NCBI RefSeq assembly: GCF_900113185.1
Contig: NZ_FOZD01000001.1
Coordinates: 744,001 to 808,000, forward strand
DNA length: 64,000 nt
Direction: 5' to 3'
Source: Agromyces sp. CF514
GTDB taxonomy: Bacteria; Actinomycetota; Actinomycetes; Actinomycetales; Microbacteriaceae
Of the stretch, positions 1-64,000 are shown piece after piece. Numbering within the stretch: the stretch's first letter is position 1; each line of letters opens with the position of its first letter. The translations under genes and the position numbers were made by a program. The notes below the pieces were generated by a model that worked only from the letters and a program-made list of their open reading frames with translations, ran no database searches and was not told the origin of the DNA.

Positions 1-218
1 CCCTCGTAGGCGACCGGGCCGCCCATGACCTGCGACACGAGCGCGACCTGGTGCCGCTTCAGGCGCGCCATCTCGGTGCCCTCGAAGTGCTTGGCCAGCA
101 GGTCGTCGCCGAGCACGAGCTCGTAGAACCGGTTGACGACGGCGGTGACCGCCGGTGCGCCGCCCACGGCCGCATAGTCGCTCTGGGCAGGTTCGGTCTG
201 AAGATCGAGGGAAGTCAT
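1..218 (-). CDS. Truncated haemoglobin, group I type (partial)
   Basis: Only the first 72 codons lie in the window; the gene runs off the left edge. The visible N-terminus has the group I trHb layout: a pre-A segment, the V-G-G turn near residues 19-20, an F-Y pair (the Tyr is the usual B10 haem-ligand partner), then D-D-L-L-A-K-H-F and a Met-x-x-Leu-Lys-x-x-Gln helix. Members bind haem and O2 or NO in the cytosol and usually act in NO detoxification or oxygen handling. The ATG at 218-216 is the only good start. Its distal haem residues cannot be checked here. The following 140 bases hold no recognisable gene. Confidence 0.75.
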   Translation of the reverse strand, partial: MTSLDLQTEPAQSDYAAVGGAPAVTAVVNRFYELVLGDDLLAKHFEGTEMARLKRHQVALVSQVMGGPVAYE

Positions 219-345
219 GTCGGGTGTCCATTCAAGTAGGGGGGTTTCGGGACTCCCCTTTCCTAGCAGAAGGGAATCGATCAGACCAATGCTTTTCCAG
301 GATGTCGCCACGGGCAGCGGGCCTTCGCGCGGTCGCGGTCGCGAC

Positions 346-351
346 TAGGCT
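346..351 (+). promoter_or_regulatory. -10 box TAGGCT, leaderless start
   Basis: TAGGCT lies exactly six bases before the ATG at 358, the spacing expected if transcription begins at the start codon. No ribosome binding site is present, so the mRNA is probably leaderless. Confidence 0.5.
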
Positions 352-357
352 GGCCGG

Positions 358-591
358 ATGGAACCCGGCATTGTCTTCGCCCTCGCGTGGGCGGTGCTCG
401 CGCTCGTCGGGGGTGTCCTGCTCGTCGTGCGACGCCGCTGGCTCGCCGACACCATCACCGCGGAGCGCCAGTCGACCGTGGCGCGAGCCGGGGCCCGCGG
501 TCCGAGCCCGAGGGTCTTCCTGATCGTCGGGCTCGTCTTCGCCGCGATGGGCCTGTTCATCATCGTCTGGTGGGCGTCCGCCGCCCTCTGA
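358..591 (+). CDS. Small two-helix membrane protein, unknown function
   Basis: This 77-residue protein has a hydrophobic helix at about residues 5-24, a basic stretch (Val-Arg-Arg-Arg-Trp) and Ala-rich linker, and a second helix at about 52-74. Both ends therefore probably face the same side of the membrane, with the Arg-rich loop in the cytosol. The start is fixed by a -10 box six bases upstream (leaderless). Short conserved membrane proteins of this size are common in Microbacteriaceae; I do not recognise a named family. The next gene starts 53 bases downstream with its own strong ribosome binding site. Confidence 0.6.
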   Translation: MEPGIVFALAWAVLALVGGVLLVVRRRWLADTITAERQSTVARAGARGPSPRVFLIVGLVFAAMGLFIIVWWASAAL

Positions 592-644
592 CCCGGCCGA
601 GTCCTGAGATCGAGCCCCGAGATCGAGCCCCGAGGAGGCAGTCG

Positions 645-1115
645 ATGGTGGAGTTCCGAGCGGTGGTCGAGCCGCAGCAGAAGATGCACGGGCTCGAGGT
701 GCCGGAGGCCGCGGTCGAGGCGTTGGCCGGCGGCAGGCGCCCGCGCGTGACCGTCACCGTCAACGGGCACTCGTGGGAGACGCGCGTCGCGATCATGCTC
801 GGACGCAACCTCATCGGGCTGAGCAACGCCAACCGGGAGGCCGGTCGGCTCGTCGTCGGCGAAGAGGTCGACGTTCGCCTCGACCTCGCTGCCGAGCCGA
901 CCGAGGTCGAGGTTCCCGATGATGTCGGCGCGGCGCTCGACGCCGAACCCGGCGTGCGGGAGCGGTTCGACGCCCGCACCGTGAGCCAGCGCCGCCAGTC
1001 CGTCCGGGTCATCGACCAGGCGAAGACCGAGGCCACGCGCGAGCGACGCATCGCGAAGCTGGTCGAGGAGCTCGGGGGCGGGCTCGACGGCGCGCCGGAG
1101 CTCGCCGCGGAGTAG
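645..1115 (+). CDS. DUF1905 / YdeI (OmdA)-like protein
   Basis: The 156-residue product has an N-terminal DUF1905-like beta-barrel (about residues 1-90, with the family pattern of a V-x-F-x-A-x-V strand, then R-P-R-V-x-V-T-V-N-G and a G-R-x-x-I-G-L-S strand). A short helical C-terminus follows (Q-x-x-x-V-R-x-I-x-x-A-K-x-x-x-T-R-x-x-R-I), typical of the YdeI/OmdA bacteriocin-protection domain. Proteins with this pairing are small and cytosolic, and their biochemical role is unsettled. The ATG at 645 is preceded by a near-perfect Shine-Dalgarno GAGGAGG at 632-638, which rules out the longer frame opening at 387. Confidence 0.75.
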   Translation: MVEFRAVVEPQQKMHGLEVPEAAVEALAGGRRPRVTVTVNGHSWETRVAIMLGRNLIGLSNANREAGRLVVGEEVDVRLDLAAEPTEVEVPDDVGAALDAEPGVRERFDARTVSQRRQSVRVIDQAKTEATRERRIAKLVEELGGGLDGAPELAAE

Positions 1116-1170
1116 TCGCGGGCGGCTGCCGCGACATCCGCTCGCCTGCTCGATGCGGAGCCGAGCCGAC

Positions 1171-1875
1171 TCAGTCGGCCGGATCGAAGCGCACCAGCAG
1201 TTGGCGGCTCACGAGGCCGACCGTGCCGGCCAGGGCGCGCGCCGAGGACTCGGGCACGAACGGCAGGTCTCGCACGGCCCAGAGCGTGAGCGTGGTCGCC
1301 CATGCCGCGTCGCGGGCCTTCTCCATCGAGAAGTTCGTGACGAGGTCGGCCAGCGGTGAGAGCGGTGCTCCCGCGCGCACGACCTCCTGCTCGAGGAACC
1401 CCTGCCGGATCGGGCGCACGAGTTCGGCGAGCACGCCGTTGATGCGGTCGAAGTCGGCGTGCACGGTGCCGCGGTTCGGGTCGAGGCCGCGCCGTTCGCA
1501 GGTGTCGACGACGGCCAGCGCCAGGTCGTGGTTGATGTGCGCATTCATGCCGGCGAGGGCGTACTGCAGCGGGAAGAGGCGCGCGGCGCGGCGATCGATC
1601 AACGGATCCCACGCCTTCGGCACGGGCCTGCCCGCGGCGATCGCCCGCGGCACGGCGAGGAAGTAACCCGCGAAGACCACGTCGAGCTCCTCGATGAACG
1701 GCGGATCGTCGAACCGGCCCTCCGCGACGCGCTGCCCGACGAGGGCCGTGACCTTGCGGTACATGTCGACGAAGACCGCGAGGCCATCCGAGGCGCGCAG
1801 CGGCCGCCGCACGCGGTCGAGGTCGGCGACGACCCGGCCGATCGGGGACGCCGGATCAGGTTGAGGCTTGCTCAT
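1171..1875 (-). CDS. DUF5995 family protein
   Basis: This 234-residue protein carries the DUF5995 signature M-N-A-H-I-N-H-D-L-A (about residues 110-120) followed by further conserved charged positions (the D-F-D-R-I-N region). Paired His and Asp residues of that kind suggest a metal or substrate site, but no activity is established for the family. There is no signal peptide, so it is probably cytosolic. On the minus strand a TAGGAT box (1887-1882) sits exactly six bases before the ATG, which suggests a leaderless mRNA and supports the chosen start. The gene converges on the DUF1905 gene with a 55-base gap and is divergent from the LacI-type regulator. Confidence 0.75.
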   Translation of the reverse strand: MSKPQPDPASPIGRVVADLDRVRRPLRASDGLAVFVDMYRKVTALVGQRVAEGRFDDPPFIEELDVVFAGYFLAVPRAIAAGRPVPKAWDPLIDRRAARLFPLQYALAGMNAHINHDLALAVVDTCERRGLDPNRGTVHADFDRINGVLAELVRPIRQGFLEQEVVRAGAPLSPLADLVTNFSMEKARDAAWATTLTLWAVRDLPFVPESSARALAGTVGLVSRQLLVRFDPAD

Positions 1876-2027
1876 GTCCGCATCCTATGGGCGAGCGGGA
1901 GGAGCGCACAGGGTGCTGGCCCTGACCTCTGCGGTCGGCCGTTCAGCGACAGCCGTCGGCCGTCCGCCGGTCGGTTACGCTCGGGTTCGAGACGGGACGA
2001 GACGAGACGCGGAAGGACGGGGCGGAC

Positions 2028-3110
2028 ATGCAGGCATCCGGCATCGAGCGCTCGTCCGGCGAGCCGCAGGGCCCCGCCTCCGCACGTGCGGCCGGTGTCC
2101 GCGACGTCGCCGCGCTCGCCGGAGTGTCGCGCCAGACCGTCTCGCGCGTGCTGAACGAGCATCCGCAGATCAAGGAGTCGACCAGGCGTCGGGTCATGGA
2201 CGCGATCGCCGAGTTGCAGTACACCCCGAACTTCGCCGCCCGGGCGCTCGGCACCAGGCGGTCGCGCACGATCGGCGTGCTCGCGTCGGACTCGCGCCAC
2301 TACGGTCCGTCGACGAGCATCGCCGCGCTCGAGGCCGCCGCGCGCGCGGCCGGGCACTGGGTGAGCACGGCCTACGTCGACTCGGCAGACCTCGGGTCGG
2401 TCTCGGCCGGCATCGCGCACCTGCGAGGGCAGGCCGTCGACGGCATCGTCGTGGTCGCGCCGCACGTGCGCGTGCTCGAGGCGCTCGACGAGCTGCGTGT
2501 GGACGTGCCGGTCGTGACGCTGCTCGCGGGTGGGCGGGGCGTCAGGGGCGACGGCGGCGACCGCAGCCCCGCGGTCGACCAGGTCGAGGGTGCCCGCATC
2601 GCGACGCGTCACCTCGTCGAGCTCGGGCACACGCGCATCGCGCACCTCGCAGGCCCGTCCGACTGGCTGGAGTCGAGCTCGCGCGAACGGGGATTCGAGC
2701 TGGAGCTCGCCGCGCACGGCCTCGAGCCGGCCGCGATCGTGCGCGGCGACTGGTCGGCCCGATCGGGCCACGACGCCGGCGAGGCGCTGCTCGGGGATTC
2801 GGCTGCCGAACCGCCGACGGCCGTCTTCGCCGCGAACGACCAGATGGCGCTCGGCCTCATGCGGTACGTGCGCGAGCACGGCGGCGACGTGCCCGGCTCG
2901 CTGAGCCTCGTGGGCTTCGACGACATCCCCGATGCCGAGTACTTCTGGCCGCCGCTCACGACCGTGCGGCAGGACTTCGACGAACTCGCCCGCCGCGCGG
3001 TCGCGGCGCTCGTCGAACGACCCGAACGGCCGGATGGGGCGGATGCCGCGGCGGACCGTCCGATGCTCGTGCCCGAGCTGATCGTGCGCGAGTCGGCCGC
3101 GCGCCGCTGA
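2028..3110 (+). CDS. LacI-family transcriptional regulator
   Basis: The 360-residue protein has a LacI-type DNA-binding head at about residues 23-75: V-R-D-V-A-A-L-A-G-V-S-R-Q-T-V-S-R-V, then a hinge with N-F-A-A-R-A-L. A periplasmic-binding-protein-like effector and dimerisation domain fills the remainder (start I-G-V-L-A-S-D-S; end F-D-D-I-P-D-A-E-Y-F-W-P-P-L-T-T-V). Such proteins repress sugar genes until a sugar or sugar phosphate binds. A GGAAGGA ribosome binding site precedes the ATG. No sugar gene is adjacent, so the target is unknown. The arabinose operon 5.5 kb downstream has LacI-type palindromes and is a possible but unproven target. Confidence 0.9.
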   Translation: MQASGIERSSGEPQGPASARAAGVRDVAALAGVSRQTVSRVLNEHPQIKESTRRRVMDAIAELQYTPNFAARALGTRRSRTIGVLASDSRHYGPSTSIAALEAAARAAGHWVSTAYVDSADLGSVSAGIAHLRGQAVDGIVVVAPHVRVLEALDELRVDVPVVTLLAGGRGVRGDGGDRSPAVDQVEGARIATRHLVELGHTRIAHLAGPSDWLESSSRERGFELELAAHGLEPAAIVRGDWSARSGHDAGEALLGDSAAEPPTAVFAANDQMALGLMRYVREHGGDVPGSLSLVGFDDIPDAEYFWPPLTTVRQDFDELARRAVAALVERPERPDGADAAADRPMLVPELIVRESAARR

Positions 3111-3120
3111 GCAGCGGCGG

Positions 3121-3714
3121 TCAGAGCCGCTCGAACACCGCGGTCATGCGCTTCGCGACGAGCTCGGCATCGACGTCGCGGTCGATCGTGAGCCGCACGA
3201 GGTACCCCTGCACCGAGGTCAGCAGGGCGTCGGCGATCGCCTCGGCGGCCGCCTCGGGCCGGGCCCTCGTGCGCTCGTCGCGTGCGGGGTCGCCGCACCA
3301 CGGGAGCAGTGCTTCGCGCACATGGGAGCGCAGTTCGACGAGACTGCGAGAGGCGATCTCCTCGAGCTCGGGGTCGCGCGGCACGTCGGCCCAGATCTGC
3401 AGCAACGACTGCGCCCGGTCGGAGCGGTGGCTGGCCTCGAGCAGGTGCGCGAGCACGACCGCGGGCGTGCGCTCGGCGGGCAGCCCCTCGCTCACGGCCG
3501 CCAGCAGTTCGCGCATCGCGCTCGAGGCGGTGTAGCGCACGAGCTCGGCCTTGCCCGCGAAGTGGGAGTAGACCGAGCCGGCCGAAGACCCGGCCTCGGC
3601 GATGATGTCGGCCATCGAGGTGCCGGCGAAGCCGTTGCGGGCGAAGCAGCGCATCGCCGCAGCGGCGATGGCCTCGCGCCGCTGCAGCTTCGTGGACTCG
3701 TTCAGTCTCGGCAT
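3121..3714 (-). CDS. TetR-family regulator
   Basis: This 197-residue protein has a TetR N-terminal HTH at about residues 12-58 (R-R-E-A-I-A-A-A-A ... F-A-G-T-S-M-A-D-I-I-A-E-A-G-S-S-A-G-S-V-Y-S-H-F). The helical ligand-binding half ends A-V-F-E-R-L. The start at 3714 is preferred over an upstream in-frame ATG at 3786 because family proteins start a few residues before the first helix. It is divergent from the CocE-type hydrolase gene; an imperfect dyad overlaps the -10 region of that gene, so the simplest reading is that this repressor controls the hydrolase. It ends ten bases from the convergent LacI gene. Confidence 0.88.
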   Translation of the reverse strand: MPRLNESTKLQRREAIAAAAMRCFARNGFAGTSMADIIAEAGSSAGSVYSHFAGKAELVRYTASSAMRELLAAVSEGLPAERTPAVVLAHLLEASHRSDRAQSLLQIWADVPRDPELEEIASRSLVELRSHVREALLPWCGDPARDERTRARPEAAAEAIADALLTSVQGYLVRLTIDRDVDAELVAKRMTAVFERL

Positions 3715-3842
3715 GCTCGGCGACCCGTCACGCTCGGCCTCCTCGGTGGTGCGGCGCGGTTCGCCGACTCGCGTCCATCGTGTCACGGGCCGTCGGCGTC
3801 GAGGTCGAGGTGCCCGACGACCCGCAGCGAACTCCCAGTCAA

Positions 3843-3865
3843 ACAGAATGAATGTTCCGTATGAT
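3843..3865 (+). promoter_or_regulatory. Candidate TetR operator overlapping a -10 box
   Basis: The dyad ACAGAA-N6-TTCCGT (five of six arm positions pair) at 3843-3860 runs directly into TATGAT at 3860-3865, a good -10 box. It lies in an unusually AT-rich patch between the divergent TetR and hydrolase genes, roughly 95 bases before the hydrolase start. Confidence 0.4.
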
Positions 3866-3959
3866 GATCTCGACCGGGCGGCACGACCATCCGGCCCCCG
3901 ATAGAACGGACCGAATCGCAGCCCGCCATCGGATGAACCGAGAAGAGGAGCTCACCCTC

Positions 3960-5699
3960 ATGAGCGAAGTCCAGAAGATCACCATCCCGTCGAGCCCGCT
4001 GCCCCCCGCGCGCACCGGGGTGCTCACCCCGTTCGAGCCCGGCACCCGCACGCTCGAGGCCGGCTTCCAGATCGCCCCGCAGTTCAAGCCGCTGCCCGTC
4101 GACGTCATCTTCGAGAAGGACGTCGCGATCACCCTCCGCGACGGCGTCACGATCTACACCGACGTGTTCCGGCCCGTCACCGACGAGCCCGTGCCGGTCA
4201 TCGTGGCGTGGAGCCCCTACGGCAAGGCGCAGGGCACCTCGCTCAGCGTCATGGGCGTGTTCGGCCTGGTCGGCATCCCGAACTCGGTCGTCTCGGGCCT
4301 CGAGAAGTTCGAGGGCGCCGACCCGGCCTACTGGGTCGAGCAGGGCTACGCGCTCTGCCATCCCGACATCCGCGGCGTCGTCGACTCCGAGGGCGACAGC
4401 GTGCTCTGGGACCGTCAGGACGGCCGCGACGCGTACGACGTGATCGAGTGGCTCGCCGAGCAGGACTGGTGCAGCGGCAAGGTCGGCATGAGCGGCACCT
4501 CCTACCTCGCCGTGTCGCAGTGGTTCGCGGCCGCCGAGCAGCCGTCGCACCTCGCGGCCATCAACCCGTGGGAGGGCGTGAGCGACGTCTACCGCGACCT
4601 CGTGAAGCGCGGCGGCATGCCCGACACCGGGTTCGCGCGCCAGCTGCAGACGGGCAGCTTCTTCGGCAAGGCCGGCAAGGAGGACATCCTCGCCGAGGTC
4701 GAGGCGTACCCGCTCGTGAACGAGCTCTGGGAGCACAAGATCCCCGAGTTCGACCGCATCACGGTGCCCGCCTACGTCGTGGCCAGCTATTCGAACACCC
4801 TGCACACGGCCGGCACCTTCCGCGCCTGGCGCCGCATGGCCTCCGAAGAGAAGTGGCTGCGCATCCACAACACCCAGGAGTGGCCCGACTACTACGACGA
4901 GGGCAACGTCGACGACCTGCGCCGCTTCTTCGACCGCTACCTCAAGGGCGTCGACAACGGGTGGGAGCAGACCGCCCGAGTGCGCTACTCGGTGCTCGAC
5001 CTGCAGGGCGGCGACCAGGTGAACCTCGAGGCCGAGAGCTTTCCCCCGGCGGATGTCGCGTCGACCCGGTTCTACCTCGACGGGCGTTCGCGCACGCTGA
5101 CCACGACGGTGCCGACGGATGCCGCGACCGCGTCGTACGTCGTCGGCTCGAACCCCGAGGCGGTGTCGTTCCTCGCCCGCTTCGACGAGGAGACCACGCT
5201 CGTCGGCTATCCGAAGGCCCACCTCTTCGTCGAGGCGCGCGACGCTGACGACCTGGACCTCTTCGTGCTCGTGCAGAAGCTCGACGCGCACGGCACGCCG
5301 CTCGAGGCGTTCACGGTGCCGAACCAGGGCGCGATGGCGCACGACCTCACCGACCACGGTGCCACGATCCTGAAGTACAAGGGCTCCGACGGCCGCCTGC
5401 GCGTCTCGGCGCGGCACCTCGACGAGACGCTGTCGACCGACGACGTGCCGGCGCACGCCTTCGACCGGGTCGAGAAGCTCTCGCCCGGCGAGGTCGTCGA
5501 GATCGAGATCGACCTGCTGCCGGTCGGCCTCGCGTTCCACGCCGGCCAGCAGCTGCGGTTCGTCGTCAGCTCGGCGAACCTGCTCGGCACGATGATGCCC
5601 GGCATCCGCGAGTACGTCGGCGAGAACCGCGGCGAGCACGTGATCCACACGGGCGGCGAGCGCGCCTCGTACCTGCAGCTGCCCGTGCAGGCGCGCTAG
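3960..5699 (+). CDS. CocE/NonD-type serine hydrolase (S15 family)
   Basis: The 579-residue product has the CocE/X-prolyl-dipeptidyl-peptidase plan. An alpha/beta-hydrolase core holds the nucleophile motif G-T-S-Y-L (Ser about 181) after V-G-M-S. The strand R-D-G-V-x-x-x-x-D-V-F-R-P is typical near the N-terminus. A C-terminal jelly-roll domain (about 330-579) includes F-L-A-R-F-D-E and ends with the G-L-A-F-H-A-G-Q-Q-L-R-F-V-V-S-S strand. Family members hydrolyse esters or amides such as cocaine, acyl esters and X-Pro peptides; the substrate here is unknown. No signal peptide is seen. The ATG at 3960 has AGAAGAGGAG upstream; an earlier in-frame ATG at 3934 has no comparable site. The gene is probably controlled by the divergent TetR protein. 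Confidence 0.88.
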   Translation: MSEVQKITIPSSPLPPARTGVLTPFEPGTRTLEAGFQIAPQFKPLPVDVIFEKDVAITLRDGVTIYTDVFRPVTDEPVPVIVAWSPYGKAQGTSLSVMGVFGLVGIPNSVVSGLEKFEGADPAYWVEQGYALCHPDIRGVVDSEGDSVLWDRQDGRDAYDVIEWLAEQDWCSGKVGMSGTSYLAVSQWFAAAEQPSHLAAINPWEGVSDVYRDLVKRGGMPDTGFARQLQTGSFFGKAGKEDILAEVEAYPLVNELWEHKIPEFDRITVPAYVVASYSNTLHTAGTFRAWRRMASEEKWLRIHNTQEWPDYYDEGNVDDLRRFFDRYLKGVDNGWEQTARVRYSVLDLQGGDQVNLEAESFPPADVASTRFYLDGRSRTLTTTVPTDAATASYVVGSNPEAVSFLARFDEETTLVGYPKAHLFVEARDADDLDLFVLVQKLDAHGTPLEAFTVPNQGAMAHDLTDHGATILKYKGSDGRLRVSARHLDETLSTDDVPAHAFDRVEKLSPGEVVEIEIDLLPVGLAFHAGQQLRFVVSSANLLGTMMPGIREYVGENRGEHVIHTGGERASYLQLPVQAR

Positions 5700-5712
5700 G
5701 GCCGCGCGAACT

Positions 5713-5752
5713 CCCGGGCGAGGCAGCGGCCGCCTGCCCCGCCTCGCCCGGG
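5713..5752 (+). terminator. Strong hairpin terminator
   Basis: The 12-base perfect inverted repeat CCCGGGCGAGGC (5713-5724) pairs with 5741-5752, and the inner GGCAG/CTGCC segment can extend the stem. It begins 14 bases after the hydrolase stop. There is no T-tract, as is common in high-GC actinobacteria. Confidence 0.7.
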
Positions 5753-5822
5753 CTTCACGGGCCGACGTGCCCGGAACGACGACAGGCGTAGTCTGGCGAG
5801 CATCGCCGGGGAGGGGTGCCGC

Positions 5823-7451
5823 ATGGTCCAGGAACGCGGTGAGGCGGCGCCGGTGCGTCGCATGGAACTCCGGCGGCGGCGAGCGGGGCTCGCGGACCCC
5901 CTGCCTCCCGCGGAGATGCCGCACCTCACCCGGTACGTCACCGACGGCCGCCCGGAAGCCGCACCCGACGGGTCGAGCGTGGCCGACGGACTCCGGTTCG
6001 CCGAAGCGGCATCCGACCGCATGGCGATGTTCTTCTACCCGGCGCCGACCCCGGGCGCCGTGGCCGAGCTGGCCGACGCCTGGCACCTGCATCCGCTGCT
6101 CGTCGAAGACCTGCTGCACGCGCACCAGCGACCCAAGCTCGACCGCTACGGCGACGTGCTCTTCCTCGTCGTGCGGTCGGCGCGGTACCTCGACGAGTCC
6201 GAGGAGGTCGACTTCGCGGAGTTCCACATGCTGGTGCGCCCCGGCGCGGTCGCGGTGCTCTGCCAGGACAAGCGGTGGATCGATGGTACCGACGGCACCG
6301 ACTTCGACGAGAGCGAGGTGATGAGCTCCGATCGCCGGGAGCGCACCCTCCTCGCCGATGCGCCGCTGCTGCGACTCGGACCCGAGGCCGTCGTCTACCG
6401 ACTGCTCGACGCGATCGTCGACGGCTACGCGCCGGTGCTCCAAGGGCTCGCGGTCGACAAGGAGCAGATCGAGCGGCAGGTCTTCAGCGGCGACGCCGCC
6501 GTCGCCGAGCGCATCTACCGGCTGAGCCAGGAGGTGATCGACATGCAGCACGTCACCGCCTCGATGACGGAGGTGCTCGATGCGCTGCGCAAGGGCTTCG
6601 GCAAGTACGACATCCCCGACGAGCTGCAGGCCTACCTCGAATTCTTCGAGAGCCCGGCGGTGCGCTGCATCAACTTCACCGGGTCGGACCGCACGGCCCG
6701 CATCCTCGGCGAGCGGGCCGGGCGTTCGCTCAAGCGCATGGTGCTCGAGCTCGGCGGCTTCAACCCGGTCATCGTCCTCGACGACGCCGATATCGACGAG
6801 TCGATCAAGGCGGTGACGTTCGGGGCGTTCCTGCACCAGGGTCAGGTCTGCATGAACTCCCGCAAGGTGTACGTCGCCCGGTCGCTCCACGACGAGTTCG
6901 TCGCGGGGCTCGTCGATCGGGTGCGGTCGCTGAAGACCGGCGATCCGACGGATCCTGCGGTCGTCATCGGCCCGCTGATCGACGACCGCGCGGTCGAGCA
7001 GACGGAGGCCAGGGTGCGCGATGCGCTCGATCGCGGAGCGACCCTCGTCACCGGCGGGCGCGCCGAGGGGCGCGTGTACGAGCCCACCATCCTCACGCAC
7101 GTGCCGTCGGACGCGATCTGCACGACGGGCGCCGACGAGACGTTCGGCCCGTTGCTCGTGGTCGAGGCCTTCGACGACCCCGAGGCGGCCTTCCGCGATG
7201 CGCAGGCCACGCGCTACGGTCTCAGCGCGTCGATCATGACGCGGGATCGGGCGCGGGGCCTGGATCTGGCGCAGCGCTTCGACACCGGGATCGTGCACGT
7301 GAACGCGCCGACCATGGCGAGCGAGGCCGCCCTTCCGGTCGGCGGGGTCAAGGACAGCGGATGGGGCAGGTCGGGTCACTACTCGATCGAGGACTTCACC
7401 GAGATCCGTCTGACGACGACGAGCAGCGGACCGGGCGTGTATCCCTTCTGA
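5823..7451 (+). CDS. Chimeric ORF: CorA cytoplasmic domain fused to C-terminal aldehyde dehydrogenase
   Basis: This single open frame of 542 codons has two unrelated parts. Residues about 55-271 match the soluble N-terminal domain of CorA-type Mg2+ channels (W-H-L-H-P-L-L-V-E-D, R-P-K-L-D-R-Y-G-D-V-L-F-L-V-V, and the stalk-helix stretch M-Q-H-V-T-A-S-M-T-E-V-L). The membrane helices and G-M-N motif are absent. Residues about 274-542 match an NAD-dependent aldehyde dehydrogenase from N-F-T-G-S onward, with the catalytic Glu (V-L-E-L-G-G, Glu309) and Cys (G-Q-V-C-M-N, Cys343) intact. The first half of the NAD-binding domain is missing. Codon use is normal on both sides and GAGGGG precedes the ATG. 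The junction is near base 6640. It looks like an in-frame deletion fusion of two genes, or an assembly chimera. Neither original activity is likely to be complete. Confidence 0.85.
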   Translation: MVQERGEAAPVRRMELRRRRAGLADPLPPAEMPHLTRYVTDGRPEAAPDGSSVADGLRFAEAASDRMAMFFYPAPTPGAVAELADAWHLHPLLVEDLLHAHQRPKLDRYGDVLFLVVRSARYLDESEEVDFAEFHMLVRPGAVAVLCQDKRWIDGTDGTDFDESEVMSSDRRERTLLADAPLLRLGPEAVVYRLLDAIVDGYAPVLQGLAVDKEQIERQVFSGDAAVAERIYRLSQEVIDMQHVTASMTEVLDALRKGFGKYDIPDELQAYLEFFESPAVRCINFTGSDRTARILGERAGRSLKRMVLELGGFNPVIVLDDADIDESIKAVTFGAFLHQGQVCMNSRKVYVARSLHDEFVAGLVDRVRSLKTGDPTDPAVVIGPLIDDRAVEQTEARVRDALDRGATLVTGGRAEGRVYEPTILTHVPSDAICTTGADETFGPLLVVEAFDDPEAAFRDAQATRYGLSASIMTRDRARGLDLAQRFDTGIVHVNAPTMASEAALPVGGVKDSGWGRSGHYSIEDFTEIRLTTTSSGPGVYPF

Positions 7452-7504
7452 CCCGGTTCGGCCCGGGGCTCGCGGATTGACTCCGAGCCTCGGCCGAGGC
7501 AGAA

Positions 7505-7542
7505 TGTGACCGGTCACAGTGGCGGATGCCGCGACCGGTCGC
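7505..7542 (+). promoter_or_regulatory. Tandem operators of the arabinose operon
   Basis: The perfect palindrome TGTGACCGGTCACA (7505-7518) is followed by a second, GCGACCGGTCGC (7531-7542), with centres 25 bases apart. The central CG and the TGTGA arms are typical of LacI/GalR-type operators. They lie about 120-155 bases before araD, so a LacI-type AraR probably binds here cooperatively. The binding protein itself is not identified. Confidence 0.65.
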
Positions 7543-7660
7543 AATGGAGGACGAACGCCGTGAGTGCAGCACCCCGGGCATCGATGCCCGACCGAACCGC
7601 AGAGCCCGCCCGGTGTCGGACCGCATCGGATCGCAGTACCGTTTCAGGCGTGGTGACGGC

Positions 7661-8380
7661 ATGAGCGACACGACCCCGGCCTTCGATCCCGAGACCGAAC
7701 TCGCCATCGCCCGCGTCCGCGCAGACGTCGCGAAGTTGCATGCGGAGTTGACGCGGTACGGCTTGGTGGTGTGGACGGGTGGCAACGTGTCGGGTCGGGT
7801 GCCGGGTGCGGAGTTGTTCGTGATCAAGCCGTCGGGGGTGTCGTATGACGATCTGGCTCCGGAGAACATGATCCTGTGCGATCTGGACGGCAACGTGATC
7901 GAGGGAACTCCGGGTGCTGAGCGGGCTCCGTCGTCGGATACGGCGGCGCATGCGTACGTGTATCGGAACATGCCCGAGGTCGGGGGTGTGGTGCACACGC
8001 ATTCGACCTATGCGGTGGCGTGGGCGGCGAGGCATGAGCCGATCCCGTGCGTGATCACGGCGATGGCCGATGAGTTCGGTGGTCCGATCCCGGTGGGTCC
8101 GTTCGCGATCATCGGTGACGACTCGATCGGTCGGGGCATCGTGGAGACCCTGACTGGTCACCGCAGCCGGGCGGTGTTGATGGCCAATCATGGGCCGTTC
8201 ACGATCGGTGCGTCGGCGAAGGACGCGGTCAAGGCTGCGGTCATGGTCGAGGATGTCGCCCGCACGGTGCACCTGGCACGTGAGGCGGGCCCGTTGGTCC
8301 CGATCCCGCAGGAAGCGATCGACCGGTTGTACGACCGGTACCAGAACGTCTACGGACAGAGCGGAGATGCCCGACGATGA
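7661..8380 (+). CDS. araD: L-ribulose-5-phosphate 4-epimerase
   Basis: This 239-residue class II aldolase-fold enzyme converts L-ribulose-5-phosphate to D-xylulose-5-phosphate, the last arabinose-specific step. Visible motifs are W-T-G-G-N-V-S-G-R and K-P-S-G-V near the phosphate site, and H-T-H-S-T-Y, which supplies two zinc-ligand His residues; a further H-G-P-F-T-I segment follows. The ATG at 7661 fits the family N-terminus; an upstream in-frame ATG at 7526 adds only low-complexity Arg-rich sequence. The gene overlaps the kinase gene by four bases (ATGA). From about base 7738 to 8340 the codons shift to T- and G-ending forms (GGT, TTG, GAT), unlike both neighbours, while the first 26 codons are native-like. 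That suggests an imported or converted segment. Confidence 0.93.
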
Positions 8381-10011
8381 GCACCGAACCCCAGGGCCCC
8401 GAAGCGGATGCCGCGCGCGCGGCCATCCTCGAGGGCCGCACGTCGCTCGGCATCGAGCTCGGCTCGACCCGCATCAAGGCCTGCCTCGTCGACGCCGACG
8501 ACCCGACGCACGTGCTCGCGGTCGGCAGCCACGAGTGGGAGAACGAGTTCACCGCAGATCGCCGGTGGAGCTACTCGCTCGACGCCGTCTGGTCGGGCCT
8601 GCAGGCCTCGTACGCCGATCTCGTCGCCGACGTGCGCCGCCGCTACGACGCGACGCCCGAGACCTTCGGCGCCATCGGCGTCTCGGCGATGATGCACGGC
8701 TACCTGGCGTTCGACGCGCAGGGCGAGCTGCTGGTGCCGTTCCGCACGTGGCGCAACACGTCGACCGGGGCGGCGTCCGCCGAGCTCAGCGAGCGCTTCG
8801 GCGTCAACATCCCGCTGCGCTGGTCGATCGCCCACCTGCATCAGGCGGTGCTCGACGCCGAAACGCACGTGCCCGACATCCGCTTCGTGACGACCCTGGC
8901 CGGGTACGTGCACTGGAAGCTCACCGACCGCAAGGTACTGGGCGTCGGCGATGCCTCCGGCATGTTCCCGATCGACGCGGCGACGCACGACTACGACGCC
9001 GCGCTCGTCGCCGCGTACGACGCGCTGGTGGGCGATCGGCTGCCGAAGCCGCTCGTCGAGCTGCTGCCCCAGTCGCTCGAGGCGGGCGTTCCGGCGGGCG
9101 TGCTCACCGCAGGCGGCGCGGCCCTGCTCGACCCGACCGGCCGGCTCAAGCCCGGCGCGCTGCTCTGCCCGCCCGAGGGCGACGCCGGCACGGGCATGGT
9201 CGCGACCAACTCGGTCGCTCCGCGCACCGGCAACGTCAGCGCGGGCACGAGCATCTTCGCGATGGTCGTGCTCGAGCGCCCGCTCGAACACGCGCACCAC
9301 GAGCTCGACCTCGTGACCACGCCCGCGGGCGACCCGGTCGCGATGGTGCACTGCAACAACGGTGCGAGCGAGCTGGCGGCCTGGGCCGGCGTGTTCGGGC
9401 AGTTCGCCGCGGCATCCGGAACCCCGATCGACTCCGACGCCGTGTTCGAGGCGCTGTTCGCCGCCGCCCTCGAGGGCGAGGCCGACGCGGGCGGACTGCT
9501 CGCCTACAACCACCTCGCGGGCGAGCCCATCGCCGGACTCGACGAGGGGCGTCCGCTCGTCGTGCGCACGCCCGACAGCCGGCTCACCCTGCCGAACTTC
9601 ATGCGTGCGCAGCTGTACGGCGTGTTCGGCACGCTCGCGCTCGGCATGCGCGTGCTCGACGGCGAGGGCGTCGAGCTCGACCGCATGTTCGCGCACGGCG
9701 GCATGTTCCGCACGGCGGGCGTCGCGCAGCGGTTCCTCGCCGGAGCGCTCGACGCGCCGGTCGCCGTCGGCGAGACCGCCTCGGAGGGCGGTGCGTGGGG
9801 CATTGCGGTGCTCGCGTCGTACCTCTCGGCCGCGAGCGCGCACGACGGGCACGCGATCGACCTCGGCACCTACCTGAACGACCGCGTCTTCGCCGACGCG
9901 GGCGTCACGACCGCCGATCCCGAGCCGACGGATGTCGCCGGCTTCGCCGCCTACCTCGATCGCTACCGGGCCGGCCTCGCCGCCGAGGCCGCGGCCGTCG
10001 AAGCGCTCTGA
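8377..10011 (+). CDS. araB: L-ribulokinase (FGGY family)
   Basis: This 544-residue FGGY carbohydrate kinase has the N-terminal ATP-binding strand [13 protein letters not shown] and the substrate loop S-A-M-M-H-G-Y-L near residue 105. Further marks are the V-S-A-G-T-S phosphate-binding region and a C-terminal A-H-G-G-M-F-R-T. The position between araD and araA indicates that it phosphorylates L-ribulose; sequence alone could also fit a xylulokinase. Translation is coupled to araD through the ATGA overlap. The first 20 residues form a variable acidic extension before the kinase fold. Confidence 0.88.
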
Positions 10012-10040
10012 CCTCCAGCTCCCACCAGAAGGAAACGAAC

Positions 10041-11564
10041 ATGACCCGCACGCCCCTGAACACCTCGCTCGACCAGTACGAGGTCTGGTTCCTCACCGGC
10101 AGCCAGCACCTCTACGGCCCCGAGACCCTCGCACAGGTCGCCGAGCAGTCGGAGGCCATCGCCGCGACGCTCGATGCGGCATCCGACGTGCCCGTGAAGA
10201 TCGTCTGGCTGCCCGTGCTGACCGACTCGGCCGCGATCAAGCAGGTCGCCCTCGAGGCGAACGCCGCCCCGAACGTGATCGGCCTCGTCGCCTGGATGCA
10301 CACGTTCAGCCCGGCCAAGATGTGGATCGCCGGTCTCGACGCGCTGCAGAAGCCGCTCGCGCACCTGCACACGCAGGCGAACGTCGAGCTGCCATGGGCC
10401 GACATCGACTTCGACTTCATGAACCTGAACCAGGCCGCGCACGGCGACCGGGAGTTCGGCTACATCCAGACCCGGCTCGGCGTGCCCCGCAAGACGATCG
10501 TCGGCCACGCGAGCGACCCGGTCGTGCAGCAGCAGCTCGGCACCTGGCAGCGTGCTGCGGCCGGCCTCGCTGCGAGCCGCGACCTGAAGCTCGCGCGCTT
10601 CGGCGACAACATGCGCTACGTCGCCGTCACCGAGGGCGACAAGACCGAGGCCGAGCTGCGGTTCGGCGTGCAGGTCAACACCTGGGGCGTCAACGAGCTC
10701 GCCGAGGCGGTCGCCGCGGCATCCGAGGCCGAGATCGACGAGCTCGTCGCGGTCTACGAGACCGAGTACGACGTCGTGCCCGAGCTGCGTAAGGGCGGCG
10801 AGCGCCACCAGTCGCTGCGCGACGGCGCCGCGATCGAGATCGGCCTGCGCTCGTTCCTCGAGGAGGGCGGCTTCGGCGCGTTCACCACGTCGTTCGAGGA
10901 CCTGGGCGAGCTCAAGCAGCTGCCGGGCCTCGCGGTGCAGCGCCTCATGGCCGAGGGCTACGGCTTCGGCGCCGAGGGCGACTGGAAGACCGCGATCCTC
11001 GTGCGCATCGCGAACGTCATGGGCGCGGGCCTGCCCGGCGGCGCGAGCCTCATGGAGGACTACACCTACGACATGACCCCCGGCGACGAGCTCATCCTCG
11101 GCGCGCACATGCTCGAGGTCTCGCCCTCGCTCACCTCCGCCAAGCCCACGCTCGAGGTGCACCCGCTCGGCATCGGCGGCAAGGACGACCCCGTGCGCCT
11201 CGTCTTCACGGCCGACCCCGGCCCCGCCGTCGTCGTCGCGATGAGCGACATGCGCGACCGGTTCCGCCTCACGGCCAACGTCGTCGAGAACGTGCCGCCG
11301 CGCGAGTCGCTGCCGAACCTGCCCGTCGGCCGTGCCGTCTGGAAGCCGGCCCCCGACTTCCGCACGAGCGCCGCCGCGTGGCTCACCGCCGGCGCCGCGC
11401 ACCACACGGTCATGTCGACCGCGGTCGGCATCGAGGTGTTCCGCGACTTCGCCGAGATGGCCGAGGTCGAGCTGCTCGTGATCGACGAGGAGACCACGCT
11501 GCCCGGCTTCAAGCACGAGGTGCGCTGGAACCAGGCGTACTACCGTCTCGCGCAGGGCCTGTAA
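10041..11564 (+). CDS. araA: L-arabinose isomerase
   Basis: The 507-residue protein matches AraA over its whole length (family about 500). It starts [14 protein letters not shown], has [14 protein letters not shown], and holds the metal-site and catalytic stretches around F-G-D-N-M-R and [14 protein letters not shown]. The C-terminus has H-H-T-V-M-S-T-A. It converts L-arabinose to L-ribulose with Mn2+ in the cytosol. An AGAAGGAAAC ribosome binding site lies before the ATG, 29 bases after araB. Confidence 0.97.
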
Positions 11565-12494
11565 GTGGGAGCCGAACTCGCGCTCTCGGGGCACCAGCAC
11601 ACCATCGCCGCGCACGGATACGAGGCGACCATCGCCAGCATCGGAGCCTCGCTGCGTTCGCTCACCTTCGAGGGCCGCGACCTCGTCGTGCCGTTCGAGG
11701 CCGACGAGGTGCGCCCGGCGTACCGCGGCGTGACCCTCGTGCCGTGGCCGAACCGCGTCACCGACGGGCGCTACCGCTTCGGCGGCGTCGACGAGCAGCT
11801 GCCGCTCACCGAGCCCGACCGCGGCCACGCGCTGCACGGGCTCGCGGCGTGGCTCGACTTCACGCCCGTGCTCCGCGAGAGCGCGCGCGTCGTGCTGACG
11901 GCCACGATCGAGGCGCAGGCGGGCTACCCGCACCGCGTCGAGATCTCGGTCGACTTCCGCGTGGACGCCGGCGGCCTGCACACCACGGTCACCGCCACGA
12001 ACGTGGGGCCGGATGCCGCGCCCTACGGCACGGGCCCGCACCCGTACCTCGTGGCGGGCGACGGCCTCGTCGACGACTGGACGCTGACGCTGCCTGCGGC
12101 CGAGGTGCTCGAGGTCACGCCCGACCGGCTCATCCCGACGGGACTGGCCGCGGTCGACGCGCCCCGCGACGGCGGATCGTTCGACTTCAGGATGCCGCGG
12201 CGCATCGGCTCGACCGAGATCGACCACGCGTTCACGGGCCTCGCCTACGACACGGCCGGTGCCCACGGCGCCGTCCAGGTCACGGTCACCGCCGACGACG
12301 GCCGCGGCGTCGGCATGGCCTGGGGGCGCGAGTGCCCGTGGGTGCAGGTGCACACGGCCGACGGCAGCGGGCGCACCGGCCTCGCGGTCGAGCCGATGAC
12401 CTGCCCGCCCGACGCGTTCAATTCCGGCACCGACCTGATCGTGCTCGAACCGGGTGCTTCGAGCTCGGCGCACTGGACGATCTTCGGCATCTGA
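11565..12494 (+). CDS. Aldose 1-epimerase (mutarotase)
   Basis: This 309-residue GalM-like protein has the beta-sandwich mutarotase pattern: Y-R-G-V-T-L-V-P-W-P-N-R-V, then G-H-A-L-H-G-L (catalytic His), G-P-H-P-Y-L (second His), and the C-terminal E-P-M-T-C-P-P-D-A-F-N (Glu base). It interconverts alpha and beta anomers, here probably of L-arabinose so that the isomerase receives its preferred anomer. The GTG start immediately follows the araA TAA stop with no gap, so it is the fourth gene of the operon and translationally coupled. Confidence 0.92.
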   Translation: MGAELALSGHQHTIAAHGYEATIASIGASLRSLTFEGRDLVVPFEADEVRPAYRGVTLVPWPNRVTDGRYRFGGVDEQLPLTEPDRGHALHGLAAWLDFTPVLRESARVVLTATIEAQAGYPHRVEISVDFRVDAGGLHTTVTATNVGPDAAPYGTGPHPYLVAGDGLVDDWTLTLPAAEVLEVTPDRLIPTGLAAVDAPRDGGSFDFRMPRRIGSTEIDHAFTGLAYDTAGAHGAVQVTVTADDGRGVGMAWGRECPWVQVHTADGSGRTGLAVEPMTCPPDAFNSGTDLIVLEPGASSSAHWTIFGI

Positions 12495-12579
12495 CGCGAA
12501 TCGGCCCGGCTGGGGCTCGGCCGGTCACCGCCCTTCGACGAGGGTGGTGGTCGACCCGGCTCCAGCCGGGCCGTTCGCG
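12495..12579 (+). terminator. Bidirectional terminator hairpin
   Basis: An 18-base inverted repeat with one bulge (12495-12513 pairs with 12562-12579) starts right after the mutarotase stop. It lies between this operon and the convergent zinc-ribbon gene, so it can terminate both. Confidence 0.6.
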
Positions 12580-12598
12580 TGTCAGCGGTGCTGCGGCG

Positions 12599-12871
12599 CT
12601 AGCCGGCAGTGGGGCAGTGCACCTGCGTGCGCTCGCCCGAGCGGTCGATGCGGTGGTCGGCCATGAGTCCGCCGCAGAGCGGGCACCGCGGGTCGGCGGG
12701 CGGCACGTAGGGCGCCTCGGGTCGGCCGATGCCGACCTGGGCGGGGCCGGTGAACCGGAAGATCATGCGATTGAAGGCGTTGTAGAAGCCTCGCTTGCCG
12801 AGGAACGGGTTCAGCGGGTTGAGCCCGCGTTCGGGCGTCCATTCCGCCGCGTCCTCATTCTTTCGTGCCAT
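12599..12871 (-). CDS. Small zinc-ribbon protein
   Basis: This 90-residue protein ends in a zinc-binding pattern C-P-L-C-G-G, then His in A-D-H-R-I, and a final V-H-C. The first half contains G-F-Y-N-A-F-N-R-M-I-F-R-F-T-G-P-A-Q-V. No enzyme domain is evident. The ATG at 12871 is only 22 bases from the start of the divergent ohrR-type gene, and both share one symmetric promoter, so it is probably repressed by that regulator. Adjacency to a thiol-based sensor suggests a role in oxidative or metal stress; that is inference. Confidence 0.7.
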   Translation of the reverse strand: MARKNEDAAEWTPERGLNPLNPFLGKRGFYNAFNRMIFRFTGPAQVGIGRPEAPYVPPADPRCPLCGGLMADHRIDRSGERTQVHCPTAG

Positions 12872-12876
12872 AACAA

Positions 12877-12888
12877 TTAGTATACTAA
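12877..12888. promoter_or_regulatory. Shared symmetric promoter and operator for divergent leaderless genes
   Basis: The perfect palindrome TTAGTATACTAA lies in the 22-base gap between two divergent ATG codons. It contains TATACT on both strands (12881-12886 plus, 12884-12879 minus), and each is exactly seven bases from its ATG. Both mRNAs would therefore start at or next to the start codon, and one repressor dimer would cover both -10 boxes. Confidence 0.75.
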
Positions 12889-12893
12889 CGAAT

Positions 12894-13424
12894 ATGGATG
12901 CCGCCGCCACCGAAGCCAGAACCGAACCAGACGGCCCGGCGCGCCCGGCCGACGCGGCCGAGGTCGTCGACCCGCTCGCGCTCGACCGCCAGCTCTGCTT
13001 CGCGCTCGCCGTCGCCTCGCGCCTCGTGATCGGCACGTACAAGCCGATCCTCGAGCCCATGGGGCTGACGCATCCGCAGTACCTCGTGATGCTCGCGCTG
13101 TGGGAGCACGAGCCGCTCGCCCTCGCCGACATCGCCGGCCTCGTGCGCCTCGAGCCTGCGACCCTGTCGCCCCTCGTGAAGCGCCTCGAGGCGGCGGGCC
13201 TCGTCACGCGCGAGCGGTCGCCGCACGACGAGCGCCAGCTCGCGCTCCGCCTCACCGACGACGGCCGCCGCCTGCGCGAGCAGGCCGAACGCGTGCCCGA
13301 GCAGGTCGTCGCGGCGCTCGGCGTCGAGGTCGACGAGCTCGTGCACCTGCACGCCGAGCTCTCGGGCCTGATCCAGCGCATCAGCCCCGACGACGCGCGG
13401 ATGCGCGTGGCGACCCGCTCGTAG
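12894..13424 (+). CDS. ohrR: MarR-family redox regulator (OhrR type)
   Basis: This 176-residue winged-helix regulator has a 28-residue Ala/Glu-rich extension, then L-D-R-Q-L-C-F-A-L-A-V-A-S-R. Cys35 stands where OhrR proteins carry their peroxide-sensing cysteine. The HTH follows (L-A-D-I-A-G-L-V-R-L-E-P-A-T-L-S-P-L-V-K-R-L-E-A-A-G-L-V), with the wing R-S-P-H-D-E-R-Q. OhrR dimers repress until organic hydroperoxide or hypochlorite oxidises that Cys. The usual partner ohr is not next door; a zinc-ribbon gene shares the promoter instead. The ATG at 12894 is set by the -10 box seven bases upstream. Autoregulation is likely because the palindrome overlaps its own promoter. Confidence 0.85.
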   Translation: MDAAATEARTEPDGPARPADAAEVVDPLALDRQLCFALAVASRLVIGTYKPILEPMGLTHPQYLVMLALWEHEPLALADIAGLVRLEPATLSPLVKRLEAAGLVTRERSPHDERQLALRLTDDGRRLREQAERVPEQVVAALGVEVDELVHLHAELSGLIQRISPDDARMRVATRS

Positions 13425-13449
13425 CGGGTCCCGGCCGAAGCGGGGCGCG

Positions 13450-14521
13450 TCACCACCCGCCGCGGGTCGGCGTGTGCCCGTCGCGGGCGTCGTCGGGCAT
13501 GGGCATCTCCGCCCGGAGCCCGAGCAGTCGGATCGGCCTTCCCTGCTCGATCCGGTCGGCCGCGAACCGCTGCACGCGCGCCAGCACCTCGCCGCGATCG
13601 GAGGTCTCGGGCACCTTGCGGCTGAACGTCTTCGTCAGGAAGGGCGCGTACCGCACCTTCAGCGTGAGCCGCATCACCGGGCGTTCCCTCGGCGGCGACG
13701 TCGTCGAGCACCGCTTCGGCCAGCACCCGCAGCGCCGCCTCCACCTCGACGGGCTCGACGAGGTCCTGCTGGTAGGTCGTCTCACGGCTGTGGCCGCGGG
13801 CGACCCATTCGGTGTCGTCGACCACCCGAGAGCCCTCACCCTGGCCGAGTTCGCGATACCAGGGCCCCATGCGCGGCCCGAACTCGGCGACGAGCGGGTC
13901 GAGCTCGGCCGCGGCGAGTTCGGCGACCGTCGAGATGCCGAGCGCCGTGAGGCGCTTCGAGATCTTCGAGCCGACGCCCCACAGCTCGATCGTCGGCCGA
14001 TGGCCCATGACCTCGAGCCAGTTCTCGGCCGTCAGTCGGAACACGCCCTGCGGCTTGCCGAACCCGGTGGCCACCTTTGCGCGAACGAGCGTGTCGCCGA
14101 TGCCCACGCTGCAGTGCAGTCGCGTGCGCTCCAGCACCGCCCGCCGCACCGCGTCGGCGTACGCCTCGGGGTCGTCGGTGTCGACGCCGAGGAATGCCTC
14201 GTCCCAGCCGAGCACCTGCACGGTCGCCCCCGGCTGGTCGCGCAGCGTGGCCATGACCGCGGCGGATGCCGCGGTGTACGCGTCGTGGTCGACCGGGAGG
14301 ATCACCGCGTCGGGCGCCTTTCGCGCCGCGATGCGCAGCGGCATGCCCGAGCCGACGCCGAAGGCGCGTGCCTCGTACGATGCCGTCGAGACGACGGCTC
14401 GCTCGGTCGGGTCTCCGCGGCCGCCGACGATCACCGGGAGTCCGGCCAGTTCGGGGCGCCGCAGCACCTCGACCGCAGCGATGAACTGGTCGAGGTCGAC
14501 GTGCAGCACCCAGGCGGCCAC
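13450..14521 (-). pseudogene. dinB: DinB2-like Y-family DNA polymerase IV, frameshifted
   Basis: From the GTG at 14521 the frame encodes a Y-family polymerase: H-V-D-L-D-Q-F-I-A-A-V-E, V-S-T-A-S-Y-E-A-R-A-F-G-V, and the catalytic G-W-D-E-A-F-L-G-V. After about 278 residues the match moves to another frame (R-L-T-L-K-V-R-Y-A-P-F-L-T-K-T-F, the little-finger domain), ending at 13450. One extra base in the TT pair at 13684-13685 (GGGAACGCC on the coding strand) explains it; removing one base restores a 356-residue protein. Residue 14 is Ile where most DinB proteins have the aromatic steric gate, as in mycobacterial DinB2 (Leu14). It is either a recent frameshift mutation or a sequencing error. 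Confidence 0.85.
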
Positions 14522-14558
14522 GCACCCAGTCTGCCGTGCCGCCCGGCGATGGCGCGAG

Positions 14559-14591
14559 GCGGGGCGCCGACCGGATCGGTCGACGCCCCGC
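14559..14591 (-). terminator. Terminator of the alkyl-sulfatase gene
   Basis: GCGGGGCG (14559-14566) pairs with CGCCCCGC (14584-14591), and the inner GACC/GGTC extends the stem. It lies just beyond the sulfatase stop at 14614 on the minus strand. Confidence 0.55.
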
Positions 14592-14613
14592 GACATCCGC
14601 AGCCCCGAGCGGG

Positions 14614-16488
14614 CTACGGTGTGATGATGTTGAACGTCGTGTCGCCGGGGTCGAGCACGCCGAGCAGGGCCTGGAGCGTGCCGGGGTCGCCCGTGATCTC
14701 CACCCCGGGACTGGTCGTGTCGCCGCCTGCCGCGAGTTGGATGAGCCGCGCCTTGGTGAGCGTGAGCGTCGTGTCGGCGTCGTCGGCCGCGGCCCGCTGC
14801 TCGTGGATCAGCACGCCGTTGTGGAGCGAGAGGCGGTAGTTCGCGTCGAGGTCGGTGACGGTGACATCGATCGCGAGGGTGAGATCCCAGGCCTTGGGGC
14901 CGTCGATCGAGAGCGCCAGGGAGTCGAACAGCTGCTGGGGCGAGAGCTGCGCGAGCACTGCCGGAGCGGACGTCACGGTCGGGGTGCCGAAGTTGCCCTC
15001 GCGCAGCTCGGTCGCGCCCGACAGGAAGAAGTCGCGCCAGGTGCCGTTCTCGCTGCCGTAGGCCAGCTGCTCGAGCGTGTCGGCCTGGAGGTCGCGCGCA
15101 CCGGCGTGGCCGTCGTCGGTGAAGATCGCGTAGTCGAGCAGCGTCGCGGCCCAGCGGAAGTCGCCCTCGTCGAACGCGGCCTTCGCGAGCTCGACCACGC
15201 GGTCGAGGCCGCCCATGGCCTCGACGTGCCGCTTCGCGCCCTCGGACGGGGTGTGCTGCCAGAGCCGAGCGGGGTTGCCGTCGAACCAGCCCATGTAGCG
15301 CTGGTAGATCGCCTTGACGTTGTGGCTGATCGAGCCGTAGTAGCCGTGGGTGTTCCACGAGTTCTCGAGGGCCGGGGGCAGCTCGATCATCTCGGCGATC
15401 TCGGCGCCCGTGTAGCCCTTGTTGAGCAGGCGCAGCGTCTGGTCGTGCAGGTAGGCGTAGAGATCGCGCTGCGTCGAGAGGAACTCGACGATCTCCTCGG
15501 ACCCCCAGGTGGGCCAGTGGTGCGAGGTGAATGCGACGTCGCTGCGGTCGCCGAAGTCGGCGATGGCCTCGGTGAGGTACTGGCTCCAGACGTGCGGGTC
15601 TCGCACGAGCGCACCGCGGAGGGTGAGCAGGTTGTGCAGCGTGTGGGTCGCGTTCTCGGCCATGCAGAGGGCGCGGTACTTCGGGAAGTAGAAGTGCATC
15701 TCGGCGGGCGCCTCGGTGCCCGGCGCCATCTGGAACTCGATCTCGATGCCGTCGATGACGTGGGTCTCGCCGGTGGTGGTGATGTCGAGGTTCGGCACGA
15801 CGATGCCGACCTCGCCCGTCGAGGTCGTCTGGCCGAGACCGGCGCCGACCTGCCCCTGCGGTCCGCGCTCGAGCGCCGCTCCGTACATGTAGGCCGCTCG
15901 GCGGGCCATGGCCACGCCCGCGTAGACGTTCTCCTCGACCGCGTGCTCGAGGAAGCCCTCAGGCGCGATGACGGTGACCTTGCCCGATGCCGCGTCTTCG
16001 GTGGATGCGACGGCGAAGACGCCCCCGAAGTGGTCGACGTGACTGTGCGTGAAGATCACCGCGACGACGGGGCGCTCGCCGCGGTGCTCCTGGTAGAGCG
16101 CGTAGGCCGCTGCGGCCGTCTCGGTCGAGATGAGCGGATCGATGACGATGACGCCGTTGTCGCTCTCGACGAAGGTGATGTTCGAGAGGTCGAAGCCGCG
16201 CACCTGGTAGATGCCCTCGACGACCTCGAAGAGGCCGTGCTTGGCGACGAGCGTCGACTGCCGCCAGAGGCTCGGGTTCACCGAGGTGGGGGCATCGCCT
16301 TCGAGGAACGCGTACGTGTCGGCGTTCCAGACGACGGACCCGTCGGCGGCCGTGATGACGCCCGGGTCGATCGTGCCGAGGAACCCGCGGTCCGCGTTCT
16401 CGAAGTCGGCGGTGTCATCGAACGGAAGGCTCTCGAGCAGCGCGCGATGCGCCTGCTCGATGGCCGGGGTGACGGGCTTGTGCTGCAT
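14614..16488 (-). CDS. Alkyl sulfatase, metallo-beta-lactamase fold
   Basis: This 624-residue protein matches SdsA1/BDS1-type alkyl sulfatases in full. An MBL domain carries T-H-S-H-V-D-H-F-G-G at residues 147-156 (binuclear zinc). A second metal/active-site stretch A-E-N-A-T-H-T-L-H-N follows. After that come a helical dimerisation domain (Y-Y-G-S-I-S-H-N-V-K-A-I-Y-Q-R-Y-M-G-W-F-D-G-N-P) and a C-terminal SCP2-like domain (about 500-624). It hydrolyses primary alkyl sulfates such as SDS to alcohol plus sulfate. Unlike secreted homologues it shows no signal peptide, so it should be cytosolic. Sulfate release is compatible with the sulfur theme further along the window. Confidence 0.93.
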   Translation of the reverse strand: MQHKPVTPAIEQAHRALLESLPFDDTADFENADRGFLGTIDPGVITAADGSVVWNADTYAFLEGDAPTSVNPSLWRQSTLVAKHGLFEVVEGIYQVRGFDLSNITFVESDNGVIVIDPLISTETAAAAYALYQEHRGERPVVAVIFTHSHVDHFGGVFAVASTEDAASGKVTVIAPEGFLEHAVEENVYAGVAMARRAAYMYGAALERGPQGQVGAGLGQTTSTGEVGIVVPNLDITTTGETHVIDGIEIEFQMAPGTEAPAEMHFYFPKYRALCMAENATHTLHNLLTLRGALVRDPHVWSQYLTEAIADFGDRSDVAFTSHHWPTWGSEEIVEFLSTQRDLYAYLHDQTLRLLNKGYTGAEIAEMIELPPALENSWNTHGYYGSISHNVKAIYQRYMGWFDGNPARLWQHTPSEGAKRHVEAMGGLDRVVELAKAAFDEGDFRWAATLLDYAIFTDDGHAGARDLQADTLEQLAYGSENGTWRDFFLSGATELREGNFGTPTVTSAPAVLAQLSPQQLFDSLALSIDGPKAWDLTLAIDVTVTDLDANYRLSLHNGVLIHEQRAAADDADTTLTLTKARLIQLAAGGDTTSPGVEITGDPGTLQALLGVLDPGDTTFNIITP

Positions 16489-16619
16489 GGCGACGAGTGC
16501 TCCTTCTCATGAAGACGACGTGCGTTCGTCTTCACTCTGGCAGTCGGCGTCGCCCGAGCCAATGGCAAGGTGCTGTGAGTCGTCGCGCCCGGACGTCGGC
16601 GCCCGCGTCAGCGCGCTCG

Positions 16620-17189
16620 TCAGCCCAGCACGGCGTCGACGAGCTGTTCGGCCGCGCCGGGCTCGGCCGGTTCGTCGGCCAGGGCGAGGAGCACGATCGC
16701 GCCGACGAGGGCCCGGCCGAAGGGCTGCGTCGGCCGCGTCGGCGAGAACTGCCCGGCCCCGACCGCGGACTCGAGTCGCGCGTTCAGCAGGTGGTTGATG
16801 CCGAGCGCCTCGCCGAGGCGATCGCCGATGCTCGGCTGGTCGATGGCCGCCGCGACGAGCGATCGCACGAGGGAGGATCCGCCGCTCTCGAGGAAGTGCA
16901 GGATGCCGCCCACCCAGACCGTGAGATCCGCGCGGAGGTCGCCGGTGTCGGGCGGCGACATGTACTCGCGGAGCAGCAGGCCCTCGACCATGCAGTCGGC
17001 GACGACCGCGCTCTTCGAAGGCCACCAGCGGTAGATGGTCTGCTTGCCGACGTGGGCCTCGGCGGCGATGCCCTCCATGGTGAGCTGGTCGTAGCCGCGG
17101 GTCTCGAACAGGCGTGCGGTGGCCTCGAGAATGGCGACCCGCGCGGCTTCGCTGCGGACCGGACCACGTCGATGCTCGGACACCTGCAC
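16620..17189 (-). CDS. TetR-family repressor of the MMPL gene
   Basis: The 189-residue protein has a TetR HTH at about residues 15-60 (A-R-V-A-I-L-E-A-T-A-R-L-F-E-T-R-G-Y-D-Q-L-T-M-E-G-I-A-A-E-A-H-V-G-K-Q-T-I-Y-R-W-W). A C-terminal helical domain with several Ala/Leu-rich helices follows. It is divergent from an MMPL transporter gene, and a perfect 19-base palindrome lies between the two. The arrangement is the standard local repressor/efflux-pump pair and suggests autoregulation. The inducing ligand is unknown. Confidence 0.92.
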   Translation of the reverse strand: MQVSEHRRGPVRSEAARVAILEATARLFETRGYDQLTMEGIAAEAHVGKQTIYRWWPSKSAVVADCMVEGLLLREYMSPPDTGDLRADLTVWVGGILHFLESGGSSLVRSLVAAAIDQPSIGDRLGEALGINHLLNARLESAVGAGQFSPTRPTQPFGRALVGAIVLLALADEPAEPGAAEQLVDAVLG

Positions 17190-17206
17190 ATGCTACTCAC
17201 AGAAAG

Positions 17207-17225
17207 ACGAGACGGTCCGTCTCGT
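17207..17225. promoter_or_regulatory. Perfect TetR operator
   Basis: ACGAGACGGTCCGTCTCGT is a perfect 9+1+9 palindrome in the 84-base gap between the divergent TetR and MMPL genes. It starts 18 bases from the TetR start codon, so it can block both promoters. Confidence 0.85.
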
Positions 17226-17273
17226 ATGATGTCACGGTCGATCGTGCCGGCGATCGCGATGAGAGGACACGAC

Positions 17274-19892
17274 GTGGCAGAGCTGTTGTACCGACTGGGC
17301 AAGTTCTCGGCGAGACGGGCCTGGGTCGTCATCGGCGCCTGGCTCGTGGTGCTCGCCATCGCCGTCGGCGCGTTCCTCGTCGGCTTCAAGGGGCTCGCGA
17401 CGAGCTTCGACGTGCCCGGCACGGCTTCGGGCGACGTGATCGCCGAACTCGAGCAGGAGCTGCCCGAGTTCAGCGGGGCATCCGGAACCGTCGTGTTCAC
17501 GACCGACGACGGGTCGGCGCTCACCGCCGACCAGCAGGCGCAGATCAGCGCGCTCGTGGCCGACCAGAGCGACCTCGTCGACGTCGCCGACGTGATCGAC
17601 CCGTTCGAGGCGCAGCAGCAGCTCGAAGACCAGCAGCAGCAGCTCGCCGACGGCCAGGCGAAGATCGACGACGCCACCGCCCAGCTCGACGCGGGCCAGC
17701 AGCAGCTCGACGCCGGATCTGCGCAGCTCGAGGCCGGCCAGGCCCAGCTCGACGCCGCGCAGGCCCAGCTCGACGCCGGGCGCCAGCAGGCCGAGGCCGC
17801 CGGCGCCCCGACCGACGAGCTCGACGCGCAGCAGGCGCAGCTCGACGCCCAGCAGGCGCAGCTCGACGCGCAGCGCGCGACCCTCGACGACCAGCAGCAG
17901 CAGCTCGACGACGGGCGCGACGAGCTCGCGACCCAGGCCGAGCAGCTCGAACTCGGCACCGAGCTCGCCGGGTACGCCGACGGCATCCGCCTCGTCTCCG
18001 AAGACGGCTCGACCGCCCTCGTGAGCGTGTCGTTCACCGAGCCGCGCCTCGACCTCTCCGAGGAGTCGAAGCAGTCGGTCATCGACCACTTCGAGTCCGA
18101 GCCCATCGAAGGCGTCTCGGTCTCGTTCTCGACCGACATCTCGCAGGGCATCCCCGAGATCTTCGGCGTCGGCGAGGCGGTCGGCCTCATCATCGCCGCC
18201 ATCGTGCTGCTCGTGATGCTCGGCTCGGTCATCGCCGCGTCGCTGCCGCTCGTCACCGCGATCTTCGGCGTCGCCGTCGGCATCCTCGGATCGCTCGCCT
18301 TCTCGGGCGTCGTCGACATGGCCTCGGTCACGCCGATGCTCGCCGTCATGCTCGGCCTCGCGGTCGGCATCGACTACTCGCTCTTCGTCGTGAACCGGCA
18401 CCGCAAGCAGCTCCTCCAGGGCGCCGAGGTCGTCGAGTCGATCGGGCTCGCCAACGGCACCTCGGGCAACGCGGTCGTCTTCGCCGGCACCACGGTGATC
18501 GTGGCCCTGCTCGCCCTGAACATCACGGGCGTGCCGTTCCTCGGGCTCATGGGCACGGTCGGCGCGGTCGCCGTGTTCGTCGCCGTGATCATCTCGACGA
18601 CCCTCACGCCCGCCCTGCTCGGGCTGCTCGGCATGCGGATCCTCCGCCGCAAGGTGCGCGCGCACCTGGGCGACGGCAACCGGCACGAGCCGCCCGTCGT
18701 GAAGCCCATGTCGACGCTGCGTGCCGTGCTCACCGGGGTCGTCGCGATCGTCGCCCTGCTCGTCGTCGCGATCCCGGCCCTCTCGATGCGCGTCGGCCTG
18801 CCCGACGGCTCGACCGAACCGCACGACTCGTCGTCGTACGAGGCGTTCACGGTCGCCGAGCAGCAGTTCGGAGCAGGGGCGAACAGCCCGCTGCTCGTCA
18901 CGGCGCAGCTGCCCGAGGGCACGACCGACGACGAGGTGCTCGCGCTGCAGGTCGACGTCGCCTCGACGCTCGCCGCGCAGGACAACGTGGTGGCCGTCGC
19001 GCCCATCGCGGTGTCCGACGACAACACCCTGGCCGCGTTCCAGGTGGTGCCGGCCGAGGGCCCGAGCGCCGAGTCGACCGAGCAGCTCGTGCGGGACCTG
19101 CGCGACCTGCCGCCCGTGAACGGCGACATCCCGCTGGGCGTCGCAGGCCAGACCGCGATCAACATCGACATCTCCGAGGGCCTGTCCGACGTGCTGCCGC
19201 TCTACCTCACGGTGGTCGTCGGGCTGTCGCTTCTCATCATGATCCTGGTGTTCCGCTCGCTGCTCGTGCCGCTCATCGCCACCGGCGGGTTCATCCTGTC
19301 GCTGTTCGCGACGTACGGCGCGATCGTCGCGGTGTTCCAGTGGGGCTGGTTCGCCGACCCGCTCGGCATCAGCACCGGCCCGATCCTGAGCTTCCTGCCC
19401 GTGATCCTCGTCGGCATCCTGTTCGGGCTCGCGATGGACTACCAGCTGTTCCTCGCGACCGGCATGCGGGAGGCGTACGTGCACGGGTCGTCGGCCAAGC
19501 TCGCGGTGGCGCAGGGCTTCCGCGCCGGCCGCTCGGTCGTGACGGCCGCTGCGCTCATCATGGTCTCGGTCTTCGGCGGGTTCGTGTTCTCGGACTCGAC
19601 CATGATCCGCTCGGTCGGTTTCGGCCTCGCCTTCGGCGTGCTCGTCGACGCGTTCGTCGTGCGCATGCTCCTCATGCCCGCGATCATGCACCTGCTCGGC
19701 CGCTCGGCCTGGTGGATCCCGAAGTGGCTCGACCGCATCATGCCCGACGTCGACGTCGAGGGGGCCGCGCTCGAGCGTCGGCACCACCTCGTCACCGAGG
19801 ACGAGCGAGCGGATGACGCGGGCGGCCCGACCTTCGTCACCGGCCCGGCCGACGACGAGACGTCCGAGACCACGGCCTCCTCGACGCACTGA
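17274..19892 (+). CDS. MMPL-family RND-type efflux transporter
   Basis: This 872-residue membrane protein has two repeats of the MMPL fold. TM1 is at about residues 15-38, followed by an extracytoplasmic domain, a five-helix bundle with G-L-A-V-G-I-D-Y-S-L-F, a second external domain, and a second bundle with G-L-A-M-D-Y-Q-L-F. The paired Asp-Tyr sites carry the proton-motive charges. Residues about 112-228 form a long Gln/Leu/Asp-rich coiled coil inserted in the first external loop, with at least five near-identical heptads (Q-L-D-A-G-Q-Q type). The GTG at 17274 is chosen because GAGAGGA lies nine bases upstream. The divergent TetR protein is the likely repressor. The exported compound is unknown. 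Confidence 0.92.
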   Translation: MAELLYRLGKFSARRAWVVIGAWLVVLAIAVGAFLVGFKGLATSFDVPGTASGDVIAELEQELPEFSGASGTVVFTTDDGSALTADQQAQISALVADQSDLVDVADVIDPFEAQQQLEDQQQQLADGQAKIDDATAQLDAGQQQLDAGSAQLEAGQAQLDAAQAQLDAGRQQAEAAGAPTDELDAQQAQLDAQQAQLDAQRATLDDQQQQLDDGRDELATQAEQLELGTELAGYADGIRLVSEDGSTALVSVSFTEPRLDLSEESKQSVIDHFESEPIEGVSVSFSTDISQGIPEIFGVGEAVGLIIAAIVLLVMLGSVIAASLPLVTAIFGVAVGILGSLAFSGVVDMASVTPMLAVMLGLAVGIDYSLFVVNRHRKQLLQGAEVVESIGLANGTSGNAVVFAGTTVIVALLALNITGVPFLGLMGTVGAVAVFVAVIISTTLTPALLGLLGMRILRRKVRAHLGDGNRHEPPVVKPMSTLRAVLTGVVAIVALLVVAIPALSMRVGLPDGSTEPHDSSSYEAFTVAEQQFGAGANSPLLVTAQLPEGTTDDEVLALQVDVASTLAAQDNVVAVAPIAVSDDNTLAAFQVVPAEGPSAESTEQLVRDLRDLPPVNGDIPLGVAGQTAINIDISEGLSDVLPLYLTVVVGLSLLIMILVFRSLLVPLIATGGFILSLFATYGAIVAVFQWGWFADPLGISTGPILSFLPVILVGILFGLAMDYQLFLATGMREAYVHGSSAKLAVAQGFRAGRSVVTAAALIMVSVFGGFVFSDSTMIRSVGFGLAFGVLVDAFVVRMLLMPAIMHLLGRSAWWIPKWLDRIMPDVDVEGAALERRHHLVTEDERADDAGGPTFVTGPADDETSETTASSTH
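17610..17957 (+). repeat. Degenerate tandem repeats encoding the coiled coil
   Basis: Within the MMPL gene, CAGCTCGACGCC-like units recur many times in tandem, often at 21-base spacing (one heptad), and encode the coiled-coil insert. Confidence 0.75.
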
Positions 19893-19918
19893 CGGCTGCC
19901 CGATCGGGCCAGTGCGGC

Positions 19919-19956
19919 TCCCTTCGCCCGGCGTAGCATGACGCCGAGCGAAGGGA
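19919..19956 (+). promoter_or_regulatory. Composite inverted repeat around a -10 box
   Basis: TCCCTTCGC (19919-19927) pairs with GCGAAGGGA (19948-19956), and inside it GGCGT pairs with ACGCC. The central six bases and edge contain TAGCAT, a plausible -10 box, ten bases before the Ni/Co permease start. It is either an operator over the permease promoter (nickel regulators bind such long dyads) or a terminator for the MMPL gene that ends 27 bases upstream, or both. Confidence 0.55.
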
Positions 19957-19966
19957 CGCGGGATCG

Positions 19967-21076
19967 ATGAGCTCACCCCGACGGGTCGGCACCGGTCGCG
20001 GCATCGTGCGCGGGTCCCGGCGCGGCACGATCGCCGTCGTCACGTTCATCGTCGCCCTGAACGTCGTCGGCTGGGGAGTGCTGCTGCTGGCCGTGGCGCC
20101 GGCCGGCATCCCGCTCGGCGGCGGCGACGGCACGGCGATCGTGACCCTGGGCGTCGGCCTCGCGGCCTACGCGCTCGGGGTGAGGCATGCCTTCGACGCC
20201 GACCACATCGCGGCGATCGACAACACCACGCGTCGCCTCGCCGAACGCGGTCGGCCGGCGAGCACGGTCGGGTTCTGGTTCTCGCTGGGGCATTCGACGA
20301 TCGTGGTCGCGCTCTGCGTGCTGCTGACCCTCGGCATCACGGCCGTCAGCGCCTCACTGGCCGACGATGCCTCGGCCCTGCACGCGTGGACGGGGGTCAT
20401 CGGGCCCACGGTCTCCGGCGTCTTCCTGCTCGTGATCGCGGCGATCAACGTCGCGTCGGTCCGCGCCATGGCCCGAGGGGATCGCACGCGGGGCGGTGCG
20501 ATGCTGCGCCTGCTCGGCCCCTTCGAGCGGCTCGTCGACCGCCCGTCGCGCATGTACGGCGTCGGACTGCTGTTCGGCCTCGGGTTCGACACCGCGACCG
20601 AGATCGGGCTGCTCGCGCTCGCGGGCGCCTCGACCCTGGCGGCCGTGCCGTGGTGGGCCGCGCTCACCCTGCCGATCCTGTTCGCGGCTGGGATGAGCGC
20701 GTTCGACACGACCCAGGGCGCCGTCATGCGGCGGGCGTACACCTGGCAGCCGCCGCAGCCGCCGCAGCCGCCGCAGCCGCCGCAGCCGCCCGTGCCGGCT
20801 GCGGTCCCGGCGGTCGAGACCGTTGAGCCCGACCCGCCGCAGCGGATCGGCGCCCGGTACGGCATCGCGATGACCCTGCTGTCGGTGGTCGTCGCCGTCG
20901 TCATCGCCATGGTGCAGCTCTCGGAGGTGCTCGTCGTGCACCTCGGGTTCGGACAGCCGTTCGAGTGGATGGCCTCGATCGGCATCGACGACCTCGGCCT
21001 GCTGCTCACGGTGCTGCTGCTCGCGACGTGGGCGATCGTCTTCGCGTCGACCCGGACCCGTTCCCTGCCGACCTGA
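19967..21076 (+). CDS. HoxN/NixA-type nickel/cobalt permease
   Basis: The 369-residue protein carries the family signature R-H-A-F-D-A-D-H-I-A-A-I-D-N (the HX4DH metal motif) in the second helix at about residue 72. Further helices hold F-S-L-G-H-S-T-I-V and F-G-L-G-F-D-T-A-T-E. About eight membrane segments are expected. It imports Ni2+ or Co2+, probably for urease, a hydrogenase or cobalamin, none of which is in the window. The loop before the last helices has an unusual Pro-Pro-Gln repeat from a CCGCAG microsatellite at about 20750-20795. A composite inverted repeat around its -10 region suggests metal-responsive repression. Confidence 0.92.
   Translation: MSSPRRVGTGRGIVRGSRRGTIAVVTFIVALNVVGWGVLLLAVAPAGIPLGGGDGTAIVTLGVGLAAYALGVRHAFDADHIAAIDNTTRRLAERGRPASTVGFWFSLGHSTIVVALCVLLTLGITAVSASLADDASALHAWTGVIGPTVSGVFLLVIAAINVASVRAMARGDRTRGGAMLRLLGPFERLVDRPSRMYGVGLLFGLGFDTATEIGLLALAGASTLAAVPWWAALTLPILFAAGMSAFDTTQGAVMRRAYTWQPPQPPQPPQPPQPPVPAAVPAVETVEPDPPQRIGARYGIAMTLLSVVVAVVIAMVQLSEVLVVHLGFGQPFEWMASIGIDDLGLLLTVLLLATWAIVFASTRTRSLPT
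20748..20796 (+). repeat. CCGCAGCCG microsatellite in coding sequence
   Basis: Tandem CCGCAG/CCG units encode a Pro-Pro-Gln run in a loop of the Ni/Co permease. The period is a multiple of three, so copy-number changes keep the frame. Confidence 0.8.
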
Positions 21077-21095
21077 TCGGCCCTATGCTCGGCGC

Positions 21096-22139
21096 ATGCG
21101 GAGCCCGGCGGCGTATGTGCGAGGAGTTCGGCACCCCGAGGCCTTCCACGGCGACGGGGTGACCAAGGGGTACTTCGAGGGCTGGTACAACAAGGTCGTC
21201 TCGGCCGACCGCACGCAGCGCTGGGCGGTGATCCCCGGAGTGTTCAGGGGCATCGGCGGTGGCTCCGAAGCCGCCACCGAGGCCCGGGCCGGCGAAGGCG
21301 GGGCGAGCACCGACGAGGCGTTCGTGCAGGTGCTCGACGGGCTCACGGGGCGCAGCTGGTACCACCGCTACGAAGTCGGCGAGTTCGCGGCATCCGATCG
21401 GGACTTCGACGTGCGCGTCGGCCCGAACCGCTTCTCGCCCCGCGGCATGACCCTCGACCTGCCGCAGCTGCGCGGGGAGATCGCGTACGCGACGCCGCTC
21501 GAACCGTGGCCGGTCACCGCGCGCGAGCCCGGGATCATGGGCTGGTACGGCCTCGTGCCCGCCATGGAGTGCTTCCACGGCATCGTCTCGTTCGGCCACG
21601 GCCTCACCGGCGAGATCGAGGTCGAGGGGCGACCGACGAGCTTCGACGGCGGCCGCGGCTACCTCGAGAAGGACTGGGGCAAGGCGTTCCCGGCCGGGTA
21701 CGTCTGGATGGCGAGCAACCACCTCGACACCGACGTCGGCGACGGGACGGATGCCTCGCTCATCGCCTCGATCGCGATCATCCCGTGGCTCGGGCGGGCG
21801 TTCCGCGGCTCGATCATCGGCCTCAGGCACGGCGGGCGGCTGCACCGGTGGACCACGTACAACCGCTCGAAGGAGACGCGACTCTCGATCGACGACACGC
21901 ACGTGCGGTGGAGCGTCACCGGGCCCGACGGCGTGCTCGAGCTCGACGCCGAGCGCGTGCGGGGCGGACTGCTGCACGCCCCGCTGCGCACCGCGATGCA
22001 CCAGCGGGTGGAGGAGACGCTCGACGCGAGCATCGCCTTCCGCCACGTCGACCACGACGGCCGGGTGCTGCTCGCGGGCACGGCGGCGTGCGCGGGGCTC
22101 GAGGTGTTCGGCGACACCGAGCGGCTGCTCGCGCTGTAG
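21096..22139 (+). CDS. Tocopherol-cyclase-like protein
   Basis: This 347-residue protein has the tocopherol-cyclase family hallmark K-G-Y-F-E-G-W-Y-N-K at about residues 24-33, and R-G-Y-L-E-K-D-W-G-K-A-F-P with W-M-A-S-N-H in the middle. Plant and cyanobacterial homologues cyclise prenylated quinols, but bacterial relatives without tocopherol genes have no known substrate, and no prenyl-quinone genes are adjacent. No signal peptide or membrane segment is present. TATGCT lies exactly six bases before the ATG, so the transcript is probably leaderless. It follows the Ni/Co permease by 19 bases. Confidence 0.85.
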   Translation: MRSPAAYVRGVRHPEAFHGDGVTKGYFEGWYNKVVSADRTQRWAVIPGVFRGIGGGSEAATEARAGEGGASTDEAFVQVLDGLTGRSWYHRYEVGEFAASDRDFDVRVGPNRFSPRGMTLDLPQLRGEIAYATPLEPWPVTAREPGIMGWYGLVPAMECFHGIVSFGHGLTGEIEVEGRPTSFDGGRGYLEKDWGKAFPAGYVWMASNHLDTDVGDGTDASLIASIAIIPWLGRAFRGSIIGLRHGGRLHRWTTYNRSKETRLSIDDTHVRWSVTGPDGVLELDAERVRGGLLHAPLRTAMHQRVEETLDASIAFRHVDHDGRVLLAGTAACAGLEVFGDTERLLAL

Positions 22140-22294
22140 CCGGCGGTGACGGATGCCGAGGGCGGCCGCCCGCGGCAACCGTTCGCGCTTCGACGACCGA
22201 CGTCGTGGCCGGCCGTGGGATGCGTGCGCGCCCTGCCTCCACGTATCCTCGAACGCGGCCCCCGAACGCGGGGTCCTCGACGAATCGAGGCTGC

Positions 22295-22816
22295 ATGAGC
22301 GACGCCCCCGGCACGCCGCCTGTCCGCACGCGGCGGCGCGGGCGTCGCGCCGCCGAGCCCACGTCGCCGACCGCCATCGCGTTCCGGGCGCTCTCCGCAC
22401 GTGCCGCGGCGGTGCGCGAAGCCGTCGCCGCCTGGCTGGGGTCGCATCGCGCCGCGGCGTTCGGTGCGGCCTCGGCGGTCGCCGTCGTCGCGCTCGTCGT
22501 CGGCGCGGTCGCCCTGTTGCATGGTCCGGCCGGAGCCCAGGACCGTCCTGCGGCGTCGACGGTCGAAGCGCCGCGCCCGACGCCCGCGCCCGGAGCGTCG
22601 ACGCCGCCCACGCCCACGCGGATCCCCATCGCGACGCCCGCGCCGGCGGACCCCGTCGTCGACGCGACGGCCGACGACGCACCCGACGAACCCGCCGCCG
22701 CGCCGGAGCCCGCGCCCGACGCATCTCCCGAACCGTCGCCCGAACCGACGGCATCCCCGTCCGACGAGGCCGGGGACGACCACCCCGGGCGGGGCAAGGG
22801 TCGCAAGAAGCCGTAG
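22295..22816 (+). CDS. Membrane-anchored Pro/Ala-rich protein, unknown function
   Basis: The 173-residue product has a basic cytoplasmic N-terminus (T-R-R-R-G-R-R-A), one membrane helix at about residues 50-75, and a long low-complexity Pro/Ala/Asp/Glu tail. The tail ends in a basic D-D-H-P-G-R-G-K-G-R-K-K-P. It probably spans the envelope with the Pro-rich part outside. The ATG at 22295 is the plausible start although the ribosome binding site is weak. I do not recognise a family. Composition alone keeps the call moderate. Confidence 0.5.
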   Translation: MSDAPGTPPVRTRRRGRRAAEPTSPTAIAFRALSARAAAVREAVAAWLGSHRAAAFGAASAVAVVALVVGAVALLHGPAGAQDRPAASTVEAPRPTPAPGASTPPTPTRIPIATPAPADPVVDATADDAPDEPAAAPEPAPDASPEPSPEPTASPSDEAGDDHPGRGKGRKKP

Positions 22817-22903
22817 CGGGCGGCATCCGCTCGGGCATGCGGGCGGTGCGGTGACGGATGCCGCGCGCCGGCCGACGCGACGGCGGCGGCTCGCGGCACC
22901 TGC

Positions 22904-24007
22904 TCACCAGCGGTTGCGGACCTCCTCGGCCCAGCCGACCAGCCCGTCGACCTCGAGGCGCGCGCCGTCGACCTCGACCCAACCCGACCAGGAGCCGAAG
23001 CACTGGTGCCCGTGGGAGCCGAAGACGACGAGCTCGGTCGCACTCACCCGATCCCAGAACGGCTCGAAACGCAGGTCGGCCGTCGCGCCGTGGACGCGCC
23101 ACGGCGCCAGCCAGTCGCCCTCGTCGTACGCCCAGTCGAGCTCCTCGCCGATCTTGTGCAGGCGACCGTCGACGACGACGGCGTTCTCGGTCGAACCGGT
23201 GCCGTCGGTCCACCTGCCGCCGAGCTGGAGCCCGATCGCGCGACCGTCGACCGTGCCAGAGGCGGCGCCCCAGTTCCAGGCCATGCGGTAGGGCCAGCGG
23301 CCGCGTCCGTGGTCGAGCACGGCCCAGCTCTCGCCCTCCGCGAGCTCGGTGCGCTCGACCCCGGCGGCCGAGGCGACCTCGAGCCACCCGGTCGCCGGGC
23401 GCGCGACATCCTTCACCGTGTACTGGAACCGCTTCGTCGACCACGGCACGACCACGCCGAGGGCCTCGTGCCCCGTCGGGCGCTCGGCGAACACCTCGAA
23501 CCGCACGCCCTCGGCGCCGGTGGCCGCGGCCGTGACTGCGGCCGTGAGCAGCGTGCCGTCGACGCCGTCGCGCCGCACGTCCTCGATGTCGATCGCGAGC
23601 CGGCCGCCGCGCGCCGATGCAGGGCCGTCGCCGAGCGACGCGGGCAGCACGACGCCCCGCCCGAACGGCACGATCGCGGTGCGGTCGATCGTCTCGCCCG
23701 TGCGGCGGTCGTGCACGAGCACGGCGTTCACGGCTGCGTAGTCGAGCGACGACACGGTGACGGCGAGCACGTGCGTCGGCGTCATGACGCCCCAGTACTC
23801 CCACCGCTTGTTGCGGCCCCAGACCCGGCGGCCGTCGATGCCCGAGGTGTCGTGCAGCGGCGTGCGGGTCCAGCCGACGGCCGCGGGGTTCAGGCGCCCG
23901 TCGGAGCCGCAGAGGGCGACGGGCGCGGTGAGCTCGCGCTCGGCGACGACGCGGGGTGCGCGGACGCCGTCGGTCGAGGCGGTGGCGGGTTCGTCGGGGC
24001 GGGGCAT
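22904..24007 (-). CDS. DUF2804 family protein
   Basis: The 367-residue protein shows DUF2804 features throughout: R-L-N-P-A-A-V-G-W-T-R near the start, R-N-K-R-W-E-Y-W-G-V, then V-P-W-S-T-K-R-F-Q-Y-T-V-K and the later W-P-Y-R-M-A-W-N-W-G-A-A-S-G. The fold is expected to be two lipocalin-like barrels related to AttH/tocopherol-cyclase-type proteins. It is interesting that a tocopherol-cyclase-like gene lies 0.8 kb away. The function is unknown. The ATG at 24007 has GAGGA just upstream; the frame remains open further but that part looks noncoding. Confidence 0.85.
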   Translation of the reverse strand: MPRPDEPATASTDGVRAPRVVAERELTAPVALCGSDGRLNPAAVGWTRTPLHDTSGIDGRRVWGRNKRWEYWGVMTPTHVLAVTVSSLDYAAVNAVLVHDRRTGETIDRTAIVPFGRGVVLPASLGDGPASARGGRLAIDIEDVRRDGVDGTLLTAAVTAAATGAEGVRFEVFAERPTGHEALGVVVPWSTKRFQYTVKDVARPATGWLEVASAAGVERTELAEGESWAVLDHGRGRWPYRMAWNWGAASGTVDGRAIGLQLGGRWTDGTGSTENAVVVDGRLHKIGEELDWAYDEGDWLAPWRVHGATADLRFEPFWDRVSATELVVFGSHGHQCFGSWSGWVEVDGARLEVDGLVGWAEEVRNRW

Positions 24008-24108
24008 CGGTCCTCGTTCTCGGGCGTGTTTCGGCGATGAAATCCGCGCCACGGTATCACCGCCCGCCTCGCCCAGCGCGCACCCGGAGGTCTCACAGGC
24101 GGTAGGTC

Positions 24109-24114
24109 TAGGCT
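24109..24114 (+). promoter_or_regulatory. -10 box TAGGCT, leaderless helicase start
   Basis: TAGGCT lies five bases before the GTG at 24120; no ribosome binding site is present, which suggests a leaderless mRNA. Confidence 0.45.
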
Positions 24115-24119
24115 GAAAT

Positions 24120-26087
24120 GTGACTTCCGGCGAAAACCCCGTCGTGGCCGAGGCTCCTGAAGAGCCCGCCGCGATCAGCTTCTCCGACCTCGGACTCGAC
24201 GGCGCCGTGCTCAAGGCCCTCTCCGATGTCGGCTACGAGACCCCCTCGGCCATCCAGGCCGCCACCATTCCGACCCTCCTCGCAGGGCGCGACGTCGTGG
24301 GCCTGGCGCAGACCGGCACTGGCAAGACGGCCGCCTTCGCGCTGCCCATCCTCGCGCGCCTCGACGAGTCCCAGAAGACCCCGCAGGCGCTCGTGCTCGC
24401 CCCCACGCGCGAGCTCGCCCTGCAGGTCTGCGAGGCCTTCGAGAAGTACGCGTCGCGCATGCGCGGCGTGCACATCCTGCCCGTCTACGGCGGTCAGGGC
24501 TACGGCGTGCAGCTCTCGGCCCTGCGCCGCGGCGTGCACATCGTCGTCGGCACCCCCGGTCGCATCATGGACCACCTCGACAAGGGCACGCTCGACCTCT
24601 CGGAGCTCAAGTACCTCGTGCTCGACGAGGCCGACGAGATGCTCAAGATGGGCTTCGCCGAAGACGTCGAGACGATTCTCGCCGACACGCCCGACGACAA
24701 GCAGGTCGCGCTGTTCTCGGCGACCATGCCGTCGGCGATCCGTCGCATCTCGAAGCAGTACCTGAACGACCCCGAAGAGATCACGGTCAAGACCAAGACC
24801 ACGACCTCCTCGACCATCACGCAGCGCTACCTCGTCGTCGCGCACCAGCAGAAGATCGACGCCCTCACTCGCATCCTCGAGGTCGAGAACTTCGAGGGCA
24901 TGATCATCTTCGTGCGAACGAAGAGCGTCACCGAAGAGCTCGCCGAGAAGCTCCGGGCACGCGGGTACTCCGCCGCGGCCATCAACGGCGACATCGCCCA
25001 GGCCCAGCGCGAGCGCACGGTCAACCAGCTCAAGTCGGGCAAGCTCGACATCCTCGTGGCGACGGATGTCGCGGCCCGAGGCCTCGACGTCGAGCGCATC
25101 TCGCACGTGGTCAACTACGACATCCCGACCGACACCGAGTCGTACGTGCACCGCATCGGCCGCACCGGCCGTGCCGGGCGCACCGGCGACGCGATCAGCT
25201 TCGCGACGCCCCGCGAGCGCCGCCTCATCTCGGCGATCGAGAAGGCCACCCGCCAGGAGCTCACGCAGATGCAGCTCCCGAGCGTCGAAGACGTCAACGT
25301 CACCCGCCTCTCGCGCTTCGACGACCGCATCACCGCGGCACTCGAGCAGAGCGAACGCATCGACGGCTTCCGCGACATCATCGGCCACTACATGAAGCAC
25401 CACGACGTGCCCGAGGTCGACGTGGCCGCGGCCCTCGCCGTGGTCGCGCAGGGCGAGTCGCCGCTGCTGCTCGAGCCCGAGCCCGTGCGGCCCGCGCGCG
25501 AGTGGAAGGACCGCGACGACCGCGGCAGCCGCGACCGCGACGACCGCGGCGCACGAGACGGCGGCTCGCGCGGCGGACGCTACGACGACGACCGCGGCGG
25601 CGACCGTCGCTCGCGCGGCGGCCCCCAGCTCGCGACCTACCGCATCGCTGTCGGGCGCCGCCACAAGGTCGAGCCGCGCCAGATCGTCGGCGCGCTCGCC
25701 AACGAGGGCGGCCTTCGTCGTGAAGACTTCGGCGCGATCCAGATCCGTCCCGACTTCTCGCTCGTCGAGCTGCCCGCCGACCTGCCGCGTGAGACCCTCG
25801 AGCGCCTCGACGGCACGCGCATCAGCGGCCGGCTCATCGAGCTGCGCCCCGACCGCGGAGCGCCCCAGCGTCGCGACGGCGGGCGCGACGGCGGCCAGCG
25901 CCGTTCCTCCGGCGACCGCGACGACCGGCCGCGTCGGTCGTACGGCGACCGCGACGACAAGCCGCGCCGTTCCTCCGGCGATCGCGACGACCGCCCGGCG
26001 CGCTCGTACGACGGCGGGAGCGACAGCGGAGCCTCAGACGATCGCCCGGCGCGCAAGCCCCGCCACAAGGGCCCGCGCGACGAGTAG
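24120..26087 (+). CDS. DEAD-box RNA helicase (DeaD/CsdA type)
   Basis: The 655-residue protein has all helicase motifs in order: Q motif (Y-E-T-P-S-A-I-Q), A-Q-T-G-T-G-K-T, P-T-R-E-L-A, T-P-G-R, D-E-A-D, S-A-T, A-R-G-L-D and H-R-I-G-R-T-G-R. A DbpA-type RNA-binding domain follows at about 505-580 (Y-R-I-A-V-G-R-R-H-K-V). Two Arg/Asp/Gly-rich tails, at about 462-500 and 585-655, contain repeated G-D-R-D-D-R-P units. It unwinds structured RNA in ribosome assembly and mRNA decay, often induced by cold. The start is GTG with TAGGCT five bases upstream. The disordered tails may support condensate formation with RNA; that is inference. Confidence 0.96.
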   Translation: MTSGENPVVAEAPEEPAAISFSDLGLDGAVLKALSDVGYETPSAIQAATIPTLLAGRDVVGLAQTGTGKTAAFALPILARLDESQKTPQALVLAPTRELALQVCEAFEKYASRMRGVHILPVYGGQGYGVQLSALRRGVHIVVGTPGRIMDHLDKGTLDLSELKYLVLDEADEMLKMGFAEDVETILADTPDDKQVALFSATMPSAIRRISKQYLNDPEEITVKTKTTTSSTITQRYLVVAHQQKIDALTRILEVENFEGMIIFVRTKSVTEELAEKLRARGYSAAAINGDIAQAQRERTVNQLKSGKLDILVATDVAARGLDVERISHVVNYDIPTDTESYVHRIGRTGRAGRTGDAISFATPRERRLISAIEKATRQELTQMQLPSVEDVNVTRLSRFDDRITAALEQSERIDGFRDIIGHYMKHHDVPEVDVAAALAVVAQGESPLLLEPEPVRPAREWKDRDDRGSRDRDDRGARDGGSRGGRYDDDRGGDRRSRGGPQLATYRIAVGRRHKVEPRQIVGALANEGGLRREDFGAIQIRPDFSLVELPADLPRETLERLDGTRISGRLIELRPDRGAPQRRDGGRDGGQRRSSGDRDDRPRRSYGDRDDKPRRSSGDRDDRPARSYDGGSDSGASDDRPARKPRHKGPRDE

Positions 26088-26108
26088 TCGAGCGATCCGG
26101 AACCGCAC

Positions 26109-26519
26109 GTGCGGCTGATCCTCGCCGCGGCCGCCGCGGTCGTGCTGCTCGCGGGCCTGGCCCTGCAGCTGCTCGACCGCACGGTCGCCGTCGACCTCGC
26201 CGGCAGCGCGCTCTACGCCTGCCTCGTCGGACTCGTCATCGCGATCGCGTGGCCCCGCCTGCCTTCGTGGATCGTGGCCGTCGCCGGCTTCGGCGTCTCG
26301 GCCGCGGTCGAGCTGCTGCAGCTCACCGGCATCCCGGCGCACATCGTCGACGCCGTGGCGCCCCTGCGCCTGGTGTTCGGCAGCTCGTTCGACCCGCTCG
26401 ACCTGGTCGGCTACGCGATCGGGGCGGTGCTGCTGCTCGCCGTGCACGCGGCGGCCCGTCGTCTCGGGCAGGGCGCCTCGCCGCGCGCGGAACCGGTCGA
26501 CGAGGCGCCCGCCGCCTGA
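26109..26519 (+). CDS. DUF2809 family membrane protein
   Basis: The 136-residue protein has four hydrophobic segments and the DUF2809 pattern D-L-A-G-S-A-L-Y-A-C-L-V, then a helix with A-A-V-E-L-L-Q-L and D-L-V-G-Y-A-I-G-A. It starts with GTG 21 bases after the helicase stop and may be read from the same mRNA. The family has no assigned role. Its last 20 residues are a polar tail. Confidence 0.75.
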   Translation: MRLILAAAAAVVLLAGLALQLLDRTVAVDLAGSALYACLVGLVIAIAWPRLPSWIVAVAGFGVSAAVELLQLTGIPAHIVDAVAPLRLVFGSSFDPLDLVGYAIGAVLLLAVHAAARRLGQGASPRAEPVDEAPAA

Positions 26520-26655
26520 GGCCGGAGCGGATCGGCGCCGTCGGTCTGCCTCGCCCGGCCTGCCTCGGCGCGGCGCGCCACCGGCCCCGGCCGGTCCCGC
26601 ACACGCGACGATGCCGCGAGGCTCGCGCCCCGCGGCATCCGTCACGCGCGCGCCG

Positions 26656-26940
26656 TCAGCGCTGCGGGCTGATCTCGAAGGCGACCCGGCCCTCTTCGTC
26701 GACCTTCGCGTCGAGCGTCTTGTCGGTGAGCGCCGCGGCCGCGGCCTCGCCCAGGTAGACCCGCGCGCCGGACTGCTCGATGACCTCGTCGGTCTCGTTC
26801 GGCGTCGTCACGATCGCGACCGCGAACTCGGTCGCCCCAGGGTCCCGCGTGTTGATGCGCAGCCCCGATCCGTCTGGTGCGCCGTTGCCGGAGACGATCT
26901 CCTTCACGACGGTGCTGGCGTTCTCGGTCAGTGTGAGCAT
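26656..26940 (-). CDS. HesB/IscA-like protein lacking all cysteines
   Basis: This 94-residue protein has the A-type carrier fold pattern (M-L-T-L-T-E-N-A-S-T-V-V-K-E-I-V, then G-L-R-I-N, ending G-R-V-A-F-E-I-S). It contains no cysteine at all, so the C-x-C and upstream Cys that bind Fe-S clusters are missing. It cannot be a normal Fe-S scaffold; proteins of this subgroup in actinobacteria are often labelled Fe-S assembly proteins by fold only. An AGGAGG ribosome binding site precedes the ATG at 26940, which rules out longer starts. It is divergent from the phosphoesterase gene. Confidence 0.75.
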   Translation of the reverse strand: MLTLTENASTVVKEIVSGNGAPDGSGLRINTRDPGATEFAVAIVTTPNETDEVIEQSGARVYLGEAAAAALTDKTLDAKVDEEGRVAFEISPQR

Positions 26941-27146
26941 GTGCTCCTCCTCTGCGATCACGAACCACCCACCATTCCGAAGTTCCGGATGCCTCGCATC
27001 CCCTTGCGTTCGACGAACGGATGCCGCACACTGGGCGCCCTTCGCTTCGGTGCGCGCCGTGGCATCCGCTCGATCGGAACCCGTCGAGCAGGTTTCGACT
27101 CGGCCACATTCCGTCTTCATGCGTCGTTCAGATTCGCGTGGTCGGC

Positions 27147-27152
27147 TAGGTT
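27147..27152 (+). promoter_or_regulatory. -10 box of the phosphoesterase gene
   Basis: TAGGTT lies in the 262-base gap between the divergent HesB-like and phosphoesterase genes, about 50 bases before the GTG at 27203. Confidence 0.4.
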
Positions 27153-27202
27153 GAGCGCGACGCCCGACGTCGTGCGTCGAAGCCGAACGATGGGACTCCC
27201 TC

Positions 27203-28147
27203 GTGAACACCCGGATCGCCGAATACCCGCGGCCGCTCCACTTCCTGCTGCACATCAGCGACACGCACCTGCTCGCCGGCGGCGGGAGCCTCTACGACCG
27301 CGTCTCCAGCGAACAGCACCTGCGCACGCTCTTCGACGAGTTCGAGGCCTCGGGCGGGCGCCCCGAGGCGATCGTGTTCACGGGCGACCTCGCCGACAAG
27401 GGCGAGCCCGACGCGTACGACCGCATCCGCCGCATCGTCGACCCGGTGGCCGAGCGGCTCGGCTCGCAGGTCATCTGGGTCATGGGCAACCACGACGACC
27501 GCGCCGCGTTCCGCCGTGGGCTGCTCGACGACGAGGTCGGCGGCACCCGTTCGGTCGACCGCGTCGACGACGTGAACGGCCTGCGCATCATCACGCTCGA
27601 CTCGACCGTGCCCGGCCACCACCATGGCGAGATCTCGCCCGACCAGCTCGACTGGCTCGCCGAGGAGCTCTCGATCCCGGCCCCGCACGGCACGATCCTC
27701 GCGATGCACCACCCTCCCGTGCCGAGCGTGCTCGATCTGGCGGTATCGGTCGAGCTGCGCGACCAGTCCGGCCTCGCCGAGGTCGTCGAGGGCAGCGACA
27801 TCCGCTCGATCATCGCCGGCCACCTGCACTACTCGTCGACCGCGACGTTCGCGGGCGTGCCCGTGTCGGTCGCATCGGCCAGCTGCTACACCCAGGACCT
27901 CAACGTGCCCGTCGGCGGCACCCGCGGCCGCGACGGGGCGCAGGCCTTCAACCTCGTGCACGTGTACCCCTCGACCGTGCTGCACTCGGTGGTGCCGCTC
28001 GGCGCGACGCCCGCCCTCGACTGGATCGACGCCGACGAGAGCGCCCGCCGCCTCGCGGCCGACGGCATCACGATCGCGGATGCCGCGGCGCCCCCGGTGC
28101 CGAAGGACCCGCCGTTCACGATGCCGATCCCGGTGCTCGCGGGCTGA
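27203..28147 (+). CDS. CpdA-like metallophosphoesterase
   Basis: The 314-residue protein has the calcineurin-like metal-site series: I-S-D-T-H, F-T-G-D-L-A-D, M-G-N-H-D-D, M-H-H-P-P-V, A-G-H-L-H-Y. The order and the H-x-D-T-H start match class III cyclic-nucleotide phosphodiesterases (CpdA/Rv0805). It probably hydrolyses cAMP or related phosphodiesters in the cytosol using two metals; family members also cleave other phosphodiesters. The start is GTG at 27203. The C-terminal 40 residues are an Ala/Pro-rich extension. It is convergent with the Stealth gene, separated by a terminator dyad. Confidence 0.88.
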   Translation: MNTRIAEYPRPLHFLLHISDTHLLAGGGSLYDRVSSEQHLRTLFDEFEASGGRPEAIVFTGDLADKGEPDAYDRIRRIVDPVAERLGSQVIWVMGNHDDRAAFRRGLLDDEVGGTRSVDRVDDVNGLRIITLDSTVPGHHHGEISPDQLDWLAEELSIPAPHGTILAMHHPPVPSVLDLAVSVELRDQSGLAEVVEGSDIRSIIAGHLHYSSTATFAGVPVSVASASCYTQDLNVPVGGTRGRDGAQAFNLVHVYPSTVLHSVVPLGATPALDWIDADESARRLAADGITIADAAAPPVPKDPPFTMPIPVLAG

Positions 28148-28166
28148 CGGCCTGCGGCTGCTGCAC

Positions 28167-28240
28167 AACTCCGGACGCCGGCGCGGACACGCCGCGATCC
28201 GGTGCGGATCCGCGGCGAGCCGGCGCTGCCATCCGGAGTT
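28167..28240. terminator. Bidirectional terminator
   Basis: An outer perfect 9-base repeat, AACTCCGGA (28167-28175) with TCCGGAGTT (28232-28240), encloses a second stem (GCCGCGATCC with GGATCCGCGGC, one bulge). It fills the gap between convergent genes ending at 28147 and 28261. Confidence 0.6.
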
Positions 28241-28260
28241 CCGCACGCGGCGGCCTCGGT

Positions 28261-29973
28261 TCAGGCGGTGAGGTCGGGGGCGGGCGCGGGCTCGGACGGC
28301 GCGCCGGCAGGGGCGGTGCTCGCGGGGAGCGGGCGGCCCGCGGCATCCGCCTTCTCCCACGGAGCGGGGAACGGGAAGTAGTGCTCGAGGAACTCGGTGA
28401 CCGCCGTCGTGCGCTCCTCGACCGAGATCTCGGGCCTGCTGCCGTCGTTCAGACAGAACATGTCCTGATCCCGCCGCTTCAGCAGGCGGCGCATCGCGGG
28501 CAGCGCGCGGTTCAGCGTGGTCTCGACGTACTTGACGCGGGCATCGGTCTGCACGACCGCGCGTCCGGTGAGCAGCGCGAAGTAGTGGTAGAGCGAGTTC
28601 GTGACCGAGATGTCGGTGGCCGAGCGGAAGCGGCTCGCGGCCGTGCGCCGGAACTCCTCGGGGAACGCGGCCTCGAGGTCGGCCATGACCGACTTGCGCA
28701 GCGGGGCGGCGCAGTGCTCGAGGTGGCGCGTCGTGACCTTGCCGAAGCGCTCGCGCAGCAGGGCGCGGTTGACGCGGGCCGCGTTCTCGAACCCGGAACG
28801 CCCGGGGTGCGAGTCGCCGAGCCCGATGCGGGTGGCCGCCTCGACGAACTTCGTGATGCCGCCGGGCGAGAAGAACAGGTCGGGTGAGACCGGCCTGCCG
28901 AAGAACATGTCGTCGTTCGAGTAGAGGAAGTGCTCGGCGAGCCCCTCGATGTTGTGCAGCTGGCTCTCGACGGCGTGCGAGTTGTGCGTGGGCAGCACCG
29001 ACGGGTCGGCGAACATCTCCTCGCTGCGCACGATCGTGACCTTCGGATGCCGCGCCAGCCACTCGGGCGCCGGCGAGTCGGTCGCGATGAAGATGCGCCT
29101 GATCCACGGGGCGAACAGGTGCACCGAGCGCAGGGCGTACTTCAGCTCGTCGATCTGCCGGTAGCGGGCCTCGGAGTCGTCGCCCTCGCCCACGACGTAG
29201 CTGGCCATGCGCTTGGCGCGCTCGCGCACGAAGTCGTCGCTCGAGCCGTCGACCCACGAGAAGACGAGGTCGATGTCGAAGTCGACGTCGCTCGCGAGCG
29301 GCGCGAACATGTGCTCGAGCGTGGGCCAGTCGCGTCCGTGGAGGTGCACGACGTCGTCGATCGCCTCGGAACGGGGGAGCGTGCGGCGCATGAGCGCGTT
29401 CTCGTTCGGCGCCTCGATCGTGTCGTCGCCGAAGCGCCAGAACTCCAGCTGCACGCCCGTCTCGGCGCCGTAGCGGAGGCGCCCGACCGGCTCGACCCGC
29501 GGCCGGTAGACCTTCACGACCGAGGCCTTGCGATGGCCCGACAGGCGGCCGTCGGCGAGCAGCACGGGGTACGCGTCTCCGCCGCGGTCCGGTTCGACGG
29601 TCTCGGCGTAGAACGGCTCGGTCGCGAACGCCGCGGCGAACGCGCGCGTCGCGGCCTTGCGGTCGGCGCGGTCGAGGGCGAGCACGAGGCGCTCGTCGTT
29701 GCCGCGGACGAGCAGGTAGCCGATGCCGGCCGCGTCGAGGGCGCCGCCGATCGCGCAGAGGTCCTCGATCATCGACTCGCGCGGCGTGAGGTGGCCGTTG
29801 CGCAGCGCGTACTGGCCCTTGCGCATCACGACGTCGTCGCGGTCGAACCGCGGATCGCGGGCCGGCGAGGTCACGAGCACGAGCTCGGAGGCATCGGAGA
29901 TGCGCATCGGCGGCTGGGCGCCGGGCTCGGCACGCGTGAAGGCGAGATGGCGGTCGTGGTCGTTCGTCGTCAC
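28261..29973 (-). CDS. Stealth-family sugar-phosphate transferase
   Basis: This 570-residue protein shows the four Stealth conserved regions: D-I-D-L-V-F-S-W-V-D-G-S (CR1), Y-R-Q-I-D-E-L-K-Y-A-L-R-S-V with F-I-A-T-D (CR2), H-N-S-H-A-V-E-S with F-L-Y-S-N-D-D-M-F-F-G (CR3), and D-M-F-C-L-N-D (CR4). Members transfer hexose-1-phosphate in capsule or cell-wall polymer synthesis and relate to GlcNAc-1-phosphotransferase. A long N-terminal region (about 1-225) is additional. It starts with GTG and AGGAG ten bases upstream. No other glycan gene is adjacent, so the polymer is unknown. Confidence 0.92.
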   Translation of the reverse strand: MTTNDHDRHLAFTRAEPGAQPPMRISDASELVLVTSPARDPRFDRDDVVMRKGQYALRNGHLTPRESMIEDLCAIGGALDAAGIGYLLVRGNDERLVLALDRADRKAATRAFAAAFATEPFYAETVEPDRGGDAYPVLLADGRLSGHRKASVVKVYRPRVEPVGRLRYGAETGVQLEFWRFGDDTIEAPNENALMRRTLPRSEAIDDVVHLHGRDWPTLEHMFAPLASDVDFDIDLVFSWVDGSSDDFVRERAKRMASYVVGEGDDSEARYRQIDELKYALRSVHLFAPWIRRIFIATDSPAPEWLARHPKVTIVRSEEMFADPSVLPTHNSHAVESQLHNIEGLAEHFLYSNDDMFFGRPVSPDLFFSPGGITKFVEAATRIGLGDSHPGRSGFENAARVNRALLRERFGKVTTRHLEHCAAPLRKSVMADLEAAFPEEFRRTAASRFRSATDISVTNSLYHYFALLTGRAVVQTDARVKYVETTLNRALPAMRRLLKRRDQDMFCLNDGSRPEISVEERTTAVTEFLEHYFPFPAPWEKADAAGRPLPASTAPAGAPSEPAPAPDLTA

Positions 29974-30090
29974 GAAGATGGACTCCTGGAGGTCTGGGAG
30001 CCGCGGAGCTCATCGGAACCTCGAGTCTACGTCCGCGCGGAAACGACCGATAGCGTCACGCGGATTGCGCCGGATGACGCCGCCTCAGCG

Positions 30091-30130
30091 CCGCGAACCG
30101 GCCGGAACCGCCGCGAACCGCCCGGAATCG
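30091..30130 (+). repeat. Two 20-base direct repeats in an intergenic region
   Basis: CCGCGAACCGGCCGGAACCG is followed immediately by a copy with two changes. It lies in the 286-base gap upstream of the acetyltransferase-ABC operon, about 130 bases before its first gene, and may hold regulator sites. The remainder of the gap shows nothing distinct apart from the AAGGAGG ribosome binding site at 30248-30254. Confidence 0.5.
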
Positions 30131-30259
30131 CCCGAGCGTGACGGTCGGTGACGGTATCGGACACCGCGTGTCCACGGCGATTGCGAGCAGGCGGCACGCC
30201 TTCGTACCTTCGTGCACACCCCGGGGAACCGCCCCGGCCGACACGCGAAGGAGGCACCG

Positions 30260-30817
30260 ATGAGCGACACGATCGTGCGATTCATCGCCGCGGACGATCC
30301 GCTGGCCAAGCCGTTGCTCGACGACCTCGAGCGCGAGTACGACGAACGCTACGGCGACCTCTTCGGCGAAGTCGCGAGCGTCGAGCTCAACCGCTACCCG
30401 GTGCAGGAGTTCGCACTCCCGCACGGCGCCTTCCTCGTGCTCGTCGAGTTCGTCGACGGCGTCGAGACGCCCATCGCGGGCGGCGCGTTCCGTCGCTACG
30501 ACGACCACACGGCCGAGCTCAAGCGCATCTGGACGCGCGCCGACCGCCGTGGCCGCGGCCTCGCCGGCGAGGTCGTCGCCGCCCTCGAGGCCGAGGCTCG
30601 CCGCCAGGGCTACACCGACATCTTCCTCACCACTGGCCCGCGACAGCCGGAGGCCGTTGCGCTCTACCTGCGCACGGGCTACGAGCCCCAGTTCGACCCG
30701 AAGCTGCCGCCGGCGGAGGTCGGCATCCACGCGTTCCGCAAGCGGCTCGCGGGCGTCGGCGTCGGCGTCGGCGTCGAGTCGGGCATCGCCCGCACTCCCG
30801 AGGGCGTGATCGCGTGA
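30260..30817 (+). CDS. GNAT-family N-acetyltransferase
   Basis: The 185-residue protein carries the acetyl-CoA motif A (R-I-W-T-R-A-D-R-R-G-R-G-L-A-G-E) and the following B-motif region A-V-A-L-Y-L-R-T-G-Y-E. It starts with an excellent AAGGAGG site and overlaps the permease gene by four bases (GTGA), so it belongs to the amino-acid ABC transporter operon. That linkage suggests acetylation of the imported amino acid or analogue, as in Bacillus ytmI-type operons. A GGCGTC hexamer repeat encodes Val-Gly-Val-Gly near the C-terminus (30754-30780). Confidence 0.88.
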   Translation: MSDTIVRFIAADDPLAKPLLDDLEREYDERYGDLFGEVASVELNRYPVQEFALPHGAFLVLVEFVDGVETPIAGGAFRRYDDHTAELKRIWTRADRRGRGLAGEVVAALEAEARRQGYTDIFLTTGPRQPEAVALYLRTGYEPQFDPKLPPAEVGIHAFRKRLAGVGVGVGVESGIARTPEGVIA

Positions 30818-31959
30818 GCGCGACATCCGCTCGTCCGGAGTTCGAGCACGGCCTGAAGGTCGTCCCGGTCAAGCACTGGGGCCGCTGGGCGCTCTCGGCC
30901 GTCGTGGTGTTCCTCGTGCTGCAGTTCGTCTGGTCGCTCGCGGTGAACCCGCAGTGGCAGTGGGACGTCTTCGCCGAGTACTTCTTCGCGCCGTCGGTGC
31001 TGAACGCGCTCGTGCTCACGCTGCAGCTGACGGTCATCTCGGGCGTGATCGGGTTCGTGCTCGGCGCGGTGCTCGCGGTGTTCCGCCTGTCGAAGTCGCC
31101 GCTGCTGAACGCGGCCGCCTGGTGGTACATCTGGTTCTTCCGGTCGGTGCCGCTCGTCGTGCAGATCCTGGTCTGGTACAACCTCGGGTACCTCTACCCG
31201 ACGCTCGGGCTCGGCACCCCGTTCACGACCGACTTCTGGCTCGTCGAGTTCCCGACGACCACGCTCATCAGCGCGTTCGCCGCGGCCACCATCGGCCTCT
31301 CGCTGCACCAGGCGGCGTACTCGGCCGAGATCATCCGCGCCGGCATCCTGTCGGTCGACCAGGGCCAGCTCGAGGCGGCCGCCGCGCTCGGCCTGCCCCG
31401 CCGCATCCGCTTCTTCCGCATCACGCTGCCGCAGGCGGCGCGGGCGATCGTGCCGAACGCGTTCAACGAGGTCATCGGGCTCGTGAAGGGCACCTCGGTC
31501 GTCTTCATCGTCGCGCTGCCCGAGCTGTTCTACACCGTGCAGGTCATCTACAACCGCAACCAGCGCGTGATCCCGATGCTGCTCGTCGCGGTCGTCTGGT
31601 ACGCCATCATCACGACCGTGCTCTCGATCGCGCAGTTCTACGTCGAGCGGCGCTACGCCCGCGGCGCGGTGCGCGAGCTGCCCCCCACGCCGATCCAGAA
31701 GGCGCGGCGCTGGGCGTCCGAGCAGTGGGCGCGCCTCGGCGACGGCGGTCCCGAACAGGGCGGCGGGGCGGATGCCGCGGGCGGCGCGCCCGGCTCGACC
31801 CGGCCGCCCGAGGAGCGGGCGCCAGGCGAACGGCATGCGGATGCGGCATCCGCACCCCTCGTGGCCGCCACCCGTGGCGGTGCCGACGCGGAACGCGCGG
31901 ACGCGGCATCCGCCCTCGTCTCGACCGCCGACCACCACCGCAACGGAGGCACCCGATGA
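30814..31959 (+). CDS. Polar amino-acid ABC transporter permease
   Basis: The 381-residue protein is a HisM/GlnP-type permease with about five membrane helices at residues 25-290. It has the coupling (EAA) loop E-A-A-A-A-L-G-L-P-R-R-I-R-F-F-R-I-T-L-P-Q and W-F-F-R-S-V-P-L-V-V-Q. An unusual disordered tail of about 80 residues, rich in Gly/Ala/Asp with a near-duplicated Ala-Asp-Ala-Ala-Ser-Ala segment, follows the last helix. The GTG start overlaps the GNAT stop. It pairs with the downstream ATPase and binding protein to import an amino acid or derivative. Confidence 0.92.
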   Translation: MSATSARPEFEHGLKVVPVKHWGRWALSAVVVFLVLQFVWSLAVNPQWQWDVFAEYFFAPSVLNALVLTLQLTVISGVIGFVLGAVLAVFRLSKSPLLNAAAWWYIWFFRSVPLVVQILVWYNLGYLYPTLGLGTPFTTDFWLVEFPTTTLISAFAAATIGLSLHQAAYSAEIIRAGILSVDQGQLEAAAALGLPRRIRFFRITLPQAARAIVPNAFNEVIGLVKGTSVVFIVALPELFYTVQVIYNRNQRVIPMLLVAVVWYAIITTVLSIAQFYVERRYARGAVRELPPTPIQKARRWASEQWARLGDGGPEQGGGADAAGGAPGSTRPPEERAPGERHADAASAPLVAATRGGADAERADAASALVSTADHHRNGGTR

Positions 31960-32780
31960 GCCAGGCCCTCGCCCCGTCGTTCGACGGCAACGTGCCCATC
32001 GCGCCGCGGCCGACGACGACCGTCGGACGCGTCGAGATCCGCGACGTCTCGAAGTCGTACGGTGCGAACACCGTGCTGCGCGACGTGTCGCTCGACATCA
32101 GGCCCGGCGAGGTCGTCGCGCTCATCGGCCCCTCTGGCTCGGGCAAGTCGACCCTGCTGCGCACGATCAACCACCTCGAGACCGTCGACCGCGGATCGAT
32201 CACGCTCGACGGCCAGTACATCGGCTACGAGGAGCGCGGCGGCAAGCTGTACGAGCTGCGCGAGGCCGAGATCCTGCGGCGGCGCACCCAGTTCGGGCTC
32301 GTCTTCCAGAACTTCAACCTGTTCCCGCACCTCACGGCGATCGAGAACATCGTCGAGGCGCCCGTCGCCCTCGGGCGGCTCTCGAAGCCCGAGGCCCGCG
32401 AGCTCGCCAAGGCGCTGCTCGCACGGGTCGGCCTGGCCGACAAGGTCGACCACTACCCGCGGCAGCTCTCGGGCGGGCAGCAGCAGCGCGTCGCGATCGC
32501 GCGGGCCCTCGCCCTGTCGCCGAAGGTGCTGCTCTTCGACGAGCCGACCAGCGCACTCGACCCAGAGCTCGTCGGCGAGGTGCTCGACGTGATCCGCGGA
32601 CTCGCCCGCGACGGCACGACGCTCATCGTCGTGACGCACGAGATCGGCTTCGCCCGCGAGGTGGCCGACCGCGTCGTCTTCCTCGACGGCGGCGAGATCG
32701 TCGAGCAGGGCCCACCCGTGCAGGTGCTGCGCTCGCCGAAGCAGCAGCGCACCAGAGACTTCCTCGCGAAGGTGCTCTAG
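31956..32780 (+). CDS. Polar amino-acid ABC transporter ATPase
   Basis: The 274-residue ATPase has Walker A G-P-S-G-S-G-K-S-T, Q-loop F-Q-N-F-N-L-F, signature L-S-G-G-Q-Q-Q-R, Walker B L-L-F-D-E-P-T-S-A-L-D-P, and the H-loop V-V-T-H-E. It matches the GlnQ/HisP group in length, plus a 25-residue N-terminal extension. It overlaps the permease stop by four bases (ATGA), so the two are translationally coupled. Confidence 0.95.
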   Translation: MSQALAPSFDGNVPIAPRPTTTVGRVEIRDVSKSYGANTVLRDVSLDIRPGEVVALIGPSGSGKSTLLRTINHLETVDRGSITLDGQYIGYEERGGKLYELREAEILRRRTQFGLVFQNFNLFPHLTAIENIVEAPVALGRLSKPEARELAKALLARVGLADKVDHYPRQLSGGQQQRVAIARALALSPKVLLFDEPTSALDPELVGEVLDVIRGLARDGTTLIVVTHEIGFAREVADRVVFLDGGEIVEQGPPVQVLRSPKQQRTRDFLAKVL

Positions 32781-32793
32781 CACCGGGCACCGA

Positions 32794-32882
32794 GCCCGAC
32801 CTCGTGTCGGGCACGTCCCGACCTCGTGTCGGGCGCCGCGAGCAAGACAAGCCCCGGTGCGGCATGGCAGTGCCGCACCGGG
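32794..32882 (+). promoter_or_regulatory. Three intergenic hairpins between ATPase and binding-protein genes
   Basis: Two copies of CCCGACCTCGTGTCGGGC (32795-32812 and 32817-32834) each form a six- to seven-base hairpin. They are followed by a perfect 12-base stem (32853-32864 with 32871-32882). Structures between ATPase and binding-protein genes commonly reduce readthrough or stabilise the 3' mRNA, allowing excess binding protein. Confidence 0.65.
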
Positions 32883-32936
32883 CGAACCGAGAAACCGTCC
32901 GGCAATCGGAACAGTTCGACACTAGGAGCATCCATC

Positions 32937-33965
32937 ATGGCGATCAACAAGAAGCAGGCGGGGGTGATCGTCGCGGGCGTCGCGGCGGTGGCCCTCATCG
33001 GCGGCGGCATCACGTGGGCCGTCCTGGCCGGCAACAACTCGGCCGAGGCGGCCGACAGCGGCGCGAAGGCCGGCACCGAGGAGCAGGTCGAGGCCTCGAC
33101 GCAGTTCGACCTCACGTCGCAGAACGCGGCCGACCGGCCCTCCATCGAGCCGGTCGCCGCCGCGGTCGAGGCGCTGAAGGAGAGCGGCTTCGAGCCGATC
33201 GAGGCCGGCAAGCTGACCGTCGCGATCTCGCCGTTCGCGGCCCCGCTCGGCGTGCTCGCCTCCGACGACGACACCACCATCATCGGCAGCGAGGCGGACT
33301 TCGGCGCGCTCGTCGCCGACGGCCTCGACCTCGAGTACAACCCGGTCGCCGTGAACTGGGCCGACTGGCCCCTCGGCATCCAGTCGGGCAAGTACGACCT
33401 CATCGCGTCGAACGTGACCGTGACCGAGGAACGCAAGGAGCTCTACGACTTCGCGAGCTACCGTCAGGACCTGCTCGGCTTCTACGTGAAGGCCGACAGC
33501 GAGATCGACTCGATCTCCGAGGCCGCCGACATCTCCGGCCTGTCGATCGTCGTCGGCTCGGGCACCAACCAGGAGAAGATCCTGCTTGCCTGGAACGAGG
33601 AGCTCGAGGCCGACGGCGAAGAGCCCGCAGAACTCGTCTACTACGACGACCAGGCCGCGGCGACGCTCGCCCTCACCTCCGGACGTGTCGACGCGACCTT
33701 CGGCCCGAACGCCACCTCCGCCTACCAGGCGGCCACGACCGGTGAGACGAAGCTCGTCGGCACCCTGAACGGCGGATGGCCCGAGACCGCGCCGATCGCC
33801 GCAGGCACCGCCAAGGGCAACGGCCTCATCGAGCCCGTGCAGCTCGTGCTCCAGTCGATCATCGACGACGGCACCTACGACGAGGTGCTCGACCGTTGGG
33901 CGCTGACCAGCGAGGCGGTCGACGCCTCCGAGATCAACCCTCCGGGGTTGCCGAAGTCCGAGTGA
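32937..33965 (+). CDS. Amino-acid ABC transporter substrate-binding protein
   Basis: The 342-residue protein is a family 3 solute-binding protein: V-A-I-S-P-F-A-A-P-L-G-V at the ligand-pocket start, D-L-I-A-S-N-V-T-V-T-E-E-R-K, then G-L-S-I-V-V-G-S-G-T-N-Q-E. The N-terminus has a hydrophobic helix at residues 8-32 but no lipobox cysteine, so it is anchored by an uncleaved helix or secreted rather than lipidated, which is unusual for Gram-positive importers. It follows the ATPase after 156 bases containing three hairpins. The ligand is unknown; polar amino acids are typical. Confidence 0.92.
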   Translation: MAINKKQAGVIVAGVAAVALIGGGITWAVLAGNNSAEAADSGAKAGTEEQVEASTQFDLTSQNAADRPSIEPVAAAVEALKESGFEPIEAGKLTVAISPFAAPLGVLASDDDTTIIGSEADFGALVADGLDLEYNPVAVNWADWPLGIQSGKYDLIASNVTVTEERKELYDFASYRQDLLGFYVKADSEIDSISEAADISGLSIVVGSGTNQEKILLAWNEELEADGEEPAELVYYDDQAAATLALTSGRVDATFGPNATSAYQAATTGETKLVGTLNGGWPETAPIAAGTAKGNGLIEPVQLVLQSIIDDGTYDEVLDRWALTSEAVDASEINPPGLPKSE

Positions 33966-33986
33966 GGCAGAAGCTCGGATGACGGG

Positions 33987-34019
33987 GGATGCCGCGCAGC
34001 GGGTGGCTGCGCGGCATCC
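33987..34019 (+). terminator. Terminator of the amino-acid transporter operon
   Basis: A perfect 14-base stem, GGATGCCGCGCAGC with its complement, and a five-base loop start 21 bases after the binding-protein stop. A T/C-rich stretch follows. Confidence 0.8.
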
Positions 34020-34077
34020 TGCTTCTCCTGGTCGCCGCCGATGCGGCAGGTCGGGGCGTGCGGAACGAACTCCACAT

Positions 34078-34151
34078 CGCGGCGTACCCAAGCGGTCAAA
34101 GGGAGCGGACTCATAGCCCGCCATTCGCAGGTTCGAATCCTGCCGTCGCGT
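34078..34151 (+). tRNA. tRNA-like gene with CAT anticodon, atypical
   Basis: A 74-base cloverleaf can be drawn: acceptor CGCGGCG/CGTCGCG (seven pairs, one G-T), D-arm CCC/GGG with an 11-base loop containing GG, anticodon stem GCGGA/CCCGC with an A-C mismatch, loop CTCATAG (anticodon CAT at 34112-34114), a five-base variable loop, and T-arm GCAGG-TTCGAAT-CCTGC. The discriminator base is T and no CCA is encoded. The C1-G72 pair, discriminator and mismatch are unlike a normal elongator or initiator tRNA-Met, so it may be a divergent tRNA(Met/Ile2) or a decaying copy. It stands alone between operons. Confidence 0.65.
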
Positions 34152-34257
34152 CGTTGCTCCTGATCGAGCACGAGGGCCTGGTCGCCGTGCAGCGGCCCCT
34201 GAACGGTGGTCGCGCCGGCAGAGGAGCCTCTGCCAGACTCGGCGCGAGGAGGCGACG

Positions 34258-35832
34258 ATGGGCCTGCTGGACGACGAAGTTCCGACTGCCTCGTGGATGA
34301 TGTCGAGGCGGTCGATGCTGCGGAGATCCGCTGATCTGGTTGCCATCGTCGCGGCCGGCACGGTGGTGGCGGGATGCACCGCGGAGGAGGTGGATGCTTC
34401 GAGCCCGACCGGGAGCATCGGCCCGACGGATGCCTCGTCGCCCAGCGCGTCCGACGCCCTCTTCGCCGAGCTCGACGCCAAGATCCGGTCGGCGATGGAG
34501 GAGTACGCGGTGCCCGGCGTCGCGGTGGCGGTCCTGCACAACGGGAACGAGCATGTGCGCGGCTATGGGATCACGAGCGTCGACGCGCCCGTGCCGGTGG
34601 ACGAGCGCTCACTGTTCCGCATCGGATCGACGACCAAGACGTTCACCGGCACCGCGATGATGCGCTTGGTCGATGCGGGCAAGGTGGACCTCGACTCGCC
34701 CGTGCGCACCTACGTGCCGGAGTTCACCGTCGTCGACCAGGACGTGGCGGCCAACGTGACCGTACGGCACCTGCTGAACCACACCGCCGGCTGGTTCGGC
34801 GACGACCTGCAGGACTTCGGGCGGAGTGACGACGCGATCGAGCGCTACGTGGCGAGCATGGCCGGCCTTCCGCAGTTGACGCCGCTCGGGTCCACGTTCT
34901 TCTACAACAACGCCGCCGTCGTGCTCGCGGGCCGCGTGGTGGAGAAGGTGCACGGAACGACCTTCGAGCAGGCCATGCAGGAGCTCGTGCTCGACCCGCT
35001 GGGGCTCGACCAGACCCGGTTCTTCACCGACGACCTCGTCGGACACACCTTCACCGGCGCGCACGACGTGGTCGACGGCAAGGCGGTGCTGGACCCGTCC
35101 TTCTGGTACGTCCCGAGGTCGCTCAACCCGACCGGCGCCCTCATCTCGAGCGCTCGCGACCAACTGAGCTACCTGCGCTTCCACTTGGGCGACGGCGCCG
35201 CGCTCGACGGCCGTCGCATCCTCAGCCCCGCTTCGCTCGAGGCGATGCACTCGGATCCGGGCCCGGGCGGAACGATCTTCATCGAGATCGACGGGTACGC
35301 CGTCAGCCTCCGGGTGCGACCGACGGCCGAAGGGGTCCCCGTCGTGCAGCACGGCGGCGATTGGCCCGGGCAGCACAGCGGGTTCCTCTTCGTTCCCGAG
35401 CGGAATTTCGGCATCGCCATGCTCACGAACTCCGAGGACGGCCCGAAGCTCCTGAGCACCTTCTTCCAAGACGACTGGGCGCTGTCGCGGTTCGCCGGCG
35501 TCCACAACCTGCCGGCCGATCCCGAGAGCAGGACCGCTGCGCAGTTGGCCCCCTACGAAGGTCGGTACGCCCTCGCCGAGATCGGGCCCGACGGCAGCAC
35601 GGCGAGGGTCACGCTCGAGTTCGCCGGCGAGAACGGCCGGCTGCGCATCCGCCCACTGAACCCGGATGGCACGGTGTCCGACGCAGCGCCGCCCGAGTAC
35701 GTGGACTTCTCCCGCGACGACCACGTGGTGGGCGCGAGCCCGCTCTCGCCCCGCTCCGACTTCGTGCGCGGCCCGAGCGGGGAGGTCGCCTGGTACCGCA
35801 CGAGCGGCCGGTTGCTGCCCAAGGTCGGCTAG
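34258..35832 (+). CDS. Class C beta-lactamase-like serine hydrolase, lipoprotein
   Basis: The 524-residue protein has a beta-lactamase/DD-peptidase fold: S-T-T-K (nucleophile Ser in the SxxK motif), F-Y-N-N (YxN) and Q-H-G-G-D (HxG). A C-terminal beta-rich domain (about 420-524) resembles the lipocalin-like domain often fused to such hydrolases. The N-terminus reads S-R-R-S-M-L-R-R-S-A, a hydrophobic stretch and V-V-A-G-C-T, so it looks like a Tat-exported lipoprotein. It probably acts on peptides or esters outside the membrane rather than as a true resistance enzyme. It lies 106 bases after the tRNA-like gene. Confidence 0.9.
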   Translation: MGLLDDEVPTASWMMSRRSMLRRSADLVAIVAAGTVVAGCTAEEVDASSPTGSIGPTDASSPSASDALFAELDAKIRSAMEEYAVPGVAVAVLHNGNEHVRGYGITSVDAPVPVDERSLFRIGSTTKTFTGTAMMRLVDAGKVDLDSPVRTYVPEFTVVDQDVAANVTVRHLLNHTAGWFGDDLQDFGRSDDAIERYVASMAGLPQLTPLGSTFFYNNAAVVLAGRVVEKVHGTTFEQAMQELVLDPLGLDQTRFFTDDLVGHTFTGAHDVVDGKAVLDPSFWYVPRSLNPTGALISSARDQLSYLRFHLGDGAALDGRRILSPASLEAMHSDPGPGGTIFIEIDGYAVSLRVRPTAEGVPVVQHGGDWPGQHSGFLFVPERNFGIAMLTNSEDGPKLLSTFFQDDWALSRFAGVHNLPADPESRTAAQLAPYEGRYALAEIGPDGSTARVTLEFAGENGRLRIRPLNPDGTVSDAAPPEYVDFSRDDHVVGASPLSPRSDFVRGPSGEVAWYRTSGRLLPKVG

Positions 35833-35884
35833 CGCTCGAGACTCGACGTACTCCGACCGCGGGGGTGAAGCGCCGCTGTCAGTG

Positions 35885-36997
35885 TCAGGCGAAGCGGGCG
35901 AGGCGGAACGGCTCGGGGGAGGGGCGACCCTCGGCGAGGTCGGCGAGCACACGGCCGATGGCGGGCGTGAACTTGAAGCCGTGGCCCGAGAAGCCGGCGG
36001 CCACGACGAGCGGGCCGACCGCGTCGAGCACGAACACCGAGTCGGGGCTCGTCGTGTACGTGCAGCTGATGGCGCGGGCGGCGTCGGCGTCTGCTCCGGG
36101 GATCCACTCGCGCACGTAGCGGCGCAGCGCCTCGAACTGCACGGGCTCGGCCGTGAAGTCGCGGTGGTCGGGGTCGACGACGGGGCCGGTGCCGTGCCAG
36201 CCGGCCTTGACGCCCTCGCCGGGCGTGAGCATGCCGTAGACGCCCGAGTACCACCACTCGTCGCCGGGGCCCGGGCGGTGGTTGAATCCGGGCCATTCGA
36301 ACGACGTGTCGATCGCGGCGAAGTGCCCGGGCTGCTCCTGCGTGACGACGAGCGCGGGCAACCGAAGCAGGCCGCCGACGAGCTTCGAGGTCCAGGCGCC
36401 GGCGGCCACGACCACACGACGTGCCGTGAGCACGGTCCTTGCGGCATCGTCGAGCGTCACCTCGACGAGGTCGTCGTCGAGCACGCGGATGCCGCGCACG
36501 GGCGCCTCGTGGCGCACCTCGGCGCCTCGGGCTGCGGCCGCCTGCTGCAGCGCGTGCACCGAGGCGTCGGCGTTCAGCCGTCCGGCGGTGGGCGTGTGCA
36601 GCACGCGCGTCGCGAAGCGGAGCCCGGGCCAGCGCGCACCGGCCTCCGACGCGGGCAGGAACTCGCTCGGGATGCCGACGGCTCCGAGCGCCTCGTGCAC
36701 GAGATCGAGGTCGGGGTGGTCGCCGTGGTTCACGATGCCGACCTGGGCGAGCAGGCTCGTGCCGGTCTCAGCCTCGAGCTCTCGCCACTGCCGGCCGGCT
36801 TCGACGAGCAGGGCGACGTGCGCGGCATCCGCATACGAGACGTTGAAGTTGCGGCTGGCGCCGTGCGAGGCGCCGTTCGCGTGCCCGGCGGCGAAGCGCT
36901 CGAGCAGCAGCACGTCGCGTCCGCGTGAGGCGAGCTGCCAGGCGGCGGCCGAGCCCATGGCGCCTCCGCCGACGACGATGACGTCGTGGTCGGTCAT
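35885..36997 (-). CDS. Sarcosine oxidase-like FAD-dependent amine oxidase
   Basis: The 370-residue protein has an N-terminal Rossmann motif V-I-V-V-G-G-G-A-M-G-S-A-A-A-W and an A-S-H-G-A-S-R-N-F stretch. It also has A-I-S-C-T-Y-T-T-S-P-D, whose Cys occupies the position that binds FAD covalently in monomeric sarcosine and N-methyltryptophan oxidases. The C-terminal G-F-S-G-H-G-F-K-F-T-P is typical. It oxidises secondary amines such as N-methyl amino acids, producing H2O2. It is the last gene of the leftward monooxygenase operon, overlapping the acetyltransferase gene by four bases. Confidence 0.9.
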   Translation of the reverse strand: MTDHDVIVVGGGAMGSAAAWQLASRGRDVLLLERFAAGHANGASHGASRNFNVSYADAAHVALLVEAGRQWRELEAETGTSLLAQVGIVNHGDHPDLDLVHEALGAVGIPSEFLPASEAGARWPGLRFATRVLHTPTAGRLNADASVHALQQAAAARGAEVRHEAPVRGIRVLDDDLVEVTLDDAARTVLTARRVVVAAGAWTSKLVGGLLRLPALVVTQEQPGHFAAIDTSFEWPGFNHRPGPGDEWWYSGVYGMLTPGEGVKAGWHGTGPVVDPDHRDFTAEPVQFEALRRYVREWIPGADADAARAISCTYTTSPDSVFVLDAVGPLVVAAGFSGHGFKFTPAIGRVLADLAEGRPSPEPFRLARFA

Positions 36998-38178
36998 GCG
37001 GCGGTCGTCTCGTCGGCCGAACGCGGCACGCGAAGCGCGTGCGGCACGTCGATCGTGAACGCGAGCAGGCGGAAACGCCGGTCGCCGTCGACGATCTCGC
37101 GCTCGCGCTCGTGCAGGCGGTCGAAGCCGAGCTTCGCGTAGAGGCGGTGGGCGCCGGTCATCTGCGGTCCGCTGTTCATGACGACGCGGTCGAGGCCGCG
37201 CAGGCGTGCGAGCTCGATGGCGAGTCGCGTGAGCTCCTCGCCGACGCCGCGTCCGCGGGCGGGCGGGTCGACGGCGAGCAGGCGGAAGTCGAGCTCGCCG
37301 GGCTGGGCCAGCGGCGAGATGGTGCTGCCGCGGCGAGGCGTGGCGACGCTGCCGAGCAGCTCGCCGCTGGCCGCGTCGGCGGCGACCCAGACCTGGTGCT
37401 CGAGCGCGCGCGGCGCGACGTCGGCGATCGAGGCGCGGTACTCGTCGGAGAGCTCGTACGCGTACTCGTACGCCCGCACCGACAGCGCCGCGACGGCGTC
37501 GACCTCGTCGTCGCGCACGAGCCTGATCACGAGGTCGTCGCGGTCGCGCAGCGGCAGTCGGTAGTCGATGTGGTCGATCTGGTCTTCGGATGCCGCGGGC
37601 GGCCGGGCGTTCGACGGCGCGCCGTCGGTCGGGGCGGCCGAATCGGCAGGGGCGGATGCCGCGGCATCCGTCGTCGTTCCAGACGCGGTCGGCGTGAACC
37701 GCTCGTAGCCGAGCCGTTCGTAGAGCCGCTGCGAGGTGTGGTTGAGCGTGCCCGTGTCGAGCACGACCGCGGAGGCGCCCCAGGTGAGCGCCTCCTCCTG
37801 CGCGGCGAGGGCGAGCGCCTCGCCGAGGCCGCTTCCGCGCGCCTCGGGGGCGACGGCCAGCAGGCGCAGCTCGGCCTCGTCGCCCACGGCGAGCCGGGAC
37901 TGCGGGGAGCCTGCGCGCACGAGGCTGACGGTTCCGAGGAGGCGGCCGCCCGAGGCATCCGCTCGCCCGACGCTGCTACCGGGGCCGTCTTCGACGGCGA
38001 CGAGGACGGCGCCGTCGGCCGCGCGTTCGGCGACCGCGTCCACGAGGGCGCGCCGCTCGGCCGAGACGGGCAGGTGCCCGTACGGGCCGGCCGCGAACGC
38101 CCGGTGGGTCAGCTCGGCGACGGCCGGGACCTCCTCGAGTCGCGCGGCGCGGATCGTGAACGCGGTCGCCCCGGCCAT
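36994..38178 (-). CDS. Double-domain GNAT acetyltransferase
   Basis: The 394-residue protein has two complete GNAT domains. The first (about 8-155) has V-A-P-E-A-R-G-S-G-L-G-E; the second (about 215-385) has V-D-P-P-A-R-G-R-G-V-G-E. They are joined by an Ala/Pro/Thr linker. Both keep the acetyl-CoA R/Q-x-x-G-x-G/A loop. Each domain ends in a typical L-Y-x-x-L-G-Y/F. Being inside an operon with flavin monooxygenases and an M20 amidohydrolase, it may N-acetylate the amino-acid substrate before oxidation. Its ATG overlaps the stop of the upstream monooxygenase gene by one base. Confidence 0.9.
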   Translation of the reverse strand: MAGATAFTIRAARLEEVPAVAELTHRAFAAGPYGHLPVSAERRALVDAVAERAADGAVLVAVEDGPGSSVGRADASGGRLLGTVSLVRAGSPQSRLAVGDEAELRLLAVAPEARGSGLGEALALAAQEEALTWGASAVVLDTGTLNHTSQRLYERLGYERFTPTASGTTTDAAASAPADSAAPTDGAPSNARPPAASEDQIDHIDYRLPLRDRDDLVIRLVRDDEVDAVAALSVRAYEYAYELSDEYRASIADVAPRALEHQVWVAADAASGELLGSVATPRRGSTISPLAQPGELDFRLLAVDPPARGRGVGEELTRLAIELARLRGLDRVVMNSGPQMTGAHRLYAKLGFDRLHEREREIVDGDRRFRLLAFTIDVPHALRVPRSADETTAA

Positions 38179-39323
38179 CAGGCGGCCACCGGCTCGCGAA
38201 CGGTGCAGGACGCCTCGACGGCCGCCGCGGCATCCGCCTCGGAACCGCCGGCGAAGGCCGGTCGCGCCGCGTACGGGTCGCCCTCGCCCCACAGGGTCGT
38301 GGGCAGCTCGCGCCGGAGCGCCGGGAAAACCTCGGAGGCGAGGCGGTCGAGCTGCTCGTGCTGCTGCTCGACGGGCAGCGTCGTGGGCAGGCTCACCGAC
38401 TGCAGGTCGTGGCCGAGCGCCTCGTGGAACCGGCCGATCTTGTCGATGACCTGCTGCGGGCTGCCGACGAGCGCCGGCCCCTCGGCGATGGCGTGATCGA
38501 TGTCGCGGAAGGGGGTGTTGTTGCCCGGAACGTTGGTGGCTGCCACCAGAGCATCGTAGACGGGGCCGTAGAGCTCCTTGGCCTGCTGGGTCGTATCGGC
38601 GATGAAGAGCGAGCCCGATCCGGCGCCCACGTACGCGAAGCGCGGGTCGTGCCCGTGCCTCGCGTACTCGTCGCGGTAGTGCCGCACGAGCACCGCGTAG
38701 TTCTGCAGCGGCTGGATCGCGTTCGCGCTGAACAGCGGGTCGCCCCACTTGGCCGCGAGGGCGGCGCTCGCCAGGGTCGTGGCCGACCCGTGCCAGACGC
38801 GCGGGGCGCCGGCGAACGGGCGGGGGAGGGTCGTCGTCGCGTGCTGGGCGCGCGTGTACGGCGTGGCCTGCCAGTCGACGTCGGTCTCGCGCCAGAGGCG
38901 GCGCAGCAGCGCGTACTTGTCGGCGAGGAGCTCCCACTGGTCGTCGATCTCGAGCCCGAACAGCGGGAACTGGGCGACCTCGTTGCCCTTGCCGATCGTG
39001 ATCTCGAGGCGGCCGCGCGAGAGCTGGTCGATCGTCGCGTAGTCCTCGGCGACGCGCACCGGGTCGAGCACCGAGAGCACCGTGACGCCCGAGTGCAGGC
39101 GGATGCGCGAGGTCGTCGCGGCGATCGCGCCGAGCAGCACGGTCGGCGACGACGACAGGAAATGACCGGCGTGGCGCTCGCCGACCGAGAACGCGTCGAA
39201 CCCGAGGCGCTCGGCGCGGCGGGCGGACTCGACGGTCTGGTCGAGGCGCTCGGCCGCGCTGACGAGCCGGCCCGTGACCGGGTTCTCGACGTGCGGGACG
39301 ATGTCGAGCAGCTGGAACCGCAC
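38178..39323 (-). CDS. Luciferase-like flavin monooxygenase (LLM) 1
   Basis: The 381-residue LLM protein starts with R-F-Q-L-L-D-I-V-P-H-V-E-N and shows the TIM-barrel marks A-E-R-L-G-F-D-A-F-S-V-G-E-R-H, S-R-I-R-L-H-S-G-V-T-V-L and L-S-R-G-R-L-E-I-T-I-G-K-G-N. It uses FMNH2 supplied by a reductase to oxidise a small carbon, nitrogen or sulfur compound. No reductase is encoded nearby. The gene sits three bases after the DUF1684 gene. The C-terminal Ala-rich 25 residues are variable. Confidence 0.9.
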   Translation of the reverse strand: MRFQLLDIVPHVENPVTGRLVSAAERLDQTVESARRAERLGFDAFSVGERHAGHFLSSSPTVLLGAIAATTSRIRLHSGVTVLSVLDPVRVAEDYATIDQLSRGRLEITIGKGNEVAQFPLFGLEIDDQWELLADKYALLRRLWRETDVDWQATPYTRAQHATTTLPRPFAGAPRVWHGSATTLASAALAAKWGDPLFSANAIQPLQNYAVLVRHYRDEYARHGHDPRFAYVGAGSGSLFIADTTQQAKELYGPVYDALVAATNVPGNNTPFRDIDHAIAEGPALVGSPQQVIDKIGRFHEALGHDLQSVSLPTTLPVEQQHEQLDRLASEVFPALRRELPTTLWGEGDPYAARPAFAGGSEADAAAAVEASCTVREPVAA

Positions 39324-39326
39324 GGC

Positions 39327-40313
39327 TCAGGCCTCCGAGCTCGTCGCCGCCGGGCTCGTCGCCGTTGCGCTTGTCGCCGTTGCGCTTGCTGCCTCGACCC
39401 GCGCGAGCGGCGTCTTCTCGCCGGCCTCGATGCCGACCGGCAGCTGGTTGCCGGCGGGCGGCAGGGGGCACGTCGCGTAGTCGGTGTAGGCGCACGGCAG
39501 GTTGACCGCGCGGTTGAAGTCGAGGAGCACCGAGCCGTCTTCGGCGGGCGCGTCGATGGCGAGGCTGCGGTTGGCGGTGTACGTGGTGAGCCCGCTCGTG
39601 GCATCCGTGAACAGCACGAAGAGGCTGCCAGGCGCGTGGCCGTTGAACGCGATGAGGCGGAACGTCTCGCCGCGGAGCTCGAACTCGACCTCGCCCGGCG
39701 CCTCGTAGACGTGCTGCAGACCTTCGACGGCGGCGTCGACCGTGACCTCGCGTGGCGCGTCGAACGGCACGAAGCGGCCGTAGGCGAGCCAGCGCGGGTT
39801 CGGCAGGTACGTGGGCGTGCCTGCGTAGGCGGCGAGGAACGGGAACGCCGGGTCGCGAGGGCGCACGATGTCGTTGCCGCCGCGGCGCGCGAGCTCGATC
39901 GCGAGGTCGCCCGAGCGGAGCGTGAGCCCGCCGCGCTCGGGGATCGGGCCGAACTCGTGGCGGCCCTCGAGCGCGACGCCGTCGAGCTCGAGCACCTCGC
40001 CCTCGTCGAGCACGACGACCGGGCCAGCGTCGCTCGTCGACCAGAGGCCCGGCGTGCCGTCGAGGCGCTGCGGCTCGGCTCCGAGCCAGTGCAGGCCGGT
40101 CACCGCGAGGAACCCGTGTCCGCTCGCACGCAACGCCTCGTGGGCGCGGTGCCACTCCTCCCACTCGCGGGCGAAGGCGGCGCGGTCGATCGAGGCGGTC
40201 TGCGCTGCGGCGGGTGCGACAACGGGGGTGACGGATGCCTCGGGGGCGACGGATGCCGCGTCTGCGGCAGGTGCCTCGGCGGCGGGGTTCGTGGTGGTCA
40301 GCGTGTCGGTCAT
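39327..40313 (-). CDS. DUF1684 family protein
   Basis: The 328-residue protein has the DUF1684 ending D-F-N-R-A-V-N-L-P-C-A-Y-T-D-Y-A-T-C-P-L-P-P and P-V-G-I-E-A-G-E-K. A W-x-x-W-H-x-x-x-E region at about residue 50 and G-H-G-F-L-A-V-T-G-L-H-W-L are also typical. No signal peptide is visible; the first 40 residues are Ala/Pro rich. The family has no proven activity but is often found beside catabolic oxygenases. It lies in the leftward operon between LLM 1 and a repeat-rich gap that separates it from the MFS gene. Confidence 0.85.
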   Translation of the reverse strand: MTDTLTTTNPAAEAPAADAASVAPEASVTPVVAPAAAQTASIDRAAFAREWEEWHRAHEALRASGHGFLAVTGLHWLGAEPQRLDGTPGLWSTSDAGPVVVLDEGEVLELDGVALEGRHEFGPIPERGGLTLRSGDLAIELARRGGNDIVRPRDPAFPFLAAYAGTPTYLPNPRWLAYGRFVPFDAPREVTVDAAVEGLQHVYEAPGEVEFELRGETFRLIAFNGHAPGSLFVLFTDATSGLTTYTANRSLAIDAPAEDGSVLLDFNRAVNLPCAYTDYATCPLPPAGNQLPVGIEAGEKTPLARVEAASATATSATATSPAATSSEA

Positions 40314-40431
40314 GTGGAGATGCTAGGCAGGTCGCAAGGGTGTTCCGGAGGTCGTGACGGCAGGTTTCGCGCGGGCGTCACGGGGCGTAACCGCATGGCC
40401 TCCGCGGCGGCGTTGCGGCCGGCTGGGCGCC

Positions 40432-40511
40432 CCGTCGAACCGTTGGTCCGTCGAGCCGTTGATCCGTTGATCCGTCGATCCGTTGATCCGTGGAACCGTT
40501 GATCCGTCGAT
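40432..40511 (+). repeat. Ten tandem 8-base repeats (CCGTTGAT type)
   Basis: Ten consecutive units of the form CCGTYGAT/CCGTSGAA run without a gap in the 297-base space between the DUF1684 and MFS genes. The last two units form part of the left arm of the adjoining inverted repeat. The period is not a multiple of three, so this is not coding. Confidence 0.85.
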
Positions 40512-40558
40512 CTTCGCCCGACCGGATGCCTCGACGGGCGAAGATCGACGGATCAACG
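40497..40558. repeat. Perfect 24-base inverted repeat
   Basis: Positions 40497-40520 are exactly complementary to 40535-40558 across a 14-base loop. It lies 53 bases beyond the MFS stop (minus strand), so it can act as a terminator of that gene. A related element (core GATCCGTCGATC) occurs at 43555-43608. The length exceeds an ordinary terminator and suggests a repeat family. Confidence 0.85.
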
Positions 40559-40610
40559 ATCCGGTGCTGCGCGGAAGCGTGCGGAAGCAGTAACGGGCGA
40601 GCCCCACGCG

Positions 40611-42083
40611 TCAATGCACGCGCACGGGGGCGCGGTCGAACGCCGAGATCGCGACCGCCGCGGCCGAGAGCGCGGCGAAGACCGCGGCGGCGGTCGCGAA
40701 GCCCGCTGCCGGCGTCGGAGCTGCGAGGAACAGCCCGATGCCGACCGCGAGGCACACGGCGCCCGCGAGTCGTTGGGTGAGCGCGAGCACCCCTGCACCG
40801 ACGCCGGCCGCGTGCGCCGGCGCGTGGTCGAGCGTCAGGGTCTGGTTCGACGGGATCGCGAGCCCGTACAGCACGCCGTGCACCGTGCCGACGCCGACGA
40901 GGGCGATGAGTACGAGCACCTCCGAGCCCGTTGACACCAGCGCCGCCTCGACGGCGACGGCCATGGCTCCGGCCGCGAGCACGAACGTGATGCCGCGGCG
41001 CCCGAACCTGGTGGCGACGCGCCAGCTCTGCATGCTGCCGAGGGCCATGCCGAGCGCGCGCGGCGCGAGCAGGAGCGCCGCCGTGAGGGCCGGCAGCCCG
41101 AGGCCGTCGATGAGGTAGAGCGTCGAGACGATGCCGAGGCCGAGGCCCGCCCCGAAGATGAGCGTCGCGACCCCGGTGCCGAGCATGAAGCCTCGGGAGC
41201 GCACGAGCGCCGGGTCGAGCACCGGTGACCCGCCGCGGCGCGTGACGCGCCGCTCCCAACCCGTGAACGCGAGGCCGGCGATCGCAGCGACGACGAGCCA
41301 GAGCGGGCCGCCGGGCACCCCGGCGGTGACGGGCATCATCAGCGCGAGGATCGCGGCCATGAGCAGGGCGAGGCCGACGAGGTCGAGCCCGCCGCGACTA
41401 TCGCGCCCACCGCGCGTCGCCGCCGTTCCCCTCGACGCGGATGCCGCCGCCGCGGCAGCCGCCGCAGCCGCCCGCGACCGCCCCGACGGCAGCACCGCGA
41501 GGCCGACGACGAACAGCGCCAGCGCGACGGGCACCGAGAGCAGCACGACGAACCGCCAGCCGAGCCCGGGTGCGGCCGTCGCGAGGATCCACCCGGCGGC
41601 GGGCGGCGACACGAGGCCCGCGATCGAGCCCGCGACCGTGTAGGCGCCGAGCGCCTTCGCCCGCGCGGGGCCCGTGAACAGGTCCTGGAAGTACCCGAGC
41701 ACCTGCGGGTTCACGAGCCCGGCGCCGAGGCCCTGCACGAGCCGGGCCACGACGGCCGTGTTCGCGTCACCGGCCCCCGCGGCGATGACCCCGCCGACCG
41801 CGAAGAGCAGCAGTCCGACGAGGTACGGCACCCGGCGCCCGAACACGTCGCCGAGCCGCCCGCCGGGCAGCAGCGCGGCGCCGAATGCGAGCGAGTACCC
41901 GGCGACCAGCCACTGCACCTGCCCGGCGTCGGCGCCGAGGTCGTCGCGCAGGCCGGGCACGGCGAACGAGAAGGCGGCCTGGTCGATGATCGTGACGAAG
42001 CCCGTCGAGACGCCGAGCGCGAGCACGCGCCCGGAGGTGCGATCCCGAGGTTTCACGGGGGTCGCGGATGTCGCGGGCCTCAC
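40611..42083 (-). CDS. MFS drug/metabolite exporter
   Basis: The 490-residue protein has 12-14 predicted membrane helices and resembles the DHA2 group. The helix 2-3 loop is G-R-L-G-D-V-F-G-R-R and helix 4-5 has V-Q-G-L-G-A-G-L-V-N-P-Q-V-L. A run of about ten Ala residues lies in the central cytosolic loop. It exports small molecules by proton exchange; here possibly a product of the monooxygenase pathway. The GTG at 42083 overlaps the upstream amidohydrolase stop (GTGA), placing it in the leftward operon. Confidence 0.88.
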   Translation of the reverse strand: MRPATSATPVKPRDRTSGRVLALGVSTGFVTIIDQAAFSFAVPGLRDDLGADAGQVQWLVAGYSLAFGAALLPGGRLGDVFGRRVPYLVGLLLFAVGGVIAAGAGDANTAVVARLVQGLGAGLVNPQVLGYFQDLFTGPARAKALGAYTVAGSIAGLVSPPAAGWILATAAPGLGWRFVVLLSVPVALALFVVGLAVLPSGRSRAAAAAAAAAASASRGTAATRGGRDSRGGLDLVGLALLMAAILALMMPVTAGVPGGPLWLVVAAIAGLAFTGWERRVTRRGGSPVLDPALVRSRGFMLGTGVATLIFGAGLGLGIVSTLYLIDGLGLPALTAALLLAPRALGMALGSMQSWRVATRFGRRGITFVLAAGAMAVAVEAALVSTGSEVLVLIALVGVGTVHGVLYGLAIPSNQTLTLDHAPAHAAGVGAGVLALTQRLAGAVCLAVGIGLFLAAPTPAAGFATAAAVFAALSAAAVAISAFDRAPVRVH

Positions 42084-43501
42084 TCCGAGGCACCCGCCCC
42101 GAACGTCCGCTCGACGTCTACCGGGCCGCCGGCCGCCGCGAAGTCCGCGCGGACGTCGGCCAGCAGGTCGGCGTCGGCCAGCACGTCGGCGGCCGTCGCC
42201 GCGAGGCCGTACGCGGCATCCGTCACCGCCTCGATCGACGCGGGGGAGCCCGCGTACTCGGCGAACTCGCGCGTGTGCAGCGCGATTTCGGGCGGTGCGA
42301 TCGCGATGACGGGATGGATGCCGGGCAGGCGCTGGCTGATGTTGCCGAAGTCGGTCGACGCGGCCTGCGCACCCGGCGCGTCGGCGGCGCGCAGCACGCG
42401 TCGGCCGCGCTCGGCCTGCGCGAGCGCCCAGCGAGCGGCGAGCGGCCCGTTGTGGCGGATCGGCAGGCTGAACGGCTGCGGATCCCACGTGACCTCGACG
42501 CCCGTGCCGGTCGCGAGCGCGATGCCGTTGGCGATGTCGTCGACGCGCGCCGAGAGCTCGCGCAGGGTCGAGATCTCGTGCGAGCGCACGTAGTACTCGA
42601 GCTCGGCGCGCTCGGGCACGACGTTGGGTCGGGCGCCGCCGTCGATGAACACGCCGTGGATGCGGTCGCCCGGCGGCAGGTGCTGCCGCAGCAGGCCGAC
42701 CGCCTGGTAGTTGAGGGCGGCGGCGTCGAGCGCGTTGCGGCCCTGGAAGGGCGCGGCCGCGGCGTGCGCGGCGACCCCGTGGTAGACGATGCGCACGATG
42801 CGCCGGCCGATGAAGACGGGGTCGGCGAGGTCGGCGCCGAACGGATGCGCCATGACCGCGAGGTCGACCTCGTCGAACGCGCCGGTGCGGGCGAGCAGTT
42901 CCTTGCCGTTGCCGCCCTCCTCGGCGGGCGTGCCGATGAGCAGCACGCGGCCGGGCACGCTCGCCGGGTTCTGCCGCCTCGCCTCGGCGAGGGCCAGGAA
43001 GGCGCCGACGGATGCCGCGGCGATGAGGTTGTGCCCGCAAGCGTGGCCGACCCCGGGCAGGGCGTCGTACTCGGCGAGCAGCGCGACGGTCGGGCCGGGG
43101 CCGGGGCCGGGGCCGGGGCCGGGGCCGGGGCCGCTGACGCTGTCCGATGCCGCGGACAGCTCGGCGACGAACGCGGTCGGAAGCCCGAAGACCCCGAGCT
43201 CCGAACGGATGCCGCGGGCCTCGAGCGTCTCGACGATGGCCGCCGCGCTCTTCACCTCGGCGAACCCGGGCTCGGCGAGTGCGAACAGGTGCGCCGACAG
43301 GCCGCCGAGGGCGGGCGCCAGCTCGTCGACGGAGACCGCCAGGGCGGCGCGCAGCTCCGACGATGCGCCGACGTGCGGCGACGAGATGGGCGGAGCCGCC
43401 GCCGCGAGGCGTTCGGCCTCGCGGGCGACGGCGTCCAGGTGCAGGGTGCTCGGCGTCGTGGGCCGGGCACCGATCCGCAGGCCGTGCGCGGCGGACGTCA
43501 C
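42080..43501 (-). CDS. M20 amidohydrolase (AbgB/M20D type)
   Basis: The 473-residue protein shows M20D motifs: L-L-A-E-Y-D-A-L-P-G-V-G-H-A-C-G-H-N (metal ligands and an activating Cys/His pair), T-P-A-E-E-G-G-N-G-K (catalytic Glu pair) and V-M-A-H-P-F. It removes acyl groups from amino acids or cleaves p-aminobenzoyl-glutamate-like amides. In this operon it could deacetylate an N-acetyl amino acid after oxidation. A GGGCCG microsatellite inserts a Gly-Pro repeat of about 14 residues just before the T-V-A-L-L-A-E-Y strand. Starts with GTG overlapping the LLM 2 stop. Confidence 0.9.
   Translation of the reverse strand: MTSAAHGLRIGARPTTPSTLHLDAVAREAERLAAAAPPISSPHVGASSELRAALAVSVDELAPALGGLSAHLFALAEPGFAEVKSAAAIVETLEARGIRSELGVFGLPTAFVAELSAASDSVSGPGPGPGPGPGPGPTVALLAEYDALPGVGHACGHNLIAAASVGAFLALAEARRQNPASVPGRVLLIGTPAEEGGNGKELLARTGAFDEVDLAVMAHPFGADLADPVFIGRRIVRIVYHGVAAHAAAAPFQGRNALDAAALNYQAVGLLRQHLPPGDRIHGVFIDGGARPNVVPERAELEYYVRSHEISTLRELSARVDDIANGIALATGTGVEVTWDPQPFSLPIRHNGPLAARWALAQAERGRRVLRAADAPGAQAASTDFGNISQRLPGIHPVIAIAPPEIALHTREFAEYAGSPASIEAVTDAAYGLAATAADVLADADLLADVRADFAAAGGPVDVERTFGAGASE
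43092..43132 (-). repeat. GGGCCG hexamer microsatellite
   Basis: Six to seven tandem GGGCCG units within the M20D gene encode Gly-Pro repeats. Copy-number change would alter the loop length without a frameshift. Confidence 0.85.
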
Positions 43502-44988
43502 GCCCCGACCGCGGCGACTGCGAGCTCGGACGGCTCGCCGGCGGCATCCGCCTCGATCCGTCGATCCTCGCCCTTCCCTTCGGATCCAGGGGCGAGGTTC
43601 GACGGATCACGGGGTGCCGGGTGCGTCGACGCGGCGGAGTCCGCGGAGTTCGCGGAGTTCGTGGAGTTCGCGGAGTTCGCGACCTCGACGCCCCACGCCT
43701 CGGCGAGCAGGCGGTACGAGGCGACGCGCGCCTCGTGGTCGTGCGTGATCGTCGTCACGAGCAGCTCGTCGGCGCCCGTCGCGCGCTGAAGCGTCTCGAG
43801 CTGCGCGACGACGCTCGCGGGCGAGCCGACGAAGCGCGTGTCGAGGCGGTCCTGCACGGCTTCGAGCTCGATACTCGACAGCTCGGCGTCGGGCGTCGCG
43901 CGCTCGGGGCTCGGGTAGGGTACGGCGCCTTGACCCTCGCGGATCGAGAGCACCCACTCGGCATAGCCGGCGGCGAGGCGCTGCGCCTCGGCATCCGTCT
44001 CGGCCACGACGACGTCGACCGACACGATCGTGTGCGGACGCTCGAGTTCGGCCGAGGGGCGGAAGTGCGCCCGGTACTCGGCCACGGCCGCGAGCACGCC
44101 GCTCGGCGCGACGTGGTAGTTCGCGCCGAAGCGCAGGCCGAGGCGACCGGCGAGGCGCGCGCTCTCGCCCGCGCTCGAGCCGTGCACCCAGAGCTCGACC
44201 GGGTTGCCGGTCGCGGGCTGCGCCTGCACGATCACGCCGTCTGGGCGGGTGTCGTCGGCGTAGCGCACCGGGCCGGCGAAGAAGTCGCGCAGGGCGTCGA
44301 CGTCGTCGGCGAACCGGGCCGCGTCGCCGACCGTGCGGCCGAGGAGTCTCGCCTGGAGCGCGAAGCGCGCCGAGTCGAAGCGGAACGGGCGCTGCGGGGG
44401 CACGACGAGTCCGTCGACCACCTCGTTGGGTGCGGGCAGGGCGGGCTCCGTCACGGCCTCGGGCGCGTCGGGCACCGCGGGAAGCGGTGGGGCGGCGGGA
44501 ACCGCGGCGGGGACGGCGGGAGCCGCGGCATCCGGCGCACCCGCCTTCGCGGGCGGGAGGCCGCTGCGGCCCAGCCCGAGGTCGACCCGGCCCGGCCAGA
44601 GCGCAGCGACCGTGCCGAACGCCTCGGCGACCTGGAGCGGCTCGTAGTTGCCGAGGATCGTCGCCGCGGTGCCGACGCGGATGCGCTCGGTCGAGGCGGC
44701 CAGGATGCCGAGGAACGTGTGCGGCGCGGCACCCGCGACGCCCGGGTTCAGGTGGTGCTCGGCGAGCCAGTAGCGCGCGTAGCCGAAGGCCTCGGCCCGG
44801 CGGGCCAGGTCGATCGAGCGGTGCAGCGCCTCGCCGGCGTTCGAGCCCTCGGCGATCGGCACGAGGTCGAGGACGGCGAGCGGGACCCGGCGGGCGGAGG
44901 TGGTGGCGGGAGTGGCGGCGCTGGTCTCGATACGCTCCGCTACTCGACCGGCGGCACCCGCGGCGGCGTCACGCTGCTCAGCCGACAC
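43498..44988 (-). CDS. Luciferase-like flavin monooxygenase 2 (MsnO8/YtmO-like)
   Basis: The 496-residue LLM protein has a core from P-L-A-V-L-D-L-V-P-I-A-E-G and Y-W-L-A-E-H-H, with V-G-T-A-A-T-I-L-G-N-Y-E-P-L-Q-V-A-E and V-D-L-G-L-G-R. This is the MsnO8 subgroup, to which Bacillus YtmO (CmoO) is close. An Ala/Pro insert (about 155-185) interrupts the barrel. The C-terminal 60 residues are read through a 9-base tandem repeat (Asn-Ser-Ala type) and an inverted repeat, so the native end was probably earlier. GTG start with AGGAGG at 45000-44995 inside the preceding gene. Confidence 0.88.
   Translation of the reverse strand: MSAEQRDAAAGAAGRVAERIETSAATPATTSARRVPLAVLDLVPIAEGSNAGEALHRSIDLARRAEAFGYARYWLAEHHLNPGVAGAAPHTFLGILAASTERIRVGTAATILGNYEPLQVAEAFGTVAALWPGRVDLGLGRSGLPPAKAGAPDAAAPAVPAAVPAAPPLPAVPDAPEAVTEPALPAPNEVVDGLVVPPQRPFRFDSARFALQARLLGRTVGDAARFADDVDALRDFFAGPVRYADDTRPDGVIVQAQPATGNPVELWVHGSSAGESARLAGRLGLRFGANYHVAPSGVLAAVAEYRAHFRPSAELERPHTIVSVDVVVAETDAEAQRLAAGYAEWVLSIREGQGAVPYPSPERATPDAELSSIELEAVQDRLDTRFVGSPASVVAQLETLQRATGADELLVTTITHDHEARVASYRLLAEAWGVEVANSANSTNSANSADSAASTHPAPRDPSNLAPGSEGKGEDRRIEADAAGEPSELAVAAVGA
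43555..43608. repeat. Second copy of the GATCCGTCGATC inverted repeat
   Basis: A 19-base stem with one mismatch (43555-43573 with 43590-43608) shares its core with the element at 40497. It lies inside the 3' end of the LLM 2 frame. Confidence 0.75.
43634..43678 (-). repeat. Five tandem 9-base repeats (GCGGAGTTC)
   Basis: Five contiguous units next to the inverted repeat encode the Asn-Ser-x run near the LLM 2 C-terminus. As at 40432, a short tandem repeat sits beside the inverted repeat. Confidence 0.8.
44922..44951 (-). repeat. Possible genus-typical intergenic repeat in the LLM 2 5' end
   Basis: The stretch TCTCGATACGCTCCGCTACT and its flanks resemble a short repeat I recall as frequent between genes in Microbacteriaceae genomes. 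Here it encodes part of the N-terminal extension of LLM 2. It occurs once in the window, so the call rests on memory. Confidence 0.35.
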
Positions 44989-46417
44989 GACGCACCTCCT
45001 CGGCCTCGCGCACGGAGGCGACCCGCGCGCCCGGCTCGGGCAGCTCGAGGTTCTGCCGCAGCGTCGCGCCTGGCTTGTAGTCGGTGCGGTAGACGCCGCG
45101 CTCCTGGAGCTCGGGCACGACGCGGTCGACGAACGCGTCGAGGCCGTGCGGCGAGGTCGTGCCGACGATGACGAACCCGTCGGTCGCGCGCTCCTGCACG
45201 TAGCGGTCGAGCTCGGAGGCGACGTGCGACGGCGTGCCGATGAACGACTGGCGCCCGGCGACCTTGATCACGAGCTCGCGGATCGAGAGCCCCTCGGCCT
45301 CGGCCTGGGCGCGCCAGGCCTGGGCGATCTGCACGGCGTTCGGGAAGCGGGGTGCCCAGCCCTTCGTGATCGTGCCCGCGACGGTGTCGGCGGGGCCCTC
45401 GCCGGGATCGAACGCGGGCAGCGGGCCGTCGGCGTCGTACGAGGTGAGGTCGGTGCCCCAGAGCTGCTCGAGCACCGTGATCGCGTTGCGGGGCGTGACC
45501 TGTGCGAGCGAGGTCTCGCGGGCGACCTCCTCGGCCTCGGCCTGCGTGTCGCCGATCGCGAAGGTCACGGCGGGCAGGATCTTCAGCGAGTCCTCGGTGC
45601 GGCCCCAGCCCGCGAGGCGGCCCTTGACGTCGGCGTAGAACGCGCGCGCCTCGTCGAACGCGCTGTGCCGGGAGAAGATCACCTCGGCGTGCTCGGAGGC
45701 GAAGTCGCGGCCGTCGGCCGAGTCGCCGGCCTGCACGATCACGGGGTAGCGCTGCGGGCTGGCGGGCGTCGTGAACCGGCCGCGCACGTCGAACTGCGGG
45801 CCGCGGTGGGCGAAGGCGCCCGAGCCGACTCCCTCGTCCGAGGCATCCGACGCGAGGAAGCGGCCCGAGGCCCGGTCGGCGACGATCGCGTCGGCCGACC
45901 AGCTGTCCCAGAGTTCCTTTGCGAGGCTCACGAACTCGTTGGCGCGGTGGTAGCGGTCGCCGTGGTCGAGGAACCCGCCGCGGCGGAAGTTCGCCCCGTG
46001 GAACGCGTCCGAGCTCGTCACCACATTCCAGCCGGCGCGGCCGCCGGAGAGGTGGTCGAGCGTCGAGAGCTGACGGGCCAGCTCGTAGGGCTCGTTGAAC
46101 GTCGCGTTCAGCGTGCCGACGAGGCCGATGTGCTCGGTGACCGCGGCGAGCGCGGTCAGCACGGCGAGCGTATTCGGGCGGCCCACGACGTCGAGCTCGT
46201 GCAGCTGCCCCTTGTGCTCGCGCAGGCGCAGGCCCTCGGCGAGGAACACGTAGTCGAAGCGGCCGCGCTCGGCGGTGCGGCCGAAGTGCTCGAACGCCGA
46301 GAAGTCGATCTGGCTGCGGTGCAGCGGGTCGGCCCAGAGCGTCGTGTTGTTCACGCCCGGGAAGTGGGCGGCCAGGTGCACCTGGCGCTTGGACGGTGCC
46401 GGCTTGCTCGCAGCCAT
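44978..46417 (-). CDS. NtaA/SnaA/DszA-type flavin monooxygenase (LLM 3)
   Basis: The 479-residue protein matches the NtaA/DszA subgroup: V-H-L-A-A-H-F-P-G-V-N-N-T-T-L-W, Y-V-F-L-A-E-G, D-H-L-S-G-G-R-A-G-W-N-V-V-T-S, and V-I-V-Q-A-G-D-S. The subgroup includes enzymes for nitrilotriacetate and dibenzothiophene sulfone and Bacillus YtnJ (CmoJ), which cleaves S-substituted N-acetylcysteines. It needs FMNH2 from a separate reductase. It overlaps the next gene (LLM 2) by 11 bases and the preceding LLM 4 gene by one base. Confidence 0.92.
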   Translation of the reverse strand: MAASKPAPSKRQVHLAAHFPGVNNTTLWADPLHRSQIDFSAFEHFGRTAERGRFDYVFLAEGLRLREHKGQLHELDVVGRPNTLAVLTALAAVTEHIGLVGTLNATFNEPYELARQLSTLDHLSGGRAGWNVVTSSDAFHGANFRRGGFLDHGDRYHRANEFVSLAKELWDSWSADAIVADRASGRFLASDASDEGVGSGAFAHRGPQFDVRGRFTTPASPQRYPVIVQAGDSADGRDFASEHAEVIFSRHSAFDEARAFYADVKGRLAGWGRTEDSLKILPAVTFAIGDTQAEAEEVARETSLAQVTPRNAITVLEQLWGTDLTSYDADGPLPAFDPGEGPADTVAGTITKGWAPRFPNAVQIAQAWRAQAEAEGLSIRELVIKVAGRQSFIGTPSHVASELDRYVQERATDGFVIVGTTSPHGLDAFVDRVVPELQERGVYRTDYKPGATLRQNLELPEPGARVASVREAEEVRRVG

Positions 46418-47637
46418 CAGGCGGCCTCCTCGTTCGTTCGTGCGGCGCCGGTGGCCCGACGGGCCGCGGTGTACCGGTTCTCGGGCAGCTCGAAGCCGAG
46501 CCGTTCGCGCAGGGTCGTGCCCGCGGCATCCGCTCGCGGGAGTGCGGGCAGCACCCAGTCGGCGAGCTGCTCGAGGTCGCGCGGCAGGCGTGCGGGGCGG
46601 ATGCGCACGCCGTCGTAGCCGAGCGCGGTCCACGCGTCGATGCGCTCGAGCAGCTGCTCGGGCGTGCCCGCGAAGATCAGGGCGTCGGATGTCAGGGGCG
46701 AGCCGTTCTGCTCGTCGAGCCGTTCGAGCGCGGCGCGTGCCGCAGCCGGCGTCGACTCGAGCACCACGATCACCTCGGCGAGCACCGACAGCGGTCGGCC
46801 GGTGCGCCCCGTGCGGGTCTCGGCGTCGCGCACCTCGGCGAGGATCGAGACGGACTGCGCGTCGTCGAGCGGCGTGATGAACACCAGGTCGGCGCTCGTC
46901 GCGGCGAGCTCGTAGGGGATGGTCTGGTGCGCGAGCACCGCGACGAGGGGCTGGCCCTGCGGCGAGCGCGGCACGATCGAGGCGCCGTGCACGTCGAACC
47001 ACTCGCCCGAGAACTCGGCGCCGTGGATCTTCTCGCGGTCGATGAAGCGGCCGCTGGCGGCATCGCGGATGATCGCGTCCGCCTCCCAGCTGTCCCAAAG
47101 GCGGCGCACGACCTCGACGACGTCGCGGGCCTCGTCGAACCCGGGGCGGATCTGCTCGGAGTCGCCGGCCTGCAGCGCGGCGATGTCGACGGGCGGCAGC
47201 GTGCGACGGCCGAAGTGCGCCGCCTCGGTCGGCGAGCCGGAGAGCTGTGCGCGCCAGCCGGCGCGTCCGCGGCTCGCGATGTCGAGCGTCTGCAGTCCGG
47301 TCGCGACGTGGAACGGCTCGGTGTGCGTGGTCGTCACGGTGGGCACGAGGCCGATGCGGCTCGTGACGGGGGCGACGAACGAGGCGATGAGCAGGGCGTC
47401 GAGGCGGCCCCGCACCTGGTCGGTCCGCTCGTCGGGCGTCCAGAGCGTCGAGCTCTGCAGGCCGAGCGCGTCTTCGATGGTGACCAGGTCGACGTCGGCG
47501 CGTTCGGCGAACTGCGCCAGGTCGCGCCAGTACCGGGCGGTGAAGAGTTCGGCCGGTCGGGCCGACGGGTCGCGCCAGGCGGCGGGGTGCCATCCGGCCC
47601 CGTCGAGCGCGACGGCGATGGTGGGTCGTCGAGTCAT
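46417..47637 (-). CDS. Luciferase-like flavin monooxygenase 4
   Basis: This 406-residue LLM protein begins T-I-A-V-A-L-D-G-A-G-W-H-P-A-A-W-R-D, with A-E-R-A-D-V-D-L-V-T-I-E-D, then T-S-R-I-G-L-V-P-T-V and S-R-G-R-A-G-W-R-A-Q-L. The G-W-x-x-Q/N segment places it near the NtaA/DszA side of the superfamily. It is the first gene of the leftward operon, 226 bases from the divergent LLM 5 gene. The ATG at 47637 is chosen because GGAAGG lies about ten bases upstream; a GTG three codons earlier is the alternative. Confidence 0.88.
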   Translation of the reverse strand: MTRRPTIAVALDGAGWHPAAWRDPSARPAELFTARYWRDLAQFAERADVDLVTIEDALGLQSSTLWTPDERTDQVRGRLDALLIASFVAPVTSRIGLVPTVTTTHTEPFHVATGLQTLDIASRGRAGWRAQLSGSPTEAAHFGRRTLPPVDIAALQAGDSEQIRPGFDEARDVVEVVRRLWDSWEADAIIRDAASGRFIDREKIHGAEFSGEWFDVHGASIVPRSPQGQPLVAVLAHQTIPYELAATSADLVFITPLDDAQSVSILAEVRDAETRTGRTGRPLSVLAEVIVVLESTPAAARAALERLDEQNGSPLTSDALIFAGTPEQLLERIDAWTALGYDGVRIRPARLPRDLEQLADWVLPALPRADAAGTTLRERLGFELPENRYTAARRATGAARTNEEAA

Positions 47638-47734
47638 GCCGTTCACCTTCCGCGCGTGCCCGTGGGCCTCGCAAGGCGGCCCGTCACGAGGTGAAGTCGA
47701 AGGTCATACGGCTTCATCGGATGCCGCCGGCCGA

Positions 47735-47814
47735 GGTCACACGCGGTCACACCGTGCGGCCGGCCGCCGTCACGAGCCGTCGCGCGAGGACACCCGGCGC
47801 CACCTTCGGTCACG
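47735..47814. promoter_or_regulatory. Divergent control region with repeated GGTCAC sites
   Basis: GGTCACAC occurs at 47735 and 47745, exactly one helical turn apart, and TTCGGTCACG at 47805. The last is identical, inverted, to CGTGACCGAA at 57895 upstream of the desulfurase-like gene. An imperfect dyad GAAGTCG-N9-CGGCTTC is also present at about 47693-47715. The 226-base gap serves both monooxygenase operons. Confidence 0.45.
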
Positions 47815-47863
47815 GTTCGCGACACGGCTTGGCGAAGGCGGCGGCCGACGGTTCAGTGGCGGC

Positions 47864-48970
47864 ATGAGCACCCTTTCGACCATCGCGTTCCTGACCCCGG
47901 GCAACTACGACGACGCCCGCCCCGAGCAGGGCCTCGAGGACACCCTCGCCCTGTTCGAGCACGGCGAGCGCCTCGGGTTCGACGGAGCGTGGGTGCGCCA
48001 GCGGCACCTCGAGCACGGGGTGTCGTCGGCGCCCGTGTTCCTCGCGGCGGCCTCGCAGCGCACGAGCCGCATCCGGCTCGGCATCGGGGTGATCCCGATC
48101 GGCTACGAGAGCCCGTTCCGCCTCGCCGAGGACCTCTCGACGGCCGACGTGCTCTCGGGCGGCCGCCTCGAGGTCGGGGTGAGCGCGGGGCGGCCGCCGC
48201 ACGTCGAGCTCATCGGCGAGCGCGTGTTCGACGGCGACTGGAGCGGCCAGGACTTCTCGCACGCCCGCGTCGACCGGCTGCTCGAGAACCTGTCGGGCGG
48301 GTTCCTCGGCGACGCCGACACCGTGATCCACTCGCCGGGCAACGTGCAGCGGCCGCGCCTGCAGCCGTTCGCCGCGGGCCTGCGCGACCGCGTCTGGATC
48401 GGCGCCGGCTCCGCACGCTCGGCCGAGTGGGCCGCCGAGCGCGGGCTCGGGCTCCTGACCGGCAACATCGTCTCGGGCGGACCCGTCGCCGAGGGCGGAC
48501 CCGCCGCGTTCGCCGCGACGCAGGCCGACGTGCTCGCCCGCTACCGCGACGCGTACCGGGGCGCCGGCGCACCGCGCGTCGCGCTCGGTCGGGTGATTGT
48601 GCCGACCGACGGCGCAGACCGGGCGACCAGGGCGAGATACGCCGAGTACCGCGCGAGCCGCGAGGAGCGCACGCGCATCGCCCACGGCGAGCGCCTCACG
48701 CAGTTCGCACCCGATCTGGTCGGCACGGCCGAGGAGATCCTCGAGCGGCTCGCCGCCGACCCCGTGGTCGCCGCGGCGACCGACCTGCGGCTCGAGCTGC
48801 CGTACGAGTTCTCGGTCGACGACTACCGGCAGATCCTCGACGACGTCGCCTCGCTCATCGCGCCCGAGCTCGGCTGGGCGCCGAAGACGGTTCCGGATGT
48901 CACGGCCGCCGCCGCGGCATCCGGAACCGATGGCGCCCTCATCGCCGGCGCGAGCACGGAGGCCGCCTGA
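47864..48970 (+). CDS. Luciferase-like flavin monooxygenase 5 (KPN_01858-like)
   Basis: This 368-residue LLM protein begins I-A-F-L-T-P-G-N-Y and has F-D-G-A-W-V-R-Q-R-H-L-E-H-G-V-S-S-A-P-V-F-L and L-S-G-G-R-L-E-V-G-V-S-A-G-R-P-P-H. From memory it resembles the putative FMN-dependent KPN_01858 group that is found with peptide-type ABC importers and CMD proteins, exactly the neighbours here. The substrate of that group is unknown. The stop overlaps the permease start by one base (TGATGG). An Ala-rich 25-residue tail ends the protein. Confidence 0.9.
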   Translation: MSTLSTIAFLTPGNYDDARPEQGLEDTLALFEHGERLGFDGAWVRQRHLEHGVSSAPVFLAAASQRTSRIRLGIGVIPIGYESPFRLAEDLSTADVLSGGRLEVGVSAGRPPHVELIGERVFDGDWSGQDFSHARVDRLLENLSGGFLGDADTVIHSPGNVQRPRLQPFAAGLRDRVWIGAGSARSAEWAAERGLGLLTGNIVSGGPVAEGGPAAFAATQADVLARYRDAYRGAGAPRVALGRVIVPTDGADRATRARYAEYRASREERTRIAHGERLTQFAPDLVGTAEEILERLAADPVVAAATDLRLELPYEFSVDDYRQILDDVASLIAPELGWAPKTVPDVTAAAAASGTDGALIAGASTEAA

Positions 48971-50025
48971 TGGCCAGGTACGTGCTGCTGCGCCTGCTGC
49001 AGGCCGTCGGCGTGCTGTGGGCCGCGTACACGGTGTCGTTCCTCGTGCTCTACGCGTTGCCCGGCGACCCCGTGACCCTGCTCGCCGGTGCGGACGCGAA
49101 CGACATCACGCCGGCGCAGCTCGACGCCCTGCGCGCCGAGCTCGGCCTCGACCGCCCCCTCATCGTGCAGTACCTCGACCAGCTCGCCGCCGTGCTGCGC
49201 GGCGACCTCGGCACCTCGATCGTCACGGGCCGGCCGGTGACCGAGATCATCGGCGAGGCGCTGCCGCCGACCGTCGCGATCGCCGCGTTCGCGCTCGTGA
49301 TCGCCGTCGTCGCGGGGGCGGGCATCGCCATCGCGGCGAACTACACGCGCCACCGCTGGCTGGCCGACGTGGTGCTCGGGCTGCCGCCGCTCGGCGTCGC
49401 CGTTCCCGCGTTCTGGTTCGGCCTCATGCTCATCCAGTGGTTCTCGTTCACGGTGCCGATCTTCCCGGCCGTGGGCGATCGCGGCTTCATCTCGCTCGTG
49501 CTGCCCGCGATCACGCTCGCGCTGCCGACCGGCGCGACGATCGCCCAGCTGCTCTCGAAGAGCCTCTCGAACACGCTGCGCGAGCCCTACGTCGACACGG
49601 CATGGGCGAAGGGCGCGAGCCGCGCTCGCGTGCACCTCGGCCACGCGCTGAAGAACGCCGCGCTGCCCGCGCTCACCGTCACGGGCCTCATCGTCGGACA
49701 GCTGCTCTCGGGCACGGTCGTGACCGAGACCGTCTTCTCGCGCCCGGGCATCGGACGCGTGACCGCGAGCGCCGTGCAGCAGCAGGACGTGCCCGTCGTG
49801 CAGGGCGTCGTGCTCGTCGCCGCGATCGCCTTCGTGCTCGCCAACCTCGCCGTCGACCTCGTCGCGCCGCTGCTCGACCCGCGCATCGTCACGGCGCGCG
49901 GGCCCGCCGGTCGACGAGGCCGTGCCGCAGCGGCGGTGCCGAGCGCACGACCCGCGCCCGCGGCATCCGGAGCCACCGCCTCGACCGCGACGTCGACCGT
50001 CTCACCCCAGGGGGAGCCCGCATGA
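48970..50025 (+). CDS. Peptide-type ABC permease (DppB group)
   Basis: The 351-residue protein has six membrane helices: TM1 at residues 9-31, then the external loop G-D-P-V-T-L-L-A-G, L-G-L-D-R-P-L-I-V-Q-Y, G-D-L-G-T-S-I. The coupling loop is Y-V-D-T-A-W-A-K-G-A-S-R-A-R-V-H, followed by S-G-T-V-V-T-E-T-V-F-S-R-P-G-I-G-R. These are DppB/OppB hallmarks. A 40-residue Ala/Pro/Arg tail extends it. It is the first of four coupled transporter genes importing a peptide, opine-like compound or other amphiphile. Confidence 0.94.
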   Translation: MARYVLLRLLQAVGVLWAAYTVSFLVLYALPGDPVTLLAGADANDITPAQLDALRAELGLDRPLIVQYLDQLAAVLRGDLGTSIVTGRPVTEIIGEALPPTVAIAAFALVIAVVAGAGIAIAANYTRHRWLADVVLGLPPLGVAVPAFWFGLMLIQWFSFTVPIFPAVGDRGFISLVLPAITLALPTGATIAQLLSKSLSNTLREPYVDTAWAKGASRARVHLGHALKNAALPALTVTGLIVGQLLSGTVVTETVFSRPGIGRVTASAVQQQDVPVVQGVVLVAAIAFVLANLAVDLVAPLLDPRIVTARGPAGRRGRAAAAVPSARPAPAASGATASTATSTVSPQGEPA

Positions 50026-50969
50026 GCGACACGACCGCCCTCGTGCCCGAACGGCACGAGCAGTCCGAGGACGTCTTCGCCGCCACGGCCGACGCGCGCT
50101 TCGCCGACGCGGTGCGCAGCCGTTCGGCCGACGCCGCCCTCCGCGCCGGTCGCGGCATCAGGCAGGTGCTCGGCCGGCCCGTGCTGCTGCTCGCGCTCGT
50201 GTGGCTGGTGCTCGTCGTCATCGCCGCGATCGCCCCGAACCTGCTCGCTCCCGGCGACCCGCTCGACGGCGTGCCCGCAGACCGGCTGCAGGGCCCCTCT
50301 GCGGAGCACTGGTTCGGCACCGACCAGCTCGGCCGCGACCTCTACACGCGCGTCGTGCACGGCACGGCCCTGACGCTCTCGGCCGCGGGCATCGCCGTCG
50401 CGGTCGGACTCGTCGTCGGAACCCTGCTCGGCCTGCTCGCCGGATTCGTCGGCCGGTTCGTCGACGAGGCCGTCATGCGACTGGCCGACGTGCTGCTCGC
50501 GATCCCCGCGCTGCTGCTCAGCCTCGCGATCATCACCGCGCTCGGCTTCGGCACGATCAACGTCGCCGTCGCGGTCGGCTTCGCGAGCATCGCGACCGTC
50601 TCGCGCATCTCGCGCTCGGAGGTGCTGCGCGTGCGCAGCTCGGTCTACGTCGACGCCGCCAGGGCCTCGGGCGACCGTTGGGGCCGCGTGCTCTTCCGCC
50701 ACGTGCTGCCGAACTCGGCCGGGCCCGTGCTGGTGCTCGCCGTGCTCGAGTTCGCCGGCGCGATCCTCGCGGTCTCGGCCCTGAGCTTCCTCGGCTACGG
50801 GGCTCCGCCGCCCGCGCCCGAGTGGGGATCGCTCGTCTCGGGAGGCCGCGACTTCCTCCGCAACGCGTGGTGGCTCACGACCTTCCCGGGCCTCGTGATC
50901 GCCGCCACCGTGCTCGCCGCCAACCGGGTCTCGCGGGCCCTCGACTCCGAAGGGAGGCGCACGCGATGA
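50022..50969 (+). CDS. Peptide-type ABC permease (DppC group)
   Basis: The 315-residue DppC-like permease has a 55-residue cytosolic N-terminus, TM1, then P-S-A-E-H-W-F-G-T-D-Q-L-G-R-D (the standard DppC segment). The coupling loop is Y-V-D-A-A-R-A-S-G-D-R-W-G-R-V-L-F-R-H-V-L-P-N, followed by L-S-F-L-G-Y-G-A-P-P-P-A-P-E-W-G. It overlaps the DppB gene by four bases (ATGA) and the ATPase gene by four. Confidence 0.94.
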   Translation: MSDTTALVPERHEQSEDVFAATADARFADAVRSRSADAALRAGRGIRQVLGRPVLLLALVWLVLVVIAAIAPNLLAPGDPLDGVPADRLQGPSAEHWFGTDQLGRDLYTRVVHGTALTLSAAGIAVAVGLVVGTLLGLLAGFVGRFVDEAVMRLADVLLAIPALLLSLAIITALGFGTINVAVAVGFASIATVSRISRSEVLRVRSSVYVDAARASGDRWGRVLFRHVLPNSAGPVLVLAVLEFAGAILAVSALSFLGYGAPPPAPEWGSLVSGGRDFLRNAWWLTTFPGLVIAATVLAANRVSRALDSEGRRTR

Positions 50970-52687
50970 GCGCCGCATCAGCCGTACCCGAGCACCCGCC
51001 CGCCACCCCGCGCACGCCCCTGCTCGAGATCTCGAACCTCGCCGTGAGCTACCGCACGGCGAGCGGCACGATCGAGGCCGTGCGCGACGCGAGCCTCACG
51101 GTCCACGCCGGCGAGACGGTCGCGATCGTCGGCGAGTCGGGTTCGGGCAAGTCGACGACCGCCCACGCCGTCGTGCAGCTGCTGCCCTCGTCCGCGTCGA
51201 TCGCCCGCGGCAGCGTCCGCTTCGAGGGGCGCGACGTCACGAAGATCTCGCGCGTCGAGCTGCGCGGGCTGCGGGGCCGGGCCATCGGCTTCGTTCCGCA
51301 GGACCCGACCGTGAGCCTCAACCCCGTGCAGCGCATCGGACGCCAGGTCGCCGAGGTGCTCGAAATCCACGGGCTCGCCGATCGGCGCACGGCCGCGGCG
51401 CAAGCGATCGACGCGCTCGCCGAAGCCGGACTGCCCGACCCCGAGCGCCAGGCGCAGCAGTACCCGCACGAACTCTCGGGCGGCATGCGGCAGCGCGTGC
51501 TCATCGCGATCGCGCTGATCGCCCGCCCGGCCCTCGTGATCGCCGACGAGCCGACGAGTGCGCTCGACGTGACCGTGCAGCGGCAGATCCTCGACCGCAT
51601 CGACCGGCTCAAGCACGACCTCGGCACGGCCGTGCTGCTCATCACGCACGACCTCGGAGTCGCAGCCGACCGCGCCGACCGCATCGTCGTCATGTCGCAG
51701 GGCGAGGTCGTCGAACAGGGCACGCCGGCCGAGGTGCTCGGCGCGCCCACGCATCCCTACACGCGGGCGCTCATCGCGGCTGCTCCGAGCCTCGACCTCG
51801 ACGCTCCGTTCGCCGAGCAGGTTCGGGTCACGGATGCCGCGGGGCCGGCCGATGCCGCAGGCGCGACGGATGCGGCAGGGCAGGCGCTCGCCGCGGCATC
51901 CGCCCCGCTCGTGGTCGCCCACGACCTCGTCAAGGAGTTCCCGGTGCCCCGGGCCGCCGGCGGAGGCGTGCATCGCGCGGTCGACGGCGTGAGCTTCGCG
52001 ATCCCGCGCGGGCGCACGCTCGCCCTCGTCGGCGAATCCGGATCGGGCAAGTCGACGACCGCGCGGCTCGTGCTGCGCCTGGCCGAGGCGACCTCGGGCA
52101 GCGTGGAGTTCGACGGCGTTGACCTCTCCGCGCTCGGATCGGGCGCGGTGCGGCGGTTCCGCCGGCGGGCCCAGCTCGTGCACCAGAACCCGTACGCGTC
52201 GCTCAACCCGCGCCTGCCGATCGGCCGCATCGTCTCCGACCCGCTCGAGGCCTTCGGCGTCGGTTCGCGCGCCGAGCGCCGCCGTCGGGTCGAGGAGCTG
52301 CTCGACGTCGTCGCCCTGCCCGCGGGCACGATCGACCGCAAGCCGGCCGAGCTCTCGGGCGGGCAGCGGCAGCGCGTCGCGATCGCCAGGGCCCTGGCGC
52401 TCGCGCCCGACCTCGTCGTGCTCGACGAGCCGGTCTCGGCACTCGACGTGTCGATCCAGGACCAGATCCTGACGCTCCTCACCGAGATCCAGGGCGAGTT
52501 CGGGGTGAGCTACCTGTTCATCTCGCACGACCTCGCCGTCGTTCGCCGCATCGCGCACGACGTGATCGTGCTGCGCGACGGACGCGTGGTCGAGGCGGGC
52601 GAGACCTCGCGGCTCTTCCGCGATCCACGCGAGGCGTACACGCAGGAACTCCTCGACGCGATCCCGGGGCGCGCCACTCGCGGCTGA
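50966..52687 (+). CDS. Fused double ABC ATPase (DppD-DppF type)
   Basis: The 573-residue protein joins two complete ATPases. Domain 1 (about 18-265) has G-E-S-G-S-G-K-S-T-T, Q-D-P, L-S-G-G-M-R-Q-R and A-D-E-P-T-S-A-L-D-V. Domain 2 (about 315-573) has a second G-E-S-G-S-G-K-S-T-T, H-Q-N-P-Y-A-S-L-N-P, L-S-G-G-Q-R-Q-R and L-D-E-P-V-S-A-L-D-V. The Ala-rich linker carries repeated Asp-Ala-Ala-Gly. It energises the two permeases as one chain, a common actinobacterial arrangement. Confidence 0.95.
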   Translation: MSAASAVPEHPPATPRTPLLEISNLAVSYRTASGTIEAVRDASLTVHAGETVAIVGESGSGKSTTAHAVVQLLPSSASIARGSVRFEGRDVTKISRVELRGLRGRAIGFVPQDPTVSLNPVQRIGRQVAEVLEIHGLADRRTAAAQAIDALAEAGLPDPERQAQQYPHELSGGMRQRVLIAIALIARPALVIADEPTSALDVTVQRQILDRIDRLKHDLGTAVLLITHDLGVAADRADRIVVMSQGEVVEQGTPAEVLGAPTHPYTRALIAAAPSLDLDAPFAEQVRVTDAAGPADAAGATDAAGQALAAASAPLVVAHDLVKEFPVPRAAGGGVHRAVDGVSFAIPRGRTLALVGESGSGKSTTARLVLRLAEATSGSVEFDGVDLSALGSGAVRRFRRRAQLVHQNPYASLNPRLPIGRIVSDPLEAFGVGSRAERRRRVEELLDVVALPAGTIDRKPAELSGGQRQRVAIARALALAPDLVVLDEPVSALDVSIQDQILTLLTEIQGEFGVSYLFISHDLAVVRRIAHDVIVLRDGRVVEAGETSRLFRDPREAYTQELLDAIPGRATRG

Positions 52688-52764
52688 CGGCCGCCCGCGG
52701 CATCCGGAACCACAGACCACCCGAACCACCCAGACCAGCACACCGAACACACCTGGAGAAGCAC

Positions 52765-54384
52765 ATGCGCACCACCACACGCTTCGTCGTCGCGGCCATC
52801 GCGACGTCGACCATCTTCGCCCTCGCGGGCTGCGCCGACGCGCAGTCGGCCGGCAGCGGCGAGACCACCGCGACCGTCGTCGACGGCGGGAGCCTCGCCT
52901 TCGCGATCGGGAACGACCCGATCTCGCTGAACCCCTCGGGCACGGGGTCGGGCAACGACACGCTCTACGTCACCCGTCAGCTCGTCGACTCGCTGCTCTA
53001 CCAGAACCCCGAGACCGGCCGTCTCGAGCCGTGGCTCGCGACCGAGTGGAGCTCGAACGACGACGCGACCGTCTTCACGTTCACGCTGCGCGACGACGTC
53101 ACCTTCTCGGACGGCACCCCCCTCACCGCGGCCGACGTCAAGGGCACGTTCGACGACATCATCGCCGCGGGCGCCGCGAGCCAGGCCTCGGCGCTGCTGA
53201 TCGGCTACGACGAGACAGTCGCCGTCGACGAGCACACCGTCGAGGTGCACTTCAGCACCCCGAACGCCGCGTTCCCGAACTCGACCGCGACCGTCGCCCT
53301 CGGCATCGTCGGCGCCTCGACGCTCGAGACGCCCTACGACGAGCGTGCCGACGGCAAGGCGGTCGTCGGCACCGGCGCGTTCACGCTCGGCGAGTACACG
53401 AAGGACGTCGAGACCGTGCTCGAGCGCCGCGACGACTACGCGTGGGCGCCCGAGGCGCTCGGCAACGACGGAGCCGCGCACCTCGACGAGGTCGTGTTCC
53501 AGGTCGTGCCCGAGGCGAGCGTGCGCACCGGCAGCCTCACCTCCGAGCAGGTCGACGTCGTCGGCGGCGTGCAGCCGAACGACGTGCAGACCATCGAGGA
53601 CGCCGGGTTCCCGCTCGTGTACCGCGGCAACCCCGGCGCGACGTTCGGCGTCTACTTCAACGAGTCGCGGCCGGCCGTCGCCGACCTCGACGTGCGTAAG
53701 GCGATCGCCGCGGCGATCGACCCCGAGGTCGTGCGCGACACCGCACTGAACGACCTGTTCGCCGTCGCGACGAGCTCGCTCGCGCAGACCACGCCCGGCT
53801 TCGCGGACGAGGGCGACGCGTTCGAGTACGACCCCGAGGCCGCAGCGGACCTGCTCGACGAGGCCGGCTGGACCGAGGGCGCCGACGGCATCCGCACGAA
53901 GGACGGCGAACCGCTCAGCCTGAAGCTCGCGTGGATCACGAACTTCGGCCCGAACCAGACCTCGCTCGAACTCATCCAGCAGCAGTTGAAGGAGGTCGGC
54001 GTCGAGGTCGAGCTCGTCGGCGGCAGCGTCCCCGAGTTCCTGAAGGTCCAGGAGTCGGGTGACTTCGACCTGTCGTGGCAGAACCTCTCCCGTGCCGACG
54101 GCGACGTGCTGCGCACCACGTACTCGATCGCGGCGAGCAACCGACTGCACCTCGACGACCCCGAGCTCGAGTCGCTCCTGCAGGAGCAGGCCGCGCTCGC
54201 CGACCCCGACGCGCGCGACGACGTGCTCGCCGAGGCGCAGGCCCGCATCGCCGAGCAGGTGCACCAGGTTCCCGTGCACGAGCTCACCTCGATCCTCGGC
54301 ACGCTGCCGACGGTGCACGGCGTGAGCCTCGGCGCCGACTCGCGCCTCGACTCGCTCGTCGGCGCATGGGAGGAGGCCGAGTGA
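52765..54384 (+). CDS. Peptide-type ABC substrate-binding lipoprotein (KPN_01854-like)
   Basis: The 539-residue family 5 binding protein has a lipobox L-A-G-C at about residue 22. The start of the mature fold is L-A-F-A-I-G-N-D-P-I-S-L-N-P-S-G-T, with W-S-S-N-D-D-A-T-V-F-T-F-T-L-R-D-D-V-T-F-S-D-G and L-D-V-R-K-A-I-A-A-A-I-D. It delivers a peptide-like ligand to the permeases. The 77-base leader is rich in C and A with almost no G, hence unstructured, followed by CTGGAGAAG as the ribosome binding site, which should favour high translation. Confidence 0.93.
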   Translation: MRTTTRFVVAAIATSTIFALAGCADAQSAGSGETTATVVDGGSLAFAIGNDPISLNPSGTGSGNDTLYVTRQLVDSLLYQNPETGRLEPWLATEWSSNDDATVFTFTLRDDVTFSDGTPLTAADVKGTFDDIIAAGAASQASALLIGYDETVAVDEHTVEVHFSTPNAAFPNSTATVALGIVGASTLETPYDERADGKAVVGTGAFTLGEYTKDVETVLERRDDYAWAPEALGNDGAAHLDEVVFQVVPEASVRTGSLTSEQVDVVGGVQPNDVQTIEDAGFPLVYRGNPGATFGVYFNESRPAVADLDVRKAIAAAIDPEVVRDTALNDLFAVATSSLAQTTPGFADEGDAFEYDPEAAADLLDEAGWTEGADGIRTKDGEPLSLKLAWITNFGPNQTSLELIQQQLKEVGVEVELVGGSVPEFLKVQESGDFDLSWQNLSRADGDVLRTTYSIAASNRLHLDDPELESLLQEQAALADPDARDDVLAEAQARIAEQVHQVPVHELTSILGTLPTVHGVSLGADSRLDSLVGAWEEAE

Positions 54385-54719
54385 CCGGCTACTACGAGCC
54401 GACCGATCGCAGCTACACCAAGGTCTACAAGGAGCACACGCCCGACATCCTGAAGGCGTTCGCCGAGTTCGATGCCACGGTGTTCGCCGCCGAGGGGCGC
54501 GAGATCCCGCTGAAGTACCGCGAGCTCATCGCGCTCGCCGTGTCGATCACCACGCAGTGCTCGTACTGCATCGACGCGCACTCGAAGAACGCGGTGAAGG
54601 CCGGCGCCACCGAGGCGGAGCTCGCCGAATCGGCGTGGGTCGCGACCGCGATCCGCGCCGGCGGCGGCTACGCGCACGGTCGGCTCGCGTTCAAGCTCTC
54701 GGGATTGCACGAACACTGA
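54381..54719 (+). CDS. AhpD/CMD-family protein
   Basis: The 112-residue protein has the CMD signature E-L-I-A-L-A-V-S-I-T-T-Q-C-S-Y-C-I-D-A-H. The C-x-x-C pair and His form the redox/proton-relay site of AhpD-like alkylhydroperoxidases. It may reduce peroxides formed by the flavin monooxygenases or oxidases. The GTG start overlaps the binding-protein stop by four bases, and its own stop overlaps the M20 start by one base. Confidence 0.9.
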   Translation: MTGYYEPTDRSYTKVYKEHTPDILKAFAEFDATVFAAEGREIPLKYRELIALAVSITTQCSYCIDAHSKNAVKAGATEAELAESAWVATAIRAGGGYAHGRLAFKLSGLHEH

Positions 54720-56179
54720 TGAGCGAGACGCTGTTGACTGGGACGGTGAGTGAGACATCGGGCGAGGCGCGTGAGGATCAGGCGCCGGTCGGCGAGACCC
54801 TGCTCGAGCGCGAGGCGCTGCACTACATCCGCGAGCTGATCCGCATCGACAGCGTCAACACGGGCGACCCGCGCACCATCGGCGACGGTGAGACGCGGGC
54901 CGCCCGGCTCGTGCTGTCGGCGCTCGCCGAGGTCGGCCTCGAGGGCGAGCTCGTCGAGTCCACGCCGGGCCGCGGCAACGTCGTGGCCCGGCTTCGCGGG
55001 GCCGGGCCCGACGGAGGCCCGCCCGAGCGCGGCGCCCTCGTCGTGCACGCGCATCTCGACGTGGTGCCCGTCGACGGACAGGATTGGCGGCATCCGCCGT
55101 TCGGGGCCGAGATCCACGACGGCCTGCTCTACGGGCGCGGCGCGGTCGACATGAAGAACTTCGCCGGTGTGCTCGTCGCGGTCGCGCGCTCGTACGCCCG
55201 CGAGGGCTTCGTGCCGCCCCGCGACCTCGTCTTCGCGTTCTTCGCCGACGAGGAGGCAGGCGGCACGTGGGGTGCGAAGTGGCTCGTCGAGCACCGGCCC
55301 GACCTCTTCGCCGGCGCGACCGAGGCGCTCAGCGAGGTCGGCGGCTTCTCGGTGCCGATCCCGCCGGCCTCGCCTGGCGAACTCGGTTCGGAGGTTCCGG
55401 ATGCCGCGGGGGCGCCCGATCGGCCGCGCCGCGCGTACCTCGTGGCCACGGCCGAGAAGGGCGTCGCGTGGGCGCGCATCACGGCTCGCGGCCGCCCCGG
55501 CCACGGATCGCGCCCGACCCCCGACAACCCGGTCGTGCGCATCGGGCGCGCGGTCGCGGCGATCGGCGACCACCGGTTCCCGTTCACGCGCACGCCCGCG
55601 CTCGAGGTGTTCCTGCAGCGCTTCGGCGAGGCTCGCGGTCAGGGGTTCCCGGATGCCGCGGCCGACGTCGAGGCCGAGCTCGCCGGGCTCGGCTTCACGG
55701 GTTCGCTGCTCGGGGCCGGCGCCCGCGACACGGCGTCGCCGACCGTGCTCGACGCCGGATCCAAGACGAACGTCATCCCGGGCGTCGCGACGGCGAGCCT
55801 CGACCTGCGCGTGCTGCCCGGCCACGAGGATTCCTTCATCGAGGAGCTGCGCGACGTCGTCGGGGCGGACGTCGAGCTCGAGGTGAGCACGTGGATCGCC
55901 CCGATCGCGTCGCCCGTCGATGCGCCGATCGTCGCGGCCATGCAGCAGGCGATCGAGGCCGACGACCCCGAGGGCCTCGTCGTGCCGTACCTGCTGCCCG
56001 CGAGCACCGACAACAAGCACCTGTCGCGGCTCGGCATCGCCGGCTACGGCTTCGTGCCCCTGCGCGTGCCCGACGGCTTCGACGTGTTCGGCCAGTTCCA
56101 CACGGCCGACGAGCACATCCCGGTCGATGCGCTCGCGTTCTCGGCACGCGTCACGGAGCGGCTGCTCCGGCTCGCCTGA
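54719..56179 (+). CDS. M20 peptidase/deacetylase (ArgE/DapE type)
   Basis: The 486-residue protein has the M20A pattern: V-V-H-A-H-L-D-V-V-P-V-D (first metal His and Asp), G-R-G-A-V-D-M-K-N (bridging Asp), F-A-D-E-E-A-G-G (catalytic Glu pair), G-R-P-G-H-G-S-R (dimerisation-domain His) and H-T-A-D-E-H-I-P near the C-terminus. It hydrolyses N-acyl amino acids or dipeptides with two zinc ions. In this operon it could remove the acetyl group or cleave the imported peptide. Stop/start overlap TGATG with the CMD gene. Confidence 0.93.
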   Translation: MSETLLTGTVSETSGEAREDQAPVGETLLEREALHYIRELIRIDSVNTGDPRTIGDGETRAARLVLSALAEVGLEGELVESTPGRGNVVARLRGAGPDGGPPERGALVVHAHLDVVPVDGQDWRHPPFGAEIHDGLLYGRGAVDMKNFAGVLVAVARSYAREGFVPPRDLVFAFFADEEAGGTWGAKWLVEHRPDLFAGATEALSEVGGFSVPIPPASPGELGSEVPDAAGAPDRPRRAYLVATAEKGVAWARITARGRPGHGSRPTPDNPVVRIGRAVAAIGDHRFPFTRTPALEVFLQRFGEARGQGFPDAAADVEAELAGLGFTGSLLGAGARDTASPTVLDAGSKTNVIPGVATASLDLRVLPGHEDSFIEELRDVVGADVELEVSTWIAPIASPVDAPIVAAMQQAIEADDPEGLVVPYLLPASTDNKHLSRLGIAGYGFVPLRVPDGFDVFGQFHTADEHIPVDALAFSARVTERLLRLA

Positions 56180-56202
56180 CCCGAGGTCCGAGCGCCGGGC
56201 CC

Positions 56203-56276
56203 GCGCGCGGAATCCGTTCGCGCGCGGGAATCCCGCCGCACGGGGACTCCGGCGACCGAACGGGATTCCTGCGCGC
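56203..56276. terminator. Long imperfect hairpin after the M20 gene
   Basis: Bases 56203-56220 pair with 56257-56276 with two bulges, and GGAATCC-type words recur inside. It begins 24 bases after the stop and probably terminates the transporter-M20 operon. Confidence 0.5.
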
Positions 56277-56298
56277 CCGACGCCGGACATGTCGTCAT

Positions 56299-56328
56299 GC
56301 GGCGCAATGCGACGGCCTGTTGCGCCGC
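56299..56328. promoter_or_regulatory. Inverted repeat upstream of LLM 6
   Basis: GCGGCGCAA (56299-56307) is perfectly repeated inverted at 56320-56328 with a 12-base spacer, about 95 bases before the LLM 6 start. It is a candidate operator. Confidence 0.45.
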
Positions 56329-56422
56329 CTTACCGATCGCGTCGACGACGGTCGCGACATCCGCCCCCCTCGACCTAGCTTCGAGGAATGCCGAACACGA
56401 CGCCACGACGAGGGGAACGACG

Positions 56423-57820
56423 ATGACGAGACTCATCATCGGCGCGATGGTGCGCGCGATCGGCGCCTACCCGTCGGGCTGGCGCTACCCCGGAGCGCAC
56501 CGCGACCCCCGGCAGGACGCCGGCGTGCTCCGGCTCACCGCGCGCCTGGCCGAGGAGGCCCGCCTCGACTACCTGTTCTTCGGCGACTGGCTCGCGACGG
56601 GCAACGACCTCGAGCACCGCGACCCCTACCTGGTCGCGCGCATCGACCCGCTCTCGACGATCGCGCACCTCGCGGCCGTGACCGACCGCATCGGGCTCAT
56701 CGCGACCGTCGACTCGACGTACGCCGACCCGTACACGGTCGCGCGGGCGACGGCGTCGATCGACCTGCTCTCGGGCGGACGGGCCGGGCTGAACCTCGTG
56801 ACGACGGCGGATCCGCGTGCCGCCGCGAATCACGGCGTCGACTTCGAGCGCGTGAACGGCAGCCGGTACGAGCGGGCGGTCGAGTTCGAGACGCTGCTGC
56901 GCCGGCTCTGGGACTCCTTCGACGACGACGCGATCGTGGCGGATGCCGCGACGGGCCGGTTCCTCGCCCCCGGCAGCCTGCACGAGACCGCGTTCCGCGG
57001 CGAGCACGTGCGCTCCACGGGGCCGCTCAACGTGCTTCGCCCAGTGCAGGGCCACCTGCCGATCGTGCGCTCCGGGGCCTCGCCGCGGTCGCAGCTCATC
57101 GCGGCGCAGAGCGCCGACCTCGCGCTGGTCGCCGCGAACGACCTGGCGCACGCCGTGTCGGTGCGCGAAGAGCTGCGCGCCCTCGCCTTCGAGTCGGGGC
57201 GCGACGACCGCACGCTCAAGGTCATCGCTCCGGTACTGCCGATCGTGGGGGAGACCCGCGCCGACGCGCAGCAGCTGGCCGACGAGCTCTCGGAGCTCAT
57301 GCAGATCGTCGAGGACTGGCCAGACGGCCCGCCGCCCGGATTCCCGGCCTCGCGGTCGCTCGCGAGCCTGTCGCCGCTCGTCGGCGTCGACCTCACCGGT
57401 CGCTCGCCCGACCTGGCCGTGACGCCCGCGATCGCGGAGCAGTTCGGCGCGGCCGGGCAGCAGCTCGTCGAAATCGTCGCCGAGCGCACCGGGCGCACGC
57501 CCGGCGGAACGCGTCCGCCGACGCTGCGACACCTCGTGGTCGCCGCGGCCGTGAACGCCCCGATCATCGTGGGCTCGGCCGACGAGATCGCGAGCGAGTT
57601 CGAGACCTGGGGCGATGCCGGGGCCGTCGACGGCTTCAACGTGCTCTCGGCCGTGCAACCCGCGCAGTTCGAGGCGTTCACCTCGCTCGTCGCGCCCGAG
57701 CTCGTGCGCCGCGGCGTGCTTCCCCCGGCCTACGAGGGCGAGACCCTGCGCGACCACCTGGGGCTCGCCCGCCCCGAGAGCCGCTTCGCCTACCCGAGCT
57801 ACGCGGGCGCCCACATCTGA
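56423..57820 (+). CDS. NtaA/DszA-type flavin monooxygenase (LLM 6)
   Basis: The 465-residue protein has I-G-A-M-V-R-A-I-G-A-Y-P-S-G-W-R, Y-L-F-F-G-D-W-L-A-T, I-G-L-I-A-T-V-D-S-T-Y and D-L-L-S-G-G-R-A-G-L-N-L-V-T-T. It is a long-form NtaA/DszA-like barrel enzyme, distinct in sequence from LLM 3. It is preceded by GAGGGGAACG and by a perfect 9-base inverted repeat. It lies between the M20 peptidase and the desulfurase-like gene, so it is likely part of the same pathway though probably separately transcribed. Confidence 0.91.
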   Translation: MTRLIIGAMVRAIGAYPSGWRYPGAHRDPRQDAGVLRLTARLAEEARLDYLFFGDWLATGNDLEHRDPYLVARIDPLSTIAHLAAVTDRIGLIATVDSTYADPYTVARATASIDLLSGGRAGLNLVTTADPRAAANHGVDFERVNGSRYERAVEFETLLRRLWDSFDDDAIVADAATGRFLAPGSLHETAFRGEHVRSTGPLNVLRPVQGHLPIVRSGASPRSQLIAAQSADLALVAANDLAHAVSVREELRALAFESGRDDRTLKVIAPVLPIVGETRADAQQLADELSELMQIVEDWPDGPPPGFPASRSLASLSPLVGVDLTGRSPDLAVTPAIAEQFGAAGQQLVEIVAERTGRTPGGTRPPTLRHLVVAAAVNAPIIVGSADEIASEFETWGDAGAVDGFNVLSAVQPAQFEAFTSLVAPELVRRGVLPPAYEGETLRDHLGLARPESRFAYPSYAGAHI

Positions 57821-57833
57821 GCCGGCGCTCGCC

Positions 57834-57889
57834 GGCGCGAGCCCCGCGCCGCGCTCGTCGAGCGGCCCGGGCGCGAGCCCAGCGCCGCG
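57834..57889 (+). repeat. Two 20-base direct repeats, each a small hairpin
   Basis: GGCGCGAGCCCCGCGCCGCG (57834-57853) recurs with one change at 57870-57889. Each copy can fold GGCGC with GCGCC. Located just after the LLM 6 stop; probably a terminator pair. Confidence 0.6.
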
Positions 57890-57894
57890 TTGTT

Positions 57895-57922
57895 CGTGAC
57901 CGAATGTTGCAGCCTGTGACCG
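57895..57922 (+). promoter_or_regulatory. GTGACCG sites upstream of the desulfurase-like gene
   Basis: CGTGACCGAA (57895-57904) and TGTGACCG (57915-57922) lie 20 bases apart, about 80-100 bases before the GTG at 57998. The same words occur in the divergent region at 47735-47814. Confidence 0.4.
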
Positions 57923-57997
57923 TGTACGACGGGTGTCGCTTGTCGGCCGTCGGCGTCGGTCGTAGGTTCGACGCCTGACCGGCGAATTGGAGCATCC

Positions 57998-59353
57998 GTG
58001 ATCGACATCGCAGCCCGCACCGACGTGCGCGAATCGGTGCGCACGGATGCCGCGTCCCACCCGATCTCCGACGGCCCGGCGCCCGACGGCACCGCGCCGC
58101 TCGCGCTGCTCACCGATGCCGGCCTCGAGGTGCCCGTGCTCGGAGGCGCCACGGTCCGCCACGTGAACCTCGACATCGCGGCATCCGCCCCCGCGTTGCA
58201 GGCCGTCGCCGCCCACGTAGTGCGCGTGCTGCCCTACTACTCGAGCGTGCACCGCGGCAGCGGGTACCCGTCGCAGGCCGCGACGGCGCTCGTCGAAGAC
58301 GCGCGCGTGAGCATCGGCCGGCACGTCGGCGCGCGCGACGGCGACCTCGTGATCTTCACGCGCAACACGACCGAGGCGCTGAACCTGCTCGCGACCGCAG
58401 TTCCGGGCGAGACCGTGGTGCTCGACATCGAGCACCACGCCAACCTGCTGCCGTGGCGCGACCGGCGGGTCGTCGTCGCCAGGCCGAGCATCGCCGAGAC
58501 GCTCACCGCCCTCGAGGCCGAGCTCGCCGCCCGCCCGGCCGCGCTGCTCTCGGTGACCGGGGCCTCCAACGTGACCGGCGAGGTGCTGCCGATCGCCGAG
58601 CTCGCGCGCATCGCGCACGCGCACGGCGCGCGCATCGCGGTCGACGCCGCACAGCTCCTGCCGCACCGACGCGTCGACCTCGCGGCATCCGACCTCGACT
58701 TCGTCGCGTTCTCGGGTCACAAGGCGTACGCGCCCTTCGGCGCAGGCGCGCTCATCGGCCGAGCCGACTGGCTCGACGCGGCGCCGCCGTTCCTCGCGGG
58801 CGGCGGTGCCGTCGACGACGTCGCACTCGACCGGGTCGCGTGGAAGACCGGACCCGACCGCCATGAGGCCGGCACGCCGAACGTGGTCGGCATCGCTGCG
58901 CTTGCCCGCGCGCTCGCCGAGCTCGAGCGCCTCGGCGACACCGCGCGCGAGGCGCACGAGGCCCGCATCACGGCGCGCCTGCACGAGGGTCTCGACGCCC
59001 TGCCCGGGGTGCGCGTGATCCGAGGCTTCGACGATGCCGACGATCGGCTCGGCATCGCGACGATCGAGCTCGAGCACGGCTCCGTCGGGCTCATCGCCGC
59101 CGCCCTCGGAGCCGAGCACGGCATCTCGGTGCGCGCCGGACGCTTCTGCGCGCATCCGTTCTTCGACCGCGTCTCGGCGCGCTCGAACGGCCTCCGGGCG
59201 AGCCTCGGCGCGGGCTCGACGACCGACGACGTCGACCGCTTCATCGCGGCGCTCGGGCAGCTCGTGGCCGACGGCCCGGCGTTCGAGTACTCGCGCACGC
59301 CCGAGGGCTGGTGTCCGGTTGGCGACGACCGGCCGCGGGCCTCGTTCGACTGA
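57998..59353 (+). CDS. Cysteine desulfurase-like class V aminotransferase
   Basis: The 451-residue PLP enzyme has H-R-G-S-G-Y-P-S-Q near the substrate entrance, I-E-H-H-A-N-L-L-P-W, V-D-A-A-Q (PLP-interacting Asp) and the Schiff-base Lys in F-S-G-H-K-A-Y. It also has R-A-G-R-F-C-A-H-P, matching the persulfide-forming Cys loop of SufS/CsdA group II enzymes. It could release sulfur from cysteine or a modified cysteine. It is not next to suf genes, and the 60-residue N-terminal and 25-residue C-terminal extensions differ from SufS, so a pathway-specific C-S lyase is plausible. Start GTG with TTGGAG upstream. Confidence 0.88.
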   Translation: MIDIAARTDVRESVRTDAASHPISDGPAPDGTAPLALLTDAGLEVPVLGGATVRHVNLDIAASAPALQAVAAHVVRVLPYYSSVHRGSGYPSQAATALVEDARVSIGRHVGARDGDLVIFTRNTTEALNLLATAVPGETVVLDIEHHANLLPWRDRRVVVARPSIAETLTALEAELAARPAALLSVTGASNVTGEVLPIAELARIAHAHGARIAVDAAQLLPHRRVDLAASDLDFVAFSGHKAYAPFGAGALIGRADWLDAAPPFLAGGGAVDDVALDRVAWKTGPDRHEAGTPNVVGIAALARALAELERLGDTAREAHEARITARLHEGLDALPGVRVIRGFDDADDRLGIATIELEHGSVGLIAAALGAEHGISVRAGRFCAHPFFDRVSARSNGLRASLGAGSTTDDVDRFIAALGQLVADGPAFEYSRTPEGWCPVGDDRPRASFD

Positions 59354-59429
59354 GCGCACCCGCACCGGCGCACGCGCGCACCTGCGCACCGGCCCGCGGG
59401 CGTGCGGCGAGCTCTCGGGCAGGCCTCGA

Positions 59430-59435
59430 TACGAT
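59430..59435 (+). promoter_or_regulatory. -10 box TACGAT of the PstS-like gene
   Basis: TACGAT is seven bases before the ATG at 59443, again the leaderless spacing. Confidence 0.4.
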
Positions 59436-59442
59436 CGGCCCC

Positions 59443-60516
59443 ATGGCTGCTGCGCGACACATCACCACCGGGTTCGGCGCGATCGCGATGCTCGCACTGC
59501 TGAGCGGCTGCGCCGTCAACGAGCGCGACCAGCAGCCGAGCGACCTCTCGGGCACCATCGACGGCTCGGGATCCTCGGCGCAGGCGTCGGCCCAAGACGT
59601 GTGGATCGCCGGCTTCCAGACCGCCAACGGCAGCACGACGGTCAACTACGACCCCGCCGGTTCGGGTGCGGGCCGCGACCAGTTCGTCGTCGGCGCGGTC
59701 GCGTTCGCGGGCAGCGACGCGGCCCTCGATCCCGGCCAGACGACCGGCGACGTCGGGCGCTGCACCGACGGCGCGGGCGCGGTCGACCTGCCGCTCTACG
59801 TGTCGCCCATCGCGCTCGCGTTCAACATCGAGGGGGTCGACGAACTCCGCCTCGACGCGGCATCCGTCGCCCGGATCTTCAGCGGCGACATCGACCGCTG
59901 GAACGACCCCGCGCTCGTCGCGCTCAACCCGGGCACGACGCTGCCCGACGCGCGCGTCACGGCCGTGCATCGCTCCGACGACTCGGGCACGACCGAGAAC
60001 TTCGCCGACTACCTGCACGAGGCCGCGCCCGCGGAATGGCCGACGGAGCCCTCCGGCACGTTCCCGTACCCGGGCGAGGCGGCCCAGGGCAGCTCGGGCG
60101 TCGCCTCGGTGATCCGCGACGGCGTGAACGTCATCGGCTACCTCGACGCCTCGCGCGCGACCGGCATGACCGTCGCGCAGCTGGCCGTGGGCGACGCCTT
60201 CGTGTCGCCGACGCCCGACGCAGCGGCGGCGATCCTCGACGCGTCGCCCATGCAGCCGGGCCGCGCCGACGACGACCTCGTGATCGACATCGATCGGGCC
60301 ACGGATGCCGCGGGCGCGTACCCGCTCGTGCTCGTGAGCTACGTGATCGCGTGCCGCTCGTACGTCGACGCCCAGGAGGGCGAGCTGGTGGGCGCCTACC
60401 TCGACTGGGTCGCGAGCGAGGCCGGGCAGCACGCCGCGGCGCAGGATGCCGGGTCGTCGCCGATCTCCGAGACCCTCCGCGCCCGCGTGCAGGAGGTCGT
60501 CGCCTCGATCGGCTGA
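59443..60516 (+). CDS. PstS-like phosphate-binding lipoprotein, orphan
   Basis: The 357-residue protein has a lipobox L-L-S-G-C at about residue 24 and PstS motifs: G-S-G-A-G-R-D-Q-F, V-A-F-A-G-S-D, L-P-L-Y-V-S-P-I-A-L-A-F-N, and H-R-S-D-D-S-G-T-T-E-N-F. These line the phosphate pocket. pstC, pstA and pstB do not follow; the next gene is unrelated. It may serve a pst operon elsewhere or act as a sensor. A TACGAT box seven bases upstream suggests a leaderless transcript. Confidence 0.88.
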   Translation: MAAARHITTGFGAIAMLALLSGCAVNERDQQPSDLSGTIDGSGSSAQASAQDVWIAGFQTANGSTTVNYDPAGSGAGRDQFVVGAVAFAGSDAALDPGQTTGDVGRCTDGAGAVDLPLYVSPIALAFNIEGVDELRLDAASVARIFSGDIDRWNDPALVALNPGTTLPDARVTAVHRSDDSGTTENFADYLHEAAPAEWPTEPSGTFPYPGEAAQGSSGVASVIRDGVNVIGYLDASRATGMTVAQLAVGDAFVSPTPDAAAAILDASPMQPGRADDDLVIDIDRATDAAGAYPLVLVSYVIACRSYVDAQEGELVGAYLDWVASEAGQHAAAQDAGSSPISETLRARVQEVVASIG

Positions 60517-60578
60517 ATCGGTCGCGCAGCGGCCCGGCGTTCGTAGACTGGAAGGGTTCGACGAACGCGGGGAGACGA

Positions 60579-61076
60579 ATGCAGGCGCTGACCGAGGCCG
60601 AGGTGCGCGACGCGTTCCGCAACGCGTCGGCCGCCGAACTCACGCAGCTCTCGTTGCCCGTCTCGTTCTTCGTGACCGAGTGGGCGCACCTCGACGCGTT
60701 CGCCTGGCGCGACCCGCGCATCGCCGGACGCGGCTACCTCGTGACCGAGCTCGACGGCGCAGCGGTCGGCGTCGTGCTGCGTGCGCCCTCCTCGAGCGGG
60801 TCGCACCACCGTGCGGCGATCTGCAACCTCTGCCACACGCAGCAGCCCGCCGACCAGGTCGCGATGGTGTCGGCCAGGCGCGCGGGCGCAGCCGGGGAAC
60901 GCGGCGACAGCATCGGCGTCTACATGTGCAGCGACCTCGCGTGCCAGGAGACCGTTCGCCTCGGGAGGCCCGCCGCCCCGTCGGAGGTGCTGCCGAGCCT
61001 GCGCGAGCTCGAGCGCATCGAGGGCCTCGCGCGCCGCACCCGCGCGTTCGTCGCCGACGTGGTCGAGACCGGCTGA
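60579..61076 (+). CDS. FusB/FBP-type treble-clef zinc-finger protein 1
   Basis: The 165-residue protein has an N-terminal helical and beta region, with W-R-D-P-R-I-A-G-R-G-Y-L-V-T-E-L-D-G. A four-cysteine site follows at residues 82, 85, 117 and 122 (C-x2-C-x31-C-x4-C). That layout matches, from memory, the C-terminal zinc finger of the fusidic-acid-resistance protein FusB, which binds EF-G and frees stalled ribosomes. Actinobacterial FBP-domain proteins are uncharacterised. GGGGAGA precedes the ATG. A paralogue with identical Cys spacing lies 1.1 kb downstream. Confidence 0.78.
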   Translation: MQALTEAEVRDAFRNASAAELTQLSLPVSFFVTEWAHLDAFAWRDPRIAGRGYLVTELDGAAVGVVLRAPSSSGSHHRAAICNLCHTQQPADQVAMVSARRAGAAGERGDSIGVYMCSDLACQETVRLGRPAAPSEVLPSLRELERIEGLARRTRAFVADVVETG

Positions 61077-61101
61077 ACTGGCGTAGGGGAGCAGGGCGAC
61101 G

Positions 61102-61902
61102 ATGACGTCTTCCGATGGTTCAGAGCTCGAGGCACGCGCGGCCGCGCTTCGGCGGATCGTCTACGGCACGCCCGACGGGTACGCGGGTCCCGCCGCCGCG
61201 GAGCTCGAGGCGGTCGAGTTCGAGCTCGGTCGTCGAGACTCGTCGCCCCGGGAGCCGTTGCCGTTGCCGTCGGCGTCGGCTTCGGCGTCGGCGTCGAGGA
61301 GTACCGGGCTGGGGCGCGACGACCCTCGGGGTCTCGACCAGGCCCCGGCCGATGCCCGGCTCGCCGGAGGCCTCGCGCTGATGGAGCAGGTCGACGCCGT
61401 CGGGGCGACGTCGGAGCGGCCCGACCTGCACGAGCCTCGGCACGGTGCGCGCCGGCGGGCGCTGATCGTGTGCGCGGTCGCCGCCGCCGTCGCGGCGGTC
61501 GCTTCGATCGGACCCCTGCGGGAGCTCACCGACCCGCCGAGGGGTCTCGCGATCTTCGACCGCGCGCCCGACCCGTCGCAGGCGCTCATCCCCGGTGCGA
61601 ACGACATCCTGACGGCCGAGTCGCTGGCCTCGGTCAGGTACATCGGCACCGAGGTGGGGTACCGTGCGTGGGTCTTCCGCGATCGCGGCGATGTGTGCAT
61701 GACGCTGCAGCGCGAGAACTGGGCCGGGGCGGGCACGACCTGCGTCGCGGAGGCGGAGTTCGCGCGCACCGGCATCCGCGAGGTCGTGCGGTACGAGCAG
61801 CTGTACGACCTGGCGCGGCCCGTCGGCGTCGGGCCCGGCGACGGCGTCGAGTTCGCGTGGACGGCGGAGTCGACCGGGCTCGAGTGGTCGATGCGCAGGT
61901 AG
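61102..61902 (+). CDS. Single-helix membrane protein, unknown function
   Basis: The 266-residue protein has a cytosolic N-terminal half with an Ala/Glu helical segment and a Ser-Ala repeat from GGCGTC hexamers (about residues 56-66). One membrane helix (about 115-137, A-L-I-V-C-A-V-A-A-A-V-A-A-V-A) and an external domain follow; the external part has two Cys (D-V-C-M-T-L and T-T-C-V-A) that could form a disulfide. I do not recognise a family. Its 25-base distance from the FBP 1 gene suggests one transcript. Confidence 0.65.
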   Translation: MTSSDGSELEARAAALRRIVYGTPDGYAGPAAAELEAVEFELGRRDSSPREPLPLPSASASASASRSTGLGRDDPRGLDQAPADARLAGGLALMEQVDAVGATSERPDLHEPRHGARRRALIVCAVAAAVAAVASIGPLRELTDPPRGLAIFDRAPDPSQALIPGANDILTAESLASVRYIGTEVGYRAWVFRDRGDVCMTLQRENWAGAGTTCVAEAEFARTGIREVVRYEQLYDLARPVGVGPGDGVEFAWTAESTGLEWSMRR

Positions 61903-61936
61903 CACCGGCGCTCCGGATCGACTCAGCCGCGCTGTG

Positions 61937-61942
61937 TACACT
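61937..61942 (+). promoter_or_regulatory. -10 box TACACT before the FBP 2 leader
   Basis: TACACT lies eight bases before the GTG of the putative leader peptide at 61951, so transcription would begin close to that codon. Confidence 0.4.
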
Positions 61943-61950
61943 CGGCGCTT

Positions 61951-62043
61951 GTGAGTCAGCATGTTCCGTTCGCGATGCCCGTGGGGCGTCAGGAGGTCGT
62001 CGGCGTTCTCCAAGCCGGCCTCAGAGGGCCGTCGCGCCCGTGA
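61951..62043 (+). CDS. Putative 30-residue leader peptide
   Basis: A short frame begins with GTG eight bases after a TACACT box and ends at TGA 62041-62043, 115 bases before the FBP 2 gene. Two strong hairpins follow. Leader ORFs of this kind control ribosome-protection genes by attenuation. It has no homology I can name, so existence as a translated peptide is inference. Confidence 0.35.
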   Translation: MSQHVPFAMPVGRQEVVGVLQAGLRGPSRP

Positions 62044-62064
62044 CCTCTCGCGCCTCGGCGCGAA

Positions 62065-62136
62065 CGAGCCGCGAGCCGCGCACGCGGCTCGGGCACCTCC
62101 TCCAGGAACATCCCGACGGGTCGCACGCGCGACCCG
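62065..62136 (+). promoter_or_regulatory. Two perfect hairpins in the FBP 2 leader (attenuator candidate)
   Basis: CGAGCCGCG pairs with CGCGGCTCG (62065-62091, nine-base stem) and CGGGTCGC with GCGACCCG (62117-62136, eight-base stem). The second ends eight bases before the GAAGGA ribosome binding site. Between leader ORF and gene they could act as attenuator or translation switch. Confidence 0.5.
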
Positions 62137-62158
62137 CAACGACGAAGGACTCATCACC

Positions 62159-62650
62159 ATGCTCCCCATCGACGACGCGCGCATCCGCGCCTCGTTCATC
62201 AACGCCACCCAGCGCGAGCGCGCTGCGGTGACCCTGCCTGCGGGCTTCGCGACCCTCGACTGGGACGCGCTCGACTTCCTCGGCTGGCGCGACCCCAAGC
62301 TGCCGAAGGTCGGCTACGTCGTGGTCGAGGCCGAGGGCGGCCTCGTCGGCGTCATGCTGCGCGAGGCCGACGGCCGCATCCGCACCAGGCCGCAGTGCTC
62401 GTGGTGCGCCGACGTCACCCTGCCGAACGACGTGGTGTTCTACACCGCCAAGCGCTCCGGGGCCTCCGGGCGCAACGGCAACACGGTCGGCACGTTGGCC
62501 TGCGCCGGCTTCGAGTGCTCGCGCAATGCGCGCCGCCTGCCGTCGGTGGCCTACGTCGGGTTCGACGTCGAGGCCGCGCGGCAGCGGCGCATCGAGGCGC
62601 TCCGCGAGCACGTGGCCGGCTTCGTGCACACGGTGCGCGAGGGATCCTGA
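62159..62650 (+). CDS. FusB/FBP-type treble-clef zinc-finger protein 2
   Basis: The 163-residue paralogue of the protein at 60579 shares the order W-R-D-P-K-L-P-K-V-G-Y-V-V-V-E-A-E-G and cysteines 80, 83, 115 and 120 with the same C-x2-C-x31-C-x4-C spacing. The N-terminal half is diverged. The ATG at 62159 is chosen for GAAGGA nine bases upstream; an open extension to 61961 is Arg/Pro-rich and looks noncoding. Likely a ribosome or EF-G associated factor (inference). Its 200-base leader with short ORF and hairpins suggests inducible expression. Confidence 0.78.
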   Translation: MLPIDDARIRASFINATQRERAAVTLPAGFATLDWDALDFLGWRDPKLPKVGYVVVEAEGGLVGVMLREADGRIRTRPQCSWCADVTLPNDVVFYTAKRSGASGRNGNTVGTLACAGFECSRNARRLPSVAYVGFDVEAARQRRIEALREHVAGFVHTVREGS

Positions 62651-62697
62651 CCGCGCCTGCTCAGGCGAGGCGGATGCCGCGGGCCGGCGCCCAGGCG

Positions 62698-63468
62698 TCA
62701 GTGCGCGGCATCCGGGGACAGGGGCTCCAGCGTCGCGCGCTTGGCCGCGCGGCCGTCGCCCGACGACCGGCCCGTGAGGCGGCGGCCGATCCACGGCAGC
62801 ACGAACTCGCGGTAGTAGGCGGCCGTGTTGCGGCTGCGCGGGCCGGCCGGCGCCGCGGCGACCTCGGCGACGCCCCACTCCTCGGGCACGGGCACGCCGA
62901 TCGCCGTGAGCACGTTGCTCGCGACGCGCGCGTGCCCGAGCGAGTTCAGGTGCAGCTTGTCGGCCGACCAGTACCGGATGTCGCGCAGGCCCCGGTCGTT
63001 GAAGTTGTCGACGAACGTGACGCCGGGCACGTCGGCGAGGTCGACGAGCGCCGTGGTCAGCCGAGCACCCCGGGCATCGAAGACCTTGCCGAGCGGGAGG
63101 TGCTCGGTGGGGTTCGCACCGCTCAGCATGAGCACGTGGATGCCCTCGTCGCGGATGCGGTGGATCGCCTCGCGGAAGCGCGCGGCGGTGACCTGCTCGT
63201 CCATGCGGGGGCGGAGCATGTCGTTGCCGCCGCCGTTGAAGCTCAGGAGCTCGGGCTTCAACGCGATCGCCGCCTCGAGCTGCTCGTCGATGATCGGCCC
63301 GAGCTTGCGGCCCCGGATCGCGAGGTTCGCGTAGCCGATCGGTTCGCGCGCCGCGATCGCGAGGCCCATGGCGACGAAGTCGGCCCAGCCGCGCACGCTG
63401 CCGTCGGGCAGTTCGTCGCCGACGCCCTCGGTGAAGCTGTCGCCGATGGCCGCATAGGAGTGGAACAT
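62698..63468 (-). CDS. SGNH/GDSL hydrolase
   Basis: The 256-residue protein has block I I-G-D-S-F-T-E-G-V-G-D (nucleophile Ser), a Gly in A-I-R-G-R, block III G-G-G-N-D-M (oxyanion Asn) and block V D-K-L-H-L-N-S-L-G-H (catalytic Asp-x-x-His). This is an SGNH esterase/lipase, without signal peptide, so cytosolic. The ATG at 63468 lies just before block I as in relatives; the upstream extension is basic and low complexity. It is divergent from the GH1 gene. Confidence 0.9.
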   Translation of the reverse strand: MFHSYAAIGDSFTEGVGDELPDGSVRGWADFVAMGLAIAAREPIGYANLAIRGRKLGPIIDEQLEAAIALKPELLSFNGGGNDMLRPRMDEQVTAARFREAIHRIRDEGIHVLMLSGANPTEHLPLGKVFDARGARLTTALVDLADVPGVTFVDNFNDRGLRDIRYWSADKLHLNSLGHARVASNVLTAIGVPVPEEWGVAEVAAAPAGPRSRNTAAYYREFVLPWIGRRLTGRSSGDGRAAKRATLEPLSPDAAH

Positions 63469-63565
63469 GCGCTCAACGCTACCTTTCCGAGGTGACGGCG
63501 CTCGCCGTGGCGATCGCACCGGCTCCCATGGCGCGGCGACCGGCTCGGCACTAGGCTCGGCGCAA

Positions 63566-63583
63566 GTGGGTCAGATGTCCCAC
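63566..63583. promoter_or_regulatory. Dyad at the GH1 start
   Basis: GTGGGTCAGATGTCCCAC is an imperfect palindrome overlapping the probable GH1 start codon. TAGGCT at 63552-63557 is the likely -10 box. A repressor here would block transcription start. Confidence 0.3.
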
Positions 63584-64000
63584 TCTGACGCTTCCTTCGA
63601 TGGCGAGGTTCCAGTGGTCGACGCACGCATGCCCGAGTTCCCCCGCGGCTTCCGGTGGGGTGCGGCCACGGCCGCGTTCCAGATCGAGGGGTCGACCACG
63701 GCCGACGGGCGAGGTCCGAGCATCTGGGACACCTTCACCGCCGAGCCCGGCCGGGTGGTCGACGGCTCGAACGCGCTGGTCGCGTCCGACAGTTACCGCA
63801 GGTACCGCGACGACATCGCCCTGCTCGCCGAACTCGGCGCGACCGACTACCGGTTCTCGATCTCGTGGCCGCGCGTGCAGCCCGTGGGCTCCGGGGCGGC
63901 CAACGCCGCCGGACTCGACCACTACGAGCGGTTCGTCGACGCGCTCGCCGAGGCCGGCATCGCGCCCCTCGCGACGCTCTACCACTGGGACCTGCCGCAG
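63575..64000 (+). CDS. GH1 beta-glucosidase (partial)
   Basis: The first 142 codons are visible; the gene runs off the right edge. The start of the GH1 barrel is clear: P-R-G-F-R-W-G-A-A-T-A-A-F-Q-I-E-G, then P-S-I-W-D-T-F, D-S-Y-R-R-Y-R-D-D-I and Y-R-F-S-I-S-W-P-R-V, ending in L-Y-H-W-D-L-P-Q. The catalytic acid (NEP) and nucleophile (ENG) lie beyond the edge. It hydrolyses beta-glucosides from the non-reducing end. The start could be GTG 63566 or ATG 63575; both are in frame. Confidence 0.9.
   Translation, partial: MSHSDASFDGEVPVVDARMPEFPRGFRWGAATAAFQIEGSTTADGRGPSIWDTFTAEPGRVVDGSNALVASDSYRRYRDDIALLAELGATDYRFSISWPRVQPVGSGAANAAGLDHYERFVDALAEAGIAPLATLYHWDLPQ

Follow-up and report, generated by a model that had tools for sequence, protein, structure and literature searches.

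CorA Mg2+ channels, such as that of Thermotoga (TmCorA; 3jcf, 2bbj and 4eeb), consist of an N-terminal soluble domain, a stalk helix and two C-terminal membrane helices with the GMN motif, and ion conduction is impossible once the membrane helices are gone. Aldehyde dehydrogenases (ALDHs; PF00171), among them the vanillin and salicylaldehyde dehydrogenases (9ihb, 6qhn and NahF, 4jz6), combine an NAD-binding half with a C-terminal catalytic half; an ALDH deprived of the former is not expected to oxidise aldehydes, even with the Glu and Cys of the thioester step in place. In the window, the whole 64,000-nucleotide stretch of Agromyces sp. CF514 DNA that was analysed, a single reading frame is made up of parts of both protein types. 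It resembles the deletion-derived chimeric reading frames and gene remnants of bacteria in that halves of unrelated genes are joined at one base with loss of their counterparts, in a single genome and with nothing to suggest that selection has long acted on the two as a unit, but differs from them in being still fully open and in frame, inside an acquired island.

Architecture of the fused reading frame

The frame at 5823–7451 of the forward strand is uninterrupted, as the original prediction had it, and encodes 542 amino acids. Residues 1–273 constitute the soluble part of CorA and residues 274–542 the catalytic half of an ALDH. Pfam locates CorA (PF01544, 61 bits) at residues 74–261, equivalent to model positions 11–184 of 292, and Aldedh (PF00171) at residues 274–529, equivalent to model positions 200–459 of 461. 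Neither GMN nor the two C-terminal membrane helices were found within the 542-residue fusion, and the NAD-site motifs TPWN and IKPSE are likewise missing from it, leaving the NAD(P)-binding domain incomplete. The Pfam and motif checks thus agree with the earlier description of a CorA soluble domain devoid of membrane helices and GMN, followed by a C-terminal ALDH half. The ALDH general base (Glu309, in LELGG) and the catalytic Cys (Cys343, in GQVCM) are both retained, at the positions originally assigned to them. Against relatives, the CorA half reaches E values down to 1e-147 and the ALDH half down to 1e-157, similarities far beyond chance. Structure prediction from a shallow alignment gave the fusion a mean pLDDT of 54, with values below 50 across residues 200–311; an intact ALDH, modelled as a control with an alignment of the same shallow depth, came out equally poor (mean pLDDT 48.7), so that the predicted structure provides no argument either way.

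Full-length relatives of both parts exist as separate genes. The CorA half is 61–88% identical to intact CorA proteins, the closest being that of the congener G008 (83–88% amino-acid identity; 88% over the tree columns, in a starred sister group). Its best solved relatives are the Thermotoga CorA structures, with which residues 1–273 align over the N-terminal soluble domain and the first part of the stalk helix. Unlike these channels, the fusion's CorA part stops just before the conserved (Y-L-x)-D-V-x-D-H of the stalk helix, with the remaining stalk, the two membrane helices and GMN all missing; intact CorA relatives go on as DVSDHL...YGMNF through the stalk helix to a final W-M.

The ALDH half is closest to a protein of Leifsonia sp. 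Leaf264 (G269; 88% amino-acid identity), and its best solved relatives are the vanillin and salicylaldehyde dehydrogenases, to whose C-terminal catalytic half residues 274–542 correspond, with both catalytic residues and a complete C terminus. In intact ALDH relatives, approximately 220 further residues precede the point of the join and include TPWN and IKPSE; the fusion is without these first ~220 residues and their NAD-site motifs. The same ALDH, at 74–78% identity, is present in Sphingomonadales metagenome bins (L072–L075, L077 and L079), several of them from lichens, which suggests either transfer between phyla or mis-binned contigs. In another ALDH relative, from a Candidatus Leucobacter sulfamidivorax metagenome-assembled genome (L071), an in-frame stop or frame break interrupts the aligned part.

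The island between lacI and araD

The fusion is flanked on both sides by arabinose genes (Table 1). In the congeners G008, G004, G044, G059 and G040, a LacI orthologue of 86–90% identity lies directly before araD, and araB and araA follow in those whose homology runs on; araD itself has 85–92% DNA identity to congeners. In alignments with the window, congener homology stops at 3109–3120 and resumes at 7461–7500; for G004, the blocks end at 3109 and restart at 7461, with 19 bp between them. This interruption therefore defines an inserted island of approximately 4.35 kb, composed of a TetR gene on the reverse strand and, on the forward strand, a CocE/NonD hydrolase gene and the corA–ALDH fusion, a setting that the original prediction had missed. 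The island ends right at the stop codon of the fusion, approximately 25 bp before an ara promoter-like site that is conserved in five congeners together with an overlapping operator-like TGTGACCGGTCACA. Its edges have no direct repeats above 6 bp, and it contains no insertion-sequence gene. As judged from these alignments, the island is evidently an acquired cluster that entered between lacI and the promoter of araDBA.

Table 1. Positions of the fusion, the island and the flanking arabinose genes in the window.
Feature	Position	Strand	Basis or remark
LacI-family regulator of the arabinose operon, native left flank	2028–3110	+	Pfam/NCBIfam LacI
Inserted island	3111–7460		Short gap only in congeners; right edge uncertain, 7451 to ~7475
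TetR-family regulator, divergent from CocE	3121–3786	−	TetR_N
CocE/NonD family hydrolase, intact	3852–5699	+	TIGR00976, 229 bits versus cut-off 66.3
5′ corA part: soluble domain and start of stalk helix	5823–6641	+	PF01544; closest G008 CorA
Join point, codon GAA / codon TTC	6641–6642	+	Both sides aligned with intact relatives
3′ ALDH part: catalytic half, Glu309, Cys343, stop codon	6642–7451	+	PF00171 model 200–459; closest G269
araD promoter-like site TTGACT-17-CAGAAT, native right flank	7477–7505	+	Sole promoter-like match in 2900–7800
araD, L-ribulose-5-phosphate 4-epimerase, native right flank	7664–8380	+	NF005123 above cut-off

The same genome has another araD (G000:C1:978679-979377), which shares 94% identity with that in the window, and many congeners likewise have two. 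The lacI–araD gap (loci L148–L152) varies within the genus. It measures ~20–100 bp in three species; in G040 (L152) it extends to ~600 bp and includes tandem GAGCAGCGGCACATGA-like repeats, in G059 (L151) it contains a long poly-G/poly-C stretch, possibly an assembly artefact, and in the window it is occupied by the 4.35-kb island.

Orthologues of the island CocE are 71–81% identical to it, and in G320 one of them is divergent from a TetR gene whose product is 53% identical to that of the island. CocE orthologues have a corA of this type as their neighbour in G335, G169, G388, G137 and Arthrobacter sp. HMWF013; in G335, CocE is followed by corA on the same strand, as in the window, with 78 bp between them. 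In Leifsonia Leaf264, CocE adjoins this ALDH. CocE also occurs in 7 of the 8 other ALDH-bearing genomes, some of which are congeners of each other, versus 18 of the 399 genomes of the family sample overall. Since both corA and ALDH neighbour CocE elsewhere, it is plausible that both halves of the fusion were members of one acquired cluster. The original prediction had proposed a search of related genomes for a full corA beside a full ALDH gene; no such pair was found among ~30 loci, each gene neighbouring CocE in different genomes. Nor was any genome found in which TetR and CocE stand in a row with complete corA and ALDH genes, only CocE–corA and ALDH–CocE pairs being seen. Two dissimilar TetR types accompany CocE/NonD genes in different genomes, one shared by the window and G320 (3121–3786, L118 and L175) and a commoner one (L062, L080 and L121–L125).

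The join and the lost halves

DNA comparison with intact relatives showed that homology switches at one bond, between bases 6641 and 6642, giving an exact position to a join previously placed near 6640. The corA DNA of the congeners G008, G028 and G041 matches the window up to 6637–6641, and the ALDH DNA of G023 and G039 matches it from 6642 onward. Across this site (join marked by a slash), G008 corA reads ...CTGCAGGCCTACCTCGAA/GACGTC, the ALDH genes mostly ...GTG/TTCTTCGAGAGC and the fusion ...CTCGAA/TTCTTCGAGAGC. Because no overlapping bases are needed, the join looks blunt and without microhomology when judged from these relatives. The GAATTC site reported at 6639–6644 is indeed present; it is a by-product of the join, and an EcoRI-ligation artefact was rejected on the ground that neither parental type has GAATTC there in the relatives examined.

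The window is part of contig C1 (2.86 Mb) of a 4.3-Mb genome in four contigs, rated 100% complete. The lost C terminus of CorA (stalk end, membrane helices and GMN) is absent from the whole assembly, other contigs included, its best match being a paralogous CorA on contig C3 (59% over 68 residues). The lost N-terminal NAD-binding half of the ALDH is also absent from the whole assembly, where paralogous ALDHs match at 41% or less. Relatives usually have an amidohydrolase gene ahead of this ALDH; it too is missing from the genome (best match 30% or less), which fits a loss of the stretch preceding ALDH. The absence of all of these from an essentially complete genome indicates that the material was lost rather than moved; a reciprocal translocation was rejected, the missing halves being nowhere else in the genome.

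Age and origin of the fusion

A second CorA–ALDH fusion was found neither in 60 genomes of the genus, 400 genomes of the family (Microbacteriaceae) and 396 genomes of the order, nor in a GTDB scan of 84,980 species (one genome per species, with six 8-residue patterns, three per half), nor in 72,556 PLSDB plasmids. The same fusion in several species, which would have marked it as a real conserved protein, was therefore not seen, and a conserved fusion family was rejected, no other species in the collections searched having the CorA–ALDH domain order. Literature searches returned neither a CorA–ALDH fusion nor any directly relevant paper.

Neither half has decayed. The CorA half is changed at 0 of 42 columns otherwise invariant among 40 CorA relatives and the ALDH half at 1 of 128 columns otherwise invariant among 20 ALDH relatives, which is no worse than in intact genes. 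In plain pairwise comparisons between existing sequences, the median dN/dS was 0.285 for the CorA half (0.319 among intact pairs) and 0.149 for the ALDH half (0.193 among intact pairs). An old pseudogene in long neutral decay is excluded, with excess change in neither half. The event would be recent, because neither half shows relaxed selection; the lack of decay in itself fits a recent event, continued selection on a functional protein or an assembly error alike.

The original prediction had offered a deletion fusion, an assembly chimera and a repurposed protein as alternatives. The sharp in-frame join, the lost halves, the lack of decay and the single occurrence favour the first of these, and its last is disfavoured by occurrence in one genome. 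The likely origin is a recent in-frame joining, in the simplest case by deletion, of corA and ALDH within an acquired TetR–CocE cluster, of which the frame would be a young double-gene remnant rather than a new system. Such a cluster, bringing corA and ALDH, would have been inserted between lacI and araD; deletion of the segment between the two genes, probably by illegitimate end joining without microhomology, would then have joined the first 273 codons of corA in frame to the last 269 codons of ALDH, with loss of the CorA stalk end, both membrane helices and GMN, and of the ALDH NAD-binding half. We infer a deletion, rather than another kind of join, no genome with all of the genes intact in a row having been found. 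A real join of a different kind, by insertion or transposition of one piece beside the other in two independent acquisitions, would accommodate the lack of any extant genome with corA and this ALDH in one cluster, the CocE neighbours lying in different genomes, as well as the closest corA sitting at another place in a congener. Two events that meet in frame would be needed, however, and the island lacks both edge repeats above 6 bp and insertion-sequence genes; we consider this origin improbable.

An assembly or library chimera, in which corA and ALDH would both be full-length in the genome and the piece between them would have been dropped by the assembly, could account for a fusion seen in one assembly only, for a sequence without decay and for the odd EcoRI site at the join. 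It is nevertheless an unlikely explanation: the missing halves are not on any other contig, the join lies approximately 750 kb inside its contig in a genome of only four, comparison with relatives revealed no shared repeat there that could make an assembler skip, and EcoRI ligation needs GAATTC in both parents. Repurposing of the fused frame as an expressed and retained protein, for example a soluble CorA-domain protein with an ALDH lobe in an ester- or thioester-handling or scaffold role, would be in keeping with the intact frame, start site and stop, the retained catalytic Glu and Cys and the failure to detect relaxed selection. Yet the same features would be expected of a young neutral fusion, the frame has lost half of the NAD-binding fold, the cut falls inside the CorA stalk helix, and a fusion known from a single genome lends repurposing no positive support, making it very unlikely. 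The specific form in which the soluble CorA domain, perhaps still able to bind Mg2+ or to assemble, serves as control or scaffold for an ALDH lobe without NAD binding, as a new protein under selection, is most improbable.

For the deletion-type remnant, the surviving frame, start site and stop mean that a 542-residue protein may be made, but this product would be inactive, with neither ion transport nor NAD-dependent oxidation expected, and two accessory genes of the island would have been destroyed. Such a remnant would matter little beyond annotation, as a clean example of an acquired catabolic island starting to lose genes, with the frame open by chance; should the fusion prove functional, it would show a new domain combination arising in an unusual way, at its very beginning. 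An automated pipeline would label the frame an aldehyde dehydrogenase, wrongly crediting the strain with one, or count it as a CorA channel. The paralogous CorA on contig C3 is a full 359-residue frame with GMN, and Mg2+ uptake therefore probably has a backup.
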